From NCBI RefSeq assembly GCF_000321415.2, contig NC_019902.2:2914001-2978000 (forward strand): a stretch of 64,000 bases of DNA, given 5' to 3'. Under the pieces are notes generated by a model that did no database searches, had not been told where the DNA came from, and worked only from the letters and a program-made list of their open reading frames with translations. How positions within the stretch are numbered: position 1 is the first letter of the stretch; every line of letters begins with the position of its first letter. A program made the position numbers and the translations under genes. Shown here piece by piece: positions 1 to 64,000 of this stretch. The stretch comes from Thioalkalivibrio nitratireducens DSM 14787 (GTDB taxonomy: Bacteria; Pseudomonadota; Gammaproteobacteria; Ectothiorhodospirales; Ectothiorhodospiraceae).

Positions 1-723
1 TACGCGCTGCTGGCGATGGAACAGCTGCTCGACGCGGTCCAGCCCGGTCTGCTGGGCAACTCGATCGGGCCGTTGAAGACCAAGGTGCGCAAACTCCTCG
101 GCGAAGGCGGCCAGAAGGCCGACCTGGTCGCGAGCCGCGTGTGCCTGCAGCCGATGGCCGTGCGCCGGACCAACGACGCGGTTTTCGGCCAGCTCTCCGG
201 TGCAGTGTTCAACGAGCGGCCGCTAACGATCGCGTATCACGGGCGCGAGCGCGATGAGCCGAGCACGCGGGTGATCCACCCCTACCGGCTGGTGCACTAC
301 CGTGACAACTGGTACGTGATCGCCTGGTGCGAGCGTGCACGCAATCTGCGCACCTTCGCGCTGGACCGCATCCGCAAGGCCCGGCCCGCAGATACCGCCT
401 TTCGCACCAGCGACCCGCGCACCCTGCGCCATCACATCGGGGCGAGCTTCGGCATCTTCACCGGGTCTGCACGCGACTGGGCGGTGCTGCGCTTCACCCC
501 GGAACGTGCCCGCTGGGTCGCCGACGAGACCTGGCACCCCGACCAGATCGGCCGCTGGGAGGGCGGGGCCTACGAGCTCCAGGTGCCCTATTCCGACCCG
601 CGGGAACTGGCGATGGATATCCTGAAATACGGCCCGGACGTCGAGGTCATCGCCCCGGAGGATCTCCGCGGGCTGATCGCCGAGCGCCTTCGCGCCGCCG
701 CGACACTGTATCGGACCCTCTAG
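1..723 (+). CDS. WYL-domain transcriptional regulator, 5' end outside window
   Basis: The open frame runs in from the left edge, so the N-terminal helix-turn-helix is missing. The visible 240 residues carry the WYL ligand-sensing domain (around NWYVIAWCE and the following TFALDRI, near residues 103-122) and a C-terminal WCX-like extension. WYL proteins of the YafY/PafC type are DNA-binding regulators, often of stress or DNA-damage genes; the ligand here cannot be told. The gene stands alone, followed by 460 bp without a gene before gnd. Family assignment is secure, target unknown. Confidence 0.85.
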   Translation, partial: YALLAMEQLLDAVQPGLLGNSIGPLKTKVRKLLGEGGQKADLVASRVCLQPMAVRRTNDAVFGQLSGAVFNERPLTIAYHGRERDEPSTRVIHPYRLVHYRDNWYVIAWCERARNLRTFALDRIRKARPADTAFRTSDPRTLRHHIGASFGIFTGSARDWAVLRFTPERARWVADETWHPDQIGRWEGGAYELQVPYSDPRELAMDILKYGPDVEVIAPEDLRGLIAERLRAAATLYRTL

Positions 724-1184
724 CGCGAAAAAGCGTCCGTGGAAGGACACGGACATCACGGAAAGTGAGGGGCATCCTCCAGATCCCGTCGGAGTAAGCC
801 CGTGCTCATCCGTGGCCCATTCTGATCCTCTCCGGGGTGCCACACACCACCGGGCATGAGTGTTCACCGGATTGCACTTCGCCCCTGGGGGCGCTGCCCG
901 GCTCGACGTCGCCCCCCCACCCGGGAACGTGGCACCGGCTGAAAATACACCGTGCCCACCCCGGACAGTCCGTGCCGCGCAGGCATTGTGCGGGCCCCTG
1001 CGGCGGCTGGCGCGTACCGGCGTACAACGCACGGGAACCGCACCGGCCCGCGCGCCTGACCTGGCCCACGAAGCCAGCCCGACCTTCGACGCAGAGCGAT
1101 GGATCTCCTATGCTCTTCAGGCGCGCGCTTTCCCCTCGAATCCTGCCCGGTACGGCACCCGGGCAAGCAACCTAGGATCCCAGC
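724..1184. other. Intergenic region before gnd with a weak hairpin
   Basis: No convincing gene is present in this 461-bp stretch; frames here are high-GC read-through. Just after the WYL stop there is a 7-bp perfect stem (GTCCGTG at 735-741, CACGGAC at 748-754, loop of 6) without a T-run, a possible weak terminator. The gnd promoter presumably lies in the right half but no clear -35/-10 pair stands out. Confidence 0.4.
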
Positions 1185-2633
1185 ATGGCAAAGGCGGACA
1201 TCGGTCTGATCGGACTCGCGGTCATGGGCCAGAACCTGGTCCTGAACATGGCCGATCACGGTTACCGGGTGGCGGTGTTCAACCGCACCACCAGCCGGGT
1301 CGATGCCTTCGTCGACGGGCCAGCGAAGGGGCGCAGCATCGTCGGCTGCAGCAGCATCGAGGAGCTCGTCGACAGCCTTGAGCGCCCGCGCAAGGTCATG
1401 CTGATGGTCAAGGCCGGCCCGGTGGTCGACGAATTCATCGCCGGCCTGGTGCCGCTGCTCGATCCCGGAGACGTGATCATCGACGGCGGCAACTCGCACT
1501 ACCCCGACTCGACGCGGCGCACCCGGGAATTGCGCGAACGCGGGCTGCGCTTCATCGGCGCCGGCATCTCCGGCGGCGAGGAAGGGGCCCGCCACGGGCC
1601 GTCGATCATGCCCGGCGGCGACCCGGAAGCCTGGCCGCTGGTACGGGAGATCTTCCAGTCGATCGCGGCACAGGTCGACGGCGTGCCCTGCTGCCGGTGG
1701 GTCGGGCCCGACGGTGCCGGGCACTTCGTGAAGATGGTGCACAACGGCATCGAGTACGGCGATATGCAGCTGATCAGCGAGGCCTACGCGCTGATGGAGC
1801 AGGCGCTCGGCATGGACCACGACGCGATGGCCGCCGTGTTCGCGGATTGGAACCGGGGCGTACTGGATTCCTACCTGATCGGGATCACCGCGGAGATCCT
1901 GACCGTGAAGGACAGCGACGGCGCGCCGCTGGTCACGCATATCCTCGACGCCGCCGGCCAGAAGGGCACCGGCAAGTGGACCGGCATCAGCGCGCTCGAA
2001 CTCGGCGTACCGCTGACGCTGATCGCCGAGGCGGTCTTCGCCCGGGTGCTGTCGTCGCTGAAGGACGAACGCGTGCAGGCCGCCGGCATCCTGGGGCGCC
2101 CGCAGCGGCCCGCACCCGCACCGCCGGAAGAGTATCTCGACGCGCTGCACGACGCGCTGTACGCGTCGAAGATCATTTCCTACGCGCAGGGCTTCATGCT
2201 GATGCGCGAGGCCACACAGGCACAGGGCTGGACGCTGAACTACGGCGACATCGCGCTGATCTGGCGCGGCGGCTGCATCATCCGCAGCGTGTTTCTGAAC
2301 GACATCAAGGCGGCCTACGACCAGAACCCCAAGTTGCAGAACCTGGTGCTCGACGACTTCTTCGCCCGCGCGCTGAACAACGCCGAAACCGGCTGGCGGC
2401 GTGCGGCCACGCTGGCGATCAGCCACGCGGTGCCCACACCGGCCTTCGCTTCGGCACTGGCGTATTTCGACGGCTATCGCAGCGCGCGCCTGCCGGCCAA
2501 CCTGCTGCAGGCGCAGCGCGACTATTTCGGGGCCCACAGCTACGAACGGGTGGACCGCGAGCGCGGCACCTTTTTCCACACCGACTGGACCGGGCACGGC
2601 GGTGATGTCGCCTCGTCCACCTACGAGGCCTGA
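1185..2633 (+). CDS. gnd: 6-phosphogluconate dehydrogenase (decarboxylating)
   Basis: Catalyses NADP(+)- or NAD(+)-dependent oxidative decarboxylation of 6-phosphogluconate to ribulose 5-phosphate in the cytosol, the third step of the oxidative pentose-phosphate pathway. The 482-aa protein has the N-terminal Rossmann motif (GLAVMGQNL, residues 10-18), the family signature around GGNSHYPDS (about residue 102), GISGGEEGARHGPS with the catalytic region, and the all-helical C-terminal domain ending near FHTDWTG. The length is normal for the long form of the enzyme. The stop is 3 bp from the zwf start, so the two are surely co-transcribed. Confidence 0.97.
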   Translation: MAKADIGLIGLAVMGQNLVLNMADHGYRVAVFNRTTSRVDAFVDGPAKGRSIVGCSSIEELVDSLERPRKVMLMVKAGPVVDEFIAGLVPLLDPGDVIIDGGNSHYPDSTRRTRELRERGLRFIGAGISGGEEGARHGPSIMPGGDPEAWPLVREIFQSIAAQVDGVPCCRWVGPDGAGHFVKMVHNGIEYGDMQLISEAYALMEQALGMDHDAMAAVFADWNRGVLDSYLIGITAEILTVKDSDGAPLVTHILDAAGQKGTGKWTGISALELGVPLTLIAEAVFARVLSSLKDERVQAAGILGRPQRPAPAPPEEYLDALHDALYASKIISYAQGFMLMREATQAQGWTLNYGDIALIWRGGCIIRSVFLNDIKAAYDQNPKLQNLVLDDFFARALNNAETGWRRAATLAISHAVPTPAFASALAYFDGYRSARLPANLLQAQRDYFGAHSYERVDRERGTFFHTDWTGHGGDVASSTYEA

Positions 2634-2636
2634 GCC

Positions 2637-4127
2637 ATGGATCCCCGCCCCTCCCCCTGCACGCTGGTCATCTTCGGATCCACGGGCAACCTGTCGCGGG
2701 TGAAACTGATGCCCGCGCTGTACCACCTGGAGGCGGCCGCCCGCCTGCCCGATGGCGTGCGCATCGTCGCGACCGGCCGCCGGCCCTGGGACCGCGAGCG
2801 CTGGCTGCAGGAAATGCGCGGCATGCTCGACGGCCAGGTGCGTGGCGAGATCGACCCCGCGGTGCTCGCCCGCCTCGAACAACGCCAGGACTATTTCCAG
2901 GGCGACATCACCGATGCCGAAATGTACGACCGCCTGGCCGACTGGCTGAACGGGCAGGAACAGCTGTCCGCCAACCTCGGCATCTACCTCGCGATCCGGC
3001 CGGCCGAGTTCGGCGTGGTCACCGAGAACCTGAGCCGCACCGGGTTGCTGACCGAGAACGGCGGCTGGCGCCGCGTGGTGATCGAGAAGCCCTTCGGCTA
3101 CGACCTCGAGAGCGCCCAGGCCCTGCAGAAGCGGCTGAGCCGATTCCTCGACGAAGAGCAGATCTATCGCATCGACCACTACCTCGGCAAGGAGATGGTG
3201 CGCAACCTGCTGGTGTTCCGGTTTGCCAACCTGATGCTGGAGCCGTTGTGGAACCGCAACTTCATCGATCACGTACAGATCACCCAGGCCGAGACCCTCG
3301 GCGTGGGCAGCCGGGCCGCCTACTATGACAGTGCCGGCGCGCTGCGCGACATGCTGCAAAGCCACCTGATGCAGCTGTTCACCCTGGTTGCGATGGAACC
3401 GCCGGCGTCGATGGCCGCCGAGGACCTGCGCGACGAGAAGGTGAAGGTGTTGAAGTCGGTGCGCCCGATCACGCCGGGTGCGGTACACGCCCAGTCGTTC
3501 CGGGCGCAGTACGGCCCGGGCACCGTGAACGGCGAGCGCGTGCGCGGCTACGTCGAGGAGGATGGCGTGCCGCTGGACAGCGTGACCGAGACCTACGCTG
3601 CGCTGAAGCTCTACGTCGACAACTGGCGCTGGCGCGGCGTGCCGTTCTACCTGCGCACCGCCAAGCGCATGGCCGAGAGCGCCTCGCACATCATGATCCG
3701 GTTCAAGCAGCCGCCGCAGCAGCTGTTCCGCGGCACCCGGGTGCAGAACGTCGAGCGCAACTGGCTCGCGATCGGGGTGCAGCCCTGCGAGTGCATCAGC
3801 CTGCAGCTGACATCGAAGGAGCCCGGCCTGGAGATGAACACCCGCCAGGTCAGTCTGGACGCCGGCCTGAATCCCGCACAGGCGCCCGGCACCGGCGCCT
3901 ACGAGGGGCTTCTGCTCGACATCATGGAAGGGGATCGCTCGCTGTTCCTGCGCTACGACGAGGTGGAATACGCCTGGCGCATCGTCGACGCGGTGTTGAA
4001 AGCCTGGTCGGTGGAACGCGACTTCATCCATACCTACCCGGCCGGCAGCTGGGGCCCGCAGGAAAGCCGCCGGCTGTTCGACGAGGAAATCGACCGCTGG
4101 CGCCACAGCATGCGCCCGGAGGACTGA
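2637..4127 (+). CDS. zwf: Glucose-6-phosphate 1-dehydrogenase
   Basis: Oxidises glucose 6-phosphate to 6-phosphogluconolactone, entry step of the oxidative pentose-phosphate route. The 496-aa protein has the N-terminal nucleotide-binding loop GSTGNLS (a variant of GASGDLA) and the active-site signature RIDHYLGKE (around residue 179). It begins 3 bp after gnd and ends convergent to pgl, so all three enzymes of the oxidative branch lie together, although pgl is on the opposite strand. Start ATG at 2637 is favoured by the tight spacing to gnd. Confidence 0.97.
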
Positions 4128-4163
4128 GCCAGGGCGGACACGGCGAGGCCGTGCACCGCCCCC

Positions 4164-4189
4164 ACCCTCCCCCGCGAGCGGGGGAGGGT
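4164..4189. terminator. GC-rich hairpin between convergent zwf and pgl
   Basis: A perfect 10-bp inverted repeat, ACCCTCCCCC (4164-4173) and GGGGGAGGGT (4180-4189), closes a six-base loop between two convergent genes. It has no long T-run on either side. Similar dyads occur at 36652-36672 and 63648-63671, so it is a recurrent intergenic element as well as a plausible bidirectional transcription stop. Confidence 0.6.
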
Positions 4190-4209
4190 TGAGGTGGGCA
4201 GCGTGGTCA

Positions 4210-5025
4210 TCATGCCCTCGACTCAGGCCCCGGCGGGCTCCCAGCGAGCAGCGCGGCGGCTTCGCGATCGACATGCCATTCGAGTTCCCCGTCAGCGGGT
4301 CGCACCAGCGACGCGGGCAGCGTCCGGCGCGCACCGTCGCCGAGCACGCGCGCGAGCGTCGCCGCCTTGTCGGCACCGGTCACCAGGAACAGCACGTGCC
4401 GCGCCGCATTCAGCACCGGCAGCGTCAGGCTCAGGCGCCAGGAATCGAGCCGGGGCACGAACACCGCTGCGACCGGCTCCGCGGCATCGAGAGCCGGTGT
4501 TCCCGGAAACAGCGACGCCGTGTGCCCGTCATCCCCCATGCCCAGCAGCACCAGGTCGAGACGCGGCACCGCCCTCCCCGCTTCGGCCGGAACCTCGCGC
4601 ACCAGGCATTCGTGATACCGGTGGGCCGCCTCTGCGGGGTCGGCGGCATCGGTCGGCATCGGGAAGAACGCCGGGGCCTCCGGCAGACCCGCCAACAGCA
4701 ACTCGCGAACCATATGCGCGTTGCTGTCCGGGTGATCCGCCGGAACCCACCGCTCGTCGCCCAGGAACAGCCGCACCCGGCCCCACGGAATCGACAGCGC
4801 ATAGGGCGGCGCCGCCAGCAACCGATAGAGCCGCTGCGGGGTATTGCCGCCCGCCAGCGCCATCGTCGCGACGCCCCGTGCCGCGACCGCATCGGTGAGC
4901 ACCGCGGCGATGCGCTCCGCGGCCCGTGCCATCACGTCGTCGATGCCGACACCGACAATCACCGGGGCCGGGTCCGGCGCTGGAACTGTCACGGCGACGC
5001 CCCCCAGAGACACAGCACCCCGCAT
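4210..5025 (-). CDS. pgl: 6-phosphogluconolactonase
   Basis: Hydrolyses 6-phosphogluconolactone to 6-phosphogluconate, linking Zwf and Gnd. Of DevB/SOL type: AGGNTPQRLY near residue 85, LGDERWVP, and the signature GMGDDGHTASLFPGT. The frame stays open upstream to 5136, but the ATG at 5025 is preceded by a G-rich stretch and already gives 271 aa, longer than the usual 230-250, so a still later start (for example a GTG before TVPAP) is possible. Convergent with zwf across the hairpin at 4164-4189. Confidence 0.92.
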   Translation of the reverse strand: MRGAVSLGGVAVTVPAPDPAPVIVGVGIDDVMARAAERIAAVLTDAVAARGVATMALAGGNTPQRLYRLLAAPPYALSIPWGRVRLFLGDERWVPADHPDSNAHMVRELLLAGLPEAPAFFPMPTDAADPAEAAHRYHECLVREVPAEAGRAVPRLDLVLLGMGDDGHTASLFPGTPALDAAEPVAAVFVPRLDSWRLSLTLPVLNAARHVLFLVTGADKAATLARVLGDGARRTLPASLVRPADGELEWHVDREAAALLAGSPPGPESRA

Positions 5026-5686
5026 CCCACCCCCCGGCAGCTCGATGCGCAAGACGCCTCGGAGCCCCTCTCCCCGGTGACATCGGCACCCGCAAACCGC
5101 GCCCAACCACGCGGACAACCCGCTACCAACCCGCACAACGCCATCACGGCCTCCTCGGACAACACTCGACTCCGGTGGCAGTGTTTCACGTACCGCCGCC
5201 GCAGCAAAGACCCGAAAAAACGGGAGGCGACCTGACGCGAACCGAAGCGCGGCAGGCGCCGCGCCGTCCGCGCTCCCCGGTGGTTACTCCAATGCGAACT
5301 CCCGCTCCTGGCGGCTGTGATAACCTGCCCGGCGATGAGCGCGGGCGCTGATTCGTCACCACCGTCGCGCGGTGCAGGTGCGCAGACCGCAAGGATTTCG
5401 CCAGTCCCCAAGAAGAACACCGCCCACCCGTTTCCGATACCAAGGCGAAGATGACGGTGCATACCCGGACCGATTCAATCGACACGGCCGATCAACGGGA
5501 CCGCCGGGGCAGCAACAGCGGCCGTGTCGATCCGGAAAGGCAACCGAGCGGAGCCGCGCAGACGGACGGGAGTCATGTGGCCGGAGCCCCGGAACCGGTA
5601 GTCACGATGAAACGCGGCAAAACCGAAAGAGTGCAGCCTGCCCTTGAACAGCCGCGCGCTCGGCACGAACGCACCCCGCACCCCTG
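5026..5686. other. Divergent intergenic region
   Basis: About 660 bp between pgl (leftward) and the YdjM-like gene (rightward). Short frames such as 5451-5687 show no recognisable domain and look like chance high-GC frames. The segment around 5600-5650 (GCGGCAAAACCGAAAGAGTGCAGC) is loosely like the dispersed repeat seen near 38898 and 58821. Confidence 0.35.
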
Positions 5687-6463
5687 ATGGCCGATTTCAA
5701 GACCCACCTGCTGGGCGCCGCGCTGGTCAGCGGCGTGATGGCCACCGGCATGGCGATGGTGTCGCAGAGCGAGCCCAGGGCGGTCCTCGGGTATTTCGCT
5801 CTGGGCGTTGCCGGCGGCATCCTCCCCGACATCGACGCCAACAGCTCGATTCCGATCCGCATCGCCTTCAAGCTGCTTTCGGCGGTCAGCGCCTTCGTCG
5901 TGGTGTTTCATTTCGCCGCTGCACTGTCGCTGCTCGAACTCGTGCTGCTCGGGGTCGGCGCCTATTTTCTGGTGCGCCACGGGGTATTCAGCGTGTTCAC
6001 CCGCTTCACCCGCCATCGCGGTGTGATCCACTCGATCCCGGCGGCGCTGTTCGCCGGACTGCTGTCGGTGCTGATCGCCGTTGAAGTCTTTGCAGCCAGC
6101 AGCGTGACCGCCTGGACAGCCGGCCTGTTCGTGTGCGTCGGGTTTCTGGTGCACCTGATTCTCGACGAGATCTACAGCGTCGATCTGCTTGGCATCCGGA
6201 TCAAACGCTCGTTTGGCAGCGCACTCAATCTGGGCGCGCCGTCCAACCCGATCGGAACGGCGCTGCTGTATCTCGGCGTGGCCGGCTTGTACTGGCTGGC
6301 ACCACCGATCGACGAATTCGCCACCGCAGTGACCGATCCGGCCGCCTACCAGACACTCGCCGAGCGGCTCCACCCGAGTGACCAATGGTTCGAAAACGTA
6401 TGGGCCGAACTGCTGGCAACGGTACGCACGGCCGCGCAAACGGTGGCGAGCCTGGCACCGTAG
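5687..6463 (+). CDS. YdjM/DUF457-type inner-membrane metal-dependent hydrolase
   Basis: A 258-aa multi-pass membrane protein. The layout is that of the LexA-regulated YdjM/DUF457 family: an early His (FKTHLLGA), LPDIDANSS around residue 45 as a metal-binding Asp pair, RHRGVIHS around residue 109 and LVHLILDEIYS around residue 156. These His and Asp residues on the membrane face are the presumed metal ligands. The physiological substrate of the family is unknown; in E. coli ydjM is DNA-damage induced. A possible translation start is exactly at the ATG following CACCCCTG; there is no strong ribosome site. Confidence 0.8.
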   Translation: MADFKTHLLGAALVSGVMATGMAMVSQSEPRAVLGYFALGVAGGILPDIDANSSIPIRIAFKLLSAVSAFVVVFHFAAALSLLELVLLGVGAYFLVRHGVFSVFTRFTRHRGVIHSIPAALFAGLLSVLIAVEVFAASSVTAWTAGLFVCVGFLVHLILDEIYSVDLLGIRIKRSFGSALNLGAPSNPIGTALLYLGVAGLYWLAPPIDEFATAVTDPAAYQTLAERLHPSDQWFENVWAELLATVRTAAQTVASLAP

Positions 6464-6550
6464 CTGCGGGATTCGCAACGGAGCACCTGACGCTCGCAAT
6501 CCGGATTCGCTACGATCCCCATCCACGATCACCGCATTCGGACGCACCCC

Positions 6551-9500
6551 TTGGAGAACCCCCTTTTCGGCAACGACACCGACGCCCCGGCCCTGCGCGA
6601 ACTCGAACGGATCATCCTCCAGGCAGCAGCCATGCACTACTCGCCGGTCGGGCGCATGCGGCTGGCCGATACCCTGCGCACGCTGGGCGTCCGCACCCCA
6701 GGCGGCCGGGCGGCCCATTACCCGGAGATCAAGCCGCTGATCCTGCAGCTGCTGCAGGAAGGCAAACTGGAGGACACCGGCAAGGGCCTGCAATGCCCCC
6801 GCGACCAGGTCGAGGCGCTGCTGGACCAGGCAACGGAAGACGACCGGCTACCGGCGCTGGCCGCCGCGGTAAGATCCAACGCGAGCGTGTCTTACGACTG
6901 GTACGGCCAGCCCATCTACCGGCAGTACGACGAACTGATCCGGGATCTGCGCATCGCGTTGATCCTGGGCAACGACGACCTCGTTCAGGATTTTCTGGCC
7001 CAGGCATTCGCCAGCCATATGGAGTCGACCGTCCGCCACCCCCTGCTGCAGGTGGACAGCCGGGGCCACCGTGCGCCCTGGATCCAGCGGCTTCCGCCCG
7101 CGCTGCACCAAACCATACTGTTGACGCTGACCGCGAGTGCCCTGATGCGGATGGAACCGATCGACGCGCTGCAGGAAGACCTGGCCCAGACCCGCTGGAT
7201 CAGTGACGAATGGGCCCTGCACGCGCGGCAGCGGCGGGCCGAGTTTGCGTTGCTGGCCGGTGACACCGACACGGCGCTGGCCCTTCTGGGCGACAACGAA
7301 TACCCGTCGACGCTGACACTGCGGGCCTGGGCCGCTCTGATTCGCGGGGACATCGACGCGGCACGTGAAGGATATGCGCAGGCGCTGACGATGCTGCGCA
7401 AGGGCTCGCGCAAGCGCAACCTGTATTTCCACGACCTGGCCGGCACCTTCTCGCTGATCCCGCTGCTGGCCACGAACGACCTGGACACGGCCGCCGACCT
7501 GGCCACCCGGGCCATAAAGGACCGGGACAATACACTCGTCGGCGTGTATCAGATCTGGCCGCCGCTGATTGCCGTACGGCGCGGGCAGAAGGCCGCGCCT
7601 GCCGACGACATCCTCGTCTCGATGCAGCCGGGGCCCATCCATCTACTGCCGCTGCTGGTATTGTTCTGGATGGGCCCGGAGCAGCTGACCCCGTACCTCG
7701 CCGAGGCCGAGAGCCTGGTGCACCGGGCACAGGCCGCCGGGATGCACTGGCTCGCCGCACAAACCCGGGCGCTGCTGAACCGCCAGCGCGGAGACGCGCC
7801 GGACCCCGTGGCCGAAGGCGTGGCGCTGGTGGATCTCGTCACGCGGATCGAGCCCTGGGAAGCCACGCTCGATGCCCTGACGGCGCTGGGCGGCGCCCCG
7901 AAGGATGCCGACTCGCAGACGACCCGCGACGAGCGCGTCGTCTGGTGGCTGCTGCCCTACCAGGGCCAGCTCCTGATCCAGCCGAAGCTGCAGCGGCGCA
8001 CACGGCGCGACGGCTGGACGCTGGGCCGCAATATCGCGTTGTCGGCGTTGCACACGGGCCAGCAGGACGCGCTGGACGACGACGACCGGCGCGTCTGCGC
8101 CGCCATCGTCGAGCAGTATCCCGCCTGGGGCTACGGTGCGTCCCGGCTGGAATTCGACCCGACCCGTGCCGCGCTGGCGTTGGTCGGCCATCCGCGGCTG
8201 TTTCGCTCGGACGAACCGTCCACGGCAGTGGAACTGGTCGCGGCCGCCCCGGCGCTGCGCGTGCGGCGCAGCAAGGGCCGGCTGCGCATGGCCCTGCAGC
8301 CGCCGCTGCCGAAAGGCGGCCCGCTGCGGATCGTGGAAGAGACGCGCAACCGCTGGCAAGTCGTGCGCTTCGACGACACGCACCGGCAGATCGGTGAGCT
8401 GCTCGACGGCGGACTGAACATACCGGTCGAGGCCGAAGACCGCGTACGCGAGGCGATCGCGCGGATCGCGCCGCGCATCGACATTCACTCCGACATCGGC
8501 GGCGACGAGGACCTGCCGCGCGTGGACGGCGATACCACGCCCTACCTCGCGCTGATCCCCAGTGGCGACGGGCTGACCGCGGAGCTCCGGGTACGCCCCC
8601 TGGGCTCGGGCGGCAGCGGCTTCACCCCCGGCCACGGCGGCGCGGAACTCACCGCGGCAGGGGCCGACGGCACCCGCCGCCGGGTGCGCCGCAACCTGGC
8701 CCAGGAACGGAAGCAGGCCCGCGCCGTGGTCGAAGCCTGTCCGGCGCTCGAAGGCTGGGAGATCGACCCCTTCGTCTGGGGCCTGCCGGAACCGCAGGAC
8801 TGTCTCGAACTGCTGGAACAGCTGCAAGCGCTGGACGGGCAGGTGACCGTGGAATGGCCGCGCGGCCAGAACCTGAACCTCAGCGCCCGGGCCGACGGTT
8901 CCGGGTTCAGCCTGTCGCTGAACCACCGCGGCGACTGGTTCGAGGCCAGCGGCGAACTGCAGGTCAACGAGAACCTCGTGCTCGACCTGCAGCGCCTGCT
9001 GGCCCTGCTCGACACCGGCGGCGGCAGCCGCTTCCTGCCGCTGGGCGACGGCCGTTTCCTGGCGCTGACCGAGAATTTCCGCAAGCGCCTGCAGGATCTG
9101 CGCGACATCGCCGACAGCAGCGCCCGCAAGCCGCGCTACCACCCGCTCAACGCGCCGGTGCTGGAAGAGATCGCAAACGACTTCGGCCAGTTCCAGACCG
9201 ATGACGCCTGGCACGAACGCCTGCAGCGCCTGCGCAACGCCGACGCAAGCCCGGCCGCCATTCCCGCGACCCTGGAGGCGGAACTGCGCGACTACCAGGT
9301 CGACGGCTATCGCTGGCTGATGCGGCTGGCCGCATGGGGCGTGGGCGCCTGCCTCGCCGACGACATGGGCCTGGGCAAGACCGTTCAGGTACTGGCCGCG
9401 CTGGTCGCCCGCGCGCCGCTCGGGCCCAGCGTCGTGATCGCGCCGACCTCGGTCTGCGGCAACTGGCTGAGCGAAGCCCGGCGCTTCGCGCCGACGCTGA

Positions 9501-10663
9501 ACCCGATCGTGTTCGGCAACGGCGACCGGCAGGCGCAGATCCAGGCACTGGGCGCGTTCGACCTGCTGATCGTGAGCTACGGCCTGATGCAGCAGGAGAT
9601 CGAGCTGCTGAGCGCGCGCGAGGACTGGAACTGCCTGGTGCTGGACGAAGCCCAGGCGATCAAGAACCCCGCCACCCAGCGCGCCCGCGCCGCGTTCGGG
9701 CTGCCGGCCGCGTTCCGGATCGCGACCACCGGCACCCCGGTGGAGAACCACCTGGGCGAGCTCTGGAGCCTGTTCCGGTTCCTGAACCCGGGGCTGCTCG
9801 GCTCGCGTGAGGCCTTCAACCAGCGCTACGCGCTGCCGATCGAACGCGACCAGAACCACGAGGCGCGCGACCGGCTGCGCCGGCTGGTCCGCCCGTTCAT
9901 CCTGCGCCGACTGAAAAGCGCGGTGCTGGAAGAACTGCCGCCGCGCACCGAAATCCAGCTACAGGTGGATCCCAGCCCTCCGGAAACCGCATTCTACGAA
10001 GCCTTCCGCCGCCAGATCCTCGAAGGACTCGGCACCGAGATCACCCCGGCACAGCAGGACCGTTTCGAAGTGCTCGCCGCGATCACCCGGCTGCGCCGCG
10101 CCGCCTGCCACCCGGAACTGGTCAGCCCCGGAATCGGCATTCCCTCCGGCAAGCTGGCGCTGTTCCTGGAAGTGGTCGAGGAACTGCGCGACGGCCGTCA
10201 CCGCGCACTGGTGTTCAGCCAGTTCGTCGATCATCTCAACCTGGTGCGCGCGGCGCTGGACCAACGCGGCATCCCCTACCAATACCTGGACGGCTCCACC
10301 CCCGCCAGCGCCCGCGCCGAGCGCGTCGCGGCATTCCAGGGCGGCGCCGGCGACCTGTTCCTGATCAGCCTGAAGGCCGGCGGCACCGGCCTGAACCTGA
10401 CCGCCGCCGACTACGTGATCCACCTCGACCCCTGGTGGAACCCCGCGGTCGAAGACCAGGCCTCCGACCGCGCCCACCGCATCGGCCAGCAACGCCCGGT
10501 CACCGTCTACCGCCTGGTGATGCGCGGCAGCATCGAGGAACGCATCATCGACCTGCACGCCCGCAAGCGCGACCTCGCCGACACCCTGCTCGAAGGCGGC
10601 GACGCCAGCGCCCGCCTCGACACCGAAGCGCTGCTCGCGCTGCTGCGCGAGGAACGGGGCTGA
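6551..10663 (+). CDS. SNF2-family DEAD/DEAH helicase-like ATPase, 1,370 aa
   Basis: The C-terminal 460 residues are a SNF2/RapA-type motor: ELRDYQ at about residue 910, Walker A in DDMGLGKT (about 937), LDEAQ (DEAH-box equivalent, about 1030), TTGTPVEN, FSQFVDHL (about 1221) and the SNF2 signature DPWWNPAVEDQA with AHRIGQ (about 1293). Such motors translocate on double-stranded DNA to remodel protein-DNA complexes. The first 900 residues hold no domain that I recognise; they look like helical repeats followed by mixed beta structure. The annotated start is a TTG with no good ribosome site, so the N-terminus may be a little shorter (first internal Met at residue 28). Stands alone between unrelated genes. 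Confidence 0.88.
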   Translation: MENPLFGNDTDAPALRELERIILQAAAMHYSPVGRMRLADTLRTLGVRTPGGRAAHYPEIKPLILQLLQEGKLEDTGKGLQCPRDQVEALLDQATEDDRLPALAAAVRSNASVSYDWYGQPIYRQYDELIRDLRIALILGNDDLVQDFLAQAFASHMESTVRHPLLQVDSRGHRAPWIQRLPPALHQTILLTLTASALMRMEPIDALQEDLAQTRWISDEWALHARQRRAEFALLAGDTDTALALLGDNEYPSTLTLRAWAALIRGDIDAAREGYAQALTMLRKGSRKRNLYFHDLAGTFSLIPLLATNDLDTAADLATRAIKDRDNTLVGVYQIWPPLIAVRRGQKAAPADDILVSMQPGPIHLLPLLVLFWMGPEQLTPYLAEAESLVHRAQAAGMHWLAAQTRALLNRQRGDAPDPVAEGVALVDLVTRIEPWEATLDALTALGGAPKDADSQTTRDERVVWWLLPYQGQLLIQPKLQRRTRRDGWTLGRNIALSALHTGQQDALDDDDRRVCAAIVEQYPAWGYGASRLEFDPTRAALALVGHPRLFRSDEPSTAVELVAAAPALRVRRSKGRLRMALQPPLPKGGPLRIVEETRNRWQVVRFDDTHRQIGELLDGGLNIPVEAEDRVREAIARIAPRIDIHSDIGGDEDLPRVDGDTTPYLALIPSGDGLTAELRVRPLGSGGSGFTPGHGGAELTAAGADGTRRRVRRNLAQERKQARAVVEACPALEGWEIDPFVWGLPEPQDCLELLEQLQALDGQVTVEWPRGQNLNLSARADGSGFSLSLNHRGDWFEASGELQVNENLVLDLQRLLALLDTGGGSRFLPLGDGRFLALTENFRKRLQDLRDIADSSARKPRYHPLNAPVLEEIANDFGQFQTDDAWHERLQRLRNADASPAAIPATLEAELRDYQVDGYRWLMRLAAWGVGACLADDMGLGKTVQVLAALVARAPLGPSVVIAPTSVCGNWLSEARRFAPTLNPIVFGNGDRQAQIQALGAFDLLIVSYGLMQQEIELLSAREDWNCLVLDEAQAIKNPATQRARAAFGLPAAFRIATTGTPVENHLGELWSLFRFLNPGLLGSREAFNQRYALPIERDQNHEARDRLRRLVRPFILRRLKSAVLEELPPRTEIQLQVDPSPPETAFYEAFRRQILEGLGTEITPAQQDRFEVLAAITRLRRAACHPELVSPGIGIPSGKLALFLEVVEELRDGRHRALVFSQFVDHLNLVRAALDQRGIPYQYLDGSTPASARAERVAAFQGGAGDLFLISLKAGGTGLNLTAADYVIHLDPWWNPAVEDQASDRAHRIGQQRPVTVYRLVMRGSIEERIIDLHARKRDLADTLLEGGDASARLDTEALLALLREERG

Positions 10664-10850
10664 GCAGAAGGGAGCCGGTCGTGGAGATAGGGGCGCCTGG
10701 GGGGCCACATCGTGCCACAGTCGCAGCGCGTGGGGGTCTCGGGAGGAACGCGTTCTTGATGGGAGCGCTTCTACCCGCCGGGATTGGGGTGGTTTAGAGT
10801 CTTGCGGATTTCTTCTGCCAGCTTCCATTCACGGTCTTGGCAACCTGGTG

Positions 10851-11147
10851 TCACCTCCACCACTTGGTCTGCGACTCTACTCCGGTCGCGCACTCGGCCT
10901 CGATGACCGAATCCAACCCATCGTTCGCCAAGTCGTCGGCAATCTCCTGGGACTCGGACATGGCCTCCGGATCCGCGGCCAACGTACGCGCCGCTGCAAC
11001 CATCGCGGTCATGAACCGCTCACGTTCACGCCGCGCCAGAAAATCCGTAAGGGCCTCGAGCACCAACTCCGAGCGGGCCCGACCCGCGATATGGGCCTCA
11101 TCGGCCAGACGCTTCTCGATTTTATCTGGGACACACAACGAAATCAT
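10851..11147 (-). CDS. Ribbon-helix-helix antitoxin-like protein, probably orphan
   Basis: A 98-aa protein beginning ISLCVPDKIEKRLADEA, typical of CopG/MazE-like ribbon-helix-helix DNA-binding antitoxins; the C-terminal part (DDLANDGLDSVIEAE ... KWW) fits the toxin-binding tail of this group. The frame is open upstream to 11348, but conserved sequence begins at 11147 or 11153. Immediately downstream, overlapping the stop in another frame, a stretch of about 30 codons contains EIRKT, a string common near the MazF N-terminus, before a stop at 10771-10773. The toxin is therefore either absent or reduced to a remnant. Confidence 0.6.
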   Translation of the reverse strand: MISLCVPDKIEKRLADEAHIAGRARSELVLEALTDFLARRERERFMTAMVAAARTLAADPEAMSESQEIADDLANDGLDSVIEAECATGVESQTKWWR

Positions 11148-11268
11148 GACCATAACGTTTAATCCGACCCAGCGCCTGGAATGCGGATCGTAGCACGGAG
11201 GCCATGGGAGTACCCTCAAGGCTTTGGCCCAAACACCGCTGAGATCCGCTGCAACGCTACACACCCAC

Positions 11269-11415
11269 ACCACCAACAAGAACTTCACCAGCTGGGGAGC
11301 GTTCTTCCACGACGACAACGTGGCGGTGCCGATCGTCGACCGGATCATCCAACACTCGCACCTCTAGCTGCTCTGCGGGGAGAACTACCGCTTGAAGCAG
11401 AAGACGCTCAGCTGA
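11269..11415 (+). pseudogene. IS21-type IstB remnant (C-terminal 48 codons) with stop
   Basis: Reads TTNKNFTSWGAFFHDDN ... RLKQKTLS, near-identical to the IstB fragment at 13864-14109, but interrupted by a TAG after HSHL. Homology starts abruptly at 11269. The sequence continues to TGGCCATTGACA at 11455-11466, the same terminal string as at 14158-14169, which I read as the IS21 end. IstB is the ATP-binding transposition helper of IS21. This is a dead fragment. Confidence 0.75.
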
Positions 11416-11504
11416 CGATCACGGCTGCAATGACCGCTAGTGGGTCAGCTTAGTTGGCCATTGACACGCCGAAGGGGGGTAACCCGATGGGCCGCTCCAC
11501 GGCC

Positions 11505-11792
11505 CTACCCACGAACTGGTGGCCACTGCCTGGCCGCGTGCAGGACGCGCAGCACGCGCACCAAGTCGCCGGGTACGTCATAGACCAGAACATAATTCCG
11601 GTGCACGACCAGCTCGCGCGTGCCGACGATGCGGCCCGGCCGACCAAGGTCGGGATGATCGACCAGGCGTCCGGTCTTCTCTTCAAACAGCTCATCGAGG
11701 GCCAGCGCGGCGACCGGGTTGTCGGCATCGATGAAGTCATAGATTGCGTCGCGGTCTTGTATCGCCTCTGGCGTCCAGAACAGCTCCATCAT
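11505..11792 (-). CDS. RelE/ParE-family toxin of a type II toxin-antitoxin pair
   Basis: A 95-aa protein (MELFWTPEAIQDRDAIYDFI ... RNYVLVYDV ... VRVLRVLHAARQW) with the ParE/RelE fold pattern: an N-terminal beta strand, two helices, then the conserved strand pair with VLVYDV and the C-terminal LHAARQWP. Members poison gyrase or cut mRNA on ribosomes. It begins inside the antitoxin stop (ATGATG overlapping TGA), implying translational coupling. It ends close to the IS21 remnant at 11466. Confidence 0.85.
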   Translation of the reverse strand: MMELFWTPEAIQDRDAIYDFIDADNPVAALALDELFEEKTGRLVDHPDLGRPGRIVGTRELVVHRNYVLVYDVPGDLVRVLRVLHAARQWPPVRG

Positions 11793-12076
11793 TTCGTGGG
11801 TTCAAGCCGGCGGCGCGTTGCTGCCCGCTTTGCCGCGAACTTGGCTTCGACTTCGGCCGCCGGGGTCAGGTTGCCGGCGTTGGCTGAATCCAGGCCGATT
11901 TGCACCTGGCGACGGTACCAGGCGTCATGCTCTGTGGCCTCCTGTTGCTGCCGCACGAACTCGCGCATAAAATCGCGCAGGAGCTGCGCGCCGGTACGGT
12001 CGCGTTCCTTCGCGGCCGTGGCGAATTGGCTTTTCAGGGTCTCATCGACCCGGAAGGTGAAAGTGACTTCGCTCAT
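11789..12076 (-). CDS. Antitoxin partner (DinJ/RHH-like) of the ParE/RelE toxin
   Basis: 95 aa starting MSEVTFTFRVDETLKSQF, a pattern of DNA-binding antitoxins with an N-terminal beta strand and two helices (GAQLLRDFMREFV), followed by a charged C-terminal tail (AEVEAKFAAKRAA) that would wrap the toxin. The ATG at 12076 has a good ribosome site, GAGGG seven to eight bases upstream; the frame upstream of it is non-coding. The gene precedes and overlaps the toxin by 4 bp, the usual order. Autoregulation is expected through sites at 12093-12111. Confidence 0.82.
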   Translation of the reverse strand: MSEVTFTFRVDETLKSQFATAAKERDRTGAQLLRDFMREFVRQQQEATEHDAWYRRQVQIGLDSANAGNLTPAAEVEAKFAAKRAATRRRLEPTK

Positions 12077-12092
12077 GGTGTTGCCCTCATGT

Positions 12093-12111
12093 GTTACACA
12101 GTAGTTACATA
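12093..12111 (-). promoter_or_regulatory. Candidate autoregulatory operator of the TA operon
   Basis: Directly upstream of the antitoxin ribosome site lie two direct copies of GTTACA (12093-12098 and 12105-12110 on the plus strand), 12 bp apart, about one helical turn. Ribbon-helix-helix antitoxins bind such paired short sites. This is an inference from position and spacing. Confidence 0.4.
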
Positions 12112-12336
12112 GTAGCACGCCGAAACTGTCTTGCGCGGCAGGCACCCTGCCGACCCTGACCCATTCACCGGGAGCTGCGGCGGGCGCGGCCCGCCCCATG
12201 CAAGGCTGACCTGCATTTCTTGTTCGCTCCCCGGCACAGTCTCGCTACGTTTCCGTGAACTTGGTGGACGCGTTGATTTACAGATGGATATAAAAATAGA
12301 TCCTCTTGAGAAACAAACCGCCCCCCATACGTAAAA

Positions 12337-12722
12337 TCATGTGGTTACCGGGGCTTGGGTCAGTTCGAACCCGAACGCTTTGGCGCGACGCTTGAGTGTG
12401 GCGACAGTGCGCTGGCGCTGCTGTTCCCCGTAGTGTTCGCGGCCGCGATCGACGTAGTCCTCACCCCGCCGTGAGCATGAAATACACCATCCGAGCCAGC
12501 TTGTGGGCGACTGCGGTGTTGGCCCGAGGCGTATCCATCCGGGAACACAACCGTCGGTAGAACGCACCCAGCGCCGAGTCGCTACGTGCAAGTGCCATGG
12601 CGGCCATCTTCAGTGCCTGACGGGCCCGGTTGGTGGAACGCTTAGTTCCAGCAGAGAGAACCTTGCCGCCGCTGATCTTGGTCCCGGGGCTACAGCTGCT
12701 AACCGCCCGGCACCTATTGCTG
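12337..12722 (-). pseudogene. IS110-family transposase C-terminal fragment, frameshifted
   Basis: On the minus strand the frame reads SPGTKISGGKVL ... TKRSTNRARQALKMAA ... MDTPRANTAVAHKLARMVYFML, the conserved C-terminal domain of IS110/IS116 transposases, then after a one-base shift in a G-run (about 12466-12470) continues GEDYVDRGREHYGEQQ to a stop at 12337. The N-terminal DEDD catalytic domain is missing. The fragment ends where the type I-E CRISPR array begins, so its loss or insertion bounds the trailer side of the array. Confidence 0.75.
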
Positions 12723-13422
12723 CGGTTCATCCCCGCGCGGGCGGGGAACGCCGGCGCATCATGTCCAGCACGCCGTAGACGTTCGGTTCATCCCCGCGCG
12801 GGTGGGCAACGCGGACCGTGCGCTGTGGCCGTCGAGTATGAGGACGGTTCATCCCCGCGCGGGCGGGGAACGCTTTGCCGGGTTAACGGCGGGGACGCTG
12901 GTTGGCGGTTCATCCCCGCGCGGGCGGGGAACGCGGCGCTCTACCCATGCGCCTGACCCGTCCGGACGGTTCATCCCCGCGCGGGCGGGGAACGCCCGCG
13001 GTTCGAGATAGCCCGAAGACTGCGTCACGGTTCATCCCCGCGCGGGCGGGGAACGCCGTTAACGTCCAGCACCCCTTCGATGTTAATGCGGTTCATCCCC
13101 GCGCGGGCGGGGAACGCGCCTGCAATCACCACTCCGTGGTTGCATTTTTCGGTTCATCCCCGCGCGGGCGGAGAACGCGGCTGATGGCGGGGCTGTTCCG
13201 GTTGGTCTGCCGGTTCATCCCCGCGCGGGCGGGGAACGCGACCTCCACCGTTGCGGTCGCACGCTGCACGACGGTTCATCCCCGCGCGGGCGGGGAACGC
13301 TTGCCACAATCACGTCTGCGCCTCCCGATATTCGGTTCATCCCCGCGCGGGCGGGGAACGCCGCACCGCCAAGACCGGCGGCGCCGCCCAGGCCGGTTCA
13401 TCCCCGCGCGGGCGGGGAACGC
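12723..13422 (-). CRISPR. Type I-E CRISPR array, 12 repeats, 11 spacers, no cas genes
   Basis: Twelve 29-bp repeats at a constant 61-bp period (starts 12723, 12784, 12845 ... 13394), each beginning CGGTTCATCCCCGCG and ending GGGGAACGC; spacers are 32 bp. The second repeat (GGTGGGC) and the eighth (GGAGAAC) carry substitutions. By analogy with the E. coli type I-E repeat (handle AUAAACCG), the transcribed strand is minus, giving a handle AUGAACCG and placing the leader at the right end. There, one spacer-length of sequence follows the last repeat and the next expected repeat (13455) is replaced by IS21-like sequence. No cas gene lies in the window. Confidence 0.97.
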
Positions 13423-13600
13423 TCGGCCCGCGAGGCACGCCGTATGGTGCGTATTCCGCGGAAGCTGGCCACCCATTCCGCGTGAAGCGGGCCGGGGATT
13501 CCACGCGAAGCCGGCCACCCGTTCCGGGGATGCCGGCCACCCTTGCATCGGAGCGAAGCGACGCGGGTTAGGCATTGTTACGGGAACCGGGTGCTCGGGG
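13423..13600. mobile_element. IS21-like terminal region next to the I-E array
   Basis: After a 31-32-bp segment that could be a last spacer, the sequence turns into a region with three copies of a GGCCACCC motif (about 13469, 13514 and 13539) separated by 25-45 bp. Repeated subterminal motifs of this kind are typical of IS21 ends, and an istB fragment of matching orientation follows at 13601. Exact element end not determined. Confidence 0.55.
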
Positions 13601-13864
13601 TCAAGCGGTCGGTGCGGCGCGGCGTTTGCGCATGGATTCTCCTTTCAGAGTGATGCGGTAGGCGTTGTGGACCAGGCGGTCCAGGATGGCGTCGGCGAGC
13701 GTGGGATCGCCGATGGCGTCATGCCAGTGTTCGACCGGCAGTTGGCTGGTGACCAGGGTGGAGCGGCAGGGGTGGCGGTCGTCCAGCAGCTCGAGCAGAT
13801 CGCGGCGCTGGGGCGCGGTCATTGGCGCGAGGCCCCAGTCGTCGAGTAATGTGGAGCTAAACAT
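13601..13864 (-). pseudogene. IstB C-terminal fragment A (IS21 family)
   Basis: Reads LLDDWGLAPMTAPQRRDLLE ... STLVTSQLPVEHWHD ... ADAILDRLVHNAYRI, the region from the Walker B (LLDDWG) to the C-terminus of the IstB AAA+ helper. The first residues (MFSST) derive from the joint with fragment B. The N-terminal Walker A part and istA are missing. It points away from fragment B, to which it is joined head to head at the Walker B codons. Confidence 0.85.
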
Positions 13865-13874
13865 TACTCGACGA
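13839..13874. repeat. 13-bp perfect inverted repeat at the junction of two istB fragments
   Basis: TCGTCGAGTAATG (13839-13851) and CATTACTCGACGA (13862-13874) flank a 10-bp spacer. Each arm is the Walker B-coding sequence (LLDD or LLDE) of a different istB fragment, so the two genes are fused head to head at the same codons. This looks like a recombination or template-switch scar. Confidence 0.8.
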
Positions 13875-14109
13875 ACTCGGCTTCCTGCCCATGAGCCGGC
13901 AGGCCCGCTACAGCCTGTTCCAGCTGATCAACAGCCTCTACGAGTACCGCTCGGTGATCCTGACCACCAACAAGGACTTCACCGCCTGGGGCGAGTTCTT
14001 CCATGACGACAACGTCGCGGTCCCCATCATCGACCGCATCATCCATCACTCCCACATCTTCATGCTGGGAGGAGAAAGCTATCGGCTGAAGCAGAAAACA
14101 CTCAGCTGA
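13864..14109 (+). pseudogene. IstB C-terminal fragment B (IS21 family)
   Basis: Reads LLDELGFLPMSRQARYSLFQ ... TTNKDFTAWGEFFHDD ... GGESYRLKQKTLS, the second half of an IstB ATPase of a different IS21 lineage from fragment A. An ATG at 13891 opens a 72-codon frame but the Walker A half is absent. Downstream the IS21 end TGGCCATTGACA (14158-14169) abuts a cut CRISPR repeat at 14170. Closely related to the remnant at 11269. Confidence 0.85.
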
Positions 14110-14169
14110 CTATCAGGGGTGGGTCAATTTTATTGGCCAGTACCGGGTCAGAATAAATGGCCATTGACA

Positions 14170-14603
14170 CGCGGCAGCGAACCTCAGATATTCGCCGGCG
14201 GTGATGATCTGGATTTTCTGAGCTGCCTGCGCGGCAGCGAACCTGGCCCAAGCCGACGACCCCGGCTGCTACGATTTCTGAGCTGCCTGCGCGGCAGCGA
14301 ACACAACTCCGTCTCGGTATCCGTCAGCATCTGCGTTTCTGAGCTGCCTGCGCGGCAGCGAACCCGGTCCGTTTGTGAGCGTCTGCGTCGGGGCATTTCT
14401 GAGCTGCCTGCGCGGCAGCGAACTCGGCCGCCTATGACGCCGGCCTGATCTCCGATTTCTGAGCTGCCTGCGCGGCAGCGAACTGCGGGAAGCTGCTCGA
14501 TCGTTGTCACGCCTATTTCTGAGCTGCCTGCGCGGCAGCGAACGGCGGCAGTCCGGTGGTCGCGATTTTGGATGATTTCTGAGCTGCCTGCGCGGCAGCG
14601 AAC
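14170..14603 (-). CRISPR. Type I-F CRISPR array, left part: cut repeat plus 7 repeats
   Basis: 28-bp repeats starting TTTCTGAGCTGCC and ending GGCAGCGAAC, at 14215, 14275, 14336, 14396, 14456, 14516 and 14576, with 32-33-bp spacers. The leftmost unit is only the last 13 bp of a repeat (14170-14182), cut at the end of IS21 sequence. The repeat is of the I-F family; the crRNA handle (CUCAGAAA, cf. CUAAGAAA) lies on the minus strand, so this left end is leader-distal. The array continues at 17055 beyond an inserted element. Confidence 0.97.
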
Positions 14604-14697
14604 ATGGAGCCTCATATCAGGTATCACTTTAGCTGCCTGAAAAAAGTGGCACAGGGGGCTGGCGTCACGGCGCATCTGCTGGTAGCGTGTGGTGCCC

Positions 14698-15594
14698 ATG
14701 GGACAGAGCGACAGGGTGCTGCTGCGTTACCGAGGCCGCGATGTGCGTGCCGAGGATCTCGCGACGATTCGCGCGCAGATCGCGCAGGCGGCCACGGCAC
14801 AGGGAGCGGCCCGCGGTCGCAGCGCGATCGCCCGACGACTGTGTGAGGGGTGGGACTGGCGGCAGGCGAACGGGGCGCTCAAGGAATACGCCGCGCGGGA
14901 TCTGCTGCTGCGCCTGGAAGAGGCCGGGCACATCCAGTTGCCGCCGCGGCTGCAAGAGAAGAACAATCACGCGGTCCCGGATTATCGGCAACGGCCGCTG
15001 TTCGAGGAGCGGCCGCTGGCCGGGCGGGTGGATGCCTATGGGGTGCTCGAGATCCGCACGGCTGAGGGACCTGAGCGCTACCTCTGGGATTATCTGGTTC
15101 ATCACCACCATTACCTGGGGCGTCCCAAGCTAGTGGGCGCGTACCTCAAGCAATTGGTGTGGCTCGACGGGCAGGTGGTGGCCTGCCTGGGTTGGGCCAG
15201 TGCCGCCTGGAAGGTCGATTGTCGGGACCGCTGGATCGGCTGGACGCCCGAGCTGCGGCGCCAGCGTCTGGTCGGGGTGGTGAACAACGTCCGCTTTCTG
15301 ATCCTGCCGTGGGTGCGTGTAGAGCATCTGGCCTCGAAGGTGCTGGGGCAGTCGCTGCGCGGGCTTGCCGCCGCGTGGCAGGCCCGGGTGGGGCAACGCA
15401 TCGTGCTGGCGGAGACCTTCGTCGATCCGGCGCGCTTTGCCGGCACCTGCTATCGGGCGGCCAACTGGCAGTGCCTGGGCCAGACCCGGGGCCATGCCAA
15501 GCGCGGCAATGCCTACCGGGCACATGCCGTGTCCAAGGACGTCTGGGTGCGGCCGCTGACGCGCCGCTGGCGGCCGGCGCTGCTGGAACCATGA
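14698..15594 (+). CDS. DruA-family (DUF4338) protein carried by an IS66-type element
   Basis: A 298-aa protein (301 from GTG at 14689) of the DUF4338 family, whose founding named member is DruA of the Druantia anti-phage system. Visible conserved parts are WDYLVHHHHYLG (about residue 135), VVACLGWASAAWKVDCRD, the NNVRFLILPWV block, HLASKVLG and a C-terminal FAGTCYRAANWQCLGQT. Its molecular activity is not established. Here it is the first gene of a small transposable element and its TGA overlaps the transposase ATG, so the two proteins are made in step. That context argues for an accessory role in transposition or target choice rather than a stand-alone defence role; this is inference. Confidence 0.88.
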   Translation: MGQSDRVLLRYRGRDVRAEDLATIRAQIAQAATAQGAARGRSAIARRLCEGWDWRQANGALKEYAARDLLLRLEEAGHIQLPPRLQEKNNHAVPDYRQRPLFEERPLAGRVDAYGVLEIRTAEGPERYLWDYLVHHHHYLGRPKLVGAYLKQLVWLDGQVVACLGWASAAWKVDCRDRWIGWTPELRRQRLVGVVNNVRFLILPWVRVEHLASKVLGQSLRGLAAAWQARVGQRIVLAETFVDPARFAGTCYRAANWQCLGQTRGHAKRGNAYRAHAVSKDVWVRPLTRRWRPALLEP

Positions 15595-16973
15595 CCCGCG
15601 AGGAGGCCTGTGCGCTGCTCGACGGGCCGCGCGAGGTGGCCGTGGCCAAGATCCTCGAACTCGCGCACAAGGCCGAGCAGTGGGACCGGCAGTCGGCCCC
15701 CGACGCAGACCCGCTGCAACCCTCGGCGACGATCGCCTCGTTCCAGAAGCCGGCGGCGCCACGGCGCCGACGCAAGCCCGGGCGCAAGGCGGGTCATCAC
15801 GGGGCTTGCCGGCCGGTACCGCAGACCATCGACGCGCAGGTGGAACACCGGCTCGAGACCTGTCCTGACTGCGGACACCCGGTCGGGCCCGCCGTCCGCT
15901 CCCACACCCGCCTCATCGAGGATCTGGAACCGGGAACCGTCAAGACCCATGCGCACACCGTCCACGGCCACTGGTGTGGTCACTGCCGCAAGATCGTCAC
16001 GCCCACGGTCACTGCGGCGCTGCCGCGCGCGACGCTCGGCCTGAACCTCGTCATCTACAGCGCCTGGCTGCATTACCGTCTCGGCATCAGCGTGGGCAAC
16101 TTGGTCACCATTCTCCAGCAGCTGTTCGGGCTGCGCGTCAGTGCCGGCGGACTCACCCAGTCCTGGATCCGGCTCGGGGAGACCCTGGCGCCCTACGGGG
16201 TGCAGCTGGAGCAGGCCATCCGCCAGGCCGGTGTTCTGCACGCCGACGAAACCGGCTGGCGGGTCAACGGCACCACCCACTGGCTCTGGGCCTTCTGCAC
16301 CGAAGACCTGGCCTATTTCCGGATCGAACGCCGGCGCAATGCCGCGGTGGTCTTGGCCGTTCTGGGCGAAATCTTCGACGGTTTGCTGGTCTGTGACTTC
16401 TACGCCGCCTACAACGCGGTCGAGACCTGGGCCAAACAACGCTGCCTGTTCCACTTGTTCGCCGAACTGCGCCGGGTCGATCAACGCAATACCTCGATTC
16501 CCTGGCGCGACACCCGGCGCCGCATCCAACGCCTGTTCCAGGATGCGATCCGGCTGAAGCTGCGCCGCCCCGAACTGGAACCGCACGTCTACCAACGCCG
16601 CAAACGACGCCTGCACCAACGCCTCGACGAACTGATCGCCACCTCGTTCCAGGATAAAGATGCCATGCGCTTGGTCAAACGCCTGGGCAACTTCCGCGGC
16701 GAACTGCTGACCTTCCTGGATCATCAGGACCTGCCGCCCACCAATAACCGCGGCGAGCAAGAGATGCGCACGCCCGTGCTCACCCGCAAGGTCTGCCAGC
16801 AGAACCGCTCCGAAGCGGGTGCCGAAACGCACGCCCTGCTGCTGTCCCTGTTCCGCACCGGCGAACTGCAAGGACACGAGCCGCTTGCCTTCGTGCGCCG
16901 TCTGACCGAGGCTGCCATCGCTGGGAAACCCCTCGAACTCGTCCGGCCCGCACCGGCCGCCCAGGCCGCCTGA
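15591..16973 (+). CDS. IS66-family transposase (TnpC type)
   Basis: 460 aa. The N-terminal basic linker (RRRRKPGRKAGHH) is followed by a zinc-finger (CPDCGHP ... CGHCRK, residues 86-127) and the DDE catalytic domain: HADETGW (D), LLVCDFYAAYN (D) and PPTNNRGEQEMR (E). It moves the element at 14621-17030 by cut-and-paste with 8-bp target duplication. The start ATG sits inside the druA-like stop (ATGA). The canonical IS66 helpers TnpA and TnpB are absent. The gene is intact and the element ends are sharp, so it may be active. Confidence 0.93.
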   Translation: MTREEACALLDGPREVAVAKILELAHKAEQWDRQSAPDADPLQPSATIASFQKPAAPRRRRKPGRKAGHHGACRPVPQTIDAQVEHRLETCPDCGHPVGPAVRSHTRLIEDLEPGTVKTHAHTVHGHWCGHCRKIVTPTVTAALPRATLGLNLVIYSAWLHYRLGISVGNLVTILQQLFGLRVSAGGLTQSWIRLGETLAPYGVQLEQAIRQAGVLHADETGWRVNGTTHWLWAFCTEDLAYFRIERRRNAAVVLAVLGEIFDGLLVCDFYAAYNAVETWAKQRCLFHLFAELRRVDQRNTSIPWRDTRRRIQRLFQDAIRLKLRRPELEPHVYQRRKRRLHQRLDELIATSFQDKDAMRLVKRLGNFRGELLTFLDHQDLPPTNNRGEQEMRTPVLTRKVCQQNRSEAGAETHALLLSLFRTGELQGHEPLAFVRRLTEAAIAGKPLELVRPAPAAQAA

Positions 16974-17054
16974 GACACCCCACCCCTCGGCGCATCCGGC
17001 GCCAACCGTTTCAGGCAGCTAAAGTCATACCATATCAGTCATCACCCCTCCGTA

Positions 17055-18044
17055 TTTCTGAGCTGCCTGCGCGGCAGCGAACGCTGGCGGGAACCTCATG
17101 AGCATGGCTGGCGATTTCTGAGCTGCCTGCGCGGCAGCGAACCAGGAATCGACGTCGAGGGATGCGCTGAACTCCTTTCTGAGCTGCCTGCGCGGCAGCG
17201 AACGGCGGGGTGTAACTCACTCCGGTTTTTCTCCCTTTCTGAGCTGCCTGCGCGGCAGCGAACGAAATCCGGGGCTTGGGATGGCTGGGGGACCATTTCT
17301 GAGCTGCCTGCGCGGCAGCGAACCGGGTAGGCGCGGTCACCCGAGCTACGCCGCATTTCTGAGCTGCCTGCGCGGCAGCGAACGGGCTCGGTCAGGAGCG
17401 CCAGCCTTGCGTTTATTTCTGAGCTGCCTGCGCGGCAGCGAACGAAGGCTGCGACACCGACCGCTGGGTGCTTAGTTTCTGAGCTGCCTGCGCGGCAGCG
17501 AACCTGCTGCGCGCGATCGAGACTGACCTTGCGAGTTTCTGAGCTGCCTGCGCGGCAGCGAACCGTCAGACCGACGCGGCGCGTGAGGCGCGCAATTTCT
17601 GAGCTGCCTGCGCGGCAGCGAACTCCACGGCGGTATTGAACTCCTCCATGCTGGATTTCTGAGCTGCCTGCGCGGCAGCGAACAGTCCCCGAACCGCGTC
17701 AGGAGACTAGTCACGTTTCTGAGCTGCCTGCGCGGCAGCGAACGCGCGGCCGCGGCCGGAGATCCGCAACCAGGATTTCTGAGCTGCCTGCGCGGCAGCG
17801 AACATCTCAAAGCCTGAATTGGCAGATTGCATCATTTTCTGAGCTGCCTGCGCGGCAGCGAACGGTGCGGGATGCGGGGTTGCCGTCTTTGTCGATTTCT
17901 GAGCTGCCTGCGCGGCAGCGAACTCGATTTGCATGCCTGCGGTGACTGGCGGGATTTTTCTGAGCTGCCTACGCGGCAGCGAACGGGGCGATCAGGTCGG
18001 GGGGTCGAGGGATCGATTTCTGAGCTGCCTGCGCGGCAGCGAAC
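17055..18044 (-). CRISPR. Type I-F CRISPR array, right part: 17 repeats
   Basis: Seventeen 28-bp repeats with starts from 17055 to 18017 at a 60-61-bp period, identical to those at 14215-14603 except for one G-to-A change in the repeat at 17957. Together the two parts hold 24 full repeats and 24 spacers, one of them split by the element. Transcription is expected leftward, with the leader at the right. Only 37 bp (18045-18081) separate the last repeat from IS66-like sequence; there is no AT-rich leader and no cas gene. Confidence 0.97.
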
Positions 18045-18107
18045 GCTGTGTATGCGTTCACTCCCCCAGGCTTGAGTGCTGGTATTACAACCGCATGCGG
18101 CGAAAGG

Positions 18108-19658
18108 TCATGGTGCCGGGGCGGGTTCAGGCAGAACGGGGGCCGGCTCGCCTTTGCGCCGCTGCTGGACCACCTGAGCCAGGTAGGGCCAGGGCGAGAC
18201 CCCGCGCTTGCGGCAGGTTTCGATCACGCTGACGAGGAGCGCGAAGGCCAAAGAACCCTGCTCGGTCCGGGTGCCCTGGCTGATGCGACGGCTGATCACC
18301 CAGTGCCGCAAGGCCTGTTCGGCCCAATTGTTCGTGATGGGCAACCGCGGAAACTCCAGAACGGCCCAGATCGCCTCCCAGTCATGGGTGAACTCGCGCG
18401 CCAGTTGCCGCGTCTTTTCGTGCGCACAGTCCCAGTGATCCACGCATAGGTCGTTGAAGGCGTCGAGCTTGCCGCGGTTTTTCTGGTACAGATCGGCCGG
18501 AGGCTGTGGTCCTTCCCGGGCCTGGTAGACTTGCTGGAGCAGGTCCTCGAACAGGGCCAGGGTGGCGGCACCAAACGGTCGCGCCAGTGGGTCGAGGCTC
18601 TGGTCCAGCCCATGGGCCTTGCGGATGAGATGCGCCAGGCAGCGCAAGCGGCGATCGTAATCGCGATAGGCCCAGAAGCCATCGCTCATCAACCAGCCAA
18701 CGAACGCTTCGCCCAGGATCTTGTGCAGCATCCTGCGGGAACGCCTGCCGATGGCAAACAGGGTGGCGGTGGTGCAGGTAAAGACCCACAGCCACAAGAG
18801 CTGGTTTCCCTCTTTCCAGCCGGTTTCGTCGACATGCAGCAGTTCGGCCTCGCGAATCAACGGCACGATATCGCGCTCGATCACCGGCGCGACCGCGCGA
18901 CCGGCTTCGTGCAGGCATTGGTGGATCGCCGCGATGCTCAGGGATACGCCCAGCCAATCGGCCAGAAACTCCTGGACACCCCGGCGCGAAACGCGCTGGC
19001 GCAGCGACAAGGCGCAGATCAGCGCCACCAGCATCGGACCGGCCAGGTGCCATTCGGTCAGTTCGACCTGCCAATCCGTATTCTCTGCACAGCGTCCCGG
19101 TTCCGCATGCGTCCAATGGCCGCAGGAACATTGCCGTTGCAGATAGACGTGCTTGGTGTGACGGACTTCAAGGCCTGGGGAACCCGAAGTGGGGGCGACC
19201 ACATCGAGTGCATAGCGACCATTGTAGCCCTTGGTCGGAGCATCCGCGGGAAAGGGCGTGCCGCAGCATCGGCAGCGATCGGGGCTGTGCAGGATCTCCT
19301 CCTGCACCGGCAACGTGACCAGACGGCCGCAACCGGGTGCGCCGGGGCGCTTGCCGGGTTTGCCGGCGGGCGCCTTGTTCTTGTCGGAGGCGGGCGTGGT
19401 CGCCGCAGATGACGGGGGTTCTGACGCGGGCGCCGTCGGATCTTCGGTTGGGTCCTCCGTCTCTGCTGCGCTGGCGGCTTCCCAAGGGGGCTGGCTGCTC
19501 GATGGCCGGGAACTGTTGGCCGGGTTTTGCCCCAGGCGATCATGCGCCTCTTTCAAATCCACCAGCAGATTCACCGCAAGCACGCGCAGCGCGGCTTCGC
19601 TCAGGGCCGCGATGAACGCCTCGTCGATCTGCCGAAGATCGTGTGGGCTCAGGCGCAT
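18108..19658 (-). CDS. IS66-family transposase
   Basis: 516 aa with a helical N-terminus (LLVDLKEAHDRLGQN, a possible leucine-zipper), a Ser/Pro/Ala-rich linker, a basic GKPGKRPGAPG stretch, a zinc-binding CRCCGTPFP and CSCGHW, and the DDE triad in LHVDETGWKEG, LMSDGFWAYRD and PITNNWAEQALR. The full frame is open. It is only distantly like the transposase at 15591. The gene ends 64 bp right of the last CRISPR repeat. A methylase pseudogene precedes it at 19674-20341. Confidence 0.92.
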   Translation of the reverse strand: MRLSPHDLRQIDEAFIAALSEAALRVLAVNLLVDLKEAHDRLGQNPANSSRPSSSQPPWEAASAAETEDPTEDPTAPASEPPSSAATTPASDKNKAPAGKPGKRPGAPGCGRLVTLPVQEEILHSPDRCRCCGTPFPADAPTKGYNGRYALDVVAPTSGSPGLEVRHTKHVYLQRQCSCGHWTHAEPGRCAENTDWQVELTEWHLAGPMLVALICALSLRQRVSRRGVQEFLADWLGVSLSIAAIHQCLHEAGRAVAPVIERDIVPLIREAELLHVDETGWKEGNQLLWLWVFTCTTATLFAIGRRSRRMLHKILGEAFVGWLMSDGFWAYRDYDRRLRCLAHLIRKAHGLDQSLDPLARPFGAATLALFEDLLQQVYQAREGPQPPADLYQKNRGKLDAFNDLCVDHWDCAHEKTRQLAREFTHDWEAIWAVLEFPRLPITNNWAEQALRHWVISRRISQGTRTEQGSLAFALLVSVIETCRKRGVSPWPYLAQVVQQRRKGEPAPVLPEPAPAP

Positions 19659-19673
19659 CCTCCGCGACCCACC

Positions 19674-20341
19674 TCAATCCTCGGCCTCAACCGCCATCAG
19701 GGCCGAGAGCACCGCCAGGCGCTCCGCCGCGGGCATGGCCCGGTAGCGCTCGCCCCAGCTCGCGGCCTTGCGCTTGATCCGTTGCCGGTCGGTGAAGTTC
19801 TTGCCCGCATAGCGCGGCCAATGCACCCGATCGGGCGTGAAGTTGAACCAGAGTTTCTCGGTGCGGCACCCGACCCTGGATACATCACCTGCACTTCCAG
19901 GCTCCGCCAACCCGTCAGATGCTCGTCGTACAGCGCCGAGGGGTAGCCCGACAGGATGACCGAACAGGGGAGCGACTGGAGCAGCGCAAGCAGCTCGAGA
20001 TGGTCGGCCTCCTGGTATTCAAATCGATAGCGCCGCCGCGAGGTGCGGGTGGCATGCAGATACGGCGGATCACTGTAGACCAATTCCCGGCCCTGGAAAT
20101 CGAACCCGGCCAGAAACGCATGCGCGCAGGCGTTCACCTTCTCGATCGGATAGGGGCCCGCAAACTCCCGCAGTGCTTGCGGGTCCAGGTCGATGCCAAT
20201 ATTGCGCAACGCCGCCGGCTTGCGCTGCATGATCGCCCCACCACCGAGATGGGTTTCGATGTAGGTGTCGTGCGGCGGCATCAAGGCAATGATCGATTGG
20301 CACAACCCGACCGTCGCCTTCGAACCGAAATAGCCGCCCAT
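19674..20341 (-). pseudogene. DNA adenine methylase (Dam-like), frameshifted
   Basis: The N-terminal two thirds (MGGYFGSKATVGLCQ ... THLGGGAIM ... IGIDLD ... YSDPPYLHATR) contain the GGG loop for S-adenosylmethionine and the DPPY catalytic motif of N6-adenine methyltransferases. Near 19875-19880, after SLEVQVM, the frame shifts; the proper C-terminus (CRTEKLWFNFTPDRVHW ... FTDRQRIKRKAASWGERY) continues in another frame to a stop at 19674. Dam-like genes are known passengers of IS66-type elements, where methylation may tune transposition. The single shift probably inactivates it, unless it is a sequencing error. Confidence 0.85.
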
Positions 20342-20404
20342 CGCACGCCTCCCATCCCCGTGATCATGGAGACCACCATAGCCGCGACGCGCTATACCGT
20401 CAAG

Positions 20405-20854
20405 TCATCGCAGCTTTCTCCAGGGGGGGCTGAACGGATACCTGGAAACCAACCTTGATTCCGTCAAGTCGTCAACGGCATAAACCCGAGGAACGAGAGG
20501 TCGCCCACCTCCATCTGCTAGTTGAGTCGCTTGGCCTGCCATGCCGCCTTGTTGGAATAGGACTGCGGGCCTGAGTCCCTGTTCAAGGAACAAAGGGATC
20601 TCTATCGAAATGCTTCCAACTATCGTGAGGCCTTCCGGATTCGCCTCCCGAAGCCCAGTCCGTATCGCAATGCCGAATGCATCGTTCGAAACGGGGACAG
20701 ACACGGTCCGGGATTCTTGACCAAATAAGTTAGAAACGGTCGGGCGTTCTGGATCCGCTGTGTCCCCCTCGCCGTAGGCGCCTTGGGCAAACAGTGCGGC
20801 AAACACGAACAAGCCGACAACCAGAACAATCCCTCGAGAGGAGAGCAAGGTCAT
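20405..20854 (-). CDS. Secreted hypothetical protein, possibly truncated
   Basis: 149 aa. The first 28 residues (SSRGIVLVVGLFVFAALFAQ, ending GAYG) form a good signal peptide. The remainder (VSNLFGQESRTVSVPVSND ... TIVGSISIEIPLFLE ...) resembles no family that I recognise; it could be an outer-membrane or periplasmic protein. The stop falls within 10 bp of the putative right end of the IS66-like element, so the C-terminus may have been cut and replaced. Confidence 0.5.
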   Translation of the reverse strand: MTLLSSRGIVLVVGLFVFAALFAQGAYGEGDTADPERPTVSNLFGQESRTVSVPVSNDAFGIAIRTGLREANPEGLTIVGSISIEIPLFLEQGLRPAVLFQQGGMAGQATQLADGGGRPLVPRVYAVDDLTESRLVSRYPFSPPWRKLR

Positions 20855-21470
20855 GGCATTCCCATCCTCGCCGGCGCAGACTCTACTGCCACATAGATGA
20901 AGATAGCCAGTAATCGGCCGCCTTGCGAGATAGAGGTTGTGCGGTGCCCCCGGAATCGCGTTTCACTATCCGGCCCGAATGCGCGGCCAAGTCGAATACC
21001 ACGGGTCTTCACGGTTTCAAGATCAGCGAAATCGGTGAGAGCTTTGCGGTTCAAACACTAAGGCACCAGCAAGGACTAGGCGGCGACACTCTCATGGGGT
21101 CCCGACTACAGCGCGACAGGGTGACCGTTTGGGCAAGGCGCGTATCTCAGCAGCACCCACTTACCAGCGCGCTGGGTTACGGGCTGGCGCGAACGGACCC
21201 AAGCTAATGGACATCTGTTGCCCGGTCATGGCCGTCAGCCATGAGTCAACCTGCTGTCTCTGTGGCCACTCCGCCCACTGACTGGTCTGGGTCGGCTTCT
21301 GCCAGTGCCATGTTTGTGGGGCTGGGATCTCGACCCTGAGTCGCCATTGGCTACTGTGAGCCAGAGGCTCGTAACCGGCACGCTGCCGGCCGCCCCAGGA
21401 GCCGGTGATGGTGGCAGCGGTGGCGCTTGTCCCCGCCACGGTGATCTTCTACTCTGAGGTGGAGATGGAC
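20855..21470. other. Region without recognisable gene
   Basis: About 615 bp between a leftward and a rightward gene. Frames on both strands are short, start without ribosome sites and match no family that I know. The stretch 21170-21400 is locally lower in GC than its surroundings and could be a decayed insertion, but nothing specific supports that. Confidence 0.3.
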
Positions 21471-21713
21471 ATGATGGTGACTCAAGTGAGCGAATTGCAC
21501 CGAATCACGATCGATCCCGACGTCTGCGGAGGACGCCCATGCCTGCGGGGTCTACGCATTCGGGTCAAGGATGTCCTGGACCTTCTGGCTTCCGGCGCCT
21601 CACACGAGGAGGTGCTTCAGGATTACCCCTATCTTGAACCGGAAGACATTGTTGCCGTTCTGGAGTACGCCGCCCGCCAGAGTGACCATCCTGTGCTGTC
21701 CGTTGTTGCCTGA
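21471..21713 (+). CDS. DUF433-family antitoxin
   Basis: 80 aa (MMVTQVSELHRITIDPDVCG ... PCLRGLRIRVKDVLDLLASG ... VLQDYPYLEPEDIVAVLEYA). The GGRPCLRGLRIRV motif and the helix-turn-helix-like tail are the DUF433 signature. Such proteins pair with DUF5615/PIN-like toxins as VapB-like antitoxins. The frame opens at 21405, but GAGGTGGAG at 21456-21464 is a good ribosome site for the ATG at 21471 or 21474. The stop overlaps the toxin start by one base. Confidence 0.85.
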   Translation: MMVTQVSELHRITIDPDVCGGRPCLRGLRIRVKDVLDLLASGASHEEVLQDYPYLEPEDIVAVLEYAARQSDHPVLSVVA

Positions 21714-22045
21714 TGCGCTTTCTGGTGGACGCGCAACTGCCGCCGGCCCTTGCTCGGTGGCTGAGCGCCCAGGGCTGTCCAGCCGACCACGTCGCCGATC
21801 TCGGGATGGCAGAATCCCCGGATCGAGTGATTTGGGAGTGGGCAGCACAAGAGAGTGTGACGATTGTCACCAAGGATGAAGACTTCGCCATCTGGCGAAT
21901 CACCTCCAGTGCCGGGACGCCACGGGTCGTGTGGCTCAGAATGGGCAACACTCGCCGGTCGGAATTGCTGGCGCGCATGGAAATTCTATTGCCTCGGGTT
22001 TTGGCCGCCCTGGAGGGCGGCGAGACGCTGATCGAAATTCGTTGA
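21713..22045 (+). CDS. DUF5615 PIN-like toxin
   Basis: 110 aa beginning MRFLVDAQLPPALARWL, with an N-terminal Asp in a beta strand followed by VADLGMAESPD and VTIVTKDEDFAIW, the acidic cluster (D..D..D) of PIN-like ribonucleases of the DUF5615 family. Presumed an RNase whose activity is blocked by the DUF433 protein encoded just upstream; TGATG overlap shows translational coupling. Intact. Confidence 0.85.
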   Translation: MRFLVDAQLPPALARWLSAQGCPADHVADLGMAESPDRVIWEWAAQESVTIVTKDEDFAIWRITSSAGTPRVVWLRMGNTRRSELLARMEILLPRVLAALEGGETLIEIR

Positions 22046-22304
22046 TGGCGCTGGAGATCACGCGTAGCACCTCTGTGGGCGTAGTCCTCTTGAATTGCCC
22101 GTTGACCTGACCAGCCTTCAAGGAGTTCTGAGGGCTGCACTTATGGGCTGATGCCGGAGAGAACTACGAGCATTCCGAAGATGGCGAAATCTAGAGGCTG
22201 GCAACCGATCCATAGCGGCCCCTCGTCGCCGCGTGCCGGGCGACCGGTTCGGGTCGAGACCCGTCATTGGCAGTGGTTGGCCCTGAGCATTCAATACCCT
22301 GCAC

Positions 22305-22577
22305 CTACTCTCGGAACAGATCCGCATGGCTACCGGTCCGGGCCAAGTGCAACTCGTCGCCGACAACGCGGCACAGCAGCAACCAATCCGGCTCGATATA
22401 CGCGTCCCGGTAGCCGCGCCAGTTTCCTCGCAAGGCGTGATCCTGGTACGCCTCGGGCAATGGGGACTTCTCAATCAAAAGGCCCAGCACAATCCGCAAC
22501 TTGCCCATGTCCTGGCCACGTTTCTGAAGTCGTTTCACATCGCGTTTGAACTGGCTGGAACGGACCGCAGTCAGCAT
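22305..22577 (-). CDS. YafQ-family (RelE superfamily) toxin
   Basis: 90 aa (MLTAVRSSQFKRDVKRLQKR ... LPEAYQDHALRGNWRGYRD ... EPDWLLLCRVVGDELHLARTGSHADLF). The H..L.G.W.G.RD..I..DWLL pattern and the His/Asp near the C-terminus (TGSHADLF) are those of YafQ, a ribosome-dependent mRNA interferase. The gene is intact. Its ATG overlaps the stop of the dinJ remnant, the normal dinJ-yafQ arrangement, but that antitoxin gene has lost its DNA-binding half. Confidence 0.88.
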   Translation of the reverse strand: MLTAVRSSQFKRDVKRLQKRGQDMGKLRIVLGLLIEKSPLPEAYQDHALRGNWRGYRDAYIEPDWLLLCRVVGDELHLARTGSHADLFRE

Positions 22578-22720
22578 CAGATGCCCAGGTCATTGAAAAG
22601 CTCATCAGCACTATCGAACCGCTTTCCCTCACCAGAATCCACGTCTTCCAGCGCCTTGGCGGTAATCGAGTTGGGCACCTGGACCGCGAAGGGAAGTCGC
22701 TGTTCATCGGCAACACCCTG
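22576..22720 (-). pseudogene. DinJ/RelB antitoxin C-terminal fragment, cut by IS3
   Basis: On the minus strand the frame reads ADEQRLPFAVQVPNSITAKA ... DSADELFNDLGI then stop, the toxin-binding C-terminus of DinJ-type antitoxins. The first 40 or so codons, including the ribbon-helix-helix dimer, are missing; the sequence joins the start of an IS3 orfB gene at about 22709-22720. The fragment has no start codon of its own. Such C-terminal tails can still neutralise the toxin if translated, which may explain why yafQ survives intact. Confidence 0.8.
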
Positions 22721-23143
22721 CAGATCAGCTCGACCCCGTAGGCGTCCCGGTGAGCATCGATGAAGGCGATCACCGCCGCAGTGGGCGGTCGAGCTCCGCC
22801 TGCGCGAAAAACGCCGAGGCCTTGCGCAGGATCTCGTTCACCTGGCGCAGCTCACGGACCTCGCGTTCCAGTTCACGGATGCGCTCACGCTCAGTCGTGG
22901 TCAGGCCCTCACGCAGGCCGTGATCCCGCTCATGCCGACGCACCCAGCGCCGCAGGGTCTCGGTCGTGCAGCCAATCTTGGCGGCGATGGAAACCATGGC
23001 CGCCCAGTGCGATTCGTGCTGATTCTGCTGGTCCAGGACCATCCGTACCGCACGCTCGCGGACTTCGGGAGAGTATCGTGTCTCAGTCTTCATGGCTCTA
23101 TCCTCTCACAGGAAAGAGCCTCCGGAATTCTCGGGACGGTTCA
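22709..23143 (-). mobile_element. Truncated IS3-family element
   Basis: Begins at 23143 with an end reading TGAACCGTCCCGAGA inward, followed by a complete orfA (22770-23093) and the first 20 or so codons of orfB (ATG at 22773, FIDAHRDAYGVELICRVLP). The orfB frame then enters the dinJ fragment, so everything after the N-terminus of orfB has been deleted together with the 5' part of dinJ. Confidence 0.8.
22770..23093 (-). CDS. IS3-family transposase OrfA
   Basis: 107 aa, [19 protein letters not shown] ... [29 protein letters not shown], an N-terminal helix-turn-helix of the IS3/IS911 OrfA type, followed by a heptad-rich segment ([25 protein letters not shown]) forming the leucine zipper needed for OrfAB assembly. 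It overlaps the start of orfB by 4 bp as usual, but orfB is truncated, so the element cannot move by itself. Confidence 0.9.
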
Positions 23144-23390
23144 TCATCGGCTGCGCCGGGAGTCCCGGCGAGTAGCTGCCGAATGCGGTGGGGGGGACCC
23201 TTTGCATGGACGACGCCCGCGGGCGTAGCATCAACCCCTCAAGGCTTGTGAACATGCCCTCGCTACGGCAGAGGACATTTTCAGAAGGTCTCATTCCAAC
23301 GCCAGCTGTTCGCCGGACCGAGCGAGTCCCCGCATCGCGGGTATTGCGCGCCTGACCGGACGGAGCTGTGCTCGCGATCACGGGGACACC

Positions 23391-24116
23391 ATGGCGCAGA
23401 TGAACGAGCCCCAACGATTGAACGAATGGTTCGTACCGTCCTTCGGGCCACCGCGCTTTCGAGTGGCGGTCGGTCTGCTCTTTCTTCCCTATACCGCGAT
23501 GGTGCTGTCGTTTACCGTGATCGGGGCGATGCTGGCCGAGACCGTTCACTGGGATCGCGTCGCAGCGATCGTCGTCATTTATTTTCTCGCGCTCGGCATT
23601 GGCGCGCATGCACTGGATGCATTGGGCAGCCAAGCCGTCAAACCGTGGGGGGCGGTCTTCTCGAAGCGCCAGCTCTGGGCCGTCGCGGCAGGCTCCGTGG
23701 TCCTGGCCTATGCGATCGGCATCAATTACATCGTGCGCTACGCGCCGCTGCTCGGCGTGATCGCCGTCCTCGAGGGGTTCTTTCTCCTGGCCTACAACCT
23801 GGAATGGCTCCGGGGGCGCTTTCATACGAATGCCTGGTTTGCCTTCGCCTGGGGTTTCTTGCCAGTGTTGGCCGGCTACGTGATTCAGACCAATTCCATT
23901 TCGCTGGCCGTCGTGCTGATTGCCCTGGCCATGGCGGCTCTGAGCCTCGTCGAAATCAATGCCTCACGGCCGTACAAGGCGCTGAAGCGCGGCGCGGACG
24001 GACTGACGACCGAAGGCCGCGCACAGGCGGCTCAACTCGAGGCCATCCTGAAATCCGTCAGCCTCGGCGTGATCCTGCTCAGCATCGCACTCCTCATCTG
24101 GCGCTGGACCCTGTGA
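23391..24116 (+). CDS. Multi-pass membrane protein, UbiA-superfamily-like
   Basis: 241 aa with about seven or eight hydrophobic segments and a charged C-terminal loop (PYKALKRGADGLT) before the last helix. The pattern LGIGAHALDALGS after the second helix and YNLEWLRGRFHTNAWFAFAW in the middle resembles UbiA-type prenyltransferase homologues, but the classic NDxxDxxxD metal motif is not evident, so catalytic activity is doubtful. It overlaps a polyprenyl diphosphate synthase gene by one base, which supports a link to prenyl lipids. The ATG at 23391 follows CGGGGACACC, a weak ribosome site. Confidence 0.55.
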   Translation: MAQMNEPQRLNEWFVPSFGPPRFRVAVGLLFLPYTAMVLSFTVIGAMLAETVHWDRVAAIVVIYFLALGIGAHALDALGSQAVKPWGAVFSKRQLWAVAAGSVVLAYAIGINYIVRYAPLLGVIAVLEGFFLLAYNLEWLRGRFHTNAWFAFAWGFLPVLAGYVIQTNSISLAVVLIALAMAALSLVEINASRPYKALKRGADGLTTEGRAQAAQLEAILKSVSLGVILLSIALLIWRWTL

Positions 24117-25087
24117 TGCGCGAAACGCCGTTCGTGCGGTATTGGCGCACCACGCGCGCTGAGCTCGACACCGCCTTTCTACACTGGATACCGCGCTTTT
24201 TCCCGAGCCTCTGCGAAACCCAGGCCGCCGCCGTTCACGACGCGCTCGCTGATGGCAAACGCCTGCGTGGCTGTCTCTTGTGCCTGGTGAGCGATGCGCT
24301 GGGTGGCCGGCGTGAGGCTGCCTTGCCGCGCGCGCTTGCCGTGGAATGCATTCAGGCTGCGTCGTTAATACACGACGACTTCGTGGACTGTGACACCGAA
24401 CGGCGCGAGCGGCCCGCCGCGTGGACGAAGTATGGGCCCCGCAAGGCCGTGTTGCTCGGTGACCTCATGTTCGCGACAGCGCTGCAACGGATGACCGAAA
24501 ACGGCCGTGCCGGCGGTCTTGCGGTTGCCGAGGTCATCGCCACGATGGCCAACGGCGCGTGGCAGGAGCCGCTGGAGCCTGCCGACGTCGAACGCGCGCT
24601 CTTGGCCGAACCGGAACGCGGCCAGGGACTCTATCCCAGAATCATCCATCTCAAGACGGGGGCGTTGTTCGGGACGGCGGCGCGTCTCGGCGCCATCAGT
24701 GCAGGCGGCTCGCAGCGCATGGCGGATCTGGCCCATGAGTTTGGCGTGCACCTCGGCGAGGCCTACCAGATCGCCGACGATCTGGCCGATGTCGATGGCC
24801 GCGAATCTTCCGCGACCGAGTGGGCCGTGCTGGCACCCGCAATCGTGCATTTCTGCGGTGAATCGGAGCTGGCACGAGCCAATCTGCCCAAGGGTTCGAC
24901 TGCGGCACCGGAATCCTTTCTCTCGGAGACGCTGCCCGTGCTGCGGTCGCGCATGCGCAAGGCGATGCACGCGAGGCTGGGGCTCGCATCCGAACGGGCA
25001 CGGCAGTTTCCCGACAGCCCGTTTGGTCGGCTGCTGGAGACTGCGCCGCCAGAGATCGTGCACTTGAGCCTCGGCGAGCTACCCTGA
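24116..25087 (+). CDS. Polyprenyl (isoprenoid) diphosphate synthase
   Basis: 323 aa. The first Asp-rich motif is in LIHDDFVDCDTERR (about residue 85) and the second in YQIADDLADVDG (about residue 220); KRLRG and HLKTG are the other conserved basic motifs. These bind Mg-diphosphates and condense isopentenyl diphosphate onto an allylic chain. Product length cannot be read from sequence with confidence. The start ATG overlaps the stop of the UbiA-like gene, and a UbiE-like methyltransferase ends convergently inside its last codons (25079). This looks like a dedicated side pathway rather than the housekeeping IspA or IspB. Confidence 0.85.
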   Translation: MRETPFVRYWRTTRAELDTAFLHWIPRFFPSLCETQAAAVHDALADGKRLRGCLLCLVSDALGGRREAALPRALAVECIQAASLIHDDFVDCDTERRERPAAWTKYGPRKAVLLGDLMFATALQRMTENGRAGGLAVAEVIATMANGAWQEPLEPADVERALLAEPERGQGLYPRIIHLKTGALFGTAARLGAISAGGSQRMADLAHEFGVHLGEAYQIADDLADVDGRESSATEWAVLAPAIVHFCGESELARANLPKGSTAAPESFLSETLPVLRSRMRKAMHARLGLASERARQFPDSPFGRLLETAPPEIVHLSLGELP

Positions 25088-25819
25088 GCTGCCGTTGGGC
25101 GCTGCGGAGGCGCCCGGCTTGCGCGCATACACGATCGCGGAGCCGTACAGCGTCAGGTCATATCGGCGGACATCCACAAATCCCGATTGCTCCAGCGCCC
25201 GCTGCAGTTCCTTGATCCAGGGGCTCCGTTCGATCAGCTCGGGCAGCCCGTAATAGATCTCACGCCAAGACGGAAACAGGCGGCTGCCGGCAAGCTGCAG
25301 GATCCTGAAGTAAAGCCTCCAGATCCTAACCAGATGAGCCTTCGGCGGATACGTGAAATCGTGCGCCAGAAACACGCCGTTGGGCATCAGCATCGTGTGG
25401 GCGTTGCGGCTCAGCAGCGGGAGCTCCGCGTACTTGGCGAGGTAGGACGAGGTGATGCAGTCGAACGGTACTTCCGAGCGGTAGTCTTCGGCACGCCCCA
25501 ATACCAGCTCGATGTTCCCTAATGCGCGTTGTCTCAGCTTCGCCCTTGCCCGTTCGAGGTATTCGTTCCGGAGCTCGACGCCGACCACCTGGCACTTGGG
25601 ATGACGTTTCGCAATGGCCAGCGTCGATATCCCGGTGCCGCAGGCCAGATCCAGCACGCGCGCCGGGTTCGGCGGTATGAGGTCCACGAGACGGCGCTTC
25701 CATAGCCGGTCGATTCCGAAGGTCGCGGAATTCACCATGAAATCGTAGCTGGCCCCAGTGCCCTGAAAGAACCGTTCCACCAGCGCGAGCCGCGCATCAC
25801 CCGAGCCATTTGCATTCAT
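25079..25819 (-). CDS. UbiE/COQ5-like SAM-dependent methyltransferase
   Basis: 246 aa. Motif I is VLDLACGTGIST (about residue 52), followed by VVGVELRNEYLERA, LGRAEDY, a hydrophobic motif at FDCITSSYLAKY and FLAHDFTYPP, as in class I methyltransferases of the UbiE type. The substrate could be a prenylated quinone or phenol made by the neighbouring genes; this is inferred from context only. The ATG at 25819 has GGGAGG seven bases upstream; the longer frame to 26191 is non-coding. The gene overlaps the end of the polyprenyl synthase by 9 bp, tail to tail. Confidence 0.82.
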   Translation of the reverse strand: MNANGSGDARLALVERFFQGTGASYDFMVNSATFGIDRLWKRRLVDLIPPNPARVLDLACGTGISTLAIAKRHPKCQVVGVELRNEYLERARAKLRQRALGNIELVLGRAEDYRSEVPFDCITSSYLAKYAELPLLSRNAHTMLMPNGVFLAHDFTYPPKAHLVRIWRLYFRILQLAGSRLFPSWREIYYGLPELIERSPWIKELQRALEQSGFVDVRRYDLTLYGSAIVYARKPGASAAPNGSSG

Positions 25820-26389
25820 CGCGATGCCTCCCAACCGAATCGTAATCCCGCTGCCACGATATTGGACACGCTCCAGCAAGCGTGTCTGCCAGGTTCCCCT
25901 TCTACGCCGGGCCGCCCGACAATGGCAACCTCCACCGGGAGGCGTGAAAGCTACGTGGCGATGAAAGGGAAAGGGGAATAGGCCCGTGCCCTCAGCGTGA
26001 GAACACGCACAGGACCGGTGTCGCCAGTTGATCGGAGGCGGCCAATGGGTGGCCGCGTGCACTGGGGTGTGACGCTCCCCTGGTACCCGGACTATGGAGC
26101 TGGCAGAGGGTAGTACAGGGGCCCCGGTGGGGCCCCTGCGTTGTGGGCTCAGTGCGTTGTTTCGCCCCAGGCCTGAACGTCCACGCATCAAGACGCCTGA
26201 TCGACTCGATCTGGCGGCGGTCGTGCTTCACGCCCCGCGGATCGATGCGATCGCCGCCAATCACCGTTCCACCGTAATTCGAAGTCCCCCACAACATGCG
26301 CCGGGCGTCGAACGGCGTTTCGCTTTTCGACACCTTCCCGCGGAGCCAGGTCGAGAAAAAAGGGTGGCGAAGAACAAGAAGGGGACACC
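25820..26389. other. Region without recognisable gene, with strong hairpin
   Basis: 570 bp upstream of the methyltransferase. A perfect 9-bp stem AGGGGCCCC/GGGGCCCCT at 26117-26137 with a 3-base loop is the only clear structure; it lacks a T-run. Open frames here are not supported. The right edge is the point where the archease remnant loses similarity. Confidence 0.35.
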
Positions 26390-26693
26390 CATGATTTCTT
26401 CGATCCGCACCGAAAAGCGCGAGAACAGCAGGCCGCTCACGGCCATCTCGTACACCAGGCCGTTAAGGAAATCATTGAGCAGGATCTCCGGGTCCGCACG
26501 CCTGTGCGCGGATTTCCACGCGCACCTCCGGGTGCACGCCATCCGGCTCGGTGATCACCGCGGTCATCGCATGCGCGGCGGCAGCGAAGGCCTCGCCGGG
26601 GCTGCTGCCAAAACCGGGTACCCCCATGTCCGCCACGTGCGGGAAGTGTTCCCAGCGCTCCGGCGGTACCGGCGGTGTCGGCTCGGCGCTCAT
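26390..26693 (-). pseudogene. Archease-like gene, frameshifted and 3'-truncated
   Basis: Reads WEHFPHVADMGVPGFGSSPG ... AFAAAAHAMTAVITEPDGV, the archease N-terminus with its conserved His-x-AD-x-G motif, then after a frameshift at about 26480-26500 continues EILLNDFLNGLVYEMAV ... LFSRFSVRIEE. After this the sequence is unrelated, so the last 60 residues, including the metal-binding C-terminus, are gone. Archease activates the RNA ligase RtcB, but no rtcB is present here. Frameshift plus truncation mark a dead gene. Confidence 0.75.
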
Positions 26694-26708
26694 GCCGGCG
26701 GGCCCGGG

Positions 26709-27188
26709 TCAGCGCGTGCGCCGGCAGTGGGCCAGCGGTCGCGCCCAGGCGTCGAGCAATTGCTGGCGCATGCGGGCGTTCGTGCCGTGCCACAGTTCGT
26801 CGCGGGTGGCGGTGAGGCTGCGCGTCATCCAGCCATCGTCCGCGGCGCATTCCACCTGGATGGCCCAGCCGTCATCGCGCGGTTCGACATCGAAGGTGTA
26901 GGTATCCAGATGCAGCTCTTCCAGCAGCCCGCCGACCACCTCCCGTGCCCGACCGGATTCCGCGCTTGTCGGCGCCATGGCGGCTTCCCGGGCATGGTCC
27001 CGCAGCCACTGTTCGAACTGGCGGATGGCCTGTTCGAACAGCGGACGGTACTGCGGGGTCGGGGCGTGCCCGTCGGCGCTGGCCAGCGCCTTGCGATAGA
27101 TATCCAGCGTGCGCCCGACCCACTCCCGGGTCGTGGCCTCGCCGTCACGCTGGATCAGGAAACGGATGCGCTGTGTTTCGTCTGTCAT
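26709..27188 (-). CDS. Conserved-looking hypothetical protein next to archease remnant
   Basis: 159 aa from ATG 27188 (MTDETQRIRFLIQRDGEATT ... REWVGRTLDIYRKALAS). Mostly helical with a mixed C-terminal half (TYTFDVEPRDDGWAIQVEC ... ELWHGTNARMRQQLLDAW). No domain recognised. A longer frame to 27278 lacks coding character. It stands 15 bp upstream of the archease remnant on the same strand, which suggests a former RNA-repair-type operon, but no direct evidence of function is visible. Confidence 0.6.
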   Translation of the reverse strand: MTDETQRIRFLIQRDGEATTREWVGRTLDIYRKALASADGHAPTPQYRPLFEQAIRQFEQWLRDHAREAAMAPTSAESGRAREVVGGLLEELHLDTYTFDVEPRDDGWAIQVECAADDGWMTRSLTATRDELWHGTNARMRQQLLDAWARPLAHCRRTR

Positions 27189-28005
27189 GCCGGGACCCCG
27201 CAACAGGATCGGGTTCCTCCTCGTGATGTAGGGCATGAGCGGCCCCTTGTGCAACAGCACGGGGCAACAGCGGCGCAACCGGGTCAGGGACGCCGAAGGA
27301 TAGGAAATCCAACCGCCTTCACCGCAATATCCCTTCGGTCCGGGTGCCTGTCAAGTCGCAACTGAAGCCCCGGCTGAGCAGCGTCGGCAGCACTATGCGG
27401 CCGGAATCGGCCTACAGGGGACTGGAAACCGATTTGGCGGCGCGCTTCAGGCGTGTTTCCGGAAAGCGGGCAACGGCGGGGCCAGCAGCCCAGCGGGGCT
27501 GCTTTACCAGGACACCCGCTGGGTGCGACACGAAGTCGCACGCTTATTTATCATGGAGATAGAAGTGGTTCAGGGCGATGCGCAACGAATTGGACCGTTG
27601 TGGGCCGTCCATCCCGAACCTCCGGTGCAAGAGTGTCGCCGAATGGTCCCCGAGCTTACACAACGGGTTGCACCAGGTCAGCGTTCCCACATTGGGGCCG
27701 AACAGCATGCCGACACGCCTTCGTGGGCGCGCATTGACCGCTGGACAGGCACGTCGGGGCTTGACTATAGTTCGCGCACCCTCAGGGGAGTAGTCGCCTC
27801 GGCCACGCGGGCCGGGGGCACGCGTCAACAGACTTGGCCGCCTGGCCGTGGCGTGTGCAGCCGCTCGAAGGCGCCCTGATGCGTCTTCCTCGAACGGCCT
27901 GACGAGACCTGTGGCACCGACATCCGGCTCGCGTTCGGGCGAGCTTGGGCCCATGGGCGGGCGGCGATGGCGGTGTCACCGGTTGCGTCGCGCCGCTCGC
28001 CCGGA
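27189..28005. other. Long stretch without a supported gene
   Basis: About 815 bp. Frames on either strand (for example 27523-27879 plus, 27544-27954 minus) have no ribosome site and no family that I recognise. The minus frame over 27544-27740 (LFGPNVGTLTWCNPLCKLGD) has a protein-like look and could be a decayed gene end, but cannot be supported. Confidence 0.3.
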
Positions 28006-28641
28006 ATGACCTCTGTGGAACTCTTCCTGCTTTCGATACTGGCCGTCGCCGTCGCTGAGATCGGCGATCGTTCGATGTTTCTGGCCGCGCTGTTCGGGAT
28101 GCGCTGCCGCAGCGCCTGGGCCGTCTTCTGGGGCATGACCGCCGGCCTGTTCCTGAATCAACTGCTGTCTGCGGTGGCCGGCATCTGGCTGTTCGCAGTG
28201 ATCGCCACCGACTGGCATTTCTGGGTGGTCGGGGCCGCCTTCCTGGCAATGGCCGTCTGGGTACTGATTCCGGAGGACGAGGAGGTGGAGAAGGACACCC
28301 GCGCCCGCAGTGCCTTTTTCGCGGCCGCGATCGCCTTCTTCCTGTTCGAGATGTTCGACAAGACCCAGCTGGCAGTGATCACGCTGGCCGGCGCTTCCGG
28401 GGCCCTGCTGCCGGTGGTGTTGGGGGCTACGGTGGGGATCCTGCTGATCACCACGCCGGCGCTGATCCTCGGCAAGCGCTTCGCCGCCAGTATCCCGGCC
28501 ACACCGATGCGCTATGTGGCCGCCGCACTGTTCCTGCTGATCGGCTTGTGGACCTGGGCCGAGGCCGGCGGCTGGATGCCCGATCTCGGCCTTCCGGATC
28601 TCTCGGGGATACTGTTGCGGGCGGCGGAAAACTACGAGTAG
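28006..28641 (+). CDS. GDT1/TMEM165 (UPF0016) family cation transporter
   Basis: 211 aa from ATG 28006 (224 from 27967). Two homologous halves of three helices each carry the family motif: AEIGDRSM in the first and FEMFDKTQ in the second, variants of ExGD(K/R)(T/S). The acidic residues bind Ca2+ or Mn2+; bacterial members (MneA type) export manganese. Between the halves lies an acidic cytosolic loop (PEDEEVEKD). Not obviously linked in operon with the ABC genes that follow 116 bp later. Confidence 0.87.
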   Translation: MTSVELFLLSILAVAVAEIGDRSMFLAALFGMRCRSAWAVFWGMTAGLFLNQLLSAVAGIWLFAVIATDWHFWVVGAAFLAMAVWVLIPEDEEVEKDTRARSAFFAAAIAFFLFEMFDKTQLAVITLAGASGALLPVVLGATVGILLITTPALILGKRFAASIPATPMRYVAAALFLLIGLWTWAEAGGWMPDLGLPDLSGILLRAAENYE

Positions 28642-28757
28642 CCCCGCGCACCTCGTCTTGCGGCGCCTTGCGGCGCCGATCCCGGCCCTGCCAGCCGTGC
28701 TTGCCTTCGGGCGGCCGCGTCGATTGAATGGGTGTGGATGCCGGGGACGAGAGATTG

Positions 28758-29720
28758 ATGAGCTGCGCGATCGAAGTGGAACGGCTGGTGCGGGACTTCG
28801 CCGGCACCCGCGCCCTGGACGGCGTGAACCTGCATGTGCCCACCAGCCAGGTGCTGGGCCTGCTGGGACCGAACGGCGCCGGCAAGACGACGATGGTCCG
28901 CACCCTGGCCACGCTGCTTGCTCCCACCGCTGGGCAGGCGTGGGTGGGCGGCTTCGACGTCGTTCGGGAGGCCGCGCGGGTCCGCGAGATCATCGGCCTG
29001 ACCGGCCAATACGCGTCGGTCGACGAAAAGCTGACCGGGCGCGAGAACCTGATCCTGATCGGTCGCCTGCTGGGGCTGAAGCGCGCGGAAGCGAAAGCGC
29101 GTGCGGACAGCCTGCTGGCGGATTTTGCTCTGACAGACGCCGGGCGCCGGCCCGCCCAGACCTACTCCGGCGGCATGCGCCGGCGGCTGGACCTGGCCGC
29201 CAGCCTGGTCGGGCGTCCGCGCATCCTGTTCCTGGACGAGCCGTCCACCGGATTGGATCCGCGCGCACGGCGCGACCTGTGGCAGCGCGTCCGCCAGCTG
29301 CAGGAAGACGGCACGACCGTGCTCTTGACCACCCAGTACCTGGAGGAGGCGGATGCGCTGGCCGACTCGATCGTGGTGCTGGATCAGGGCCGAGTGATCG
29401 CCGAGGGCACGGCCGCGCAGCTGAAGGCACGGGTGGGCGCGCGCACGCTGTCGGTGACCGTGTCCGACCCAGCCCTGGCCGCACGCGCCGCGGAACACAT
29501 CACCGCCGTCGCGGGGGTGCAGGTTCAGGTGGACGGCGACCAGATCAGTGCCTCGGTACAGCACCCGGCGCTGCTGCCGGCGGTATTGCGGGCACTGGAC
29601 GACGCCGGCATCGAGGTCTCGGAGCTGGGGCTGCGCGGGGCGAGCCTGGACGACGTGTTCCTGGCCCTGACCGGCCACAGCAGCCGCCTCGACACTGGCC
29701 GATCGGAGGACGCCGCGTGA
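28758..29720 (+). CDS. DrrA-type ABC transporter ATP-binding protein
   Basis: 320 aa. Walker A GPNGAGKT, Q-loop near TGQYASVDE, ABC signature YSGGMRRRLD, Walker B LFLDEPSTGLDPR and the switch His replaced in TTQYLEEAD. The C-terminal 90 residues are the regulatory extension of the daunorubicin-exporter (DrrA/NodI) class. Energises export through the permease whose ATG overlaps its stop (TGATG). A longer frame exists from 28728; GAGAG before the ATG at 28758 supports the later start. Substrate unknown. Confidence 0.92.
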   Translation: MSCAIEVERLVRDFAGTRALDGVNLHVPTSQVLGLLGPNGAGKTTMVRTLATLLAPTAGQAWVGGFDVVREAARVREIIGLTGQYASVDEKLTGRENLILIGRLLGLKRAEAKARADSLLADFALTDAGRRPAQTYSGGMRRRLDLAASLVGRPRILFLDEPSTGLDPRARRDLWQRVRQLQEDGTTVLLTTQYLEEADALADSIVVLDQGRVIAEGTAAQLKARVGARTLSVTVSDPALAARAAEHITAVAGVQVQVDGDQISASVQHPALLPAVLRALDDAGIEVSELGLRGASLDDVFLALTGHSSRLDTGRSEDAA

Positions 29721-30484
29721 TGAACGGCCTGCAGCAGACATTCACGCTGGCCTGGCGCAGCCTGGTGCAGGTGCGGCGCAACCCCTGGGAGCTGGGTGAC
29801 TACAGCATCCAGCCGATCCTGTTCCTGGTGCTCTTTCTGTACGTATTCGGCGGCGCGATCGCCGGCTCGCCGGACGACTACCTGGAGTTCGTGCTGCCGG
29901 GGGTGATCGTAATGAACATGCTGTTCGTCACGGTCTATGTCGGCCACGGCCTGAACACCGATCTGACCCGCGGCGTGTTCGACCGCTTCCGCGCTCTGCC
30001 GATCCCGCGCTGGGCGCCGCTGGCCGGCCGGATCCTCGCGGACGTGGTCAAGCAGGCGCTTTGCATCGGGCTGCTGCTGGCAGTGGGGTACCTGCTCGGA
30101 TTCCGCCTGGCGACTTCCCTGATGCACCTGCTGGGCATGATCCTGCTGGTGCTGGTGTTCGCCGTCGCGTTCTCCTGGGTGATGGTGCTGGTCGGGGTGA
30201 TGGCGCGCGATCCGGAACACGTGCAGTTGTTCGGCTTCACCGCCCTGTTCCCGGTGACCTTCGTCAGCTCCGCGTTCGTCCCGGTGGCGACGATGCCCGA
30301 GTGGCTACAAGGCTTCGTGTACGCCAACCCGGTATCCCTGCTGGCCGATGCCGCACGCGCGTTGTTGAACGGCGGCCCGGCCGCCGCCCCGGCGTTGGGG
30401 TCCCTGCTCTGGGCGCTCGGCATCGCGCTGGTGTTCGCGCCGCTGTCGGTCTATGCCCTCAACCGGCGCCTGGCGCGCGGCTGA
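29720..30484 (+). CDS. DrrB-type ABC-2 permease
   Basis: 254 aa with six predicted membrane helices and the ABC-2 features RNPWEL at the N-terminus, GVFDRFRALPIPR after the second helix (the coupling region) and FVSSAFVPVATMPEWLQ before the last helices. Forms the membrane channel for the ATPase encoded immediately upstream; start codon overlaps its stop by one base (a GTG 3 bp earlier is an alternative). The pair probably exports a hydrophobic compound or lipid. Confidence 0.92.
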   Translation: MNGLQQTFTLAWRSLVQVRRNPWELGDYSIQPILFLVLFLYVFGGAIAGSPDDYLEFVLPGVIVMNMLFVTVYVGHGLNTDLTRGVFDRFRALPIPRWAPLAGRILADVVKQALCIGLLLAVGYLLGFRLATSLMHLLGMILLVLVFAVAFSWVMVLVGVMARDPEHVQLFGFTALFPVTFVSSAFVPVATMPEWLQGFVYANPVSLLADAARALLNGGPAAAPALGSLLWALGIALVFAPLSVYALNRRLARG

Positions 30485-30560
30485 CCGCACCCGGGGCTGC
30501 ACGAAGGCACAGACCCACACGGTCGTCGCTGCGCGGCGGATCGTCCGGCCTTCGTGGCGA

Positions 30561-31949
30561 CTACGAAGGCTGACGCGGCAGCCACCGCCCGAAGAGATGC
30601 AATGCCCGCACGCGGCCATCGCCGTCCCGAATGAAATATCCGGTGACACCCTGCGCGGGACCGCTCGCGAACACATATCGATCGGCGTGCCCGGCCACAA
30701 GGCCGACCTGCAGAGTCGTCGGCCGGGATCGCGGCGCTTCGCCGATCTCGAACATCAACGCGAGCAGCTCCGGATCGTTGTGCAGCGTGAATGCCAGGCC
30801 TCCGGCCTGGTCGTCGGCCACCACGCAACGCATGCCGCGAGCGCGATACTCGCCCGCATACGCGGCGAGCGCGCCAGGCGCAGCCGACACGGGTTCAGGA
30901 TCCTCGTCCACGATGCCGGTACACGCCGCGAGCACGCGCCGCCGCGCAATCCGGTTCAGCGCGAGCCCTCCCGGACTTGCATTGGTCATCAGCGTCAGCG
31001 CCCAGTCCTGTTCCGGCAGAAACGACAGGCTCGCCTCCTGGCCGTTCGTGCTGCCGTCATGGCCCACCAGCTGCGCGCCGCCAATGTCGCTCAGGAACCA
31101 ACCGATGCCCAGCGCATCGCCGATCGCGCTGCCGGGCATCTGCACGGTGGGCTCGCGCATCGAACGCAGCCCGGATTCGCTCAGCACCCGCCTGCCGTCC
31201 GCAACATGACCGTCGCCAGAATGGAATCGGGCCCATGCGAGCAGGTCGGCGACGCTGGTGGCGATGCCGCCGGCCGGCGCGCCATTGCGCGGCAGCACCC
31301 AGGGCCGCGCGACCTGCAACGCAGCGTCCGCCGAGGGCTTGTGTCCGACGACGAACCGGCGCGTCATGACCTGATCGCGAAAGAAAAACGACTCGCGCAG
31401 CCCCAACGGCTGCAGGATCAGCCGGCGAATCGCGTGCTCGTAGGTGTCCCCCGTCACGTTTTCGATCACGCGGCCTGCAAGACAGAACGCGGCGTTGTTG
31501 TATGAGAAGGCCGCACCCGGAGGCGTCAACTGCGCGACCTCGTCGAGACGCGCCACGTATCGGGCCAGCGCGTCGTCGCCTTCGCCAGTGTTCGGAAAGA
31601 AATCGCCCTCCCAGCCCGCGGTGTGGTTCAGCAGCTGGAGCACCGTGACCTGCGTGGCTGCCGTTGCATCCGCCAGGTGCAGTTCCGGCACATAGCGGCG
31701 CACCGGCGCGTCCAGTTCCACGCGCCCGGTCTGCGCGAGGATCAGCAACGCGGTGGCGGTGAACGTCTTGCCGATCGAGCCCGCTTGAAACAGCGTGTGC
31801 GCATCGACCGGCAACGGGTTCTCGATGCTCGTCACCCCGTGACAGGCGAAGGTCGCCTTTCCCTTGTGCCACACACCGGCAGCAACGCCGGGCACGTCGA
31901 ACTCGCCGGCGAGTTCGGCCAGCAGGTCGAGCAGTTCATGATCGTTCAT
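30561..31949 (-). CDS. Cytosolic beta-lactamase-fold serine hydrolase (class C type)
   Basis: 462 aa. The three penicillin-binding motifs are present: GSIGKTFT (SxxK, nucleophile Ser at about residue 64), SYNNAAF (Tyr-x-Asn) and VGHDGSTNG (HxG in place of KTG). No signal peptide is visible, unlike the paralogue at 40319. A C-terminal DUF3471-like beta domain of about 100 residues follows. Members act as esterases or D-aminopeptidases. GTG at 31970 would add seven residues; the ATG at 31949 is preferred by similarity of spacing to the first strand. Confidence 0.85.
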   Translation of the reverse strand: MNDHELLDLLAELAGEFDVPGVAAGVWHKGKATFACHGVTSIENPLPVDAHTLFQAGSIGKTFTATALLILAQTGRVELDAPVRRYVPELHLADATAATQVTVLQLLNHTAGWEGDFFPNTGEGDDALARYVARLDEVAQLTPPGAAFSYNNAAFCLAGRVIENVTGDTYEHAIRRLILQPLGLRESFFFRDQVMTRRFVVGHKPSADAALQVARPWVLPRNGAPAGGIATSVADLLAWARFHSGDGHVADGRRVLSESGLRSMREPTVQMPGSAIGDALGIGWFLSDIGGAQLVGHDGSTNGQEASLSFLPEQDWALTLMTNASPGGLALNRIARRRVLAACTGIVDEDPEPVSAAPGALAAYAGEYRARGMRCVVADDQAGGLAFTLHNDPELLALMFEIGEAPRSRPTTLQVGLVAGHADRYVFASGPAQGVTGYFIRDGDGRVRALHLFGRWLPRQPS

Positions 31950-31996
31950 CTGGAAGATCGTCAGGCCCACCCTTGGCGGATCGGGGCTCGGCCCTT

Positions 31997-32030
31997 ATCG
32001 TAGCCGTTGGCCCACGCGGGACTCTACGAT
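31997..32030. repeat. 7-bp inverted repeat upstream of the fluoride operon
   Basis: ATCGTAG (31997-32003) and CTACGAT (32024-32030) flank a 20-bp loop, 55 bp before the crcB start. It is in the right place for a regulatory site, but it lacks the conserved pieces of the crcB (fluoride) riboswitch, so no function is assigned. Confidence 0.25.
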
Positions 32031-32084
32031 GCGCAACCCGTCCTCGGAGAGTTCGCAGCCGAACCCCGTCCGGGGCATACGTCG

Positions 32085-32474
32085 ATGACCGGACTCGGAA
32101 CCGACGCCTGGCCCTGGGTGCTGGCCGGCAGTGCGCTGGGCGGGATGGCGCGCTACTGGCTTTCCGGGCTGGTGGCCCGGCGTGTCGGCGAAACGTTTCC
32201 GTGGGGCACGCTGGTGGTGAATGTCAGCGGTGCACTGGCCGCAGGGCTGCTGCTCGGGATCACCGTCGTGATGCCCGGCGCGATGCCGGTGTTCCTGCTC
32301 CAGCTGCTCCTGCTCGGCTTTCTCGGAAGCTACACCACGGTGTCGTCGTTCTCGCTGCAGACGCTGCAGCTCGCGCGCAACCGGCAGCCACTGCCGGCCG
32401 CGGGCAACGTGGTGCTGTCGGCCGGGCTCTGTCTCGCCGCCGCCTGGCTGGGCCTTCGGCTGGTGGCCGGATGA
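32085..32474 (+). CDS. crcB: Fluoride ion channel subunit CrcB/FluC (first copy)
   Basis: 129 aa, four membrane helices. GGMARYWLSG, WGTLVVNVSGA (the conserved Asn of the pore), and GFLGSYTTVSSFS (the Phe-box and TT of the Na+/F- sites) define the Fluc family. Exports fluoride down its gradient as an antiparallel dimer. The ATG at 32085 is preferred to 32007, which would add a non-hydrophobic head. Overlaps the second copy by 4 bp, suggesting a heterodimeric channel. Confidence 0.92.
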   Translation: MTGLGTDAWPWVLAGSALGGMARYWLSGLVARRVGETFPWGTLVVNVSGALAAGLLLGITVVMPGAMPVFLLQLLLLGFLGSYTTVSSFSLQTLQLARNRQPLPAAGNVVLSAGLCLAAAWLGLRLVAG

Positions 32475-32869
32475 TGAGGGTCTATCTCGCGATCGCGGCC
32501 GGCACCGCGCTGGGGGGCTCCACCCGCTACCTGGTCGCGCTCGCGTTCGTGCAGGGCCTCGGCCTTGCCCATCCATTGGCGACCGCCTTCGTGAACGTGA
32601 CCGGGTCGTTCCTGATCGGCCTGTTCGCAACGCTGACCGACCCGGACGGCCGCTGGCTCGTCAGCGGTACCGCGCGCCAGGCGGTGATGACGGGCTTCCT
32701 CGGCGGCTATACCACGTTCTCGTTGTTGAGTCTCGAGACGCTGGAACTCGTCGAGGCGGGTGCCCCGGCGGCCGCCACGCTGTATGTACTGGGCTCGCTC
32801 GCGGCGTCGCTGGTCGCCGTCTGGCTGGGTCACATTCTCGCCGTTCGCATCAACCGCCTGCCCCGTTAG
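32471..32869 (+). CDS. crcB: Fluoride ion channel subunit CrcB/FluC (second copy)
   Basis: 132 aa with the same family motifs in diverged form: ALGGSTRYLVA, TAFVNVTGSFLIG and GFLGGYTTFSLLSLE. Begins with ATGATG overlapping the first crcB stop. Tandem, diverged crcB pairs are known in other bacteria to form obligate heterodimers. A DUF190 gene follows after 10 bp. Confidence 0.92.
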   Translation: MMRVYLAIAAGTALGGSTRYLVALAFVQGLGLAHPLATAFVNVTGSFLIGLFATLTDPDGRWLVSGTARQAVMTGFLGGYTTFSLLSLETLELVEAGAPAAATLYVLGSLAASLVAVWLGHILAVRINRLPR

Positions 32870-32879
32870 GAGATCGCAC

Positions 32880-33215
32880 ATGCAGATTCCCGAAGACGCC
32901 CTGCTCGCACGCATCTTCATTGGCGAAAACCACCGCTTCGACGGTCGGCCGCTGTACGAGGCGATCGTGCTGAAGGCGCGCGAGACCGGGCTCGCGGGCG
33001 CCACGGTGCTGCGCGGCCCGATGGGCTTCGGCCATTCCAGCCGCCTGCACACCACCAAGATCCTGCAGCTATCCGAAGACCTGCCCCTAGTAATTGAGAT
33101 CGTCGACAGCGTGGAAAAGGTCGAAGCTTTCCTGCCCCTGCTCGACCCGATGATGACGAGCGGCCTGGTGACGCTGGAAAAGGTCCGGGTGCTGCGCTAC
33201 GGCCGCAGCGGATGA
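32880..33215 (+). CDS. DUF190 family protein (fluoride operon)
   Basis: 111 aa, MQIPEDALLARIFIGENHRF ... LYEAIVLKARETGLAGATVLRGPMGFG ... LPLVIEIVDSVEKVEAFLPLL. DUF190 proteins have a PII-like ferredoxin fold and are commonly encoded beside crcB; they are thought to sense or modulate fluoride transport. AGGAG precedes the ATG by 7 bp, and the gene lies 10 bp after the second crcB, so the three form one operon. Confidence 0.9.
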   Translation: MQIPEDALLARIFIGENHRFDGRPLYEAIVLKARETGLAGATVLRGPMGFGHSSRLHTTKILQLSEDLPLVIEIVDSVEKVEAFLPLLDPMMTSGLVTLEKVRVLRYGRSG

Positions 33216-33225
33216 TTGCGCCTCC

Positions 33226-33394
33226 CTAGGAGCCTGTCGGATTTGGGTGCCCGCAGCGAGCCGCGTGGGAGAGCGAGGACAGTTTTTCATGATTTCGAGG
33301 CGCATAGTGGTTCTATATAACGAGAAATCAGGGAAGAATGCACCGCCATTCCCACCGACGCAGTAGGAGCAGCTTAAGTCCGACAGGCTCCTAG
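33226..33394. mobile_element. Non-autonomous MITE-like element with 16-bp terminal repeats
   Basis: CTAGGAGCCTGTCGGA at 33226-33241 and its exact reverse complement at 33379-33394 bound a 169-bp segment with no gene. The interior is less GC-rich (TTTTTCATGATTTC, GGTTCTATATAACGAG). The outer CTAG is palindromic and could be the target duplication. This is the form of a miniature inverted-repeat element mobilised by a transposase in trans. Confidence 0.8.
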
Positions 33395-33520
33395 ACGCGG
33401 GCCAAGCTGGCCATGCGGGGATTCACACCAGATCGCTGCCGCGAGGATCCGGAATCCGCTGAACCCGAAGACTGCCGTGTTCATTCGCCGGCCGTGCCTG
33501 AGCCTCGCTCTGGCGCCGGA

Positions 33521-34180
33521 TCACTCGTAGCCCCCCTCGCCCATCTTCCGGACCAGCGTGTCGAGTGCGTCGGAGCTTCCGATACAGGCGATGACGCTGT
33601 CCCGGTGATCCGCCAGTTCCTCGCGGTGGGCGAGACCGCCGCTGGCAGTGTGGCGCAGGAGCAGGCGCGAGGGTGTCTGCCGGTCGGCCGGAATCAGCCT
33701 CAGTTCGACCAGTCGACGCAGCCCGTCACCGTCGACGAGGAAAATCCAGGGGGTCAGCACCAGGAGCGCGCCGTCCGGGCAGGGAAAGCGTTCGATCGCG
33801 TTCTCGGCATGCGTGCGATTGGAATGGATCGCGTTCTCCCGCTGCATGTCGGCGCGCTGCCAGGGCTCGATCACGAGGACCAACACCAGCGCGGGCGCAA
33901 CCGCCAATGCGGTGATGGCCAACAGCACGCGCCGATACGCCGCGTAGTGGCGCCACCACCCAAGGGTCCAGTACACCGTGAACGCGACCGCCGACATCAG
34001 GACGGACCGTTCGATCCACGCCAGCCCCGTTCCCGCGCCAAGGGCAACGGCCAGCCACAGGTACCCGATCGCGCCCAGGCCGCCGACCAGCAGGAGCAGT
34101 CGCGCGGCCGCTGCCAGCAGGATGGCGGACCACCCCCGCGTTCTCGCGCCATGGTTCTCCGCTACATGCGTCTCCGGCAT
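33521..34180 (-). CDS. Hypothetical membrane protein
   Basis: 219 aa from ATG 34180, preceded by a GGGGGG ribosome-like site. Three or four hydrophobic segments (residues 17-32, 36-52, 58-75, 85-105) are followed by a soluble C-terminal half with a hydrophobic ALLVLTPWIFLVDGDG stretch. No family recognised. The frame remains open upstream into the HxlR gene but this is only high-GC read-through. Confidence 0.6.
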   Translation of the reverse strand: MPETHVAENHGARTRGWSAILLAAAARLLLLVGGLGAIGYLWLAVALGAGTGLAWIERSVLMSAVAFTVYWTLGWWRHYAAYRRVLLAITALAVAPALVLVLVIEPWQRADMQRENAIHSNRTHAENAIERFPCPDGALLVLTPWIFLVDGDGLRRLVELRLIPADRQTPSRLLLRHTASGGLAHREELADHRDSVIACIGSSDALDTLVRKMGEGGYE

Positions 34181-34314
34181 CACGCCCCCCTCGGAAATCC
34201 CCCAACAGCATAGACCGACGGCGGCCGGGGACCGGCTGCGGGAGACCACCTTTGCCAGTCCCTGGTTCGTGGTGAAACGGAAGCGGCGCGCTCGATCCCG
34301 CGGAGCCTGAGCCG

Positions 34315-35010
34315 CTACCCTGCTCTCGGGCGCCCTGCGCGTTCCGCTTGCTCCGCGATCACCGACAATTTCAGCCAGCGCCCCAGGCTGCGCGCCAGGT
34401 CGTATCGGCCGCAGGCCCGGATCTCCTCGCGTTCGATCGCCGGGGCGAGGGGTCGCTGACCGATCCAGACCGGGCCCATCACCCGCACGCTGGTGGCGAT
34501 GTAGAGGTCCACTTCGAATCCGGGATCCGACTGGCACAGGTCGACGTCGTCGTCCTCGATCAGCAGCCACCAGCGCCTCAGCTCCGACGGCGCGTCGCTG
34601 TAATCGAACTGCACCACCGTTCGTCCCGGGGGCAGCACGCCGGTATCGATGCGCCGGCGCATGTCCCACATGAGTACGCCCGCGTCCCAGTCCGGGCCGT
34701 CGGCCGCGCTTTCCACCCAGCGCTGGCCCCACAGGCCCATCCCGATGATGATCGGCCCGAGCGCCGCGCCGGCCTCCGTCAGGCGGTAGGCACCGCTGCC
34801 GTCGCGAACCACGATGCCGTGGGCAACCAGCTCCCGCAGGCGGCTGGCCAGGAGTGCACGCGACATGAGCGGCACGCCGCGATGGATCTCGTTGAAACCG
34901 GAGGACCCGCTGATCAGCTCGCGCAGGATCAGCGGCGTCCAACGCGTGGTCAGGATCTCGCTGGCCTTCGCGACAGGGCAAAACTGGCCGTACCCGGTTC
35001 GGTTCGTCAT
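34315..35010 (-). CDS. HxlR-family winged-helix transcriptional regulator
   Basis: 231 aa. The first 90 residues are the HxlR winged helix: YGQFCPVAKASEILTTRW (with the family Cys at residue 11), LILRELISG, RGVPLMSRALLASRLRELV and YRLTEAGAALGPII. The C-terminal 130 residues (GRTVVQFDYSDAP, LCQSDPGFEVDLY) resemble an SCP-2-like ligand domain fused in this subgroup. Divergent from the methyltransferase remnant and cupin, which it may once have controlled. Confidence 0.87.
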   Translation of the reverse strand: MTNRTGYGQFCPVAKASEILTTRWTPLILRELISGSSGFNEIHRGVPLMSRALLASRLRELVAHGIVVRDGSGAYRLTEAGAALGPIIIGMGLWGQRWVESAADGPDWDAGVLMWDMRRRIDTGVLPPGRTVVQFDYSDAPSELRRWWLLIEDDDVDLCQSDPGFEVDLYIATSVRVMGPVWIGQRPLAPAIEREEIRACGRYDLARSLGRWLKLSVIAEQAERAGRPRAG

Positions 35011-35177
35011 AGCGCCTCTCCGTTGCCGTGTATGCGGAACACTGGCCCAGGCGAACGGCCGCTGTCCGGTTCACTTCTTGAACTAGCAGGCCGGCAAACC
35101 GCTTTGGGATGCTGAACTTCCGGGGCGTACCGCCGTGCTCGCCGACACCGCCAACGAGTCATGAAGGAGATCAAATC

Positions 35178-35411
35178 ATGAACATAGCACCTCAATCCTT
35201 CGAGGGCCGAATCCGTCCGCATAACGCGGGTCCCTCGACCGTGTGGTCGAGCGGCGGGGCGGCCGATGACGAGGTGAGCCGCAGCAAACTCGACCCCGAA
35301 CGCCGCGAACGGTTCAAGACCGATTTCGTGGGATTCCACAAGCGCTTCGCCGACGAACTCGGCATCTGCGTGCCACGCGACTACTGGGTCGTTCACGGTA
35401 CGCGGCATTGA
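35178..35411 (+). pseudogene. SAM-dependent methyltransferase with large in-frame internal deletion
   Basis: A 77-codon frame with a good ribosome site (AAGGAG). The first 34 residues (NIAPQSFEGRIRPHNAGPST, then VWSSGGAADDEVSR) look like the extreme N-terminus of a family of SAM-dependent methyltransferases. The next residues (LDPERRERFKTDFVGFHKRF ... PRDYWVVHGTR) look like its C-terminus. The whole SAM-binding core of roughly 200 residues is absent, with the frame kept. I infer an internal deletion; it could also be a genuine small ORF. Confidence 0.5.
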
Positions 35412-35457
35412 TGCCGCCACGGCAAAGCGCTTCCCAACCGATCCACAGGAGGATGCC

Positions 35458-36015
35458 ATGAAGAACCACAACTCCCGCTCGCTGGCGACAGCTGCAATGT
35501 CCGTCGCCGGCTCGATGATGTTCCTGCTTGCCGTCGCGACGACGGTACATGCAGAGCCCGATCCGATCACGGCCGAGCCGCTGACCCAGCGCCACACGTT
35601 CAGCGGCAACGTCTCGATGCAGATCACACAGGAGCTCGACGGGCTGCCCAAGCACGTCGTCAACCTCGACGATGCGTCCAACGTCGTCGTGGTCGAGTTC
35701 ACGATCCAGCCTGGCGCTGTTTTTCCCTGGCACACCCACCCCGGGACGGTGCTGATCAATATCACCGAGGGCGACTTCGTGTTCATGTTCGCGGAAGACT
35801 GTGTCGGGCGCGAGTACGGGCCGGGCATGGCGCTGGTCGATCCCGGGCACAGCGTGCACACCGCCTACAACCCCAGCCGGGACGAGCCCACCGTGGTCAT
35901 TGCCACGCTCCTCGGAGCTCCTGACGAGGGGCCGCTGACGATCCCGGTCGACGCGGACAAAGGCGCGGCGCTGGACGAGAAATGCGGCATCTCAACCGGG
36001 ACGCATGCGCACTGA
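35458..36015 (+). CDS. Secreted cupin-domain protein
   Basis: 185 aa with a signal peptide (residues 1-32, ending VHAEP). A single cupin barrel follows: FPWHTHPGTVLINITEG (motif 1, metal-binding His pair and Glu) around residue 95 and PGHSVHTAYN (motif 2 His) around residue 135. The C-terminus is His-rich (STGTHAH). Enzymatic role unknown; likely periplasmic metal-binding or dioxygenase-like. AGGAGG lies 6 bp before the ATG. Confidence 0.82.
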   Translation: MKNHNSRSLATAAMSVAGSMMFLLAVATTVHAEPDPITAEPLTQRHTFSGNVSMQITQELDGLPKHVVNLDDASNVVVVEFTIQPGAVFPWHTHPGTVLINITEGDFVFMFAEDCVGREYGPGMALVDPGHSVHTAYNPSRDEPTVVIATLLGAPDEGPLTIPVDADKGAALDEKCGISTGTHAH

Positions 36016-36319
36016 GGCGGCGCTGCCTCACCGCCACGGCCGCGACCGGGTTGCGGCCGTGGTCGGGACCGCATGGGATGAGCCGGAAGACGACGCGGCG
36101 AATATCGCCTGGGCACGCGAGGCCTGGCAGGACCTGAAGGCCTTCTCCACGGGTGGCGCCTACATCAACTTCCAGACCGAAGATGAAGGGTCGGAGCGTA
36201 TGGAAGCGGCTCTTGGCCCGGCCCTCCAGCGACTCGCCGAGATCAAGCAGCGCTGGGATCCGGACAACCGTTTCCGCGTCAACCGCAACATTCCACCCAG
36301 TGGGAAAGGGCACGGGTAG
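36005..36319 (+). pseudogene. C-terminal (BBE) fragment of an FAD-linked oxidase
   Basis: From about 36050 the frame reads VGTAWDEPEDDAANIAWARE ... GGAYINFQTEDEG ... RWDPDNRFRVNRNIPP, the berberine-bridge-enzyme C-terminal domain of FAD-dependent oxidoreductases. The N-terminal FAD-binding domain with its covalent flavin His is missing, and the reading frame begins within the last codons of the cupin. A dead fragment. Confidence 0.8.
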
Positions 36320-36338
36320 CACGAATAAGGAGAGGACC

Positions 36339-36593
36339 ATGAGAGTCGTCACATCGAACGAACATGAATTTCATCCGATAGGCAGCAGCAGCGACCTGGA
36401 GGTGTGCATGGTGCGGGAAGCCGACGACGGCGGCATCTCGGGGTTCATCAGAATCCGGAAAGGCGCCACGCTGCCCAGGCACCGGCACATCGCCGCCGAG
36501 GAAACCTACATGATCCAAGGCAGGATGGACCTCGGTGATGGCCGGATCGCCCAAGCGGGCGACTACCTGCTCATGAACACCTCCTCTTTCTAG
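36339..36593 (+). pseudogene. ChrR/AraC-type cupin, 3'-truncated
   Basis: 84 codons with a strong ribosome site (AAGGAGAGG). Cupin motif 1 is clear in ATLPRHRHIAAEETYMIQGRM, but the frame stops at YLLMNTSSF, just where motif 2 (a His after the G-D-Y-L-L strand) should begin. The sequence beyond the stop (GGACTTAACGAGGTGTCCGC) looks like an insertion-sequence end, so the 3' part was probably removed by transposition. Confidence 0.65.
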
Positions 36594-36651
36594 CCTATGG
36601 GACTTAACGAGGTGTCCGCTACAAGTAGACCACGTCAATCCTCGTGGCCCC

Positions 36652-36672
36652 CTCTCCCCCAGAGGGGGAGGG
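36652..36672. repeat. GC-rich dyad related to those at 4164 and 63648
   Basis: CTCCCCC (36654-36660) pairs with GGGGGAG (36664-36670). The stem is shorter than in the other two copies, but the CCCTC-CCCC/GGGG-AGGG layout is the same. Confidence 0.45.
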
Positions 36673-36758
36673 AGGAGGGGGACTGTACGGATACCCCGGC
36701 TCACGCCTTGAAAGGGCGCCGTGAAGCACCCGGCCGCGAGAGAGAACCGATATAGATT

Positions 36759-36791
36759 CCCGCCCGGAGACCTCCGTTTCCGGGCGGGTTT
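36759..36791 (+). terminator. Rho-independent-like terminator
   Basis: A perfect 10-bp stem, CCCGCCCGGA (36759-36768) and TCCGGGCGGG (36779-36788), followed by TTT on the plus strand. It lies 10 bp from the stop of the convergent cytochrome gene and could stop transcription from the left. Confidence 0.65.
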
Positions 36792-36797
36792 GCGTCC

Positions 36798-37980
36798 CTA
36801 CTGGGCGCTACGACTGCGCAGATAGTCCACCAACGCGGCGCGGCCCACCGCCGGATCGCTTACCGACTGTCCGGTACCAGGGAAGTAGAACGGATGCGGA
36901 GCATCGGGGCCACGCGCCGGGTCAAGGAGACGGTCGAGGGCGTCGCTGGCGTCGACGCCCGCCACCGATCCGTCATGCAGAAACCGGTTCTTGCTATCCA
37001 GCGCCAGCAGAAGCGGCTTGGCAAGGCCACGGACCTCACCACGGATACTCGCATCCAGTACCACCAGGGAATTGTCATAGGATGGGTGGGGACCGCTTGT
37101 CAGGTTGACCTGCACGTCGCTCAGCGGCGGACTGAACACGCTGCGTTCAAACAGGACGGAGGGATCATAGGGCCGGTACATGGACGCGATGCCAACGATC
37201 ACATCGCGGACGGGCGCGTTCGGGTCGGCACTATGACAGGAGACGCAGTTGGCCCCGCCTTCGCTGCGGGAACCGAGGAAGATCTGTTCGCCGAGCGCGA
37301 CCTGGGTCGGGTCGAGACCGTCCGGAGCGGAGGGGGCCGGGAGCTGGTCGGTGTAGGCATTCAGCGCCTGCAGCCGTGCCTCGTCGACACGCAGACTGAC
37401 GGGTCCAGCCGCACTCCCCGGCGACAGGTCATCGCGGGCTGCATCCACGAAAGGCACCACGTCGGCGGTGGCGACGCCTTCTGGGATGACCCCCGTTTCA
37501 CGCAGTGTCTCCTCGTAGCGCTCGGCGATCTCGTCGCCCACCGGGCCGGCCAGCACGTTCAGAAATGCACGCCCCGATTCGGTCAGCAGACTCGTCGGGT
37601 CCAGTGCCACGGTGTAGACCAGGTTGTTGAAGTCTTCGAGCCGTTCGAAGGCCCCGCTGTGGCCCCAGGGAGCCGCGAGATCGGTACGGAAAAACGGAAG
37701 GATATAGGTGGCATTGCCGATGCCGTCCGGCGTGGCATCGAACGACGTGAGGGGATAGTACCGCCGCCCGGTGTCGGAATCGCTGCCGGTCAGATACGCC
37801 CGCGCCTCGGCGTCATCCGAGTCCCGCCGAAGACCCGGGAAATCACCGTTGCCGATAGTCGCACCACCCAGGCTCTCGAACGCCAATTGCAGAAACGGGA
37901 GGTAGGCCCGGGGATTGTCCGCAACCGCCAGGATCGCTCCGACATCCAGACCCTCCGCGACGTTTCGGCGTCGGACTTTC
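36798..37980 (-). pseudogene. MauG/CcpA-type cytochrome c, 5'-truncated
   Basis: The sensible frame starts at about 37980 (VRRRNVAEGLDVGAILAV) without a start codon and runs to 36798. It holds one haem-attachment site CVSCH, and downstream blocks VNLTSGPHPSYDN and LDSKNRFLHDGSVAG typical of di-haem peroxidase-like secreted proteins. The signal peptide and N-terminal part are missing: at 37980 the sequence switches to the last codons of the neighbouring gene (37979-38818). The longer open frame to 38237 is only antisense read-through. Probably a deletion fused the two. Confidence 0.7.
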
Positions 37981-38818
37981 AGGCCAGCGGCAGCGGTTCG
38001 TCGCATCGGGTCATCCGGTCGTGCAGCTCCTGCAAGCGCCGTGCATCGCCGCTGGCCCGGCCATGACCGATCGTCTCCAGGTAGCGGCAGGTGGCGAACC
38101 GGGCCGAAGCCTGTTCGTAATCCCGCAGCCAGTCGGCGAATGCCTGCTCGGCCTCGCGCCCCGAGCGCGGAAACTCCCCCGGCGGCCTCGCGACACCGCA
38201 GCGCCACGGCTTGGGAGTCAGGCGCGCGCGGAAGCACTTCTGCGAGCGGCAGAGCCGGGCGTACGCCTGGTCCGAGCGGGTGCTGCGCATCAGCTCCCAG
38301 GTTTCCGAGCCGGCCGGATCAAACGGCCGGTCCACCGCCATCACGCGAAACCCCGATGCGGTCCGGTAGATGCGGAACGTCGCCCGGCCATCGCGTTCGA
38401 GCGCCTCGCGCAGCTGCGCCAATGCCCGCTCCTCGGGCGTCGTCCTGGCGAACAACTGCCACAGTCGCGCAAACAACCCACGCGAGGGCAGATCGACGTC
38501 CAGAAACAGGAGCTGCTCGGCGTTCAGCACCTGCGCGCCATAGCGGTTCCGGGTCACGATACCGACAGTCGCATTCGAGTCCGCGCCCGAGACCGTCTGC
38601 AGCAACTCCTCGCGCAGCGGTCGGGCTTCGTACTCGTAGCGACGCGGAAACGGCTTGCGGCTGCGAATGCGCTCGAGCGCCCGTTCCAGCCGCTCCAACG
38701 CCTTGGCCCGCGCCCGCGCGGAATCGTCTCCCCAGCCCCATGCCGATACCGGAACGGTGCGCCCGTCCCGCAGCGCCGCTTCGCGCGTCTCGCGAACCCA
38801 TGCCCGTGGAATGTACAT
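37979..38818 (-). CDS. Conserved hypothetical protein
   Basis: 279 aa from ATG 38818 (MYIPRAWVRETREAALRDG), which has a G-rich ribosome site. Residues 20-60 (SAWGWGDDSARARAKALERL) are helical; the centre reads ATVGIVTRNRYGAQVLNAEQ and LLFLDVDLP, then FRIYRTASGFRVMAVDRPFD; the end has a Cys/His-rich helical segment. I recognise the pattern as that of a widespread uncharacterised proteobacterial protein, but know no function. Its stop abuts the truncated cytochrome, and the last residues may be altered by that junction. Confidence 0.7.
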   Translation of the reverse strand: MYIPRAWVRETREAALRDGRTVPVSAWGWGDDSARARAKALERLERALERIRSRKPFPRRYEYEARPLREELLQTVSGADSNATVGIVTRNRYGAQVLNAEQLLFLDVDLPSRGLFARLWQLFARTTPEERALAQLREALERDGRATFRIYRTASGFRVMAVDRPFDPAGSETWELMRSTRSDQAYARLCRSQKCFRARLTPKPWRCGVARPPGEFPRSGREAEQAFADWLRDYEQASARFATCRYLETIGHGRASGDARRLQELHDRMTRCDEPLPLA

Positions 38819-39350
38819 CCGCCCCCCTTCTGAATGACCGCCAATCCCTGCGCCACCACTCTGTTCAACGTCAAACGACACGGCTTCTCTCGGGGCAAAG
38901 GCGGAAGAGTGCAGCGTCATCCGCCGTGCGGCGTTCGGAGCGCCCCCCGGATCCCTCGCAGGCAGGCCACATTGCGGGAAACGCAGCGTTCGGTCAGGCG
39001 CTCAAGTGTACCGATCGCGCGGCCGAAAGGGTGCAATGTGCGCCCGGCGGTGCGGATGAACCGGCGGCCAACAGCGTGAGGGCCTCGTTGTTGGTAGGTG
39101 TTGGACATTGCCGGCCTCGCGTTGCGGGAACGCGGTCCGGTGGAACCAACCCACGCAAACATCAGCGACCATACCGCCGCCGCTCTCGCCGCAGGGCGTG
39201 CGGCGTCACCCCCGGATGCGAATGGTCCGCAGATCACTTCTGATTCTTTCTTACTATACTCTGTCCATGGGCGCACTCGGGCGGCGGCACATCCTGCGGG
39301 ATCGCCCGCCAGGTCCATCCCCCCGTCCGAGCCCATCCGGGAGGTGACTT
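38819..39350. other. Intergenic region with half of a dispersed repeat
   Basis: No gene is supported. At 38898-38940 a segment with GGCGGAAGAGTGCAGCGTCA followed by TCCGCC matches one arm of the palindromic repeat at 58821-58933. A TATACT hexamer at 39255-39260 sits about 90 bp before the next gene and could be a -10 box, without a good -35. Confidence 0.4.
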
Positions 39351-39779
39351 ATGATCCGCAACACACTTCGCGCTTTCTCGGCATTCCTCGCCCTCGCACT
39401 CTTGCTAGCCACAGTACCAACCGCGCAGTCCCAAACGACCTTTCGCGCGCAGACCGAAACGGAGCGGATTTGCGCGGCGGAAAATTTCGCTCGCAGCGAA
39501 GGGCGCGCGGTCGCAAGGATCCCGCGGGAACAAATGGCGGCCTTGCAGAATTGGTGTCGGCAATCCGCTGCACGAGACGTCCCGGCATCGGGGCGTACGG
39601 GCCCCATGACGCTCGCCGCGCCGGGTGGAGGGCAAGGCCTCTGGTGCCCGCCATTCTCGACCAAGTGCTATTGCTGGAACGGCCCGCACTGGAAAGGCTG
39701 CGACAACTTCGCCGCTCACTGCACCGATGGGCTGACCTGCGGCCCCTTTGGCAAGAGTTGTCACTGCACTTCGAAGTGA
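39351..39779 (+). CDS. Small secreted cysteine-rich protein, unknown function
   Basis: 142 aa. Signal peptide residues 1-28 (LRAFSAFLALALLLATVP, ending AQSQ). The mature part has a Cys in TERICAAENF and one in LQNWCRQS, then a C-terminal module with eight Cys in about 45 residues (LWCPPF, TKCYCWN, KGCDNF, AHCTDG, LTCGPF, SCHC), suggesting a disulphide-bonded knot. GGAGGTGACTT is a strong ribosome site. No family recognised. Confidence 0.7.
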   Translation: MIRNTLRAFSAFLALALLLATVPTAQSQTTFRAQTETERICAAENFARSEGRAVARIPREQMAALQNWCRQSAARDVPASGRTGPMTLAAPGGGQGLWCPPFSTKCYCWNGPHWKGCDNFAAHCTDGLTCGPFGKSCHCTSK

Positions 39780-39955
39780 CATCGCCACACCATCTCCAAG
39801 GAGCGCCTGGTCAACCCCGCGCCACCAGACTCGGTGGCGCGGGGGATAGCTGCAACTGTCAATGACTGCCCCCGGGGTCAGATCAGGCATATCGCCCACG
39901 CACACATCGCCGGGTGTGACCGCCGTAGGCGTGAGGGGAACCCGGGGTCGTCCGC

Positions 39956-40135
39956 TTACAGTGCCGGAGCCGGGATTTTCGGATCCTCGGGTCGGCGGAA
40001 GAAGGTATTTCGCAGGATGCTTAGCCCGGAATGGACATCCTCCCCGCACAGATACGCCCGCCGCACACAGCACGAGACGACGTGGTACCAAGGGGTATCG
40101 CTCCGACTGACCAGACTGGAACGCGGTTGCGGCAT
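39956..40135 (-). pseudogene. REP-associated tyrosine transposase (RAYT) N-terminal remnant
   Basis: From ATG 40135 the frame reads MPQPRSSLVSRSDTPWYHVV then SCCVRRAYLCGED, the conserved start of Y1/RAYT transposases (the YYH/H-x-x-x-R-C-V-R-R-A-F-L block). After HSG the sequence loses similarity and stops at 39956, so the catalytic HUH and Tyr are gone. Confidence 0.7.
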
Positions 40136-40318
40136 CTCCCTGCCTCCTTTTCGGTTCGAATCCATACAAACGCCGACGCTGAAAGCCTACGACCCCACCA
40201 CCGCGAGGGCCAAAAACGTGGGGGGCTGCATATAGTGTGCCCGTGACGCAATTCGCAGGCTCCAGCACAATGGCGTCGAACCTGCCCGAAGAGCGGGGAC
40301 GCGCACCGGAGGCTGCCC

Positions 40319-42028
40319 ATGTGCCACCTGGCCCGACTCGCGGCCGTACTGGGGATGACCTTGCTGTCCATCACCCTGCTGATTCCACACCCGGCATCGG
40401 CCGACAGCGGAAGCCGGCCCGTCGCGGGACTGCCGCCCCCGGCCGCCGCGTTGATCAATGCGTTCGTCGTCCGCCACATGGAAGCGCTCGGGACGCCGGG
40501 CCTGACGCTGGCACTGACCGACAGCGAAGGGCTGGTTCACGAGTTCCATTACGGCTACTCGAACCTGGAGACCGGCGAGCCGGTCACTGCGCAGACGCTG
40601 TTCCCGATCGGGTCGATCTCCAAGGCCTTGACGGCACTTCTCGCGCTGCAGTTCTCTGGCGAGAAACGCATCGACATCGACAGCAGCATCGGGGACCACC
40701 TTCCCTGGCTCGATCCGCCCTCGTCGCTGTCGCGCATCACTGTGCAGCACCTGCTCAGCCACACATCAGGACTGCCCACCGACCGCGACGACATCCCGAG
40801 TTCCCCCTACCGCGTGCTCGCCGCCCGTGACCTGCCAACGACAACGCCGCCCGGCGAGCGTTTCCATTACTCGAACGTCGGCTACCAGCTGCTCGGCTAC
40901 CTGCTCGAGGAAGTCGGCGGCCGGCCCTTCGCAGAACTGCTGCGCGAGCGTGTGTTCGAGCCGGTGGGCATGCACGCGAGTGAACCGGCGATCACCCATC
41001 AGGCGCGGGCCCGGATTGCGGTGGGCTACGTGTCGAAGTACTCCGACCGGCCTCCCCAGCCCAGTGATCCGCTGGTTCCGGCACCCTGGTTCGAGTACGG
41101 CGATGCCGATGGCGGCATTGCTGCGACCGGCCGTGATCTTGCGGTCTTCCTGGGAATGCTCCTGAACCACGGAATCACTCCGGACGGAGGGCGCATCGTG
41201 GATGAACAGTCGTTCCGCATGATGACAACCTGCGCGACCCCGCCCCGCGGACCCAGCTGTCACGGCCTCGGTCTCGAAATCGGCGCGCAGGGAACCATCG
41301 GTCACTACGGTGCGATGATCGGACATTCGGCGCAGATGCTCGGGGATCTGCCGAATGGCATCGGCGCCGTCGTCATGCTGAACGGGCCGGGGGATCCGAC
41401 CGCGGTCGCCGCGTTTGCGCTGGAGGTGCTGCGGGCGTCGCGGGCTCGCGACCCCCTGCCACGACTGCCGCGGATCGACCCAACCCGGGTACCACACGCG
41501 GCGCAGTACGCGGGTCGGTATCGCTCCCCCGACGGGGACGGATTCGACCTCGTGGCTCGCGGCGGGCGACTGTACCTGGTTCAGGGGAACCGGAGCGTTC
41601 GACTGCAGCGTCGCGGTGAGGACCGCTTTCTGGCCCCTATTCCGCGCTTCGAGCAGTTTCTGCTCGGCTTCGAACGCTCCGCGGGAACGGTGACCCATGC
41701 CACCCACGGGGCGCAGTGGTATGTGACCGCGCGGTATCCGGGGCCATGGGAATTCGATCTGCCCGAAGACTGGCTTGCCTATCCCGGGCGGTATCAGTCC
41801 TGGAGCCCCTGGATTCCCGAGCGCCGCGTGATCCACCGCCGCGGCCAGTTGCTGCTGATTCAGCCCAGCGGCCGCGAACAACGACTCGAACCGCTCGAGC
41901 ATACCGGGTGGTTCCGCGTTCCCGAGGCTCAAGGCGGAGAAACCGTCCATTTTCGCGATGTCGTGGATGGGCGTGCACTTCGAGTCAACGTCGACGGCGT
42001 AGATCTATACCGTAGCGCCCTGCGCTGA
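40319..42028 (+). CDS. Secreted beta-lactamase-fold serine hydrolase
   Basis: 569 aa with a signal peptide (residues 1-28, ending PASAD). The catalytic domain has GSISKALT (SxxK, Ser at about residue 99), HYSNVGYQ (Tyr-x-Asn) and GHYGAMIG (HxG). About 200 C-terminal residues form two beta-rich repeats (AQYAGRYRSPDGDGFDL, LAYPGRYQSWSPW) typical of the lipocalin-like tails of class C-type peptidases and esterases. Probably periplasmic. Paralogous to 30561-31949 only at domain level. Confidence 0.85.
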   Translation: MCHLARLAAVLGMTLLSITLLIPHPASADSGSRPVAGLPPPAAALINAFVVRHMEALGTPGLTLALTDSEGLVHEFHYGYSNLETGEPVTAQTLFPIGSISKALTALLALQFSGEKRIDIDSSIGDHLPWLDPPSSLSRITVQHLLSHTSGLPTDRDDIPSSPYRVLAARDLPTTTPPGERFHYSNVGYQLLGYLLEEVGGRPFAELLRERVFEPVGMHASEPAITHQARARIAVGYVSKYSDRPPQPSDPLVPAPWFEYGDADGGIAATGRDLAVFLGMLLNHGITPDGGRIVDEQSFRMMTTCATPPRGPSCHGLGLEIGAQGTIGHYGAMIGHSAQMLGDLPNGIGAVVMLNGPGDPTAVAAFALEVLRASRARDPLPRLPRIDPTRVPHAAQYAGRYRSPDGDGFDLVARGGRLYLVQGNRSVRLQRRGEDRFLAPIPRFEQFLLGFERSAGTVTHATHGAQWYVTARYPGPWEFDLPEDWLAYPGRYQSWSPWIPERRVIHRRGQLLLIQPSGREQRLEPLEHTGWFRVPEAQGGETVHFRDVVDGRALRVNVDGVDLYRSALR

Positions 42029-42106
42029 CGGCTTGCCGCGGGTAACACTCACGACTGCCGGCTGGGAAGGGGTCACCCTTCAGATTCACCACGCGTTGGA
42101 ACCACG

Positions 42107-42217
42107 CATCGCCCTCGCCTTGTCATTGCGCCCCACTGGGGTCACCGAGGAGTGTTGACGATCGGCGTTGCGGCAGCGCCCGGAGAAACAGGCTGCCGCG
42201 AAGCGGCTTAGTTCAAC
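42107..42217. repeat. 111-bp inverted repeat, arm A
   Basis: Reverse complement of 43915-44025 with seven mismatches in 111 bp, from the triplet that corresponds to the recombinase ATG (42107-42109) to GTTSAAC (42211-42217). After the ATG similarity ends, so arm A is a copy of the 5' flank of a tyrosine recombinase gene in the opposite orientation, without the gene. Confidence 0.9.
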
Positions 42218-42282
42218 GCCTTGCTCACCGGTAAATTATGAGCGCAGCGAGTGATTTATCCGGGTGTAGCAATTTGTTATAC
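42211..42282 (-). other. attC-like recombination site (72 bp)
   Basis: Read on the minus strand: GTATAAC (42282-42276), then AAATTGCTACACCCGG, a central imperfect palindrome (TAAAT ... ATTTA), CCGGTGAGCAAGGC and GTTGAAC (42217-42211). TTGCTACACCCGG and CCGGTGAGCAA are complementary apart from two unpaired bases, as in integron attC arms. The terminal boxes fit RYYYAAC (one mismatch) and GTTRRRY (exact). It begins 2 bp after the DUF262 stop codon, the usual place of attC in a gene cassette. Confidence 0.7.
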
Positions 42283-42284
42283 GC

Positions 42285-43964
42285 TTACTCAGTCGGATCC
42301 ACATCTGAATCATCTATTTCTTCTGGAGACACCTCTATTAGACCTTCCGAATTCACACCAGATAGCCTTTCAGCAATTGCATGCAAATAGATTGCTCTAG
42401 CAGATAAAAATGAATCATAGTCATCATTAAGTGCAGCATCGAGAGCTGCTTCTGGGACTAAATTGCTTCCCAATCGTTCAACTAGCGCTTCTCTACCATC
42501 CGATTCGATTATCTTATTCAAGTAGTCACTGGGTGCGCTAGCAGAGATCGCGATATTAGATTTAGAAGTTAACAGTATAATATTACCCGGAACATTACTT
42601 CTCGATGCTTTAACACCATTCTTGCTCAAATACGCTTGCGGAAAAAAATGGTGGAACTCCTTATCATTCGACCAAGCTAAAGACTTGTCTATATCTATCC
42701 GCTGTCCAGTCACGATATCCAGCGGATTTTTCGTTGTAAACATTAAAGCAATCATTTTTGATATCGCACTATTTGCACGAAACGGCTTCGCTGCCCATAA
42801 AGACGCAGTAGGTACTGACGCAGTTACATCAATTGAAGCAGAAGAGCCAGTAGCAAAGTCCCTGATTGCTTTTGCATCAGTAGCCATTTGACCACTATCC
42901 CACCCACTAAAGTAACCAGATAAAGTGGTCAACCAAAACCATCTTTTCAATTCAGCCCGTTGGCTAGCATCTGGATTAGACAAGACTCTAAACAATTCGA
43001 CTAAGACTGCAAACTGATTAGCATAGGGTAAAGCCTCAGCGCGAGGTGCCCCTACTTCTGTGCTCAAAAAATCTACGGCCAATTGTGCAGCGCTTTTTAT
43101 CTGCTCTGCACAGGTATGAAGCGTGTCAGGTTCTAAATGCCTTAAAGAATCAATACTCCCTGAGGAAAAGTCACTTCCACTAGCAGCACCCAGACACCGT
43201 AAGAAAGTTTTATTCTCGAAAGAGTGAAACCTTTTCTCCTCAAGGGAGGTTTTAATAGACTCGATGGTTTTCCCGAGGTCGAATTCTGGGCTCCACGTTG
43301 CAGCTCGCATCAGATCATAAATCGTGAGCCTAGTGCCGGTAGAGTTAATCCTCTCAAAAACCGGAGCAACATCATTAATAGACATATCGCCTAGAGTGAC
43401 TAGAGGTAGCTGATAATCTTTGAACCTATTGAATAATAGATCTGCAACGCTTCTTAGGGCTGAATCATCAATAACTGATATTTTTCGAAAGTATTCAGCT
43501 GGATCGGATAAGCGGCGTATAGGTATTTGGTGAGCAGGTAGTTCATCAATGTGATCGATATGGCTAAATTTTTCGTTTCGCAAATCGAAAATCACATTCC
43601 AGATGCTTTTCGGATCACCTGGCTCCCAATGCAAGCACCCGCAGATAGTTGATAACCTTTGCTGTCCATCAAGCAAATAATTAACAGGGTAATTCTGACT
43701 TCGCTCACCAACCTCTAGATCTGCGATTGACCGCTTACTTGCAAGCTCCTGACTAGATTCCCACAAAAGAGCGCTGCCGATGGGGTAGTTTCTATATATT
43801 GAATCCAATAGCTCCAATATTTGCTTTCTCTTCCAGACAAATGGCCGCTGAAACTCCGGAAGAATAATATCTCCTACCAAAACCCTATTGGCCAGCTGTT
43901 CAATCCTTTCTGCCGTTGAACTAAGCCGCTTCGCGGCAGCCTGCTTCTCCGGGCGCTGACGCAA
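42285..43964 (-). CDS. DUF262 (GmrSD-like) protein, AT-rich, cassette-borne
   Basis: 559 aa in the open frame. The N-terminal DUF262 part has VLVGDIILPEFQRPFVW and the nuclease/NTP motif LLDGQQRLSTI (about residue 96); the C-terminal part has EFHHFFPQAYL ... NVPGNIILLTSK, a DUF1524-like HNH motif. This is the domain pair of GmrSD-type DNA restriction proteins that act on modified phage DNA. The gene is strikingly AT-rich against its surroundings. The frame starts at a TTG inside the inverted repeat; no ATG lies before VLVGD, so the native start is unclear and the first 20 residues may be vector-encoded. Lies divergent from the recombinase. Confidence 0.82.
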   Translation of the reverse strand: MRQRPEKQAAAKRLSSTAERIEQLANRVLVGDIILPEFQRPFVWKRKQILELLDSIYRNYPIGSALLWESSQELASKRSIADLEVGERSQNYPVNYLLDGQQRLSTICGCLHWEPGDPKSIWNVIFDLRNEKFSHIDHIDELPAHQIPIRRLSDPAEYFRKISVIDDSALRSVADLLFNRFKDYQLPLVTLGDMSINDVAPVFERINSTGTRLTIYDLMRAATWSPEFDLGKTIESIKTSLEEKRFHSFENKTFLRCLGAASGSDFSSGSIDSLRHLEPDTLHTCAEQIKSAAQLAVDFLSTEVGAPRAEALPYANQFAVLVELFRVLSNPDASQRAELKRWFWLTTLSGYFSGWDSGQMATDAKAIRDFATGSSASIDVTASVPTASLWAAKPFRANSAISKMIALMFTTKNPLDIVTGQRIDIDKSLAWSNDKEFHHFFPQAYLSKNGVKASRSNVPGNIILLTSKSNIAISASAPSDYLNKIIESDGREALVERLGSNLVPEAALDAALNDDYDSFLSARAIYLHAIAERLSGVNSEGLIEVSPEEIDDSDVDPTE

Positions 43965-44025
43965 CGCCGATCGTCAACACTCCTTGGTGACCCCTGTGGG
44001 TCGCAATGACAAGGAGAGGACGATG
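43915..44025. repeat. 111-bp inverted repeat, arm B
   Basis: Extends from GTTGAAC (43915-43921), through GCCGCTTCGCGGC and the ribosome site AAGGAGAGG, to the ATG of the tyrosine recombinase. Seven mismatches to the reverse complement of 42107-42217. The DUF262 gene and attC-like site lie between the two arms. Confidence 0.9.
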
Positions 44026-44880
44026 ACACCGTTACGGCAGCAGATGATCGATGCCATGCGCCAGCGTGGCTTTGCAGAACGCACGCAACGCAGTTACCTG
44101 TGGGCAGTACGGGACCTGGCTCGATTCCACCGACGTTCTCCTGCGGAACTGGGCGTTCCTGAACTTGAGCACTATTTCCGGCACCTGGCGCTGGAGCGCG
44201 GGTTGTCCGGGGCCACCTGCCGGTTGCACCGGAACGGGATCCGCTTTCTGTACCTGAAGGTGTTGCAGTGGTCGGCCTTCGACGTGCCCTTTGTGGTACC
44301 CAAGCGCGCGCAGCGGATTCCGGAGTTGCTGACCCGGCAGGAGGTCGTGCGGATCCTGGACGCGTGTGCCAACCCGAAGCACCGGATGTTGCTGAAGATC
44401 TGTTACGCCTGTGGCCTGCGGGTCAGCGAGGTGGTGGCGTTGCGGGTGCGCGACATCGACGGCGAGCGCGGTCTGCTACGGGTCGAGCAGGGCAAGGGGG
44501 CGAAGGACCGGCTGGTGCCGGTGTCGCCGACGCTGTTGACGGAGTTGCGGCGGTACTGGGTGCTGTTCCGGCCGACCGAGTGGCTGTTCCCGGCGGGGCG
44601 GGACCGGTGTACACCGCTGAGCATCAGCAGTGCCCAGCGCGTGTTCAGTCGGGCCAAGGCGACGGCGGGCATCGCCAAGATCGGTGGCATTCATGGGCTG
44701 CGCCACGCCTATGCCACGCATCAGCTCGAGGCGGGGCTACCGGTGCATCGCCTGCAGCGGGTTCTTGGCCATGGGCACCTGCAGTCGACGCTGCGCTATC
44801 TGCATTGGGTGCCCGAACGTCGCCCGGAGGCGGGCGGACCCGTGGATCTGGTGGCGGGATTGGCGGTGCGTCATGGCTGA
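44023..44880 (+). CDS. Tyrosine recombinase associated with IS91-type element
   Basis: 285 aa. SAM-like N-terminal domain (RQQMIDAMRQRGFAERTQRS) and a catalytic domain with Arg in ACGLRVSEVV, Lys region in EQGKGAKDR, HGLRHAYATH (H-x-x-R), LGHGHLQST and the nucleophile in TLRYLHW. It lacks the extra helix found in integron integrases before the H-x-x-R motif, so it is not a typical IntI. Such recombinases accompany certain IS91-like transposases, whose gene overlaps this one by 8 bp. AAGGAGAGG precedes the ATG at 44023. Confidence 0.88.
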   Translation: MTPLRQQMIDAMRQRGFAERTQRSYLWAVRDLARFHRRSPAELGVPELEHYFRHLALERGLSGATCRLHRNGIRFLYLKVLQWSAFDVPFVVPKRAQRIPELLTRQEVVRILDACANPKHRMLLKICYACGLRVSEVVALRVRDIDGERGLLRVEQGKGAKDRLVPVSPTLLTELRRYWVLFRPTEWLFPAGRDRCTPLSISSAQRVFSRAKATAGIAKIGGIHGLRHAYATHQLEAGLPVHRLQRVLGHGHLQSTLRYLHWVPERRPEAGGPVDLVAGLAVRHG

Positions 44881-46006
44881 ACCGGCGACGCTGCAACACG
44901 CCCTGGACCGGTTCCTGCACGAAGAGACGCTGGACGGCCACCGGCGCCGGGTGTGCCAACACCTGAAGGCCTGCCGCACCGAGGCGCTGGGCGGGATGCA
45001 GGTGCAGTGCGAGGCCTGCGGCTGGGAGCAGCCGTGGTATCACGGCTGCCGGGACCGGCACTGCCCGCAGTGCCAGACCCGCGCGACCCGGGTCTGGGCC
45101 GAACGCCAGCAGGAGGCGCTCCTGCCGGTGCGCTACTTCCACGTGGTGTTCACCCTGCCGCATGCTCTGAACGGCTGGGTGCAGTTGCACCCCGAGGTGC
45201 TCTACCGGCAGTTGTTCCAGGTGACTTGGGACACCCTGCGCCGCTTCGGTCAGGATCGCCGCCGCCTCGGCGGCGAGCTGGGTATGACCGCAGTGCTGCA
45301 CACCTGGGGCCAGAACCTCAGCCAGCACGTGCACCTGCACTGCCTGATCCCCGGCGGGGCGCTCCAGGCGGACGGCCACTGGAAGCCGAGCCAAGGCAAT
45401 ACCCTGTTCCCGGTCCGGGCCTTGTCCCGGCGCTTTCGCGGGGCGATGGTCGCGGCCCTGCGCCGGGCTGCCGACGACGGCGTATTGCACCGGGTCACCC
45501 GACCGGGCGAGATCGACGCGGTACTCGACCGGCTGATGGCCACCGAGTGGGTGGTCTACGCCAAGGACTGTCTCGATCACACATCCACGGTGGTCGACTA
45601 CCTGGCGCGTTACACGCATCGGATCGCGATCCACAACGCGCGCATCCTCGACATCGATGCCAAGGACGTCACTCTGCGCTACACCGACTACCGCGACCAC
45701 GACCGACCCAAGGTGATGCGTTTGGAAGGCGAGGAGTTCGTGCGCCGCTTTCTGCTGCACATCCTGCCCAAAGGACTCATGCGCGTGCGGCATTACGGTT
45801 TCCTCGCCAACCGCTGCCGGCGGACCAAGCTCCCGCGTATCCGCAGCGCGTTGCATGTACCGCCACCCGCCACGAGCGATGCCCCGGAAGGCCGGTCTGA
45901 GCCCACGACCTACCCATGTCCCCGATGCCGGGTCGGTCGGGTGTGCGTGATCACGGTACTGCGCCCGCGACCAAACCGAACCGACATCCCGGAGCACCGA
46001 CGATGA
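44873..46006 (+). CDS. IS91-family transposase (Y2, HUH type)
   Basis: 377 aa. N-terminal zinc-binding region (CEACGWEQPW, CRDRHCPQCQ), the HUH motif in HVHLHCLIPGG, and the two-Tyr helix at DYLARYTHRI. IS91 enzymes mobilise DNA by rolling-circle transfer from an origin end downstream of the gene and can carry flanking DNA when the terminus is missed. C-terminus has a further CPRCRVG zinc knuckle. Overlaps the tyrosine recombinase gene (ATGGCTGA), implying joint translation. Confidence 0.92.
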   Translation: MAEPATLQHALDRFLHEETLDGHRRRVCQHLKACRTEALGGMQVQCEACGWEQPWYHGCRDRHCPQCQTRATRVWAERQQEALLPVRYFHVVFTLPHALNGWVQLHPEVLYRQLFQVTWDTLRRFGQDRRRLGGELGMTAVLHTWGQNLSQHVHLHCLIPGGALQADGHWKPSQGNTLFPVRALSRRFRGAMVAALRRAADDGVLHRVTRPGEIDAVLDRLMATEWVVYAKDCLDHTSTVVDYLARYTHRIAIHNARILDIDAKDVTLRYTDYRDHDRPKVMRLEGEEFVRRFLLHILPKGLMRVRHYGFLANRCRRTKLPRIRSALHVPPPATSDAPEGRSEPTTYPCPRCRVGRVCVITVLRPRPNRTDIPEHRR

Positions 46007-46046
46007 CCTCGGCCTGACGGGTAAGAACCGCCGGCTCCCTTGCGTC

Positions 46047-46064
46047 GCCCCTTGGAAAAGGGGC
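46047..46064. terminator. Hairpin downstream of the IS91-type transposase
   Basis: GCCCCTT (46047-46053) and AAGGGGC (46058-46064) form a stem with a GGAA loop about 40 bp after the transposase stop. It could be a terminator or the hairpin of the IS91 origin end; no T-run follows. Confidence 0.45.
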
Positions 46065-46286
46065 GGCGCTGGCCCGTCTGTGTATGCGACTGGATCTCAG
46101 CAGAAAACGGGGCTACCGTACAAGACATTGGAGCCTTCAGGGAGCCCGACCATGATCACGACCGGACGCAAGGACTGCCCCGAGGCTCGATACTGGGTTC
46201 CTTTGACCCCCATCCCGGCGCGCACTGAATACAATCCCCTTTACATGAACGTGTGTGCCAGCCCATGGGCGGCCCAGTCCAACAGA

Positions 46287-46340
46287 CGTTTATCCGCCAT
46301 GCTGCGCACGCCGGATAAACGCTAATCTGATATGCAGATT
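46287..46340. repeat. Two nested inverted repeats of recombination-site type
   Basis: CGTTTATCCG (46287-46296) with CGGATAAACG (46312-46321) and, adjoining it, AATCTG (46324-46329) with CAGATT (46335-46340), followed by GTATAAC at 46343. The layout and lower GC content stand out. It may be an attachment site of a tyrosine recombinase or the far end of the mobile unit; function is not shown. Confidence 0.4.
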
Positions 46341-46865
46341 CTGTATAACACGATTCGCGGTTCCTTTGTCGTAGCAACCGTACGATCGCCTCTGCCCGAC
46401 CACGATCGGCACCGAACCCATTGGCTCGGCCGTCGCGCTCACTCTGAGCCCCCCTTCGCTGCCCCGTTGCTGGAATATAGCCCATGCGGTGCGGTCATCC
46501 TCTTCGCGATCGGGTTTGTGGAAGGGGGCGCGATATTCGATGGTGCGCTCGACGGGGCCATCAGGGAGGGTGGCGTCGAGGAAGGCCGAGGAAGATCTTT
46601 GTGACGGTACCTTCCTTAAGGTCGCGGATGTCTTCCCAGCCGAGCGGATGTTCTTCTGGCTGCGGGTTGGGGTGTGGATGCCGTAGCGGATGCCTTCGTC
46701 GCGGTTGGCCTTGCGGGCCTTGCGCGGGAGGCCAACGACGAGGAGGCCTTTGCTGGGGGTGAAGACGATACGGCCGCGGGCGTCGTATCCGTTGTCGGCT
46801 TCGCACTGGGTTCGGGGCGGTTGAACGCCTTCGAACAGGATCGCGGCCTCGGCCCGGCGCGGCAT
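46290..46865 (-). pseudogene. Possible decayed hypothetical gene
   Basis: From ATG 46865 a GC3-rich frame reads MPRRAEAAILFEGVQPPRTQ ... FTPSKGLLVVGLPRKARKA ... GIRYGIHTPTRSQKNIR. Natural codon use then moves to another frame (GWEDIRDLKEGTVTKIFLG) near 46640-46570 and back (PDGPVERTIEYRAPFHK) further on. No family recognised. Divergent from ispG. Support is limited to codon-position bias. Confidence 0.3.
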
Positions 46866-46934
46866 GCGCGGCGGCCGCCGTGATGGCTTTTTGCGGCCGA
46901 TGGAAACTGCGGCGACAATGGCGGCACGCATCCC

Positions 46935-48194
46935 TTGGACCACGGCACCCCTGTGAACTCCTCCATCACCCGGCATTCCACCACGCCCGTTCGGGTCGGC
47001 CACGTAACCGTCGGCGGCGACGCGCCGATCGTCGTGCAGTCGATGACCAACACCGACACCGCCGATGCGGTGCGCACCGCAATCCAGGTCGCCGAGCTGG
47101 CCCGCGCGGGCTCGGAACTGGTGCGCATCACGGTGAATACCGAGGCAGCGGCGGCGGCGGTGCCGGAGATCCGCGAGCGCCTGGCGCAGATGGGTCTGGA
47201 CGTGCCGCTGGTCGGCGATTTCCATTTCAACGGCCACAAGCTGCTGGCGAAATACCCGGCCTGCGCCGACGCGCTGGCGAAGCTGCGCATCAATCCGGGG
47301 AACGTCGGGTGCGGGTCGAAGCGCGACCGCCAGTTCGAGGCGATGATCGAGGTGGCCTGCCGCTACGACAAGCCGGTGCGCATCGGCGTGAACTGGGGCA
47401 GCCTGGACCAGGCAGTGCTCGCGCGGCTGCTGGACGAGAACGCCGCGCGCCCCGAGCCCATGCCGCTGGAGGATGTGACCCGCGAGGCATTGATCGCGTC
47501 GGCGCTCGAGAGCGCTGCGCAGGCCGAGGCCCTCGGGCTGCCGCACGACCGGATCGTCCTGTCGGCCAAGGTCAGCGGTGTGCAGCCGCTGATTCGCGTA
47601 TACCGCGATCTCGCCGCGCGCTGCGATTATCCGCTGCATCTCGGGCTGACCGAGGCGGGCATGGGCGCGAAGGGGATCGTCGCGTCGACTGCGGCGCTCG
47701 CGGTGCTGCTGCAGCAGGGCATCGGCGACACCATCCGGATCTCGCTGACCCCGGAGCCCGGCGGCGATCGCACGCAGGAGGTGATCGTCGCGCAGGAGAT
47801 CCTGCAAAGCCTCGGTCTGCGCAGCTTCCTGCCGTCGGTGATCGCCTGCCCGGGCTGCGGGCGGACCTCCAGCGACTATTTCCAGCGCCTCGCGCAGGAC
47901 ATCCAGGGTTTCATCCGGCACCAGATGCCGGACTGGAAGAAGCGCTACCCGGGCGTCGAGGAGATGACCGTGGCGGTGATGGGCTGCGTGGTGAACGGCC
48001 CCGGCGAGAGCAAGCACGCGAACATCGGCATCAGCCTGCCCGGCACCGGCGAGGTGCCGGTGGCGCCGGTGTACGAGGACGGCGAGAAGACCGTGACGCT
48101 GAAGGGCGAGCGCATCGCCGAGGAATTCCAGGCGCGCGTCGAGGCGTATATCGAGCGCCGCTACGGGCACCGGGACGACGCGGTCCGGCCGTGA
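46935..48194 (+). CDS. ispG: 4-hydroxy-3-methylbut-2-en-1-yl diphosphate synthase
   Basis: 419 aa. Converts methylerythritol cyclodiphosphate to hydroxymethylbutenyl diphosphate, the penultimate step of the MEP isoprenoid pathway, using a [4Fe-4S] cluster. The TIM barrel has [25 protein letters not shown] and LGLTEAGMG. The cluster domain has [10 protein letters not shown] and GCVVNGPGE (three Cys and one Glu ligand). The start is a TTG at 46935 or GTG at 46953; neither has a strong ribosome site. Convergent with the riboflavin genes. Confidence 0.96.
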
Positions 48195-48348
48195 GTGCCC
48201 GAGGGTCCGGCGGGCGGCCGCGGCACCGCACCCGGGAAGGCGCCGCCGTTCGCGGGCACCCCGGCTGGCCGGCGGGTTCGTTCGCCGGGCGGCAGCAACG
48301 AACGCCGGCTTCGCATCGCGACGCCATGGCCGGCGCCGCGGGCGGGGC

Positions 48349-49458
<1,110 letters not shown>

Positions 49459-49487
49459 GTGTCGGTTCCGTCGGAGGCCCAGCGCGG

Positions 49488-50168
49488 TCAGTCGCGCGGG
49501 CCGGAATGGTTGGGAAAACCCTGCTCGGCGAGCCAGGACTCGGACAGCCCCCCGGCACTGCCCGGCTGCGCGGCACGCTCGCCGAGCATCAGGCGCTCAA
49601 GGTAGCGGGCGATCAGATCGACCTCGAGATTCACCCGAGTGCCCACCCGGTACACCGAGAAACGGGTCAGGCTCCAGGTGTGGGGGATGATGTTGACGTC
49701 GAAACTGGCGCCGTCGACCGCGTTCACGGTCAGGCTGGTTCCGTCGATGGTGATCGAACCCTTCGCGGCGATATAGCGCGCCAGCGGATCCGGTGCGCGG
49801 AAACGCACCCGGGTCGAACGCGCGTCCGGCTGCATCGAGACCAACTCGCCCACGCCGTCGACATGGCCCGAGACGAGGTGCCCGCCGAGACGCGTATTCA
49901 ACGTCAGCGCCCGCTCCAGGTTCACCCGGTCGCCGATCGCGAGGTCGCCCAGTGTGGTCACGCCCAGGCTCTCGCGGCTCACGTCGGCCGCGAATTGCCC
50001 GCCCTCGAGCGCAGTGACGGTCAGGCACACGCCGTTGACCGAGATCGAGTCGCCGAGTTGCGTATCGGAAAGGTCCATTCCCGGAGCGCGCACCTTCAGG
50101 CGCAGGTCGCCGCCACGCGGCTCCAGTGCCGCGATGGTGCCCAGGGTCTCGATGATTCCAGTGAACAT
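49488..50168 (-). CDS. ribE: Riboflavin synthase alpha subunit
   Basis: 226 aa, dismutates two 6,7-dimethyl-8-ribityllumazine molecules to riboflavin. Two tandem lumazine-binding barrels: MFTGIIETLG ... SISVNGVCLTVT and LGGHLVSGHVDGVG ... GSITIDGTSLTVN. Normal length plus a short C-terminal tail. It sits between ribD and ribB in the usual gammaproteobacterial order. Confidence 0.96.
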   Translation of the reverse strand: MFTGIIETLGTIAALEPRGGDLRLKVRAPGMDLSDTQLGDSISVNGVCLTVTALEGGQFAADVSRESLGVTTLGDLAIGDRVNLERALTLNTRLGGHLVSGHVDGVGELVSMQPDARSTRVRFRAPDPLARYIAAKGSITIDGTSLTVNAVDGASFDVNIIPHTWSLTRFSVYRVGTRVNLEVDLIARYLERLMLGERAAQPGSAGGLSESWLAEQGFPNHSGPRD

Positions 50169-50366
50169 CTAGTGGTGCCGCCTGCCCAGCGATGGGGGGA
50201 TGGAAAAACCCGGAAACAGTAAATGATACCGGGGAGCAGTGCGTGGGACCATGCGGAAACCGGGGTTGAACACACCCGCGCTACGGATCCGCTCGGGTAG
50301 CCGGGCCCGGGGGTGCCGACACCGGAGGCACACCAATCCGGCGCAGGGCGCGGCGTCGTCGCCCGC

Positions 50367-51521
50367 TTACACGGGCGGGAGCGGCCAGGCCCGCAGGCGC
50401 AGGGCGTCGCCGACCCGGTCGCAGGCGAACAGGTCGAGTTCGGCCCGCTCGTCCATATGCTGGAGCGGCCAGTCCAGCAGCGGGCGCGCTCCGGAACCCA
50501 TCAGGCAGGGCGCGAGGTACAGCAGCCATTCGTCAACCAGCCCGCAGCGAGCCAGGGCCCCGGCAAGGCCCGCGCCAGCTTCCACGTGCAGTTCGTTGAC
50601 CTCGCGCTCGCCGAGTTGGTCCAGCACGGCGCCCAGATCCAGCTGACCGTCATCCCGTTCGGGTGCGGCCTCGACCTCCGCCCCCCGCAGGCGCAGATCC
50701 CGGGCCTTGTCCGACGCCGCGCGCTCGGCGGTGGTGAACACGACCACGGGTCCCTCGTCATCGAACAGGCGCGCGGACCGCGGGGTCTGCAGTCTGGAAT
50801 CGATCACCACCCGCGGGGGGTGGCGCGGCGCGGCATCCGCGAGTTCGGGATATCGGTCCGGGGCATGGCCATCATCGGCCAGCAGCTCGGCCGGGGTCAG
50901 GCGTACGGTCAGGCGCGGATCGTCCGCGAGCACCGTGCCGCTACCGGTCAGGATCGCCCCAGCCCGAGCACGCCAGTGCTGTACGTCGCGCCGCGCGGCC
51001 GGGCCGGTGATCCAGCGGGAATCGCCAGAAGCCATTGCGGTGCGACCGTCGAGGCTGGACGCGAGCTTGACCCGGACCCAGGGCCGACCGCTCTGCATGC
51101 GCCGGACGAAACCGGGATTCAGCCGCCGGGCCTCGAACTCGAGCATACCGGAGCGCACCTCGATGCCGGCGGCACGCAGGCGTTCCACGCCCCGCCCGGC
51201 GACGTGGGGGTTCGGATCCTGCATCGCGATCACGACCCGCGCCACTCCGGCTGCGATCAGCGCATCGGCGCAGGGCGGGGTCCGGCCATGATGGGAACAG
51301 GGTTCCAGTGTGACGTATACGGTGGCACCCCTTGCCCGCTCGCCAGCGGCGCGCAGCGCGTGGATCTCCGCGTGCGGCTCCCCGGCGCGCCAGTGGACAC
51401 CCTCGCCGATGATGGCGCCATCACGTACGGCAACGCTGCCGACCCTGGGATTCGGGTCGGTGGTATAAAGACCAAGGTGCGCCAGCTGCAAGGCGCGTGC
51501 CATGAACCGTTCGTCGCTCAT
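50367..51521 (-). CDS. ribD: Bifunctional riboflavin deaminase/reductase
   Basis: 384 aa. N-terminal deaminase with zinc ligands in GEPHAEIHAL (His-Ala-Glu), YVTLEPCSHHGRTPPC; C-terminal reductase with VKLASSLDGR, GSGTVLADDPRLTVR and the HVEAGAGLAGAL nucleotide site. Deaminates and then reduces the pyrimidine after the GTP cyclohydrolase II step. Starts 10 bp after nrdR, so they are co-transcribed from glyA or nrdR. Confidence 0.96.
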   Translation of the reverse strand: MSDERFMARALQLAHLGLYTTDPNPRVGSVAVRDGAIIGEGVHWRAGEPHAEIHALRAAGERARGATVYVTLEPCSHHGRTPPCADALIAAGVARVVIAMQDPNPHVAGRGVERLRAAGIEVRSGMLEFEARRLNPGFVRRMQSGRPWVRVKLASSLDGRTAMASGDSRWITGPAARRDVQHWRARAGAILTGSGTVLADDPRLTVRLTPAELLADDGHAPDRYPELADAAPRHPPRVVIDSRLQTPRSARLFDDEGPVVVFTTAERAASDKARDLRLRGAEVEAAPERDDGQLDLGAVLDQLGEREVNELHVEAGAGLAGALARCGLVDEWLLYLAPCLMGSGARPLLDWPLQHMDERAELDLFACDRVGDALRLRAWPLPPV

Positions 51522-51531
51522 GCGGGTTCCT

Positions 51532-52065
51532 TCAAGGCTCGGACTCGGGGGCCGGGGGTTCCGTTCCCTCGTCGATCAGGCGCAGCTGGGACCGGCGCAT
51601 CTCCGGGGTCAGCTCCTGTTCCAGGCGTTCGACCGCTTCGCGGAAGGATTGCACGTTCGCGAAGCTCAGGTAGACCGAGGCGAAGCGAATATAGGCCACC
51701 TGGTCCAGCGAACGCAGTTCCTCCATCACCCATTCGCCGATACGGTCGGAACGGATCTCGCGGGCACCGTAGGCGGCGAGCCGGCGCTTGATCCGTTCGA
51801 TCGCGGCCTCGACCTCGTCGGTGTGCACCGGGCGCTTGTGCAGTGCCAGCGTCAGGCCGGCACGGAGCTTGCTTTCGTCGAACGCGACCCGCTCGCCGCT
51901 GCGCTTGACGACGCGCGGCATGCTGAACTCGGCGCGCTCGAAGGTGGTGAAACGGGCGCCGCAGGCCTGGCATTCGCGGCGCCGCCGGATCTGATCCTGC
52001 TCCGATCCGGCCACGCGCGAGTCCACGACCCGCGTGTCGTCCGCGCCGCAGGCCGGGCAGCGCAT
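51532..52065 (-). CDS. nrdR: Ribonucleotide reductase repressor NrdR
   Basis: 177 aa. An N-terminal zinc ribbon (MRCPACGADDTRVVDSR ... CQACGARFTTFER) is followed by the ATP-cone (VVKRSGERVAFDESKLRAGL). Binds NrdR boxes and represses ribonucleotide reductase genes when dATP is bound. Slightly longer than the typical 150-170 because of an acidic C-terminal tail. Nine bp separate it from glyA. Confidence 0.96.
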   Translation of the reverse strand: MRCPACGADDTRVVDSRVAGSEQDQIRRRRECQACGARFTTFERAEFSMPRVVKRSGERVAFDESKLRAGLTLALHKRPVHTDEVEAAIERIKRRLAAYGAREIRSDRIGEWVMEELRSLDQVAYIRFASVYLSFANVQSFREAVERLEQELTPEMRRSQLRLIDEGTEPPAPESEP

Positions 52066-52074
52066 CGCCTGGGC

Positions 52075-53334
52075 CTATTCGCCCTGGCCGTAGACCGGGA
52101 ACCGGGCACAGACATCGAGCACCTTCGTGCGCACCGCCTCGATCACCGCCGGGTTTTCGTGATCGTCGAGCACATCGGCGATCCAGTTCGCGAGATCCCG
52201 GCACTCGGTCTCGCCGAAGCCGCGGGTGGTCACCGCCGGGGTCCCGATGCGGATGCCGCTGGTCACGAACGGCGACTGCGGGTCGTTCGGCACCGCGTTC
52301 TTGTTCACGGTGATGTTCGCCGCGCCCAGTGCCGCGTCGGCCGCCTTTCCGGTCATTCCCTTGTCGATCAGGCTGAGCAGGAACAGGTGGTTGTCGGTGC
52401 CGCCCGAGACGACGCTGTAGCCGCGTTCCATCAGCGTGCTGGCCATGGTGCGGGCATTCGCGACCACCTGTTGCTGGTAGTCGCGGAAGCCGGGCTCCAG
52501 CGCCTCCTTGAACGCGACGGCCTTGGCCGCGATCACGTGCATCGCCGGGCCGCCCTGAGTGCCGGGGAACACCAGCGACTGGAACTTCTTCTCGAGTTCC
52601 GGATTCGCTTTCGCGAGGATGATACCGCCGCGGGGCCCCCGCAGCGTCTTGTGTGTGGTCGAGGTCACCACATGCGCGTGCGGCACCGGGTTCGGATAGA
52701 CGCCCGCGGCGATCAGCCCCGAGACGTGGGCCATGTCGACCATCAGGTACGCGCCCACCTGGTCGGCGATCGCGCGGAAACGGGCCCAGTCCATCACCCG
52801 CGAGTAGGCCGAGAAACCGGCAACGATCATCTTCGGCCGGTGCTCCAGCGCCAGGCGTTCGATCTCGTCGTAGTCGAGCAGCCCCTGGTCGTCGATCCCG
52901 TACTGCACCGCATGGTAGATCTTGCCGGAGAAGTTGACCCGGGCCCCGTGCGTCAGGTGCCCGCCGTGCGCCAGGCTCATGCCGAGCACCGTGTCGCCCG
53001 GCTCGAGCAGCGCCATGTATACCGCGGCATTCGCCTGCGAGCCGGAATGCGGCTGCACGTTCGCGTAGTCGGCGTCGAACAGCTGCTTGACCCGATCGAT
53101 CGCGAGGGTTTCGGCGATGTCGACGTACTCGCAGCCGCCATAGTAACGCTTGCCCGGGTAGCCCTCGGCATACTTGTTGGTGAGCACCGAGCCCTGCGCC
53201 TCCAGCACCCGGGGGCTGGCGTAGTTCTCCGATGCGATCAGCTCGATGTGCTCCTCCTGGCGCCGGGCCTCGCCTTCGATTGCGGACCAGAGTTCAGGAT
53301 CGTAGCCATTGATGCTCATATGGATGGAAAACAT
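52075..53334 (-). CDS. glyA: Serine hydroxymethyltransferase
   Basis: 419 aa from ATG 53334 ([16 protein letters not shown]), with GGGAGTG eight bases upstream; the longer frame to 53544 is not coding. Converts serine and tetrahydrofolate to glycine and methylene-THF. Conserved blocks: [23 protein letters not shown], the PLP-lysine motif [16 protein letters not shown] and GGTDNHLFL. First gene of the glyA-nrdR-ribD-ribE-ribB run. Confidence 0.97.
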
Positions 53335-53497
53335 GCGATGCACTCCCGGAATCGGAGGGTGAAGGGGAAAACGAGGGGCACGAATATACTGTATTCCGGC
53401 CCCGCTGGCAGGCCCGCGCGTCACCATGGGGTTTGCCTCCGGCACCCGAATGGGGTTTGAATCGCGCTTCCGGACCGTTTTCAGACGGAGAGACAGC

Positions 53498-54484
53498 ATG
53501 CAGAAGACCCTACTCGGACCTGGCATCCATCTGGTTGCCGGCATCGCGCTGGCACTCGGGCTGAGCGCCGCCGCAGGCGCCGATCAGCGCTTCATCACGA
53601 TCGGCACCGGTGGCGTCACCGGCGTGTATTACCCCACCGGGCAGAACATCTGCCGGCTGGTGAACCGGGACCAGGCGGTTCACGGCATGCGCTGCAATGC
53701 CGAGAGCACCGGAGGTTCGGTATTCAACCTCAACTCGATCGCGGTCGGGGAAATGGATTTCGGCGTCGCCCAGTCGGACTGGCAGCACCATGCCTACCAC
53801 GGCACCGACCGTTTCGCCGACCTGGGGGAGAACCGCGAACTCCGGGCGGTGTTCTCGCTGCACCCGGAGCCGTTCACCGTGCTGGTTCGGGCTGAAAGCG
53901 ATATCGAGTCGTTCGACGACATCGTCGGCAAGCGCGTGAACGTGGGCAACCCGGGCTCCGGGCAGCGCGGCACGGTGGAACGCCTGATGGCCGAATATGG
54001 CTGGAGCATGGATGACTTCGCACTCGCCTCCGAGCTGCCCTCGCGCGAACAGGGGCAGGCCCTGTGCGACAACCGCATCGACGTGATTCTGTTCACCGTG
54101 GGACATCCCTCGGCCGCGATCCAGGAGCCGATCGCGACCTGCGACGCACGCCTGATCCCGGTTGCCGGGCCGATTGTCGACACGCTGGTGAACGAAACCC
54201 CCTACTATTTTCACGCCACGATTCCGGCCGGGATGTACCCGCACCAGGATCAGGACATCGCCACCTTCGGTGTCGGCGCCACACTGGTGACTTCGACGCA
54301 GACCACCGAGAACGCCGTCTACCACCTCACCCGCGCGGTATTCGAGAACTTCGATACGTTCCGCGGCATGCATCCGGCCTTCGCGGTGCTGGATCCGGAT
54401 TCGATGGTCAGCCAGGGGCTGTCGGCGCCGCTGCACGACGGTGCGGTACGTTACTACCGCGAGTCGGGAATGATCCAGGACTGA
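53498..54484 (+). CDS. TAXI-family TRAP transporter substrate-binding protein
   Basis: 328 aa with a signal peptide (residues 1-29, ending AAAGAD). Family features: [17 protein letters not shown] at the start of the mature part, [32 protein letters not shown] and [18 protein letters not shown]. It captures a ligand (dicarboxylates or amino acids in known members) in the periplasm and delivers it to the TRAP permease encoded 19 bp later. GGAGAG lies before the ATG at 53498; divergent from glyA. Confidence 0.93.
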
Positions 54485-54503
54485 CGCTGCACGGCTGCAT
54501 ACC

Positions 54504-57236
54504 ATGAGCGGGGGCCGCACCGAGGCCGACCGGGCCGGGGCGGTGGTCCTGGCCGAGCACATGGAGACCGGGGCACGTCGCCCCGGCCGGGTCGTCGGCT
54601 TCGTGGTCGCGGCCACCGCGCTGGCCTGGTCGCTGTTCCAGCTCTGGATCGTCTCGCCAGTCCCGTACAGCCTGGGGTTCGGGGTGATCCCCGAGACCCA
54701 GGCCCGCTCGATCCATCTGGCCTTCGCAGTCTTCCTGGCGTTCCTGCTGTTTCCCGCGCGCCTCCCGTCGCGCCCCGGGCCGCGCATCACGGCCGGGTTC
54801 TACCTGCTGTTGGCGCTGGGGTTGTGGCTGCTCGCCTGGCAGCAGCACCAGGCGGAGCAACCCTGGGTGCCGGTCTACCTGCTGATGGGGGGCGTGGCGC
54901 TCGCGCTGGCCTGGCCGGCCTGGCGACCCGCACCGCTGGAACGGATTCCGTGGGTCGACTGGCTGTTTGCGCTCGCCGCGGCGCTCACCGCCGGCTACCT
55001 GTTCCTGCTCCACCAGGAGCTCGCCCAGCGTCCCGGGCGTCCGATCCTGTCGGACATGATCGCGGCCGGTCTCGGAATGCTGCTGCTGCTCGAGGCCACC
55101 CGCCGCGTACTGGGGCCGGCGCTGATGGTGATCGCCGGCGTTTTCCTGGTGTACACCTTCGCCGGCCCCTGGATGCCGGATCTGCTGGCGCACCGCGGCG
55201 CGTCGTTCGGGCGCGCGATGTCGCAGCAGTGGCTGTCGAACGAGGGCGTGTTCGGGATCGCGCTGGGGGTCTCGACCAGTTTCGTGTTCCTGTTCGTGCT
55301 GTTCGGCGCCCTGCTGGAAAAGGCCGGCGCGGGCGGCTATTTCATCCGCGTGGCGTTCGCGCTGCTCGGGCACTTGCGCGGCGGGCCGGCGAAGGCAGCC
55401 GTGGTCGCGTCGGGGCTGACCGGCGTCGTGTCCGGCTCGTCGATCGCAAACGTGGTCACCACCGGCACGTTCACCGTGCCGCTGATGAAACGCACCGGGT
55501 TTCCCGCGGCGAAGGCGGGCGCGGTGGAGGTCGCGAGTTCGGTGAACGGTCAGTTGATGCCGCCGGTGATGGGGGCCGCGGCGTTCCTGATGGTCGAATA
55601 TGTCGGCATCCCCTACGTGGAAGTGATCAAGCACGCCTTCCTGCCGGCACTGATCGCCTACCTCGCGCTGCTCTACATCGTGCACCTCGAGGCCTGCAAG
55701 GCGGGGCTCGAGGGACTGCCGCGGCGCAGCAACCGCACCGTACTGCGCACCGGGCTGGTGCTGGGGCTTTCGGTCAGCGGCCTGCTGGTGCTGGCCGGGC
55801 TGGTCTACTATGGCCTCGGCTGGATCAAGACGCTGGCGGGCGATCACTCGTTCTTCGTGATCGGCGGGCTGATCGGGCTCGCGTACCTGGGGCTGCTGTG
55901 GCTGGCCTGCCGCGTGCCGGCGTCGCACGCGGAACTGGATCCCGAAATCCGCAAACTGCCCGACCCCGGCCCGACGATCCAGGGCGGCCTGCATTACCTG
56001 CTGCCGGTCATCGTGCTGATCTGGGCGCTGGTGGTGGAACGACTGTCGCCCGGGCTGTCGGCGTTCTGGGCGGTACTTTTCCTGATCGGCATCCTGCTCA
56101 CACAGCGCCCGCTGATGCTGTTCTTCCGCGGCCAACGCGGGCATGTACGCGCCACGGTGGCGGGTATTCTCGACCTCGGGCACGGGCTGGTGCAGGGGGC
56201 ACGCAATATGATCGGGATCGGCGTGGCCACGGCCGCCGCCGGGATCATCGTCGGCACGGTGGCGATGACCGGCATTGGCCTGGTGATGACCGACCTGGTC
56301 GAGTGGCTGTCCGGGGGGCACCTGCTGCTGATGCTGCTGCTGACTGCGGTGATCTGCCTGGTACTGGGCCTGGGCCTGCCGACCACCGCGAACTACATCA
56401 TCGTCGCCACATTGATGGCGCCGGTGATCGTCGATCTCGCGGCCCAGAACGACTTGCTGATCCCGCTGATCGCGGCGCACCTGTTCGTGTTCTATTTCGG
56501 CATCATGGCCGACGTCACGCCCCCGGTCGGCCTCGCCTCGTTCGCCGCCGCGGCGGTGGCGCGGGCGGACCCGATCCGCACCGGCATCCAGGCCTTCTGG
56601 TACAGCCTGCGGACCGTCACGCTGCCGTTCGTGTTCGTGTTCAACACCCAGCTGTTGCTGATCGGCGTCGACAGCCTGTGGCAGCTCGCGCTGACGTTCT
56701 TCGGTTCACTGACCGGCATCCTGGTATTCGCGGCGGCCACGCAGCACTACCTGCTGGTGCGCAACCGGGTCTGGGAAACGGCACTGCTGCTGGTGGTAGC
56801 ACTAACGCTGCTGGTGCCGGGAGTCTGGATGGACCGCCTGCACACCCCGCTGACCGCTCTCCCCGCAGCCGAGGTGCAGGCGGCGGCCGAGGCCGCACCC
56901 GCCCAGGGGCATCTGCGGCTGGAAGTGTCGGGCTATGATCTCCACGGCAAGGAAGTCACCCGGCGCGTGATGCTGCCGCTGGGCGATCGGGGACCGGGGC
57001 AGCAGCGCCTGACCGATGCCGGCCTGGGGCTGATGGTCTTCGACGAGCAAGTGAACGTGAGTTTCGTGCGTTTCGGCTCCCCGGCCGAACGCCTCGGGCT
57101 GGAATCCGGCGCGCGCATCACCGCGGTGTTCGTTCCCGCCGACCGCCCGGCTCCGGAGTGGTTCTTCCTGCCCGCGTTATTTCTCCTCGCCGTGGTCACC
57201 TGGATCCAGCGCCAACGCGCCCCTGCGTCCCCGTAG
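54504..57236 (+). CDS. TRAP transporter fused 4TM/12TM permease (DctQM type)
   Basis: 910 aa with about 17-19 membrane helices. The N-terminal third is the small-subunit part (VVAATALAWSLFQLWIVS), followed by the large DctM-type domain with GLTGVVSGSSIANVVTTGTF, NGQLMPPVMGAAAF, GLGLPTTANYI and YFGIMADVTPPVGLASFAA. The C-terminal 120 residues (VRFGSPAERLGLESGARI) are a soluble DUF3394-like domain. Uses a sodium or proton gradient to import the ligand bound by the TAXI protein. Substrate unknown. Confidence 0.94.
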   Translation: MSGGRTEADRAGAVVLAEHMETGARRPGRVVGFVVAATALAWSLFQLWIVSPVPYSLGFGVIPETQARSIHLAFAVFLAFLLFPARLPSRPGPRITAGFYLLLALGLWLLAWQQHQAEQPWVPVYLLMGGVALALAWPAWRPAPLERIPWVDWLFALAAALTAGYLFLLHQELAQRPGRPILSDMIAAGLGMLLLLEATRRVLGPALMVIAGVFLVYTFAGPWMPDLLAHRGASFGRAMSQQWLSNEGVFGIALGVSTSFVFLFVLFGALLEKAGAGGYFIRVAFALLGHLRGGPAKAAVVASGLTGVVSGSSIANVVTTGTFTVPLMKRTGFPAAKAGAVEVASSVNGQLMPPVMGAAAFLMVEYVGIPYVEVIKHAFLPALIAYLALLYIVHLEACKAGLEGLPRRSNRTVLRTGLVLGLSVSGLLVLAGLVYYGLGWIKTLAGDHSFFVIGGLIGLAYLGLLWLACRVPASHAELDPEIRKLPDPGPTIQGGLHYLLPVIVLIWALVVERLSPGLSAFWAVLFLIGILLTQRPLMLFFRGQRGHVRATVAGILDLGHGLVQGARNMIGIGVATAAAGIIVGTVAMTGIGLVMTDLVEWLSGGHLLLMLLLTAVICLVLGLGLPTTANYIIVATLMAPVIVDLAAQNDLLIPLIAAHLFVFYFGIMADVTPPVGLASFAAAAVARADPIRTGIQAFWYSLRTVTLPFVFVFNTQLLLIGVDSLWQLALTFFGSLTGILVFAAATQHYLLVRNRVWETALLLVVALTLLVPGVWMDRLHTPLTALPAAEVQAAAEAAPAQGHLRLEVSGYDLHGKEVTRRVMLPLGDRGPGQQRLTDAGLGLMVFDEQVNVSFVRFGSPAERLGLESGARITAVFVPADRPAPEWFFLPALFLLAVVTWIQRQRAPASP

Positions 57237-57300
57237 GTTGTGCCGACGCAGGAGGCGCGACACGCAACGCTGGATCGATGTCCACCGCCGGGACAGGCTG

Positions 57301-57510
57301 CTAGTCTTCGAGGCGGAACCCGATCTTGACCGTGACCTGCCAGTGCGCGATGCCGCCGTCGACGATGTGACCGCGGGTCTCCGTCACCTCGAACCAGTCC
57401 ATGTGGCGGACGGTCTTCGCGGCGCGGGCGATCGCATTGCGCACCGCATCGTCGCTGCCTTGGCTCGAGGATCCGGTCAGTTCCAGCATCTTGTAGACAT
57501 GGTCGGACAT
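57301..57510 (-). CDS. Dodecin-type flavin-binding protein
   Basis: 69 aa ([20 protein letters not shown] ... [20 protein letters not shown] ... [10 protein letters not shown]). The dodecin fold of about 70 residues with the conserved Trp in MDWFEV and GHIV assembles into 12-mers that store riboflavin, FMN or CoA. AGGAG lies upstream of the third ATG (57510); 57516 is an alternative start. Divergent from the DUF302 gene. Confidence 0.92.
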
Positions 57511-57707
57511 CATCATCTCCTGATCGGTATACAGGGAAATACGGAATCGGTGCCGGCCGGTCGGCCTAGCCCCAGTGAGTGTAGTGCGTCACAATCCGGT
57601 CCGCCGGCACGCCCGGACGACTGCGCAACGGCCTGCGCTGACCGATGCAGCGGCAGTTGCCCGGAGCCCCCTTCACCCACCCATCGGACATCGACGAGGC
57701 AAGACAT

Positions 57708-58100
57708 ATGTATGGATTCAACGTCACCCTGAACACCACGGTCCCGGAGGCCATCCAGCGCGTCACCGACGCCCTGGCCACCGAGGGCTTCGGCGTGCTC
57801 ACTGAAATCGACGTCGCCGGCACCCTGAAAAAGAAACTCGACCTGGAGCGCCGCCCCTATCACATCCTGGGTGCGTGCAACCCGAAGCTGGCCGCCCAGG
57901 CACTCGAGGCCGATCCCGACATCGGCCTGCTGCTTCCCTGCAATGTGGTGGTGCGCGAGGAAGCGAACGGCGAGGTGACCGTCGGCTTCATGGACCCGGT
58001 CGCCGTTCTCGGCCTGGTCGAGCAGGAAGGTGTCGCCAGTCTGGCGAACGAGGTGCGCTCGCGCCTGGAACGGGTGCGCGACCTCCTCACCTCGGTTTGA
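57708..58100 (+). CDS. DUF302 family protein
   Basis: 130 aa (MYGFNVTLNTTVPEAIQRVT ... EGFGVLTEIDVAGTLKKKL ... YHILGACNPKLAAQAL ... IGLLLPCNVVVRE). The GACNP and LLPCNVVV motifs place it in DUF302, a small alpha/beta fold found in many sulphur- or redox-active bacteria, of unknown function. The two Cys of GACNP and LPCNV are conserved and could bind a ligand or metal. Ribosome site weak. Confidence 0.9.
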   Translation: MYGFNVTLNTTVPEAIQRVTDALATEGFGVLTEIDVAGTLKKKLDLERRPYHILGACNPKLAAQALEADPDIGLLLPCNVVVREEANGEVTVGFMDPVAVLGLVEQEGVASLANEVRSRLERVRDLLTSV

Positions 58101-58348
58101 CCGGGTTTCTGGCGCCGGGCCCGGCGCACCGCGGGTGCTGTGCCTGCTGCGCTGGCACAGCCTACGGGGTAGAGCGGCGCGAACGCCGTAGGTGCTGCCG
58201 GAGGCACAGCGGGGTTCGTCGGGGCACCGGGTGGGTCGCTGCCCGGGCCGCGGCCGTGTTGGGTGGCACCGCGGTTTCTTCTATCATGCCGGCGACCTGC
58301 AGCTAGGTCGCGGGCACAACAACGACAAGACGACACGAGGAGACACGA

Positions 58349-58744
58349 ATGGCCGAACTGTTCAGCGAAGAATGGATGCAGAGCTTCAAGGAGCACTGGA
58401 ACTCCGAGCCCGAGCTTTCGGACGCCCTGGCGCAGATCAACTTCAACAGCGTGATTGGCTATGGCTTCCCGGGAGAGGACAAGCCCCGCGGCGTAATCAC
58501 CATCGAGAACGGCAAGGCCACGGCTGCCGGCGCCTACAATGGCGAAACGATGAACTGGGATCTGCGGGCCACCGAGGAGCAGTGGACCAAGTGGATGTCC
58601 AAGCCGCCAGGAATGATGGGCCTCGGCGCCGCGTTCACCACCGGCAAGATCAAGTTCGTGGTCGGCGACTACAAGGGCATGCTGAAGGATCCGCGCATGG
58701 CGGGGCCGTTCATCAAGAGCTTCAGCGTGATGGGCCGCGCCTGA
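58349..58744 (+). CDS. SCP-2-like sterol/lipid carrier domain protein
   Basis: 131 aa (MAELFSEEWMQSFKEHWNSE ... GVITIENGKATAAG ... MNWDLRATEEQWTKWMSKPP ... GKIKFVVGDYKGMLKDPRM). The five-strand sheet with the helix W..W..G..A...GKIK..G is the SCP-2 fold, which binds hydrophobic ligands. AGGAGACACGAATG gives a good ribosome site. Single-gene unit; ligand unknown. Confidence 0.85.
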   Translation: MAELFSEEWMQSFKEHWNSEPELSDALAQINFNSVIGYGFPGEDKPRGVITIENGKATAAGAYNGETMNWDLRATEEQWTKWMSKPPGMMGLGAAFTTGKIKFVVGDYKGMLKDPRMAGPFIKSFSVMGRA

Positions 58745-58820
58745 CCCGGATCGGATCGCCCCGCGGTCGCAAGCACCTCGCAGGCCCACCCGACCGGGTT
58801 CCGCGGCGGTTGCTGGCGCG

Positions 58821-58933
58821 CAGGGCGGAGGAGCACAGCGTCATCCGCGGTTCGGCGTCCGTGCCGCCCAGGAGCCCCGGGCCGCCCCAGCGCCGGCTGG
58901 CGGATGACGGCCTTCGGCCTCTTCCGCCCTACG
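58821..58933. repeat. Palindromic intergenic repeat (paired arms)
   Basis: The left arm CAGGGCGGAGGAGCACAGCG (58821) continues with TCATCCGC; the right arm, read in reverse complement from 58933, is TAGGGCGGAAGAGGCCGAAG then GCCGTCATCCGCC. Arms are about 40 bp, 30 bp apart. A single arm occurs at 38898. Such GGCGGA-...-TCATCCGCC repeats are dispersed REP-like elements; a RAYT remnant at 39956 is the kind of enzyme that moves such repeats. Confidence 0.65.
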
Positions 58934-59195
58934 CTTCTCCTTTCTTGATCGGGGTGGTGACCCTCATGCCCCTCAGGAAACGGGAAACGGGCGACCCCGC
59001 CGCGATCGCTGACGGGGCGGGCGTTCGCTGCACAGGCTGTAGACCGCGCACGCGCCGATTGGCTTACCCACTGCACTCCCACCGCGGGCTAGGCTTCGGC
59101 TGTAACCAGGCTATACCCGACGGCGCGGCCGCAATGTGCCGTGAGGAACGCGCCGCCCCCGTTGTTTCATCTTCTTTCGACACAGGTACCACACC

Positions 59196-60398
59196 ATGAC
59201 TTTCACACCTTTCTCCCCTCCTGCCCGCACCCTGATGGGCCCCGGCCCCTCCGACGTGAATCCGCGGGTGCTGGCCGCGATGAGCCGCCCGATCATCGGC
59301 CATCTGGACCCGGCGTTCATCGCGATGATGGAGGAGATGCGGGCCATGCTGCAGTCTGCTTTCAAGACGCGGAATGCGCTGACGCTGCCAGTATCCGCAC
59401 CAGGCTCCGCAGGCATGGAGACCTGTTTCGTGAACCTCGTTGAACCGGGTGACAAGGTCATCGTCTGCATCAACGGCGTGTTCGGCGGGCGCATGAAGGA
59501 GAACGTGGAACGCTGCGGGGGCACGGCCGTGACGGTCGAAGACGACTGGGGGACCCCGGTGAGCGTCGACAAGGTCGAGAGCGCGTTGCAGGCGCATCCC
59601 GACGCCCGGCTGCTGGCGTTCGTGCATGCCGAGACGTCGACCGGGGCGGAATCCGATGTGCAGGCCCTGTGCGAACTGGCGCACCGTCACGACTGTCTGG
59701 CCCTGGTCGATGCGGTGACCTCGCTCGGCGGCAGCCCGCTCCATGTCGATGACTGGGGTGTCGACGCGATCTACTCGGGCAGCCAGAAATGCCTGTCCTG
59801 CACGCCGGGTCTCTCGCCGGTCAGCTTCAGCGAACGGGCCGTGGAACGCATCCGCTCCCGGCGCAGCCGCGTGCAGAGCTGGTTTCTCGATCTGAACCTG
59901 GTGATGGGCTACTGGATCGGCAGCGACGGCAAGCGCGCCTACCACCACACGGCCCCGATCAACGCCCTGTACGCGCTGCATGAAGCACTGGTGATCCTGC
60001 ACGAGGAGGGGCTGGAAGCCAGCTGGGCCCGACACCGGCGCCATCACGAAGCGCTACGCGCAGGTCTCGAGGGCATGGGCCTGCATTTCCTGGTCGACCA
60101 GGCCCACCGGCTGCCCCAGCTGAACGCGGTGCTGGTACCGGAGGGTGTGGACGAAGCGGGGGTACGGGCCGCCCTGCTCGAGCGTTACGGCCTGGAGATC
60201 GGAGCCGGTCTCGGACCCTATGCGGGCCGCATCTGGCGGATCGGACTGATGGGGCACGCCGCGAATGAACGCAACGTGCTGGTTTGCCTCGGCGCGCTGG
60301 AGTCGATCCTGGCCGAGGCCGGTGCCGCGGTGCCGGGCAAGGCATTGCCGGCCGCACGCGCCGTGTACGGCGAACAGCTCCGCCGGGAGGCGGCCTGA
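59196..60398 (+). CDS. Class V aminotransferase (alanine/serine-glyoxylate type)
   Basis: 400 aa. The PLP-binding Lys is in YSGSQKCLSC (about residue 200); other family blocks are LMGPGPSDVNPRVL, SAPGSAGMETCFVN, HAETSTGAESD and DAVTSLGGSPLHVDDW. Best fit is the alanine-glyoxylate or serine-glyoxylate aminotransferase group, which removes glyoxylate or channels serine to hydroxypyruvate. No neighbouring photorespiratory genes, although glyA lies 6 kb away. Exact substrate uncertain. Confidence 0.9.
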   Translation: MTFTPFSPPARTLMGPGPSDVNPRVLAAMSRPIIGHLDPAFIAMMEEMRAMLQSAFKTRNALTLPVSAPGSAGMETCFVNLVEPGDKVIVCINGVFGGRMKENVERCGGTAVTVEDDWGTPVSVDKVESALQAHPDARLLAFVHAETSTGAESDVQALCELAHRHDCLALVDAVTSLGGSPLHVDDWGVDAIYSGSQKCLSCTPGLSPVSFSERAVERIRSRRSRVQSWFLDLNLVMGYWIGSDGKRAYHHTAPINALYALHEALVILHEEGLEASWARHRRHHEALRAGLEGMGLHFLVDQAHRLPQLNAVLVPEGVDEAGVRAALLERYGLEIGAGLGPYAGRIWRIGLMGHAANERNVLVCLGALESILAEAGAAVPGKALPAARAVYGEQLRREAA

Positions 60399-60416
60399 CC
60401 TACGCTGCCGGGCGGC

Positions 60417-60674
60417 CTATTGGCTGCCCGGCCGCCCCGGCCCATAGTCGTTCCAGGTCTCCCGGCCGAGCTTGGCGGCCAGCAGCAGCCAGGGCACCGC
60501 GTGCAACAGGAGATCGAAGATATCCAGCGGTCGGGTCAGCTCGCCGTGAAACAGCCAGCGCAGCTTCTCGACGATGTGCGGCTCGGGCACCCACGGAGCC
60601 AGGCCCAGCGTCGCGACAAATACAACGAACAACCAGGTAGGCGTGCGGTCGACCCATGAGATAAACATTTGCAT
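60417..60674 (-). CDS. Small conserved inner-membrane protein
   Basis: 85 aa with two hydrophobic segments (residues 12-28 and 57-70). The pattern LAPWVPEPHIVEKLRWLFHG ... PLDIFDLLLHAVPWLLL is shared by a family of small gammaproteobacterial membrane proteins of unknown function. Convergent with the aminotransferase. Confidence 0.7.
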   Translation of the reverse strand: MQMFISWVDRTPTWLFVVFVATLGLAPWVPEPHIVEKLRWLFHGELTRPLDIFDLLLHAVPWLLLAAKLGRETWNDYGPGRPGSQ

Positions 60675-60694
60675 CAGAATATTCTAACCTGCTT

Positions 60695-61306
60695 TTATTT
60701 CACCAGCGCAACACCCTGCAGCAGGTCGGGGGTACAGTGGATCAGATCGTCGGGCCGGTCGACGTCCGGACACGGTGGCCGCCGGGAACAACGCAGCCCC
60801 TGCTCGCGGCACCGATCCACGGTCCTCTGCAGCACTTCTGCGCCGCCCCAGGGCATCTCGGTGAACAGCCCGGGCGCGGGCACGGCGAGGCCGATGGCGA
60901 CATAGCCACCGTCCAGCGCCGGGATCAGCACCGCGTCGCCCCCCTCAACCAGCGCAGCCGCCGCATCCTGCAGCCGCGCCGCATCGAGCCCCGGGGCATC
61001 GGAGCCCACCAGCAACGCGGGCAGCTGCGCGTGTAGCGCCACAGACATGCGTTGCCCGAGATCCCCGGCCAGCTGCGCCCGCAGCGCGCAGCCGAATTCG
61101 CGCCGGCACTGCGCGAAGAACGGATGCCGTGCATCCGACGCAGCCCAGAGTTCCACCGGTCCCACCGCGCTCGCGCGCGCCGCCGCGAGGACGCGGCGCA
61201 CCAGCCTGCGATGCAATCGCGCGGCACCCTCGGCACCGAGTGCCGGAATCAGGCGTGTCTTCACCTGGCCAGGCTCCGGGGCCTTGGCGAATACCAGCAG
61301 CCTCAT
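60695..61306 (-). CDS. TIGR04282-type glycosyltransferase (DUF2064)
   Basis: 203 aa (MRLLVFAKAPEPGQVKTRLI ... VELWAASDARHPFFAQC ... LVGSDAPGLDAARLQDAA ... IPALDGGYVAIGL). The N-terminal FAKAPxPGxVKTRL and GSDxPxL motifs define this nucleotidyl/glycosyltransferase-like family. It nearly always pairs with a TIGR04283 glycosyltransferase, as here; the genes overlap by 4 bp (ATGA). Product unknown. Confidence 0.9.
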   Translation of the reverse strand: MRLLVFAKAPEPGQVKTRLIPALGAEGAARLHRRLVRRVLAAARASAVGPVELWAASDARHPFFAQCRREFGCALRAQLAGDLGQRMSVALHAQLPALLVGSDAPGLDAARLQDAAAALVEGGDAVLIPALDGGYVAIGLAVPAPGLFTEMPWGGAEVLQRTVDRCREQGLRCSRRPPCPDVDRPDDLIHCTPDLLQGVALVK

Positions 61307-61998
61307 CGATAGCGCCGGGCCAGGTCCGCCGGATCGGCTCCGCGCCAGTAGGCCAGGCGCAGCGCCCACATCAGCAACACGGTTCGCAGCACGCCGTGTT
61401 CCTCCCAGCGCCGGCTCGACGTCTCCAGCTGCACGGGCAGGCACACGGGCCGACCGCAGGCGCGCTTGAGCGCCCGCGACAGCGCGATGTCCTCCATCAG
61501 CGGGATCGCGGGAAAACCGCCGGCCGCAACGAAGGCCGCGCGCGTCACGTACAGGCCCTGGTCGCCGGTTGCGATCCCGGTCAGGCAGGAACGCAGGTTC
61601 ATCAACGCGGCGATCAGCCGGTAGATCGGTGCCCGCCCCGACAGGCGAACCCGGCAGCGGCCCCAGCACTTCGGGCCGCGGAGCGACCGCAGGATGGCGT
61701 GCGCCGCCTCGGGCGGAACCCGCGTATCGGCGTGCAGGAACCAGAGCACCTCGCCCTGTGCCTCGAGCGCACCCGCGTTCATCTGCGGGGCGCGGCCCGG
61801 CGCGCTGGCCAGTACCCGGTCGCAGGCGCTGCAGGCAATCTCTCGGGTCCGGTCCGTGCTGCCGCCGTCGACCACGATCACCTCGTGCCCCAGGGTTCGC
61901 AGCGCGGCAAGGTCGCCGAGCAACCGCGGCAGGCGAGCCGCCTCGTTCAGCGCCGGCACGATCACCGACAGTCGGGCCGGCGGTGCAGGAGGCTGCAT
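61303..61998 (-). CDS. TIGR04283-type family 2 glycosyltransferase
   Basis: 231 aa. GT-A fold: SVIVPALNEAARLPRLL, VIVVDGGSTDRT, FLHADTRVPP (DxD equivalent) and GIATGDQGLYVTRAAF, FPAIPLMEDIALS. It works with the downstream TIGR04282 protein, with which it overlaps. Acceptor unknown; probably a membrane lipid or small molecule. The start is 5 bp from the end of the reductase gene upstream. Confidence 0.9.
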   Translation of the reverse strand: MQPPAPPARLSVIVPALNEAARLPRLLGDLAALRTLGHEVIVVDGGSTDRTREIACSACDRVLASAPGRAPQMNAGALEAQGEVLWFLHADTRVPPEAAHAILRSLRGPKCWGRCRVRLSGRAPIYRLIAALMNLRSCLTGIATGDQGLYVTRAAFVAAGGFPAIPLMEDIALSRALKRACGRPVCLPVQLETSSRRWEEHGVLRTVLLMWALRLAYWRGADPADLARRYR

Positions 61999-62003
61999 CA
62001 GCG

Positions 62004-63500
62004 CTAGGCCGCCGGGGGAATCCCCTGCAGGCAGCGGCGCTCCGGCGGCACACCCAGCCGGTCGAGCACCGCGGCGGCGGCATCGACGAAGCGGCCGGGG
62101 CCCGCGACGTAGTAATCGCGGCCGCTCGGGTCTTCCACGCGGGACAGGCTTCCCGCGATCAGCGCGGGCCAGGCCTCCCGGTCGCTGGCAGCGTTCACCC
62201 GCACCGGCTTGTAGCGGAAGTTGTCGAGGGCGTCGTCCCAGGAACGGCAGAGATTGTCCTCGTAATGGCCGATTGCGCCGGTGGCCAGCCAGACCAGATC
62301 CATCGCATCGGCGATGTCCAGCGCAATCACGTGCTCGATCAGGCTCTTGATCGGCGCGAACCCGGTGTCGCAGGCCAGGAAGACCAGTGGCCGCTCGACC
62401 TCGTCCCCGATCACGAAATCCCCGTACGGCCCCTCGATTTCGACGCGCTCCCCCTTGCGCAGGCGTTCGAAGCAGTACACCGCGAACGCATCCTCGCGGT
62501 CCTCCGCCACGTGCAGCACCAGGTTCCGGTCATCGCAGGGGCAGTTGGCCAGGGGCAACCGACCCTCTACCCGGCCCTCATCCAGGCGCACACGAACGTA
62601 CTGCCCACCAAGGAAACGCAGGCGCCGGGTCCGCGGCGTCTGCACCCTCACCACCCGCACATGGGTCCCCTGATGTTCGACGTCGCGCACCATCGCCTCG
62701 ATCGTCTGCAGCGGGATCTGGTCGGGACTGCGCGCGACCCCGACCTCGACCACCAGGTCGGTGACCGGTGCGACCGCGCACATCAGCGCATACCCCTGCG
62801 CGCGCTCACTTTCGGGGATCACGTAGTCGTGCGGCCGCACTTCCCGGATCTCCCCGGACACGACCCGTGCCTTGCACTCCCCGCAGTTGCCGTTGCTGCA
62901 GCCGTAGCTGATCGACAATCCAGCTCTTAGCGCGGCATCGAGCACCGTGTCCGAGCCCTCCACCAGGAACTCCTGGTGGTCGGGAAGCAGCCGCACCTGC
63001 GGTGCCATCACGCTCATCCAGTGACTCCGATCCGCGAGGGCGCTGCCCATCGCATCCGATTCCGCCAGCCCCTGGTGCAACGCGCTCTGCATCCAGAGCT
63101 TGATCTCCCGCGCGACCGCGCGTGTGTGCCCGTCACGATGTTTCTCCAGTTCCCGCAGACGGGATTCCAGTGCTTCGAACACGGCCGCGTAATGCTCGGC
63201 CTGCCGGCGGGCACGCGTCAACTTGTGACCCAGGATCGCCAGCCTTTCGGCAAGCACCTGCGGCTCGGGCAGGCTACGGCCGGCGACATCCCGGCCCAGC
63301 GCCGCGGCCTTGATCCGGTCGACGCGTTCGAGCGTTCGCTCGTCTTCCAGCCGGGTTCCGGGATACAGCGAGAGCAGGTCGTCGACCCGGACCGTGCCGT
63401 CGAAACTGGGCAGATCACCGCATTTGATGCGTGTCTGCAATTCACCCCGCGTCACCCCCGCCAATCGCGCCGCGCGGATCACCGAAAGCTGTTTTTCCAT
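62004..63500 (-). CDS. 2Fe-2S ferredoxin-type flavin reductase with N-terminal extra domain
   Basis: 498 aa from ATG 63500 (GGAGAAGA just upstream). Residues about 1-60 form a winged or MerR-like segment (VIRAARLAGVTRGELQTRIK), residues 90-160 a helical linker, then a plant-type 2Fe-2S domain with CSNGNCGECKAR ... LMCA (four Cys), and a FNR-type reductase: FAD loop GGQYVRVRL and NAD motif LACDTGFAPIKSLIEH. Resembles electron-transfer components of the oxygenase or CDP-deoxyglucoseen reductase type. The N-terminal extension is unusual. It heads an operon with the two glycosyltransferases. Confidence 0.85.
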   Translation of the reverse strand: MEKQLSVIRAARLAGVTRGELQTRIKCGDLPSFDGTVRVDDLLSLYPGTRLEDERTLERVDRIKAAALGRDVAGRSLPEPQVLAERLAILGHKLTRARRQAEHYAAVFEALESRLRELEKHRDGHTRAVAREIKLWMQSALHQGLAESDAMGSALADRSHWMSVMAPQVRLLPDHQEFLVEGSDTVLDAALRAGLSISYGCSNGNCGECKARVVSGEIREVRPHDYVIPESERAQGYALMCAVAPVTDLVVEVGVARSPDQIPLQTIEAMVRDVEHQGTHVRVVRVQTPRTRRLRFLGGQYVRVRLDEGRVEGRLPLANCPCDDRNLVLHVAEDREDAFAVYCFERLRKGERVEIEGPYGDFVIGDEVERPLVFLACDTGFAPIKSLIEHVIALDIADAMDLVWLATGAIGHYEDNLCRSWDDALDNFRYKPVRVNAASDREAWPALIAGSLSRVEDPSGRDYYVAGPGRFVDAAAAVLDRLGVPPERRCLQGIPPAA

Positions 63501-63647
63501 TCTTCTCCGCTTCCCAGGTCGCGGCATCGTCGATTCCGGCAGGACTCCGCCAATGAGGCGCCTTGCCGGGAGCTCGATTCGAAGCGTAGCACCTGGGTGC
63601 CGACGTCGCAGCGCAAGAACCTGATGGATACCCGCGTCCTCTCGCCA

Positions 63648-63671
63648 ACCCTCCCCCGCAAGCGGGGGAGG
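63648..63671. terminator. GC-rich hairpin upstream of the reductase operon
   Basis: CCCTCCCCC (63648-63656) and GGGGGAGGG (63663-63671) with the loop GCAAGC, near-identical to the dyad at 4164-4189. It lies between the leftward terminator at 63777 and the reductase start, and may be a repeat rather than a stop for a known transcript. Confidence 0.5.
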
Positions 63672-63776
63672 GGGCTTTCATCGTCGGGGGTGGTGGGCGC
63701 GCACCATGGGAGTTAGCGTGTCTGCACGCCCCGTTCACACCATAGGAACGACGATCGGCGGGGTTCCACGCCGATC

Positions 63777-63800
63777 AAAAAAAACCGCCCCGGAGGGCGG
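63777..63800 (-). terminator. Rho-independent terminator for a leftward gene beyond the window
   Basis: On the minus strand, CCGCCC, a TCCG loop and GGGCGG (63800-63785) are followed by eight T (63784-63777), a textbook terminator. It must serve a leftward transcript coming from about 63830 or further right. Confidence 0.85.
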
Positions 63801-64000
63801 CAAAGGCGCGATGGAGGAGAGTCGCGCACGCGCATGATCGGTCACGGCCGAGGTGCCTCCGCATCACCCCGCGAGGCCTGCCGTCGGCAGCCTCCTCAGC
63901 GGTGAATGCCTTCGGGTGGTCCAGATCCGCACCACCGCTGCGGCAATCATCCGCCCGGTCCTGACTGACGCAATCGCGCTGCGCATGCAGCAGTTCCACG
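63801..64000 (-). other. Unresolved right edge, probably 3' part of a leftward gene
   Basis: The terminator at 63777-63800 implies a gene ending close by. The open minus frame (VSQDRADDCRSG ... DHPKAFTAEEAADG) runs into the terminator itself, so it is unlikely to be the real one. Too little sequence to name a product. Confidence 0.3.

Follow-up and report, generated by a model that had tools for sequence, protein, structure and literature searches.

An IS66-type insertion sequence within a CRISPR spacer carries, overlapping its transposase gene, a putative relative of phage Mu mom

Introduction

Mom of phage Mu is an adenine-modifying enzyme of the GNAT class, whose members acylate proteins and small molecules too, and DUF4338, or DruA, is known mainly as a component of Druantia. 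In the IS66 family of insertion sequences the terminal inverted repeats (TIRs) start with GTAA, and the members with tnpC alone form the ISBst12 group; in IS10 and IS50, activity is regulated by Dam methylation. Passages of PMC7824862 hold that Mom-family enzymes protect phage DNA, and DUF4338 is called a GNAT domain in a passage of PMC10853773. The IS66 elements in part of PMC12888890 also have TIRs starting with GTAA, and the same part describes IS66 elements with passenger genes ("tIS66", e.g. ISPa75-fosZ). No description of a DUF4338/DruA-transposase pairing, including DUF4338 with IS66, was found in the open-access library searched under the terms used, and the pairing is absent from the sections consulted of PMC8565338, PMC13316683, and PMC12774648.

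The locus described here lies in a 64-kb stretch of the Thioalkalivibrio nitratireducens DSM 14787 genome, the whole of which is termed the window. On its predicted fold and on profile comparisons, the "DruA" of this locus is best read as a protein related to Mom of phage Mu and encoded within an insertion sequence.

Results

The element and the array that it splits have the following features, in window coordinates.

14215 to 18044, + strand: type I-F-like CRISPR array, 24 repeats of 28 nt, split by the element
14613 to 14620, no strand: left copy of the target duplication, 8 bp, CATATCAG, from the sequence
14621 to 17030, + strand: IS66-type insertion sequence with druA and tnpC, 2410 bp, delimited by TIRs, target duplication, and four copies in the same genome with 8-bp duplications
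14621 to 14642, + strand: left TIR, 22 bp, GTATCACTTTAGCTGCCTGAAA, from the sequence and a pattern search
14689 to 15594, + strand: druA (DUF4338, PF14236), 301 residues, with a predicted helical, perhaps HTH-like N terminus and a Mom-like GNAT domain
15591 to 16973, + strand: tnpC, IS66 DDE transposase, 460 residues, from profile matches; overlaps druA
17009 to 17030, − strand: right TIR, 22 bp, GTATGACTTTAGCTGCCTGAAA on the other strand
17031 to 17038, no strand: right copy of the target duplication, CATATCAG, from the sequence

The 22-bp TIRs reported in the first-pass annotation are identical at 21 of 22 positions, and the TIR pattern, with up to 3 mismatches allowed, occurs in the 64-kb window only at the two element ends (two occurrences in 0 of 100 shuffles). 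The duplication is perfect (8/8), as had been claimed; it should be noted that the interval given at that stage, 14613 to 17038, spans both duplication copies, the element proper being 14621 to 17030. The split spacer was also correctly described, since its halves (14604 to 14620 and 17039 to 17054) together make 33 nt. Of the 22 spacers that are whole, 19 have 32 nt and 3 have 33 nt, and 23 of the repeats are exact, the other having one mismatch. We take the repeat to be of type I-F, and a Csy4/Cas6f gene (207 bits) is present in the same genome, ∼404 kb from the array.

A DUF4338 gene overlapping a TnpC-type gene, likewise noted earlier, is borne out: the druA product scores 111 bits with PF14236 (cut-off 27), the tnpC product scores 139 bits with PF03050 (cut-off 23.1) and 236 bits with NF033517 (cut-off 180), and the nucleotides shared by the two genes are ATGA. 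The absence of TnpA and TnpB holds at the level of ORFs: none besides druA and tnpC was assigned in the element, and the TnpB profile PF05717 matches in this genome only at another IS66 locus (2983751–2984046). Because it is without TnpA and TnpB ORFs, the element is filed as an IS66-type variant rather than a classic member. Its TIRs start with GTAT, as do those of the neighboring element IS66b described below.

Four copies of the element are present in the genome, with 8-bp duplications at 4/4 (three exact and one at 7/8), and all contain druA, which is broken in two. In one of these, a recent copy, druA is doubly frameshifted and tnpC intact, both deletions lying in homopolymer runs so that they may be sequencing errors; in the other, both genes are decayed. 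The dN/dS estimates (∼0.22 for druA and ∼0.24 for tnpC) show that druA, like tnpC, is under purifying selection. One of the findings set in the first-pass annotation as a refutation of its reading was that druA is a one-off passenger; the gene is present in 4/4 copies, and these copies together with the survey of related loci rule out that possibility.

The same genome contains other insertion sequences with DruA. In one type, of which there are 8 copies, DruA is fused in frame to an IS4/Tn5 transposase (NF033590, 327 bits), and in another DruA is followed by an ISKra4 transposase (NF033572, 289 bits). Nine of the ten IS66 transposase genes adjoin either DruA (four) or a D12-methyltransferase-like gene (five), and the tenth is accompanied by TnpB. 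A survey of related loci shows that the association recurs: at 57 of 80 such loci in other records DruA is fused or adjacent to a transposase of IS66, IS4 (two subgroups), ISKra4, IS701, or ISAs1, and at the remaining 23 no partner was matched by the transposase profiles used. In-frame fusions involve transposases of the IS4, IS701, ISAs1, and IS66 types, and DruA has lost its N-terminal part and kept its GNAT domain in the seven ISAs1 fusions and the IS701 fusion examined. The tree shows changes of partner, and in it one group of IS66 elements falls within the IS4 elements; the distances between DruA proteins correlate with those between TnpC proteins (r = 0.92, n = 23; 0 of 2000 permutations). 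Most IS66 elements are without DruA, which was found at 1 of 30 control IS66 loci. An exact 8-bp duplication together with a TIR of at least 12/16 surrounds 5 of 51 foreign modules (control, 1 of 400 mixed flanks), so that most of these modules are not delimited. No match to DruA was found in phage records at E ≤ 1e-3, and 2 of 72,556 plasmid records contain it. DruA is thus integral to the element, recurrent, and, by its dN/dS, under purifying selection, and DruA-type proteins therefore belong to transposons besides defence.

The assignment of a GNAT fold, homology with Mom, and a conserved serine is supported by structure prediction and profile comparison. The AF2 model of the window DruA (pLDDT 91) has Mu Mom (8bv8_B, "Methylcarbamoylase mom") as its top fold match in the PDB (E = 1.2e-7, rank 1 of 853); some ordinary GNATs exceed Mom in TM-score per target, and protein acetyltransferases are among the weaker matches. 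A sequence search of the PDB with DruA gave nothing useful (best E 0.61). In profile-profile comparison DruA matches Mom with E = 1.2e-10 and probability 97 when 11 Mom proteins are used, the match with a single Mom sequence being weak (P = 0.027), whereas comparison with eight ordinary GNATs gives P = 0.19. The Pfam Mom family matches 41 of 57 DruA relatives at E ≤ 1 (best 8.8e-6), as opposed to 1 of 57 for a generic GNAT family; the window DruA scores 14.1 bits with the Mom family (PF25680), below the cut-off of 27.1, and is for this reason not filed as a member. Ser124 of 8bv8, a position mutated in a protein titled inactive and located by PDB-chain alignment, aligns with Ser216 of DruA, where serine is kept in 57/57 DruA proteins. 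Arg256, Ala257, Asn259, and Trp260 are also invariant in these proteins, and the position of the invariant Asp139 of Mom is Asp in 33 and Glu in 20 of the 57. A mapping of the acyl-CoA and DNA contacts of Mom onto DruA was not achieved. The HTH-like character of the N terminus is suggested by helices in the model and by weak Pfam matches in 2–3 of the 57 proteins.

Beyond the array lies a second IS66-type element, IS66b, with the following features.

18050 to 20441, − strand: IS66b, DruA-free, starting 5 nt past the last repeat of the array
18108 to 19658: tnpC of IS66b
19700 to 20404, − strand: D12-class N6-adenine DNA methyltransferase-like stop-to-stop ORF

The genome has five copies of IS66b. 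The window copy shows no target duplication, and another copy, which interrupts a repeat of a second array, has a perfect 8-bp one. The ORF that occupies the position of druA is not homologous to it. ETHLGGGA and SDPPY were read in it by eye, and it scores 18.9 bits with PF02086, below the cut-off of 22, which three of its relatives exceed. In other genomes D12-like genes are found beside IS66, IS4, and DDE_5 transposases.

Discussion

We propose, on sequence evidence that is strong, that the element encodes a protein that modifies DNA, probably at adenine, and acts together with its transposase; the pairing of DruA with several unrelated transposases points to chemical marking of DNA as part of the life of such elements. 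The structure of the element, its copies, and the repeated pairing and fusion of DruA with transposases are shown directly; the catalysis, the modified base, and the position and purpose of the mark are what we infer. In this reading the gene that overlaps tnpC, probably with coupled translation, encodes a Mom-like acyltransferase, and the element came to lie in the CRISPR spacer through ordinary transposition, which duplicated 8 bp. DruA would most likely attach an acyl-type group to bases in DNA, with N6 of adenine as the position that the analogy with Mom suggests. It would act in cis on the element, either by means of its N-terminal part or, where it is fused, by means of the DNA-binding part of the transposase. 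The mark might control how active the ends and the promoter of the element are, in the manner of Dam methylation in IS10 and IS50, or alternatively it might protect the element against nucleases of the host, in the manner of Mom in Mu. We regard as evenly balanced the reading in which this is an IS66-type element with a Mom-like DNA acyltransferase whose mark regulates or protects it. A wider view is more tentative and, in our judgment, somewhat doubtful: that base hypermodification is a recurrent and exchangeable part of insertion sequences, in which a Mom-like acyltransferase or an adenine methyltransferase, paired or fused with at least six kinds of DDE transposase, marks the DNA of its own element and regulates or protects transposition, the DruA defence proteins of Druantia being a branch of this transposon enzyme in which the Mom active site was lost. 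If the proposal is true, the function of DruA, the life of IS66-type elements without TnpA and TnpB, and transposon-encoded epigenetic marks become testable together.

DruA could instead regulate transposition by acylating a protein, which would be the transposase or a factor of the host. The GNAT fold, the weaker structural matches to protein acetyltransferases, and the direct fusions of DruA to transposases are in keeping with this, but at the level of sequence profiles it is Mom that matches and ordinary GNATs hardly at all, and the parallel accessory gene of IS66b resembles an adenine DNA methyltransferase; we consider protein acylation unlikely. Somewhat less probable again is a non-enzymatic transposition factor that substitutes for TnpA and TnpB by binding the ends or the target, the GNAT fold serving as a scaffold only. 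Such a role would suit an element that is without TnpB and has no TnpA ORF, the helical N terminus of the model, and the fusions, but the invariance in 57/57 proteins of the Mom serine and of Arg256, Ala257, Asn259, and Trp260 exceeds what a scaffold would seem to require, and the ISAs1 and IS701 fusions examined have lost the N-terminal part while keeping the GNAT domain. About equally improbable is a passenger that acts against restriction or nucleases on behalf of host or element, like mom in Mu, and has no role in transposition; although the cited passages on phage DNA protection by Mom-family enzymes (PMC7824862) and on passenger genes in IS66 elements (PMC12888890) are consistent with this, the in-frame fusions to IS4, IS701, ISAs1, and IS66-type transposases and the adjacency or fusion to several families at 57 of 80 loci speak against it.

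The first-pass annotation suggested that DruA-like proteins may be transposition or targeting factors. The recurrent pairing and fusion with several transposase families place such proteins in transposons, and a targeting role is not supported. CRISPR-like arrays occur in 2 of 119 regions around DruA matches in other records as compared with 0 of 60 control transposase loci, which is not distinguishable, the control sample amounting to 204 kb and the DruA regions to 732 kb. A preference of the element for arrays with DruA as the targeting factor is therefore very improbable, in spite of the window insertion, two loci at array edges (L097 and L167), and a DruA-IS4 copy in the same genome ∼270 bp from another array, since the three remaining copies have no array within 1.5 kb and an IS66 element can enter arrays without DruA, as 2 of the 5 copies of the DruA-free IS66b are located at the end of the window array and inside a repeat of the second array.

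The proposed DNA modifier also bears on the relationship with defence. The window DruA matches the PADLOC DruA model with E = 0.018 (12.2 bits), whereas the four DruA proteins of the long or very long type that were scanned (L159, L160, L169, and L171) reach 268 to 592 bits, and no druBCDE genes are found in the element, which holds druA and tnpC alone within the CRISPR array; these observations rule out membership of Druantia. IS-type DruA is similar to the long defence-type DruA over part of the GNAT domain (profile E 1.7e-10), but the long type has Gly at the position of the Mom serine and is without the YRAANW stretch, and in a comparison containing only 7 long sequences no similarity of this type to the Mom profile was detected. 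The resemblance of IS-type DruA to both Mom and long DruA, with none detected between those two, fits the suggestion that DruA may have been recruited to defence later. The name DruA is misleading for the element protein, and, if it is a Mom-type enzyme widely at home in transposons, a DUF4338 match next to a transposase gene ought to be left out of counts of defence genes.

In comparison with Mom of phage Mu, the window DruA appears to share the GNAT fold, and the essential serine and the HY, F(A/V)D, and Y(Q/R)A(S/A)N(F/W) stretches align, but DruA is only ∼18% identical, is longer, has an extra N-terminal part, and is located in simple insertion sequences. With the DruA of Druantia type I it has in common the family PF14236 and the partial GNAT-domain similarity, and differs from it in the residues noted above and in failing the PADLOC model. 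IS66b and its relatives resemble the DruA element in having an adenine-modification-like gene before tnpC and in overlapping transposase families, but the folds of the two enzymes are unrelated. The element is like the IS66 family, including the "tIS66" elements as described in part of PMC12888890, in its TnpC, which exceeds the NCBIfam and Pfam cut-offs, in having TIRs, and in the 8-bp duplication (4/4 copies, one with 1 mismatch), and differs in being without TnpB and showing no sign of TnpA. Unlike the passengers of the "tIS66" elements in that account, its accessory gene encodes a putative Mom-like GNAT, lies upstream of and overlaps tnpC, and recurs across transposase families.

RESULTS

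The Element and Its Insertion Site

The IS66-type element interrupts a spacer of a type I-F-like CRISPR array and is filled by two genes, druA and tnpC.

14621-17030, IS66-type element, flanked by two copies of CATATCAG
Terminal inverted repeats of the element, 22 bp each, with one base different between them
druA, 301 aa, GTG start
tnpC, 460 aa, overlapping druA by ATGA
18050-20441, second IS66-type element (IS66b), adjoining the array on its right-hand side, five copies in this genome, without DruA

The PF14236 (DruA) and IS66 scores of the encoded proteins are far above the Pfam and NCBIfam cut-offs. The array has 24 repeats; its 22 unsplit spacers are each 32 or 33 nt, and the interrupted spacer is 33 nt once closed, which, with the duplication intact on both sides, bears out the spacer insertion described in the first-pass annotation. 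At the left end (14165-14215), a truncated repeat abuts remnants that by eye resemble istB of IS21 (13601-14109); three mobile elements therefore bound or break the array. A separate type I-E-like array (12 repeats, period 61) lies just upstream, at 12723-13422, and a Csy4/Cas6f gene (207 bits) is located ∼404 kb away from the I-F-like array, at G000:C1:2524022-2524570 of the genome's contig.

The element is present in four copies in this genome (one contig, 4.0 Mb), all with 8-bp duplications, which are exact at three copies (CATATCAG, GGGACTTG, and TCACCGAC) and contain one mismatch at the remaining one (GAGCGCAT/GAACGCAT). All four carry druA, which speaks against the one-off passenger considered in the earlier annotation. 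Both genes are open in the window copy and L003; in L002 tnpC is open and druA has two 1-bp deletions, both in homopolymers, and L004 is a decayed copy. The two intact copies differ by 8 synonymous and 5 non-synonymous changes in druA and by 23 and 16, respectively, in tnpC, giving dN/dS values of ∼0.22 and ∼0.24 (one-sided binomial P = 0.008 and 1e-5 against available sites). Thus druA is kept under conservation like that of the transposase gene, although its 13 changes are few.

Pairing of DruA with Transposases

Of the 18 PF14236 matches in this genome, 4 belong to the element, 8 to a second type of insertion sequence, and 5 to a third type; the last is a fragment that by eye seems to continue into an IS4-like frame. 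The scanned copy of the second type encodes DruA together with an IS4/Tn5 transposase in one open frame (784 codons; PF14236 at 79.6 bits; NF033590 at 326.7 bits, cut-off 160), a frame that is not open throughout in every one of the 8 copies. These copies have common ends, and the 8-bp duplication is exact in 6, matches at 7 of 8 positions in one, and is absent in one. The third type has an ISKra4 transposase after DruA (NF033572 at 288.9 bits, cut-off 205). Its five matches fall in four copies, of which three are incomplete or broken, and the transposase was found at full length in one copy.

A scan of a species-genome collection with the window DruA gave 91 relatives, of which the best 80 loci were taken, mostly from metagenome-assembled genomes of Pseudomonadota, Acidobacteriota, Verrucomicrobiota, Planctomycetota, and other phyla. 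Six partner profiles were built from partners named by NCBIfam (20 ORFs scanned) and widened with same-locus matches; the non-transposase neighbors among these ORFs were a sulfatase, a transporter, and several without a match. With pairs defined as DruA ≥100 bits and transposase ≥40 bits, fused or ≤250 bp apart on one strand, 57 of these best 80 loci are paired, in a sample biased toward relatives of the window protein. The partners are IS66 in 27 (DruA first in 23, TnpC first in 3, and a TnpC-DruA fusion in 1), IS4/Tn5-like in 18 (11 fused), a second IS4 group in 6 (5 fused), ISKra4 in 4, and IS701 and ISAs1 in 1 each (both fused). Of the 23 unpaired loci, 12 come within 1 kb of the end of their contig, 10 lack such a partner, and 1 shows no match to the DruA profile; two of the 23, L123 and L142, adjoin an ORF with DDE_Tnp_1_assoc above cut-off.

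A less biased survey covered 299 genomes of the same phylum and 369 of the same class, this genome being counted in both, and found PF14236 in 16 and 17 of them, respectively; 39 regions around matches in other genomes (19 + 20) were classified, with extra within-genome copies and some weak matches left out. IS-type DruA (≥100 bits, own profile) occupies 25 regions, and in 14 of them the same profiles detect a transposase partner (that of L166 at only 39 bits). Four of the other 11 are at contig ends (L164, L168, L224, and L232), four are fragments (L172, L173, L176, and L234), and in three (L167, L222, and L223) no partner was detected by these profiles; one neighbor in L223 scores DDE_Tnp_1 below cut-off. 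The remaining regions hold long-type DruA of ∼400 aa (7), very long Druantia-type or fused proteins (4), and fragments (3). On these classes, PF14236 mixes two branches, one of transposons and one defence-like.

Five of the seven long-type proteins adjoin the NurA-like and HerA-like genes of L159 or genes similar to these. The order is DruA (∼400 aa; PADLOC DruA 353 bits in L159), NurA-like gene, and HerA-like ATPase gene in L159, L215, L217, L218, and L219, the latter four being assigned by similarity to L159, and this conserved operon is possibly an undescribed defence system. In L160 (2625-10742), a long DruA lies directly 3' of a Tn7-like transposition operon, in the tightly packed, one-strand order TnsB-TnsC-TniQ-DruA-unknown-AAA.

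An unrooted tree of 73 GNAT domains was made by a quick method with SH-aLRT support only; 26 of its 69 inner branches are open. On this tree the partner label (that of L144 taken from its near-identity to L142) needs 10 changes, the minimum possible being 6; shuffled labels need a mean of 37.7, and none of 200 shuffles was as low as 10. A starred branch (97) places the six TnpC-first IS66 elements among those of IS4/Tn5 type, and the IS66 label must change two or more times to fit the starred branches. The simplest reading is that IS66 and DruA came together on two or more occasions, with either gene first. For the IS66 pairs, the distances between DruA proteins correlate with those between TnpC proteins (r = 0.92, n = 23, 0 of 2000 permutations). 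The N-terminal ∼100 residues are missing and the GNAT domain is kept in the 7 ISAs1 fusions listed and in the IS701 fusion; the 17 other DruA proteins in that listing are full length.

DruA and CRISPR Arrays

The suggestion that DruA guides insertion into arrays finds no support. Arrays occur near DruA matches in 2 of 119 regions from other records (732 kb, not all IS type), as against 0 of 60 control transposase loci (only 204 kb, 4 of them holding DruA), and IS66b, without DruA, starts 5 nt past the last repeat of the I-F-like array. A further IS66b copy (L035:1296-3684), with the perfect 8-bp duplication GATGAAGA, is inserted within a repeat of another CRISPR-like array (period ∼70 nt). With the window element, these make 3 of the 10 IS66 transposase loci in this genome, with or without DruA, that are in or at arrays. 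It is possible that IS66-type elements lean to arrays or that arrays tolerate insertions.

At 1.445 Mb of this genome, a DruA-IS4 copy lies ∼270 bp beyond the last repeat of an array with 13 repeat starts and a period of ∼70 nt (L041:33-1176). A DruA-IS4 element ends ∼40 bp before a 5-repeat array (L097:2632-3025), and a 5'-truncated DruA starts immediately where an 8-repeat I-E-like array ends (L167:2333-3377).

The Fold of DruA

AlphaFold2, run on 57 aligned DruA proteins, predicts a helical part at the N terminus together with an alpha/beta domain (pLDDT 91.4, pTM 0.83). In a Foldseek search of the PDB, the top match is Mom, the DNA modifier of phage Mu (8bv8_B, E = 1.2e-7, TMq 0.44); a GNAT other than Mom first appears at E = 7e-6, and for some GNATs the TM per target is above that of Mom. 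In a viral structure library, Mom or Mom-like proteins are at ranks 4 and 6. Among the 57 proteins, 41 match the Pfam Mom family at E ≤ 1, the best at 8.8e-6, and 1 matches a generic acetyltransferase family. The DruA profile matches 11 Mom proteins with a probability of 97.0 (E = 1.2e-10), as opposed to P = 0.19 for 8 ordinary GNATs of this genome. The chain of an inactive Mom mutant, titled S124A, differs from wild type, besides the first residue, solely in the second serine of NSES; Ser216 of DruA aligns with this serine and is conserved in all 57 proteins, as are His141, Arg179, Arg202, Glu242, Arg256, Ala257, Asn259, Trp260, and Gly264.

A Methyltransferase-like Gene in IS66b

The ORF upstream of tnpC in IS66b contains the stretches ETHLGGGA and SDPPY and scores 18.9 bits, below the cut-off of 22, with PF02086 (D12 N6-adenine methyltransferase). 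Its relatives in L309, L310, and L311 are above cut-off (22.6, 23.2, and 29.5 bits), and that in L334 is below (19.3 bits). In several relatives and copies in this genome, the match shifts frame at about residue 143. Matches to the protein occur in 17 of 369 genomes. Of 30 loci fetched, 9 have an IS66 match (4 in this genome, two from one place), L311 has an IS4/Tn5 match, and 20 have none by our profiles; in two of the 20, L327 and L334, a DDE_5 transposase adjoins the methyltransferase-like gene. Four of the 10 IS66 transposase genes of this genome are beside DruA, five are beside the methyltransferase-like gene, and one is beside TnpB. Two unrelated adenine-modification-like enzymes thus share one slot beside overlapping sets of transposases, and this is the strongest indirect argument for DNA as the substrate of DruA.

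DISCUSSION

IS66-type elements that carry an accessory gene are a known kind (PMC12888890), and DUF4338 has been described as a GNAT domain (PMC10853773). In the open-access literature searched, we did not find the recurrent pairing of DruA with six kinds of transposase (two being IS4 subgroups), the relationship of DruA to Mom with its serine, or the parallel methyltransferase.

Long DruA is as similar to IS-type DruA (E = 1.7e-10) as the IS type is to Mom, and no similarity of long DruA to Mom was detected in a profile comparison with only 7 long sequences (P = 0.1). In alignments that are uncertain at such distance, the position of the Mom serine is Gly in 7 of 7 long proteins, the YRAANW stretch of the IS type is absent from those aligned, and the Druantia-type protein of L171 has RAADL at that position.

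Beyond homology and pairing, we infer the whole of the following mechanism. TnpC would cut and join the element ends with an 8-bp stagger, and a Mom-like DruA, reaching DNA through its own N terminus or a fused transposase, would modify bases, most likely adenines, in the element or close to it. This mark may shield the DNA of the element, or it may tune the use of its ends or promoter, for which the model is Dam methylation, which tunes IS10 and IS50.
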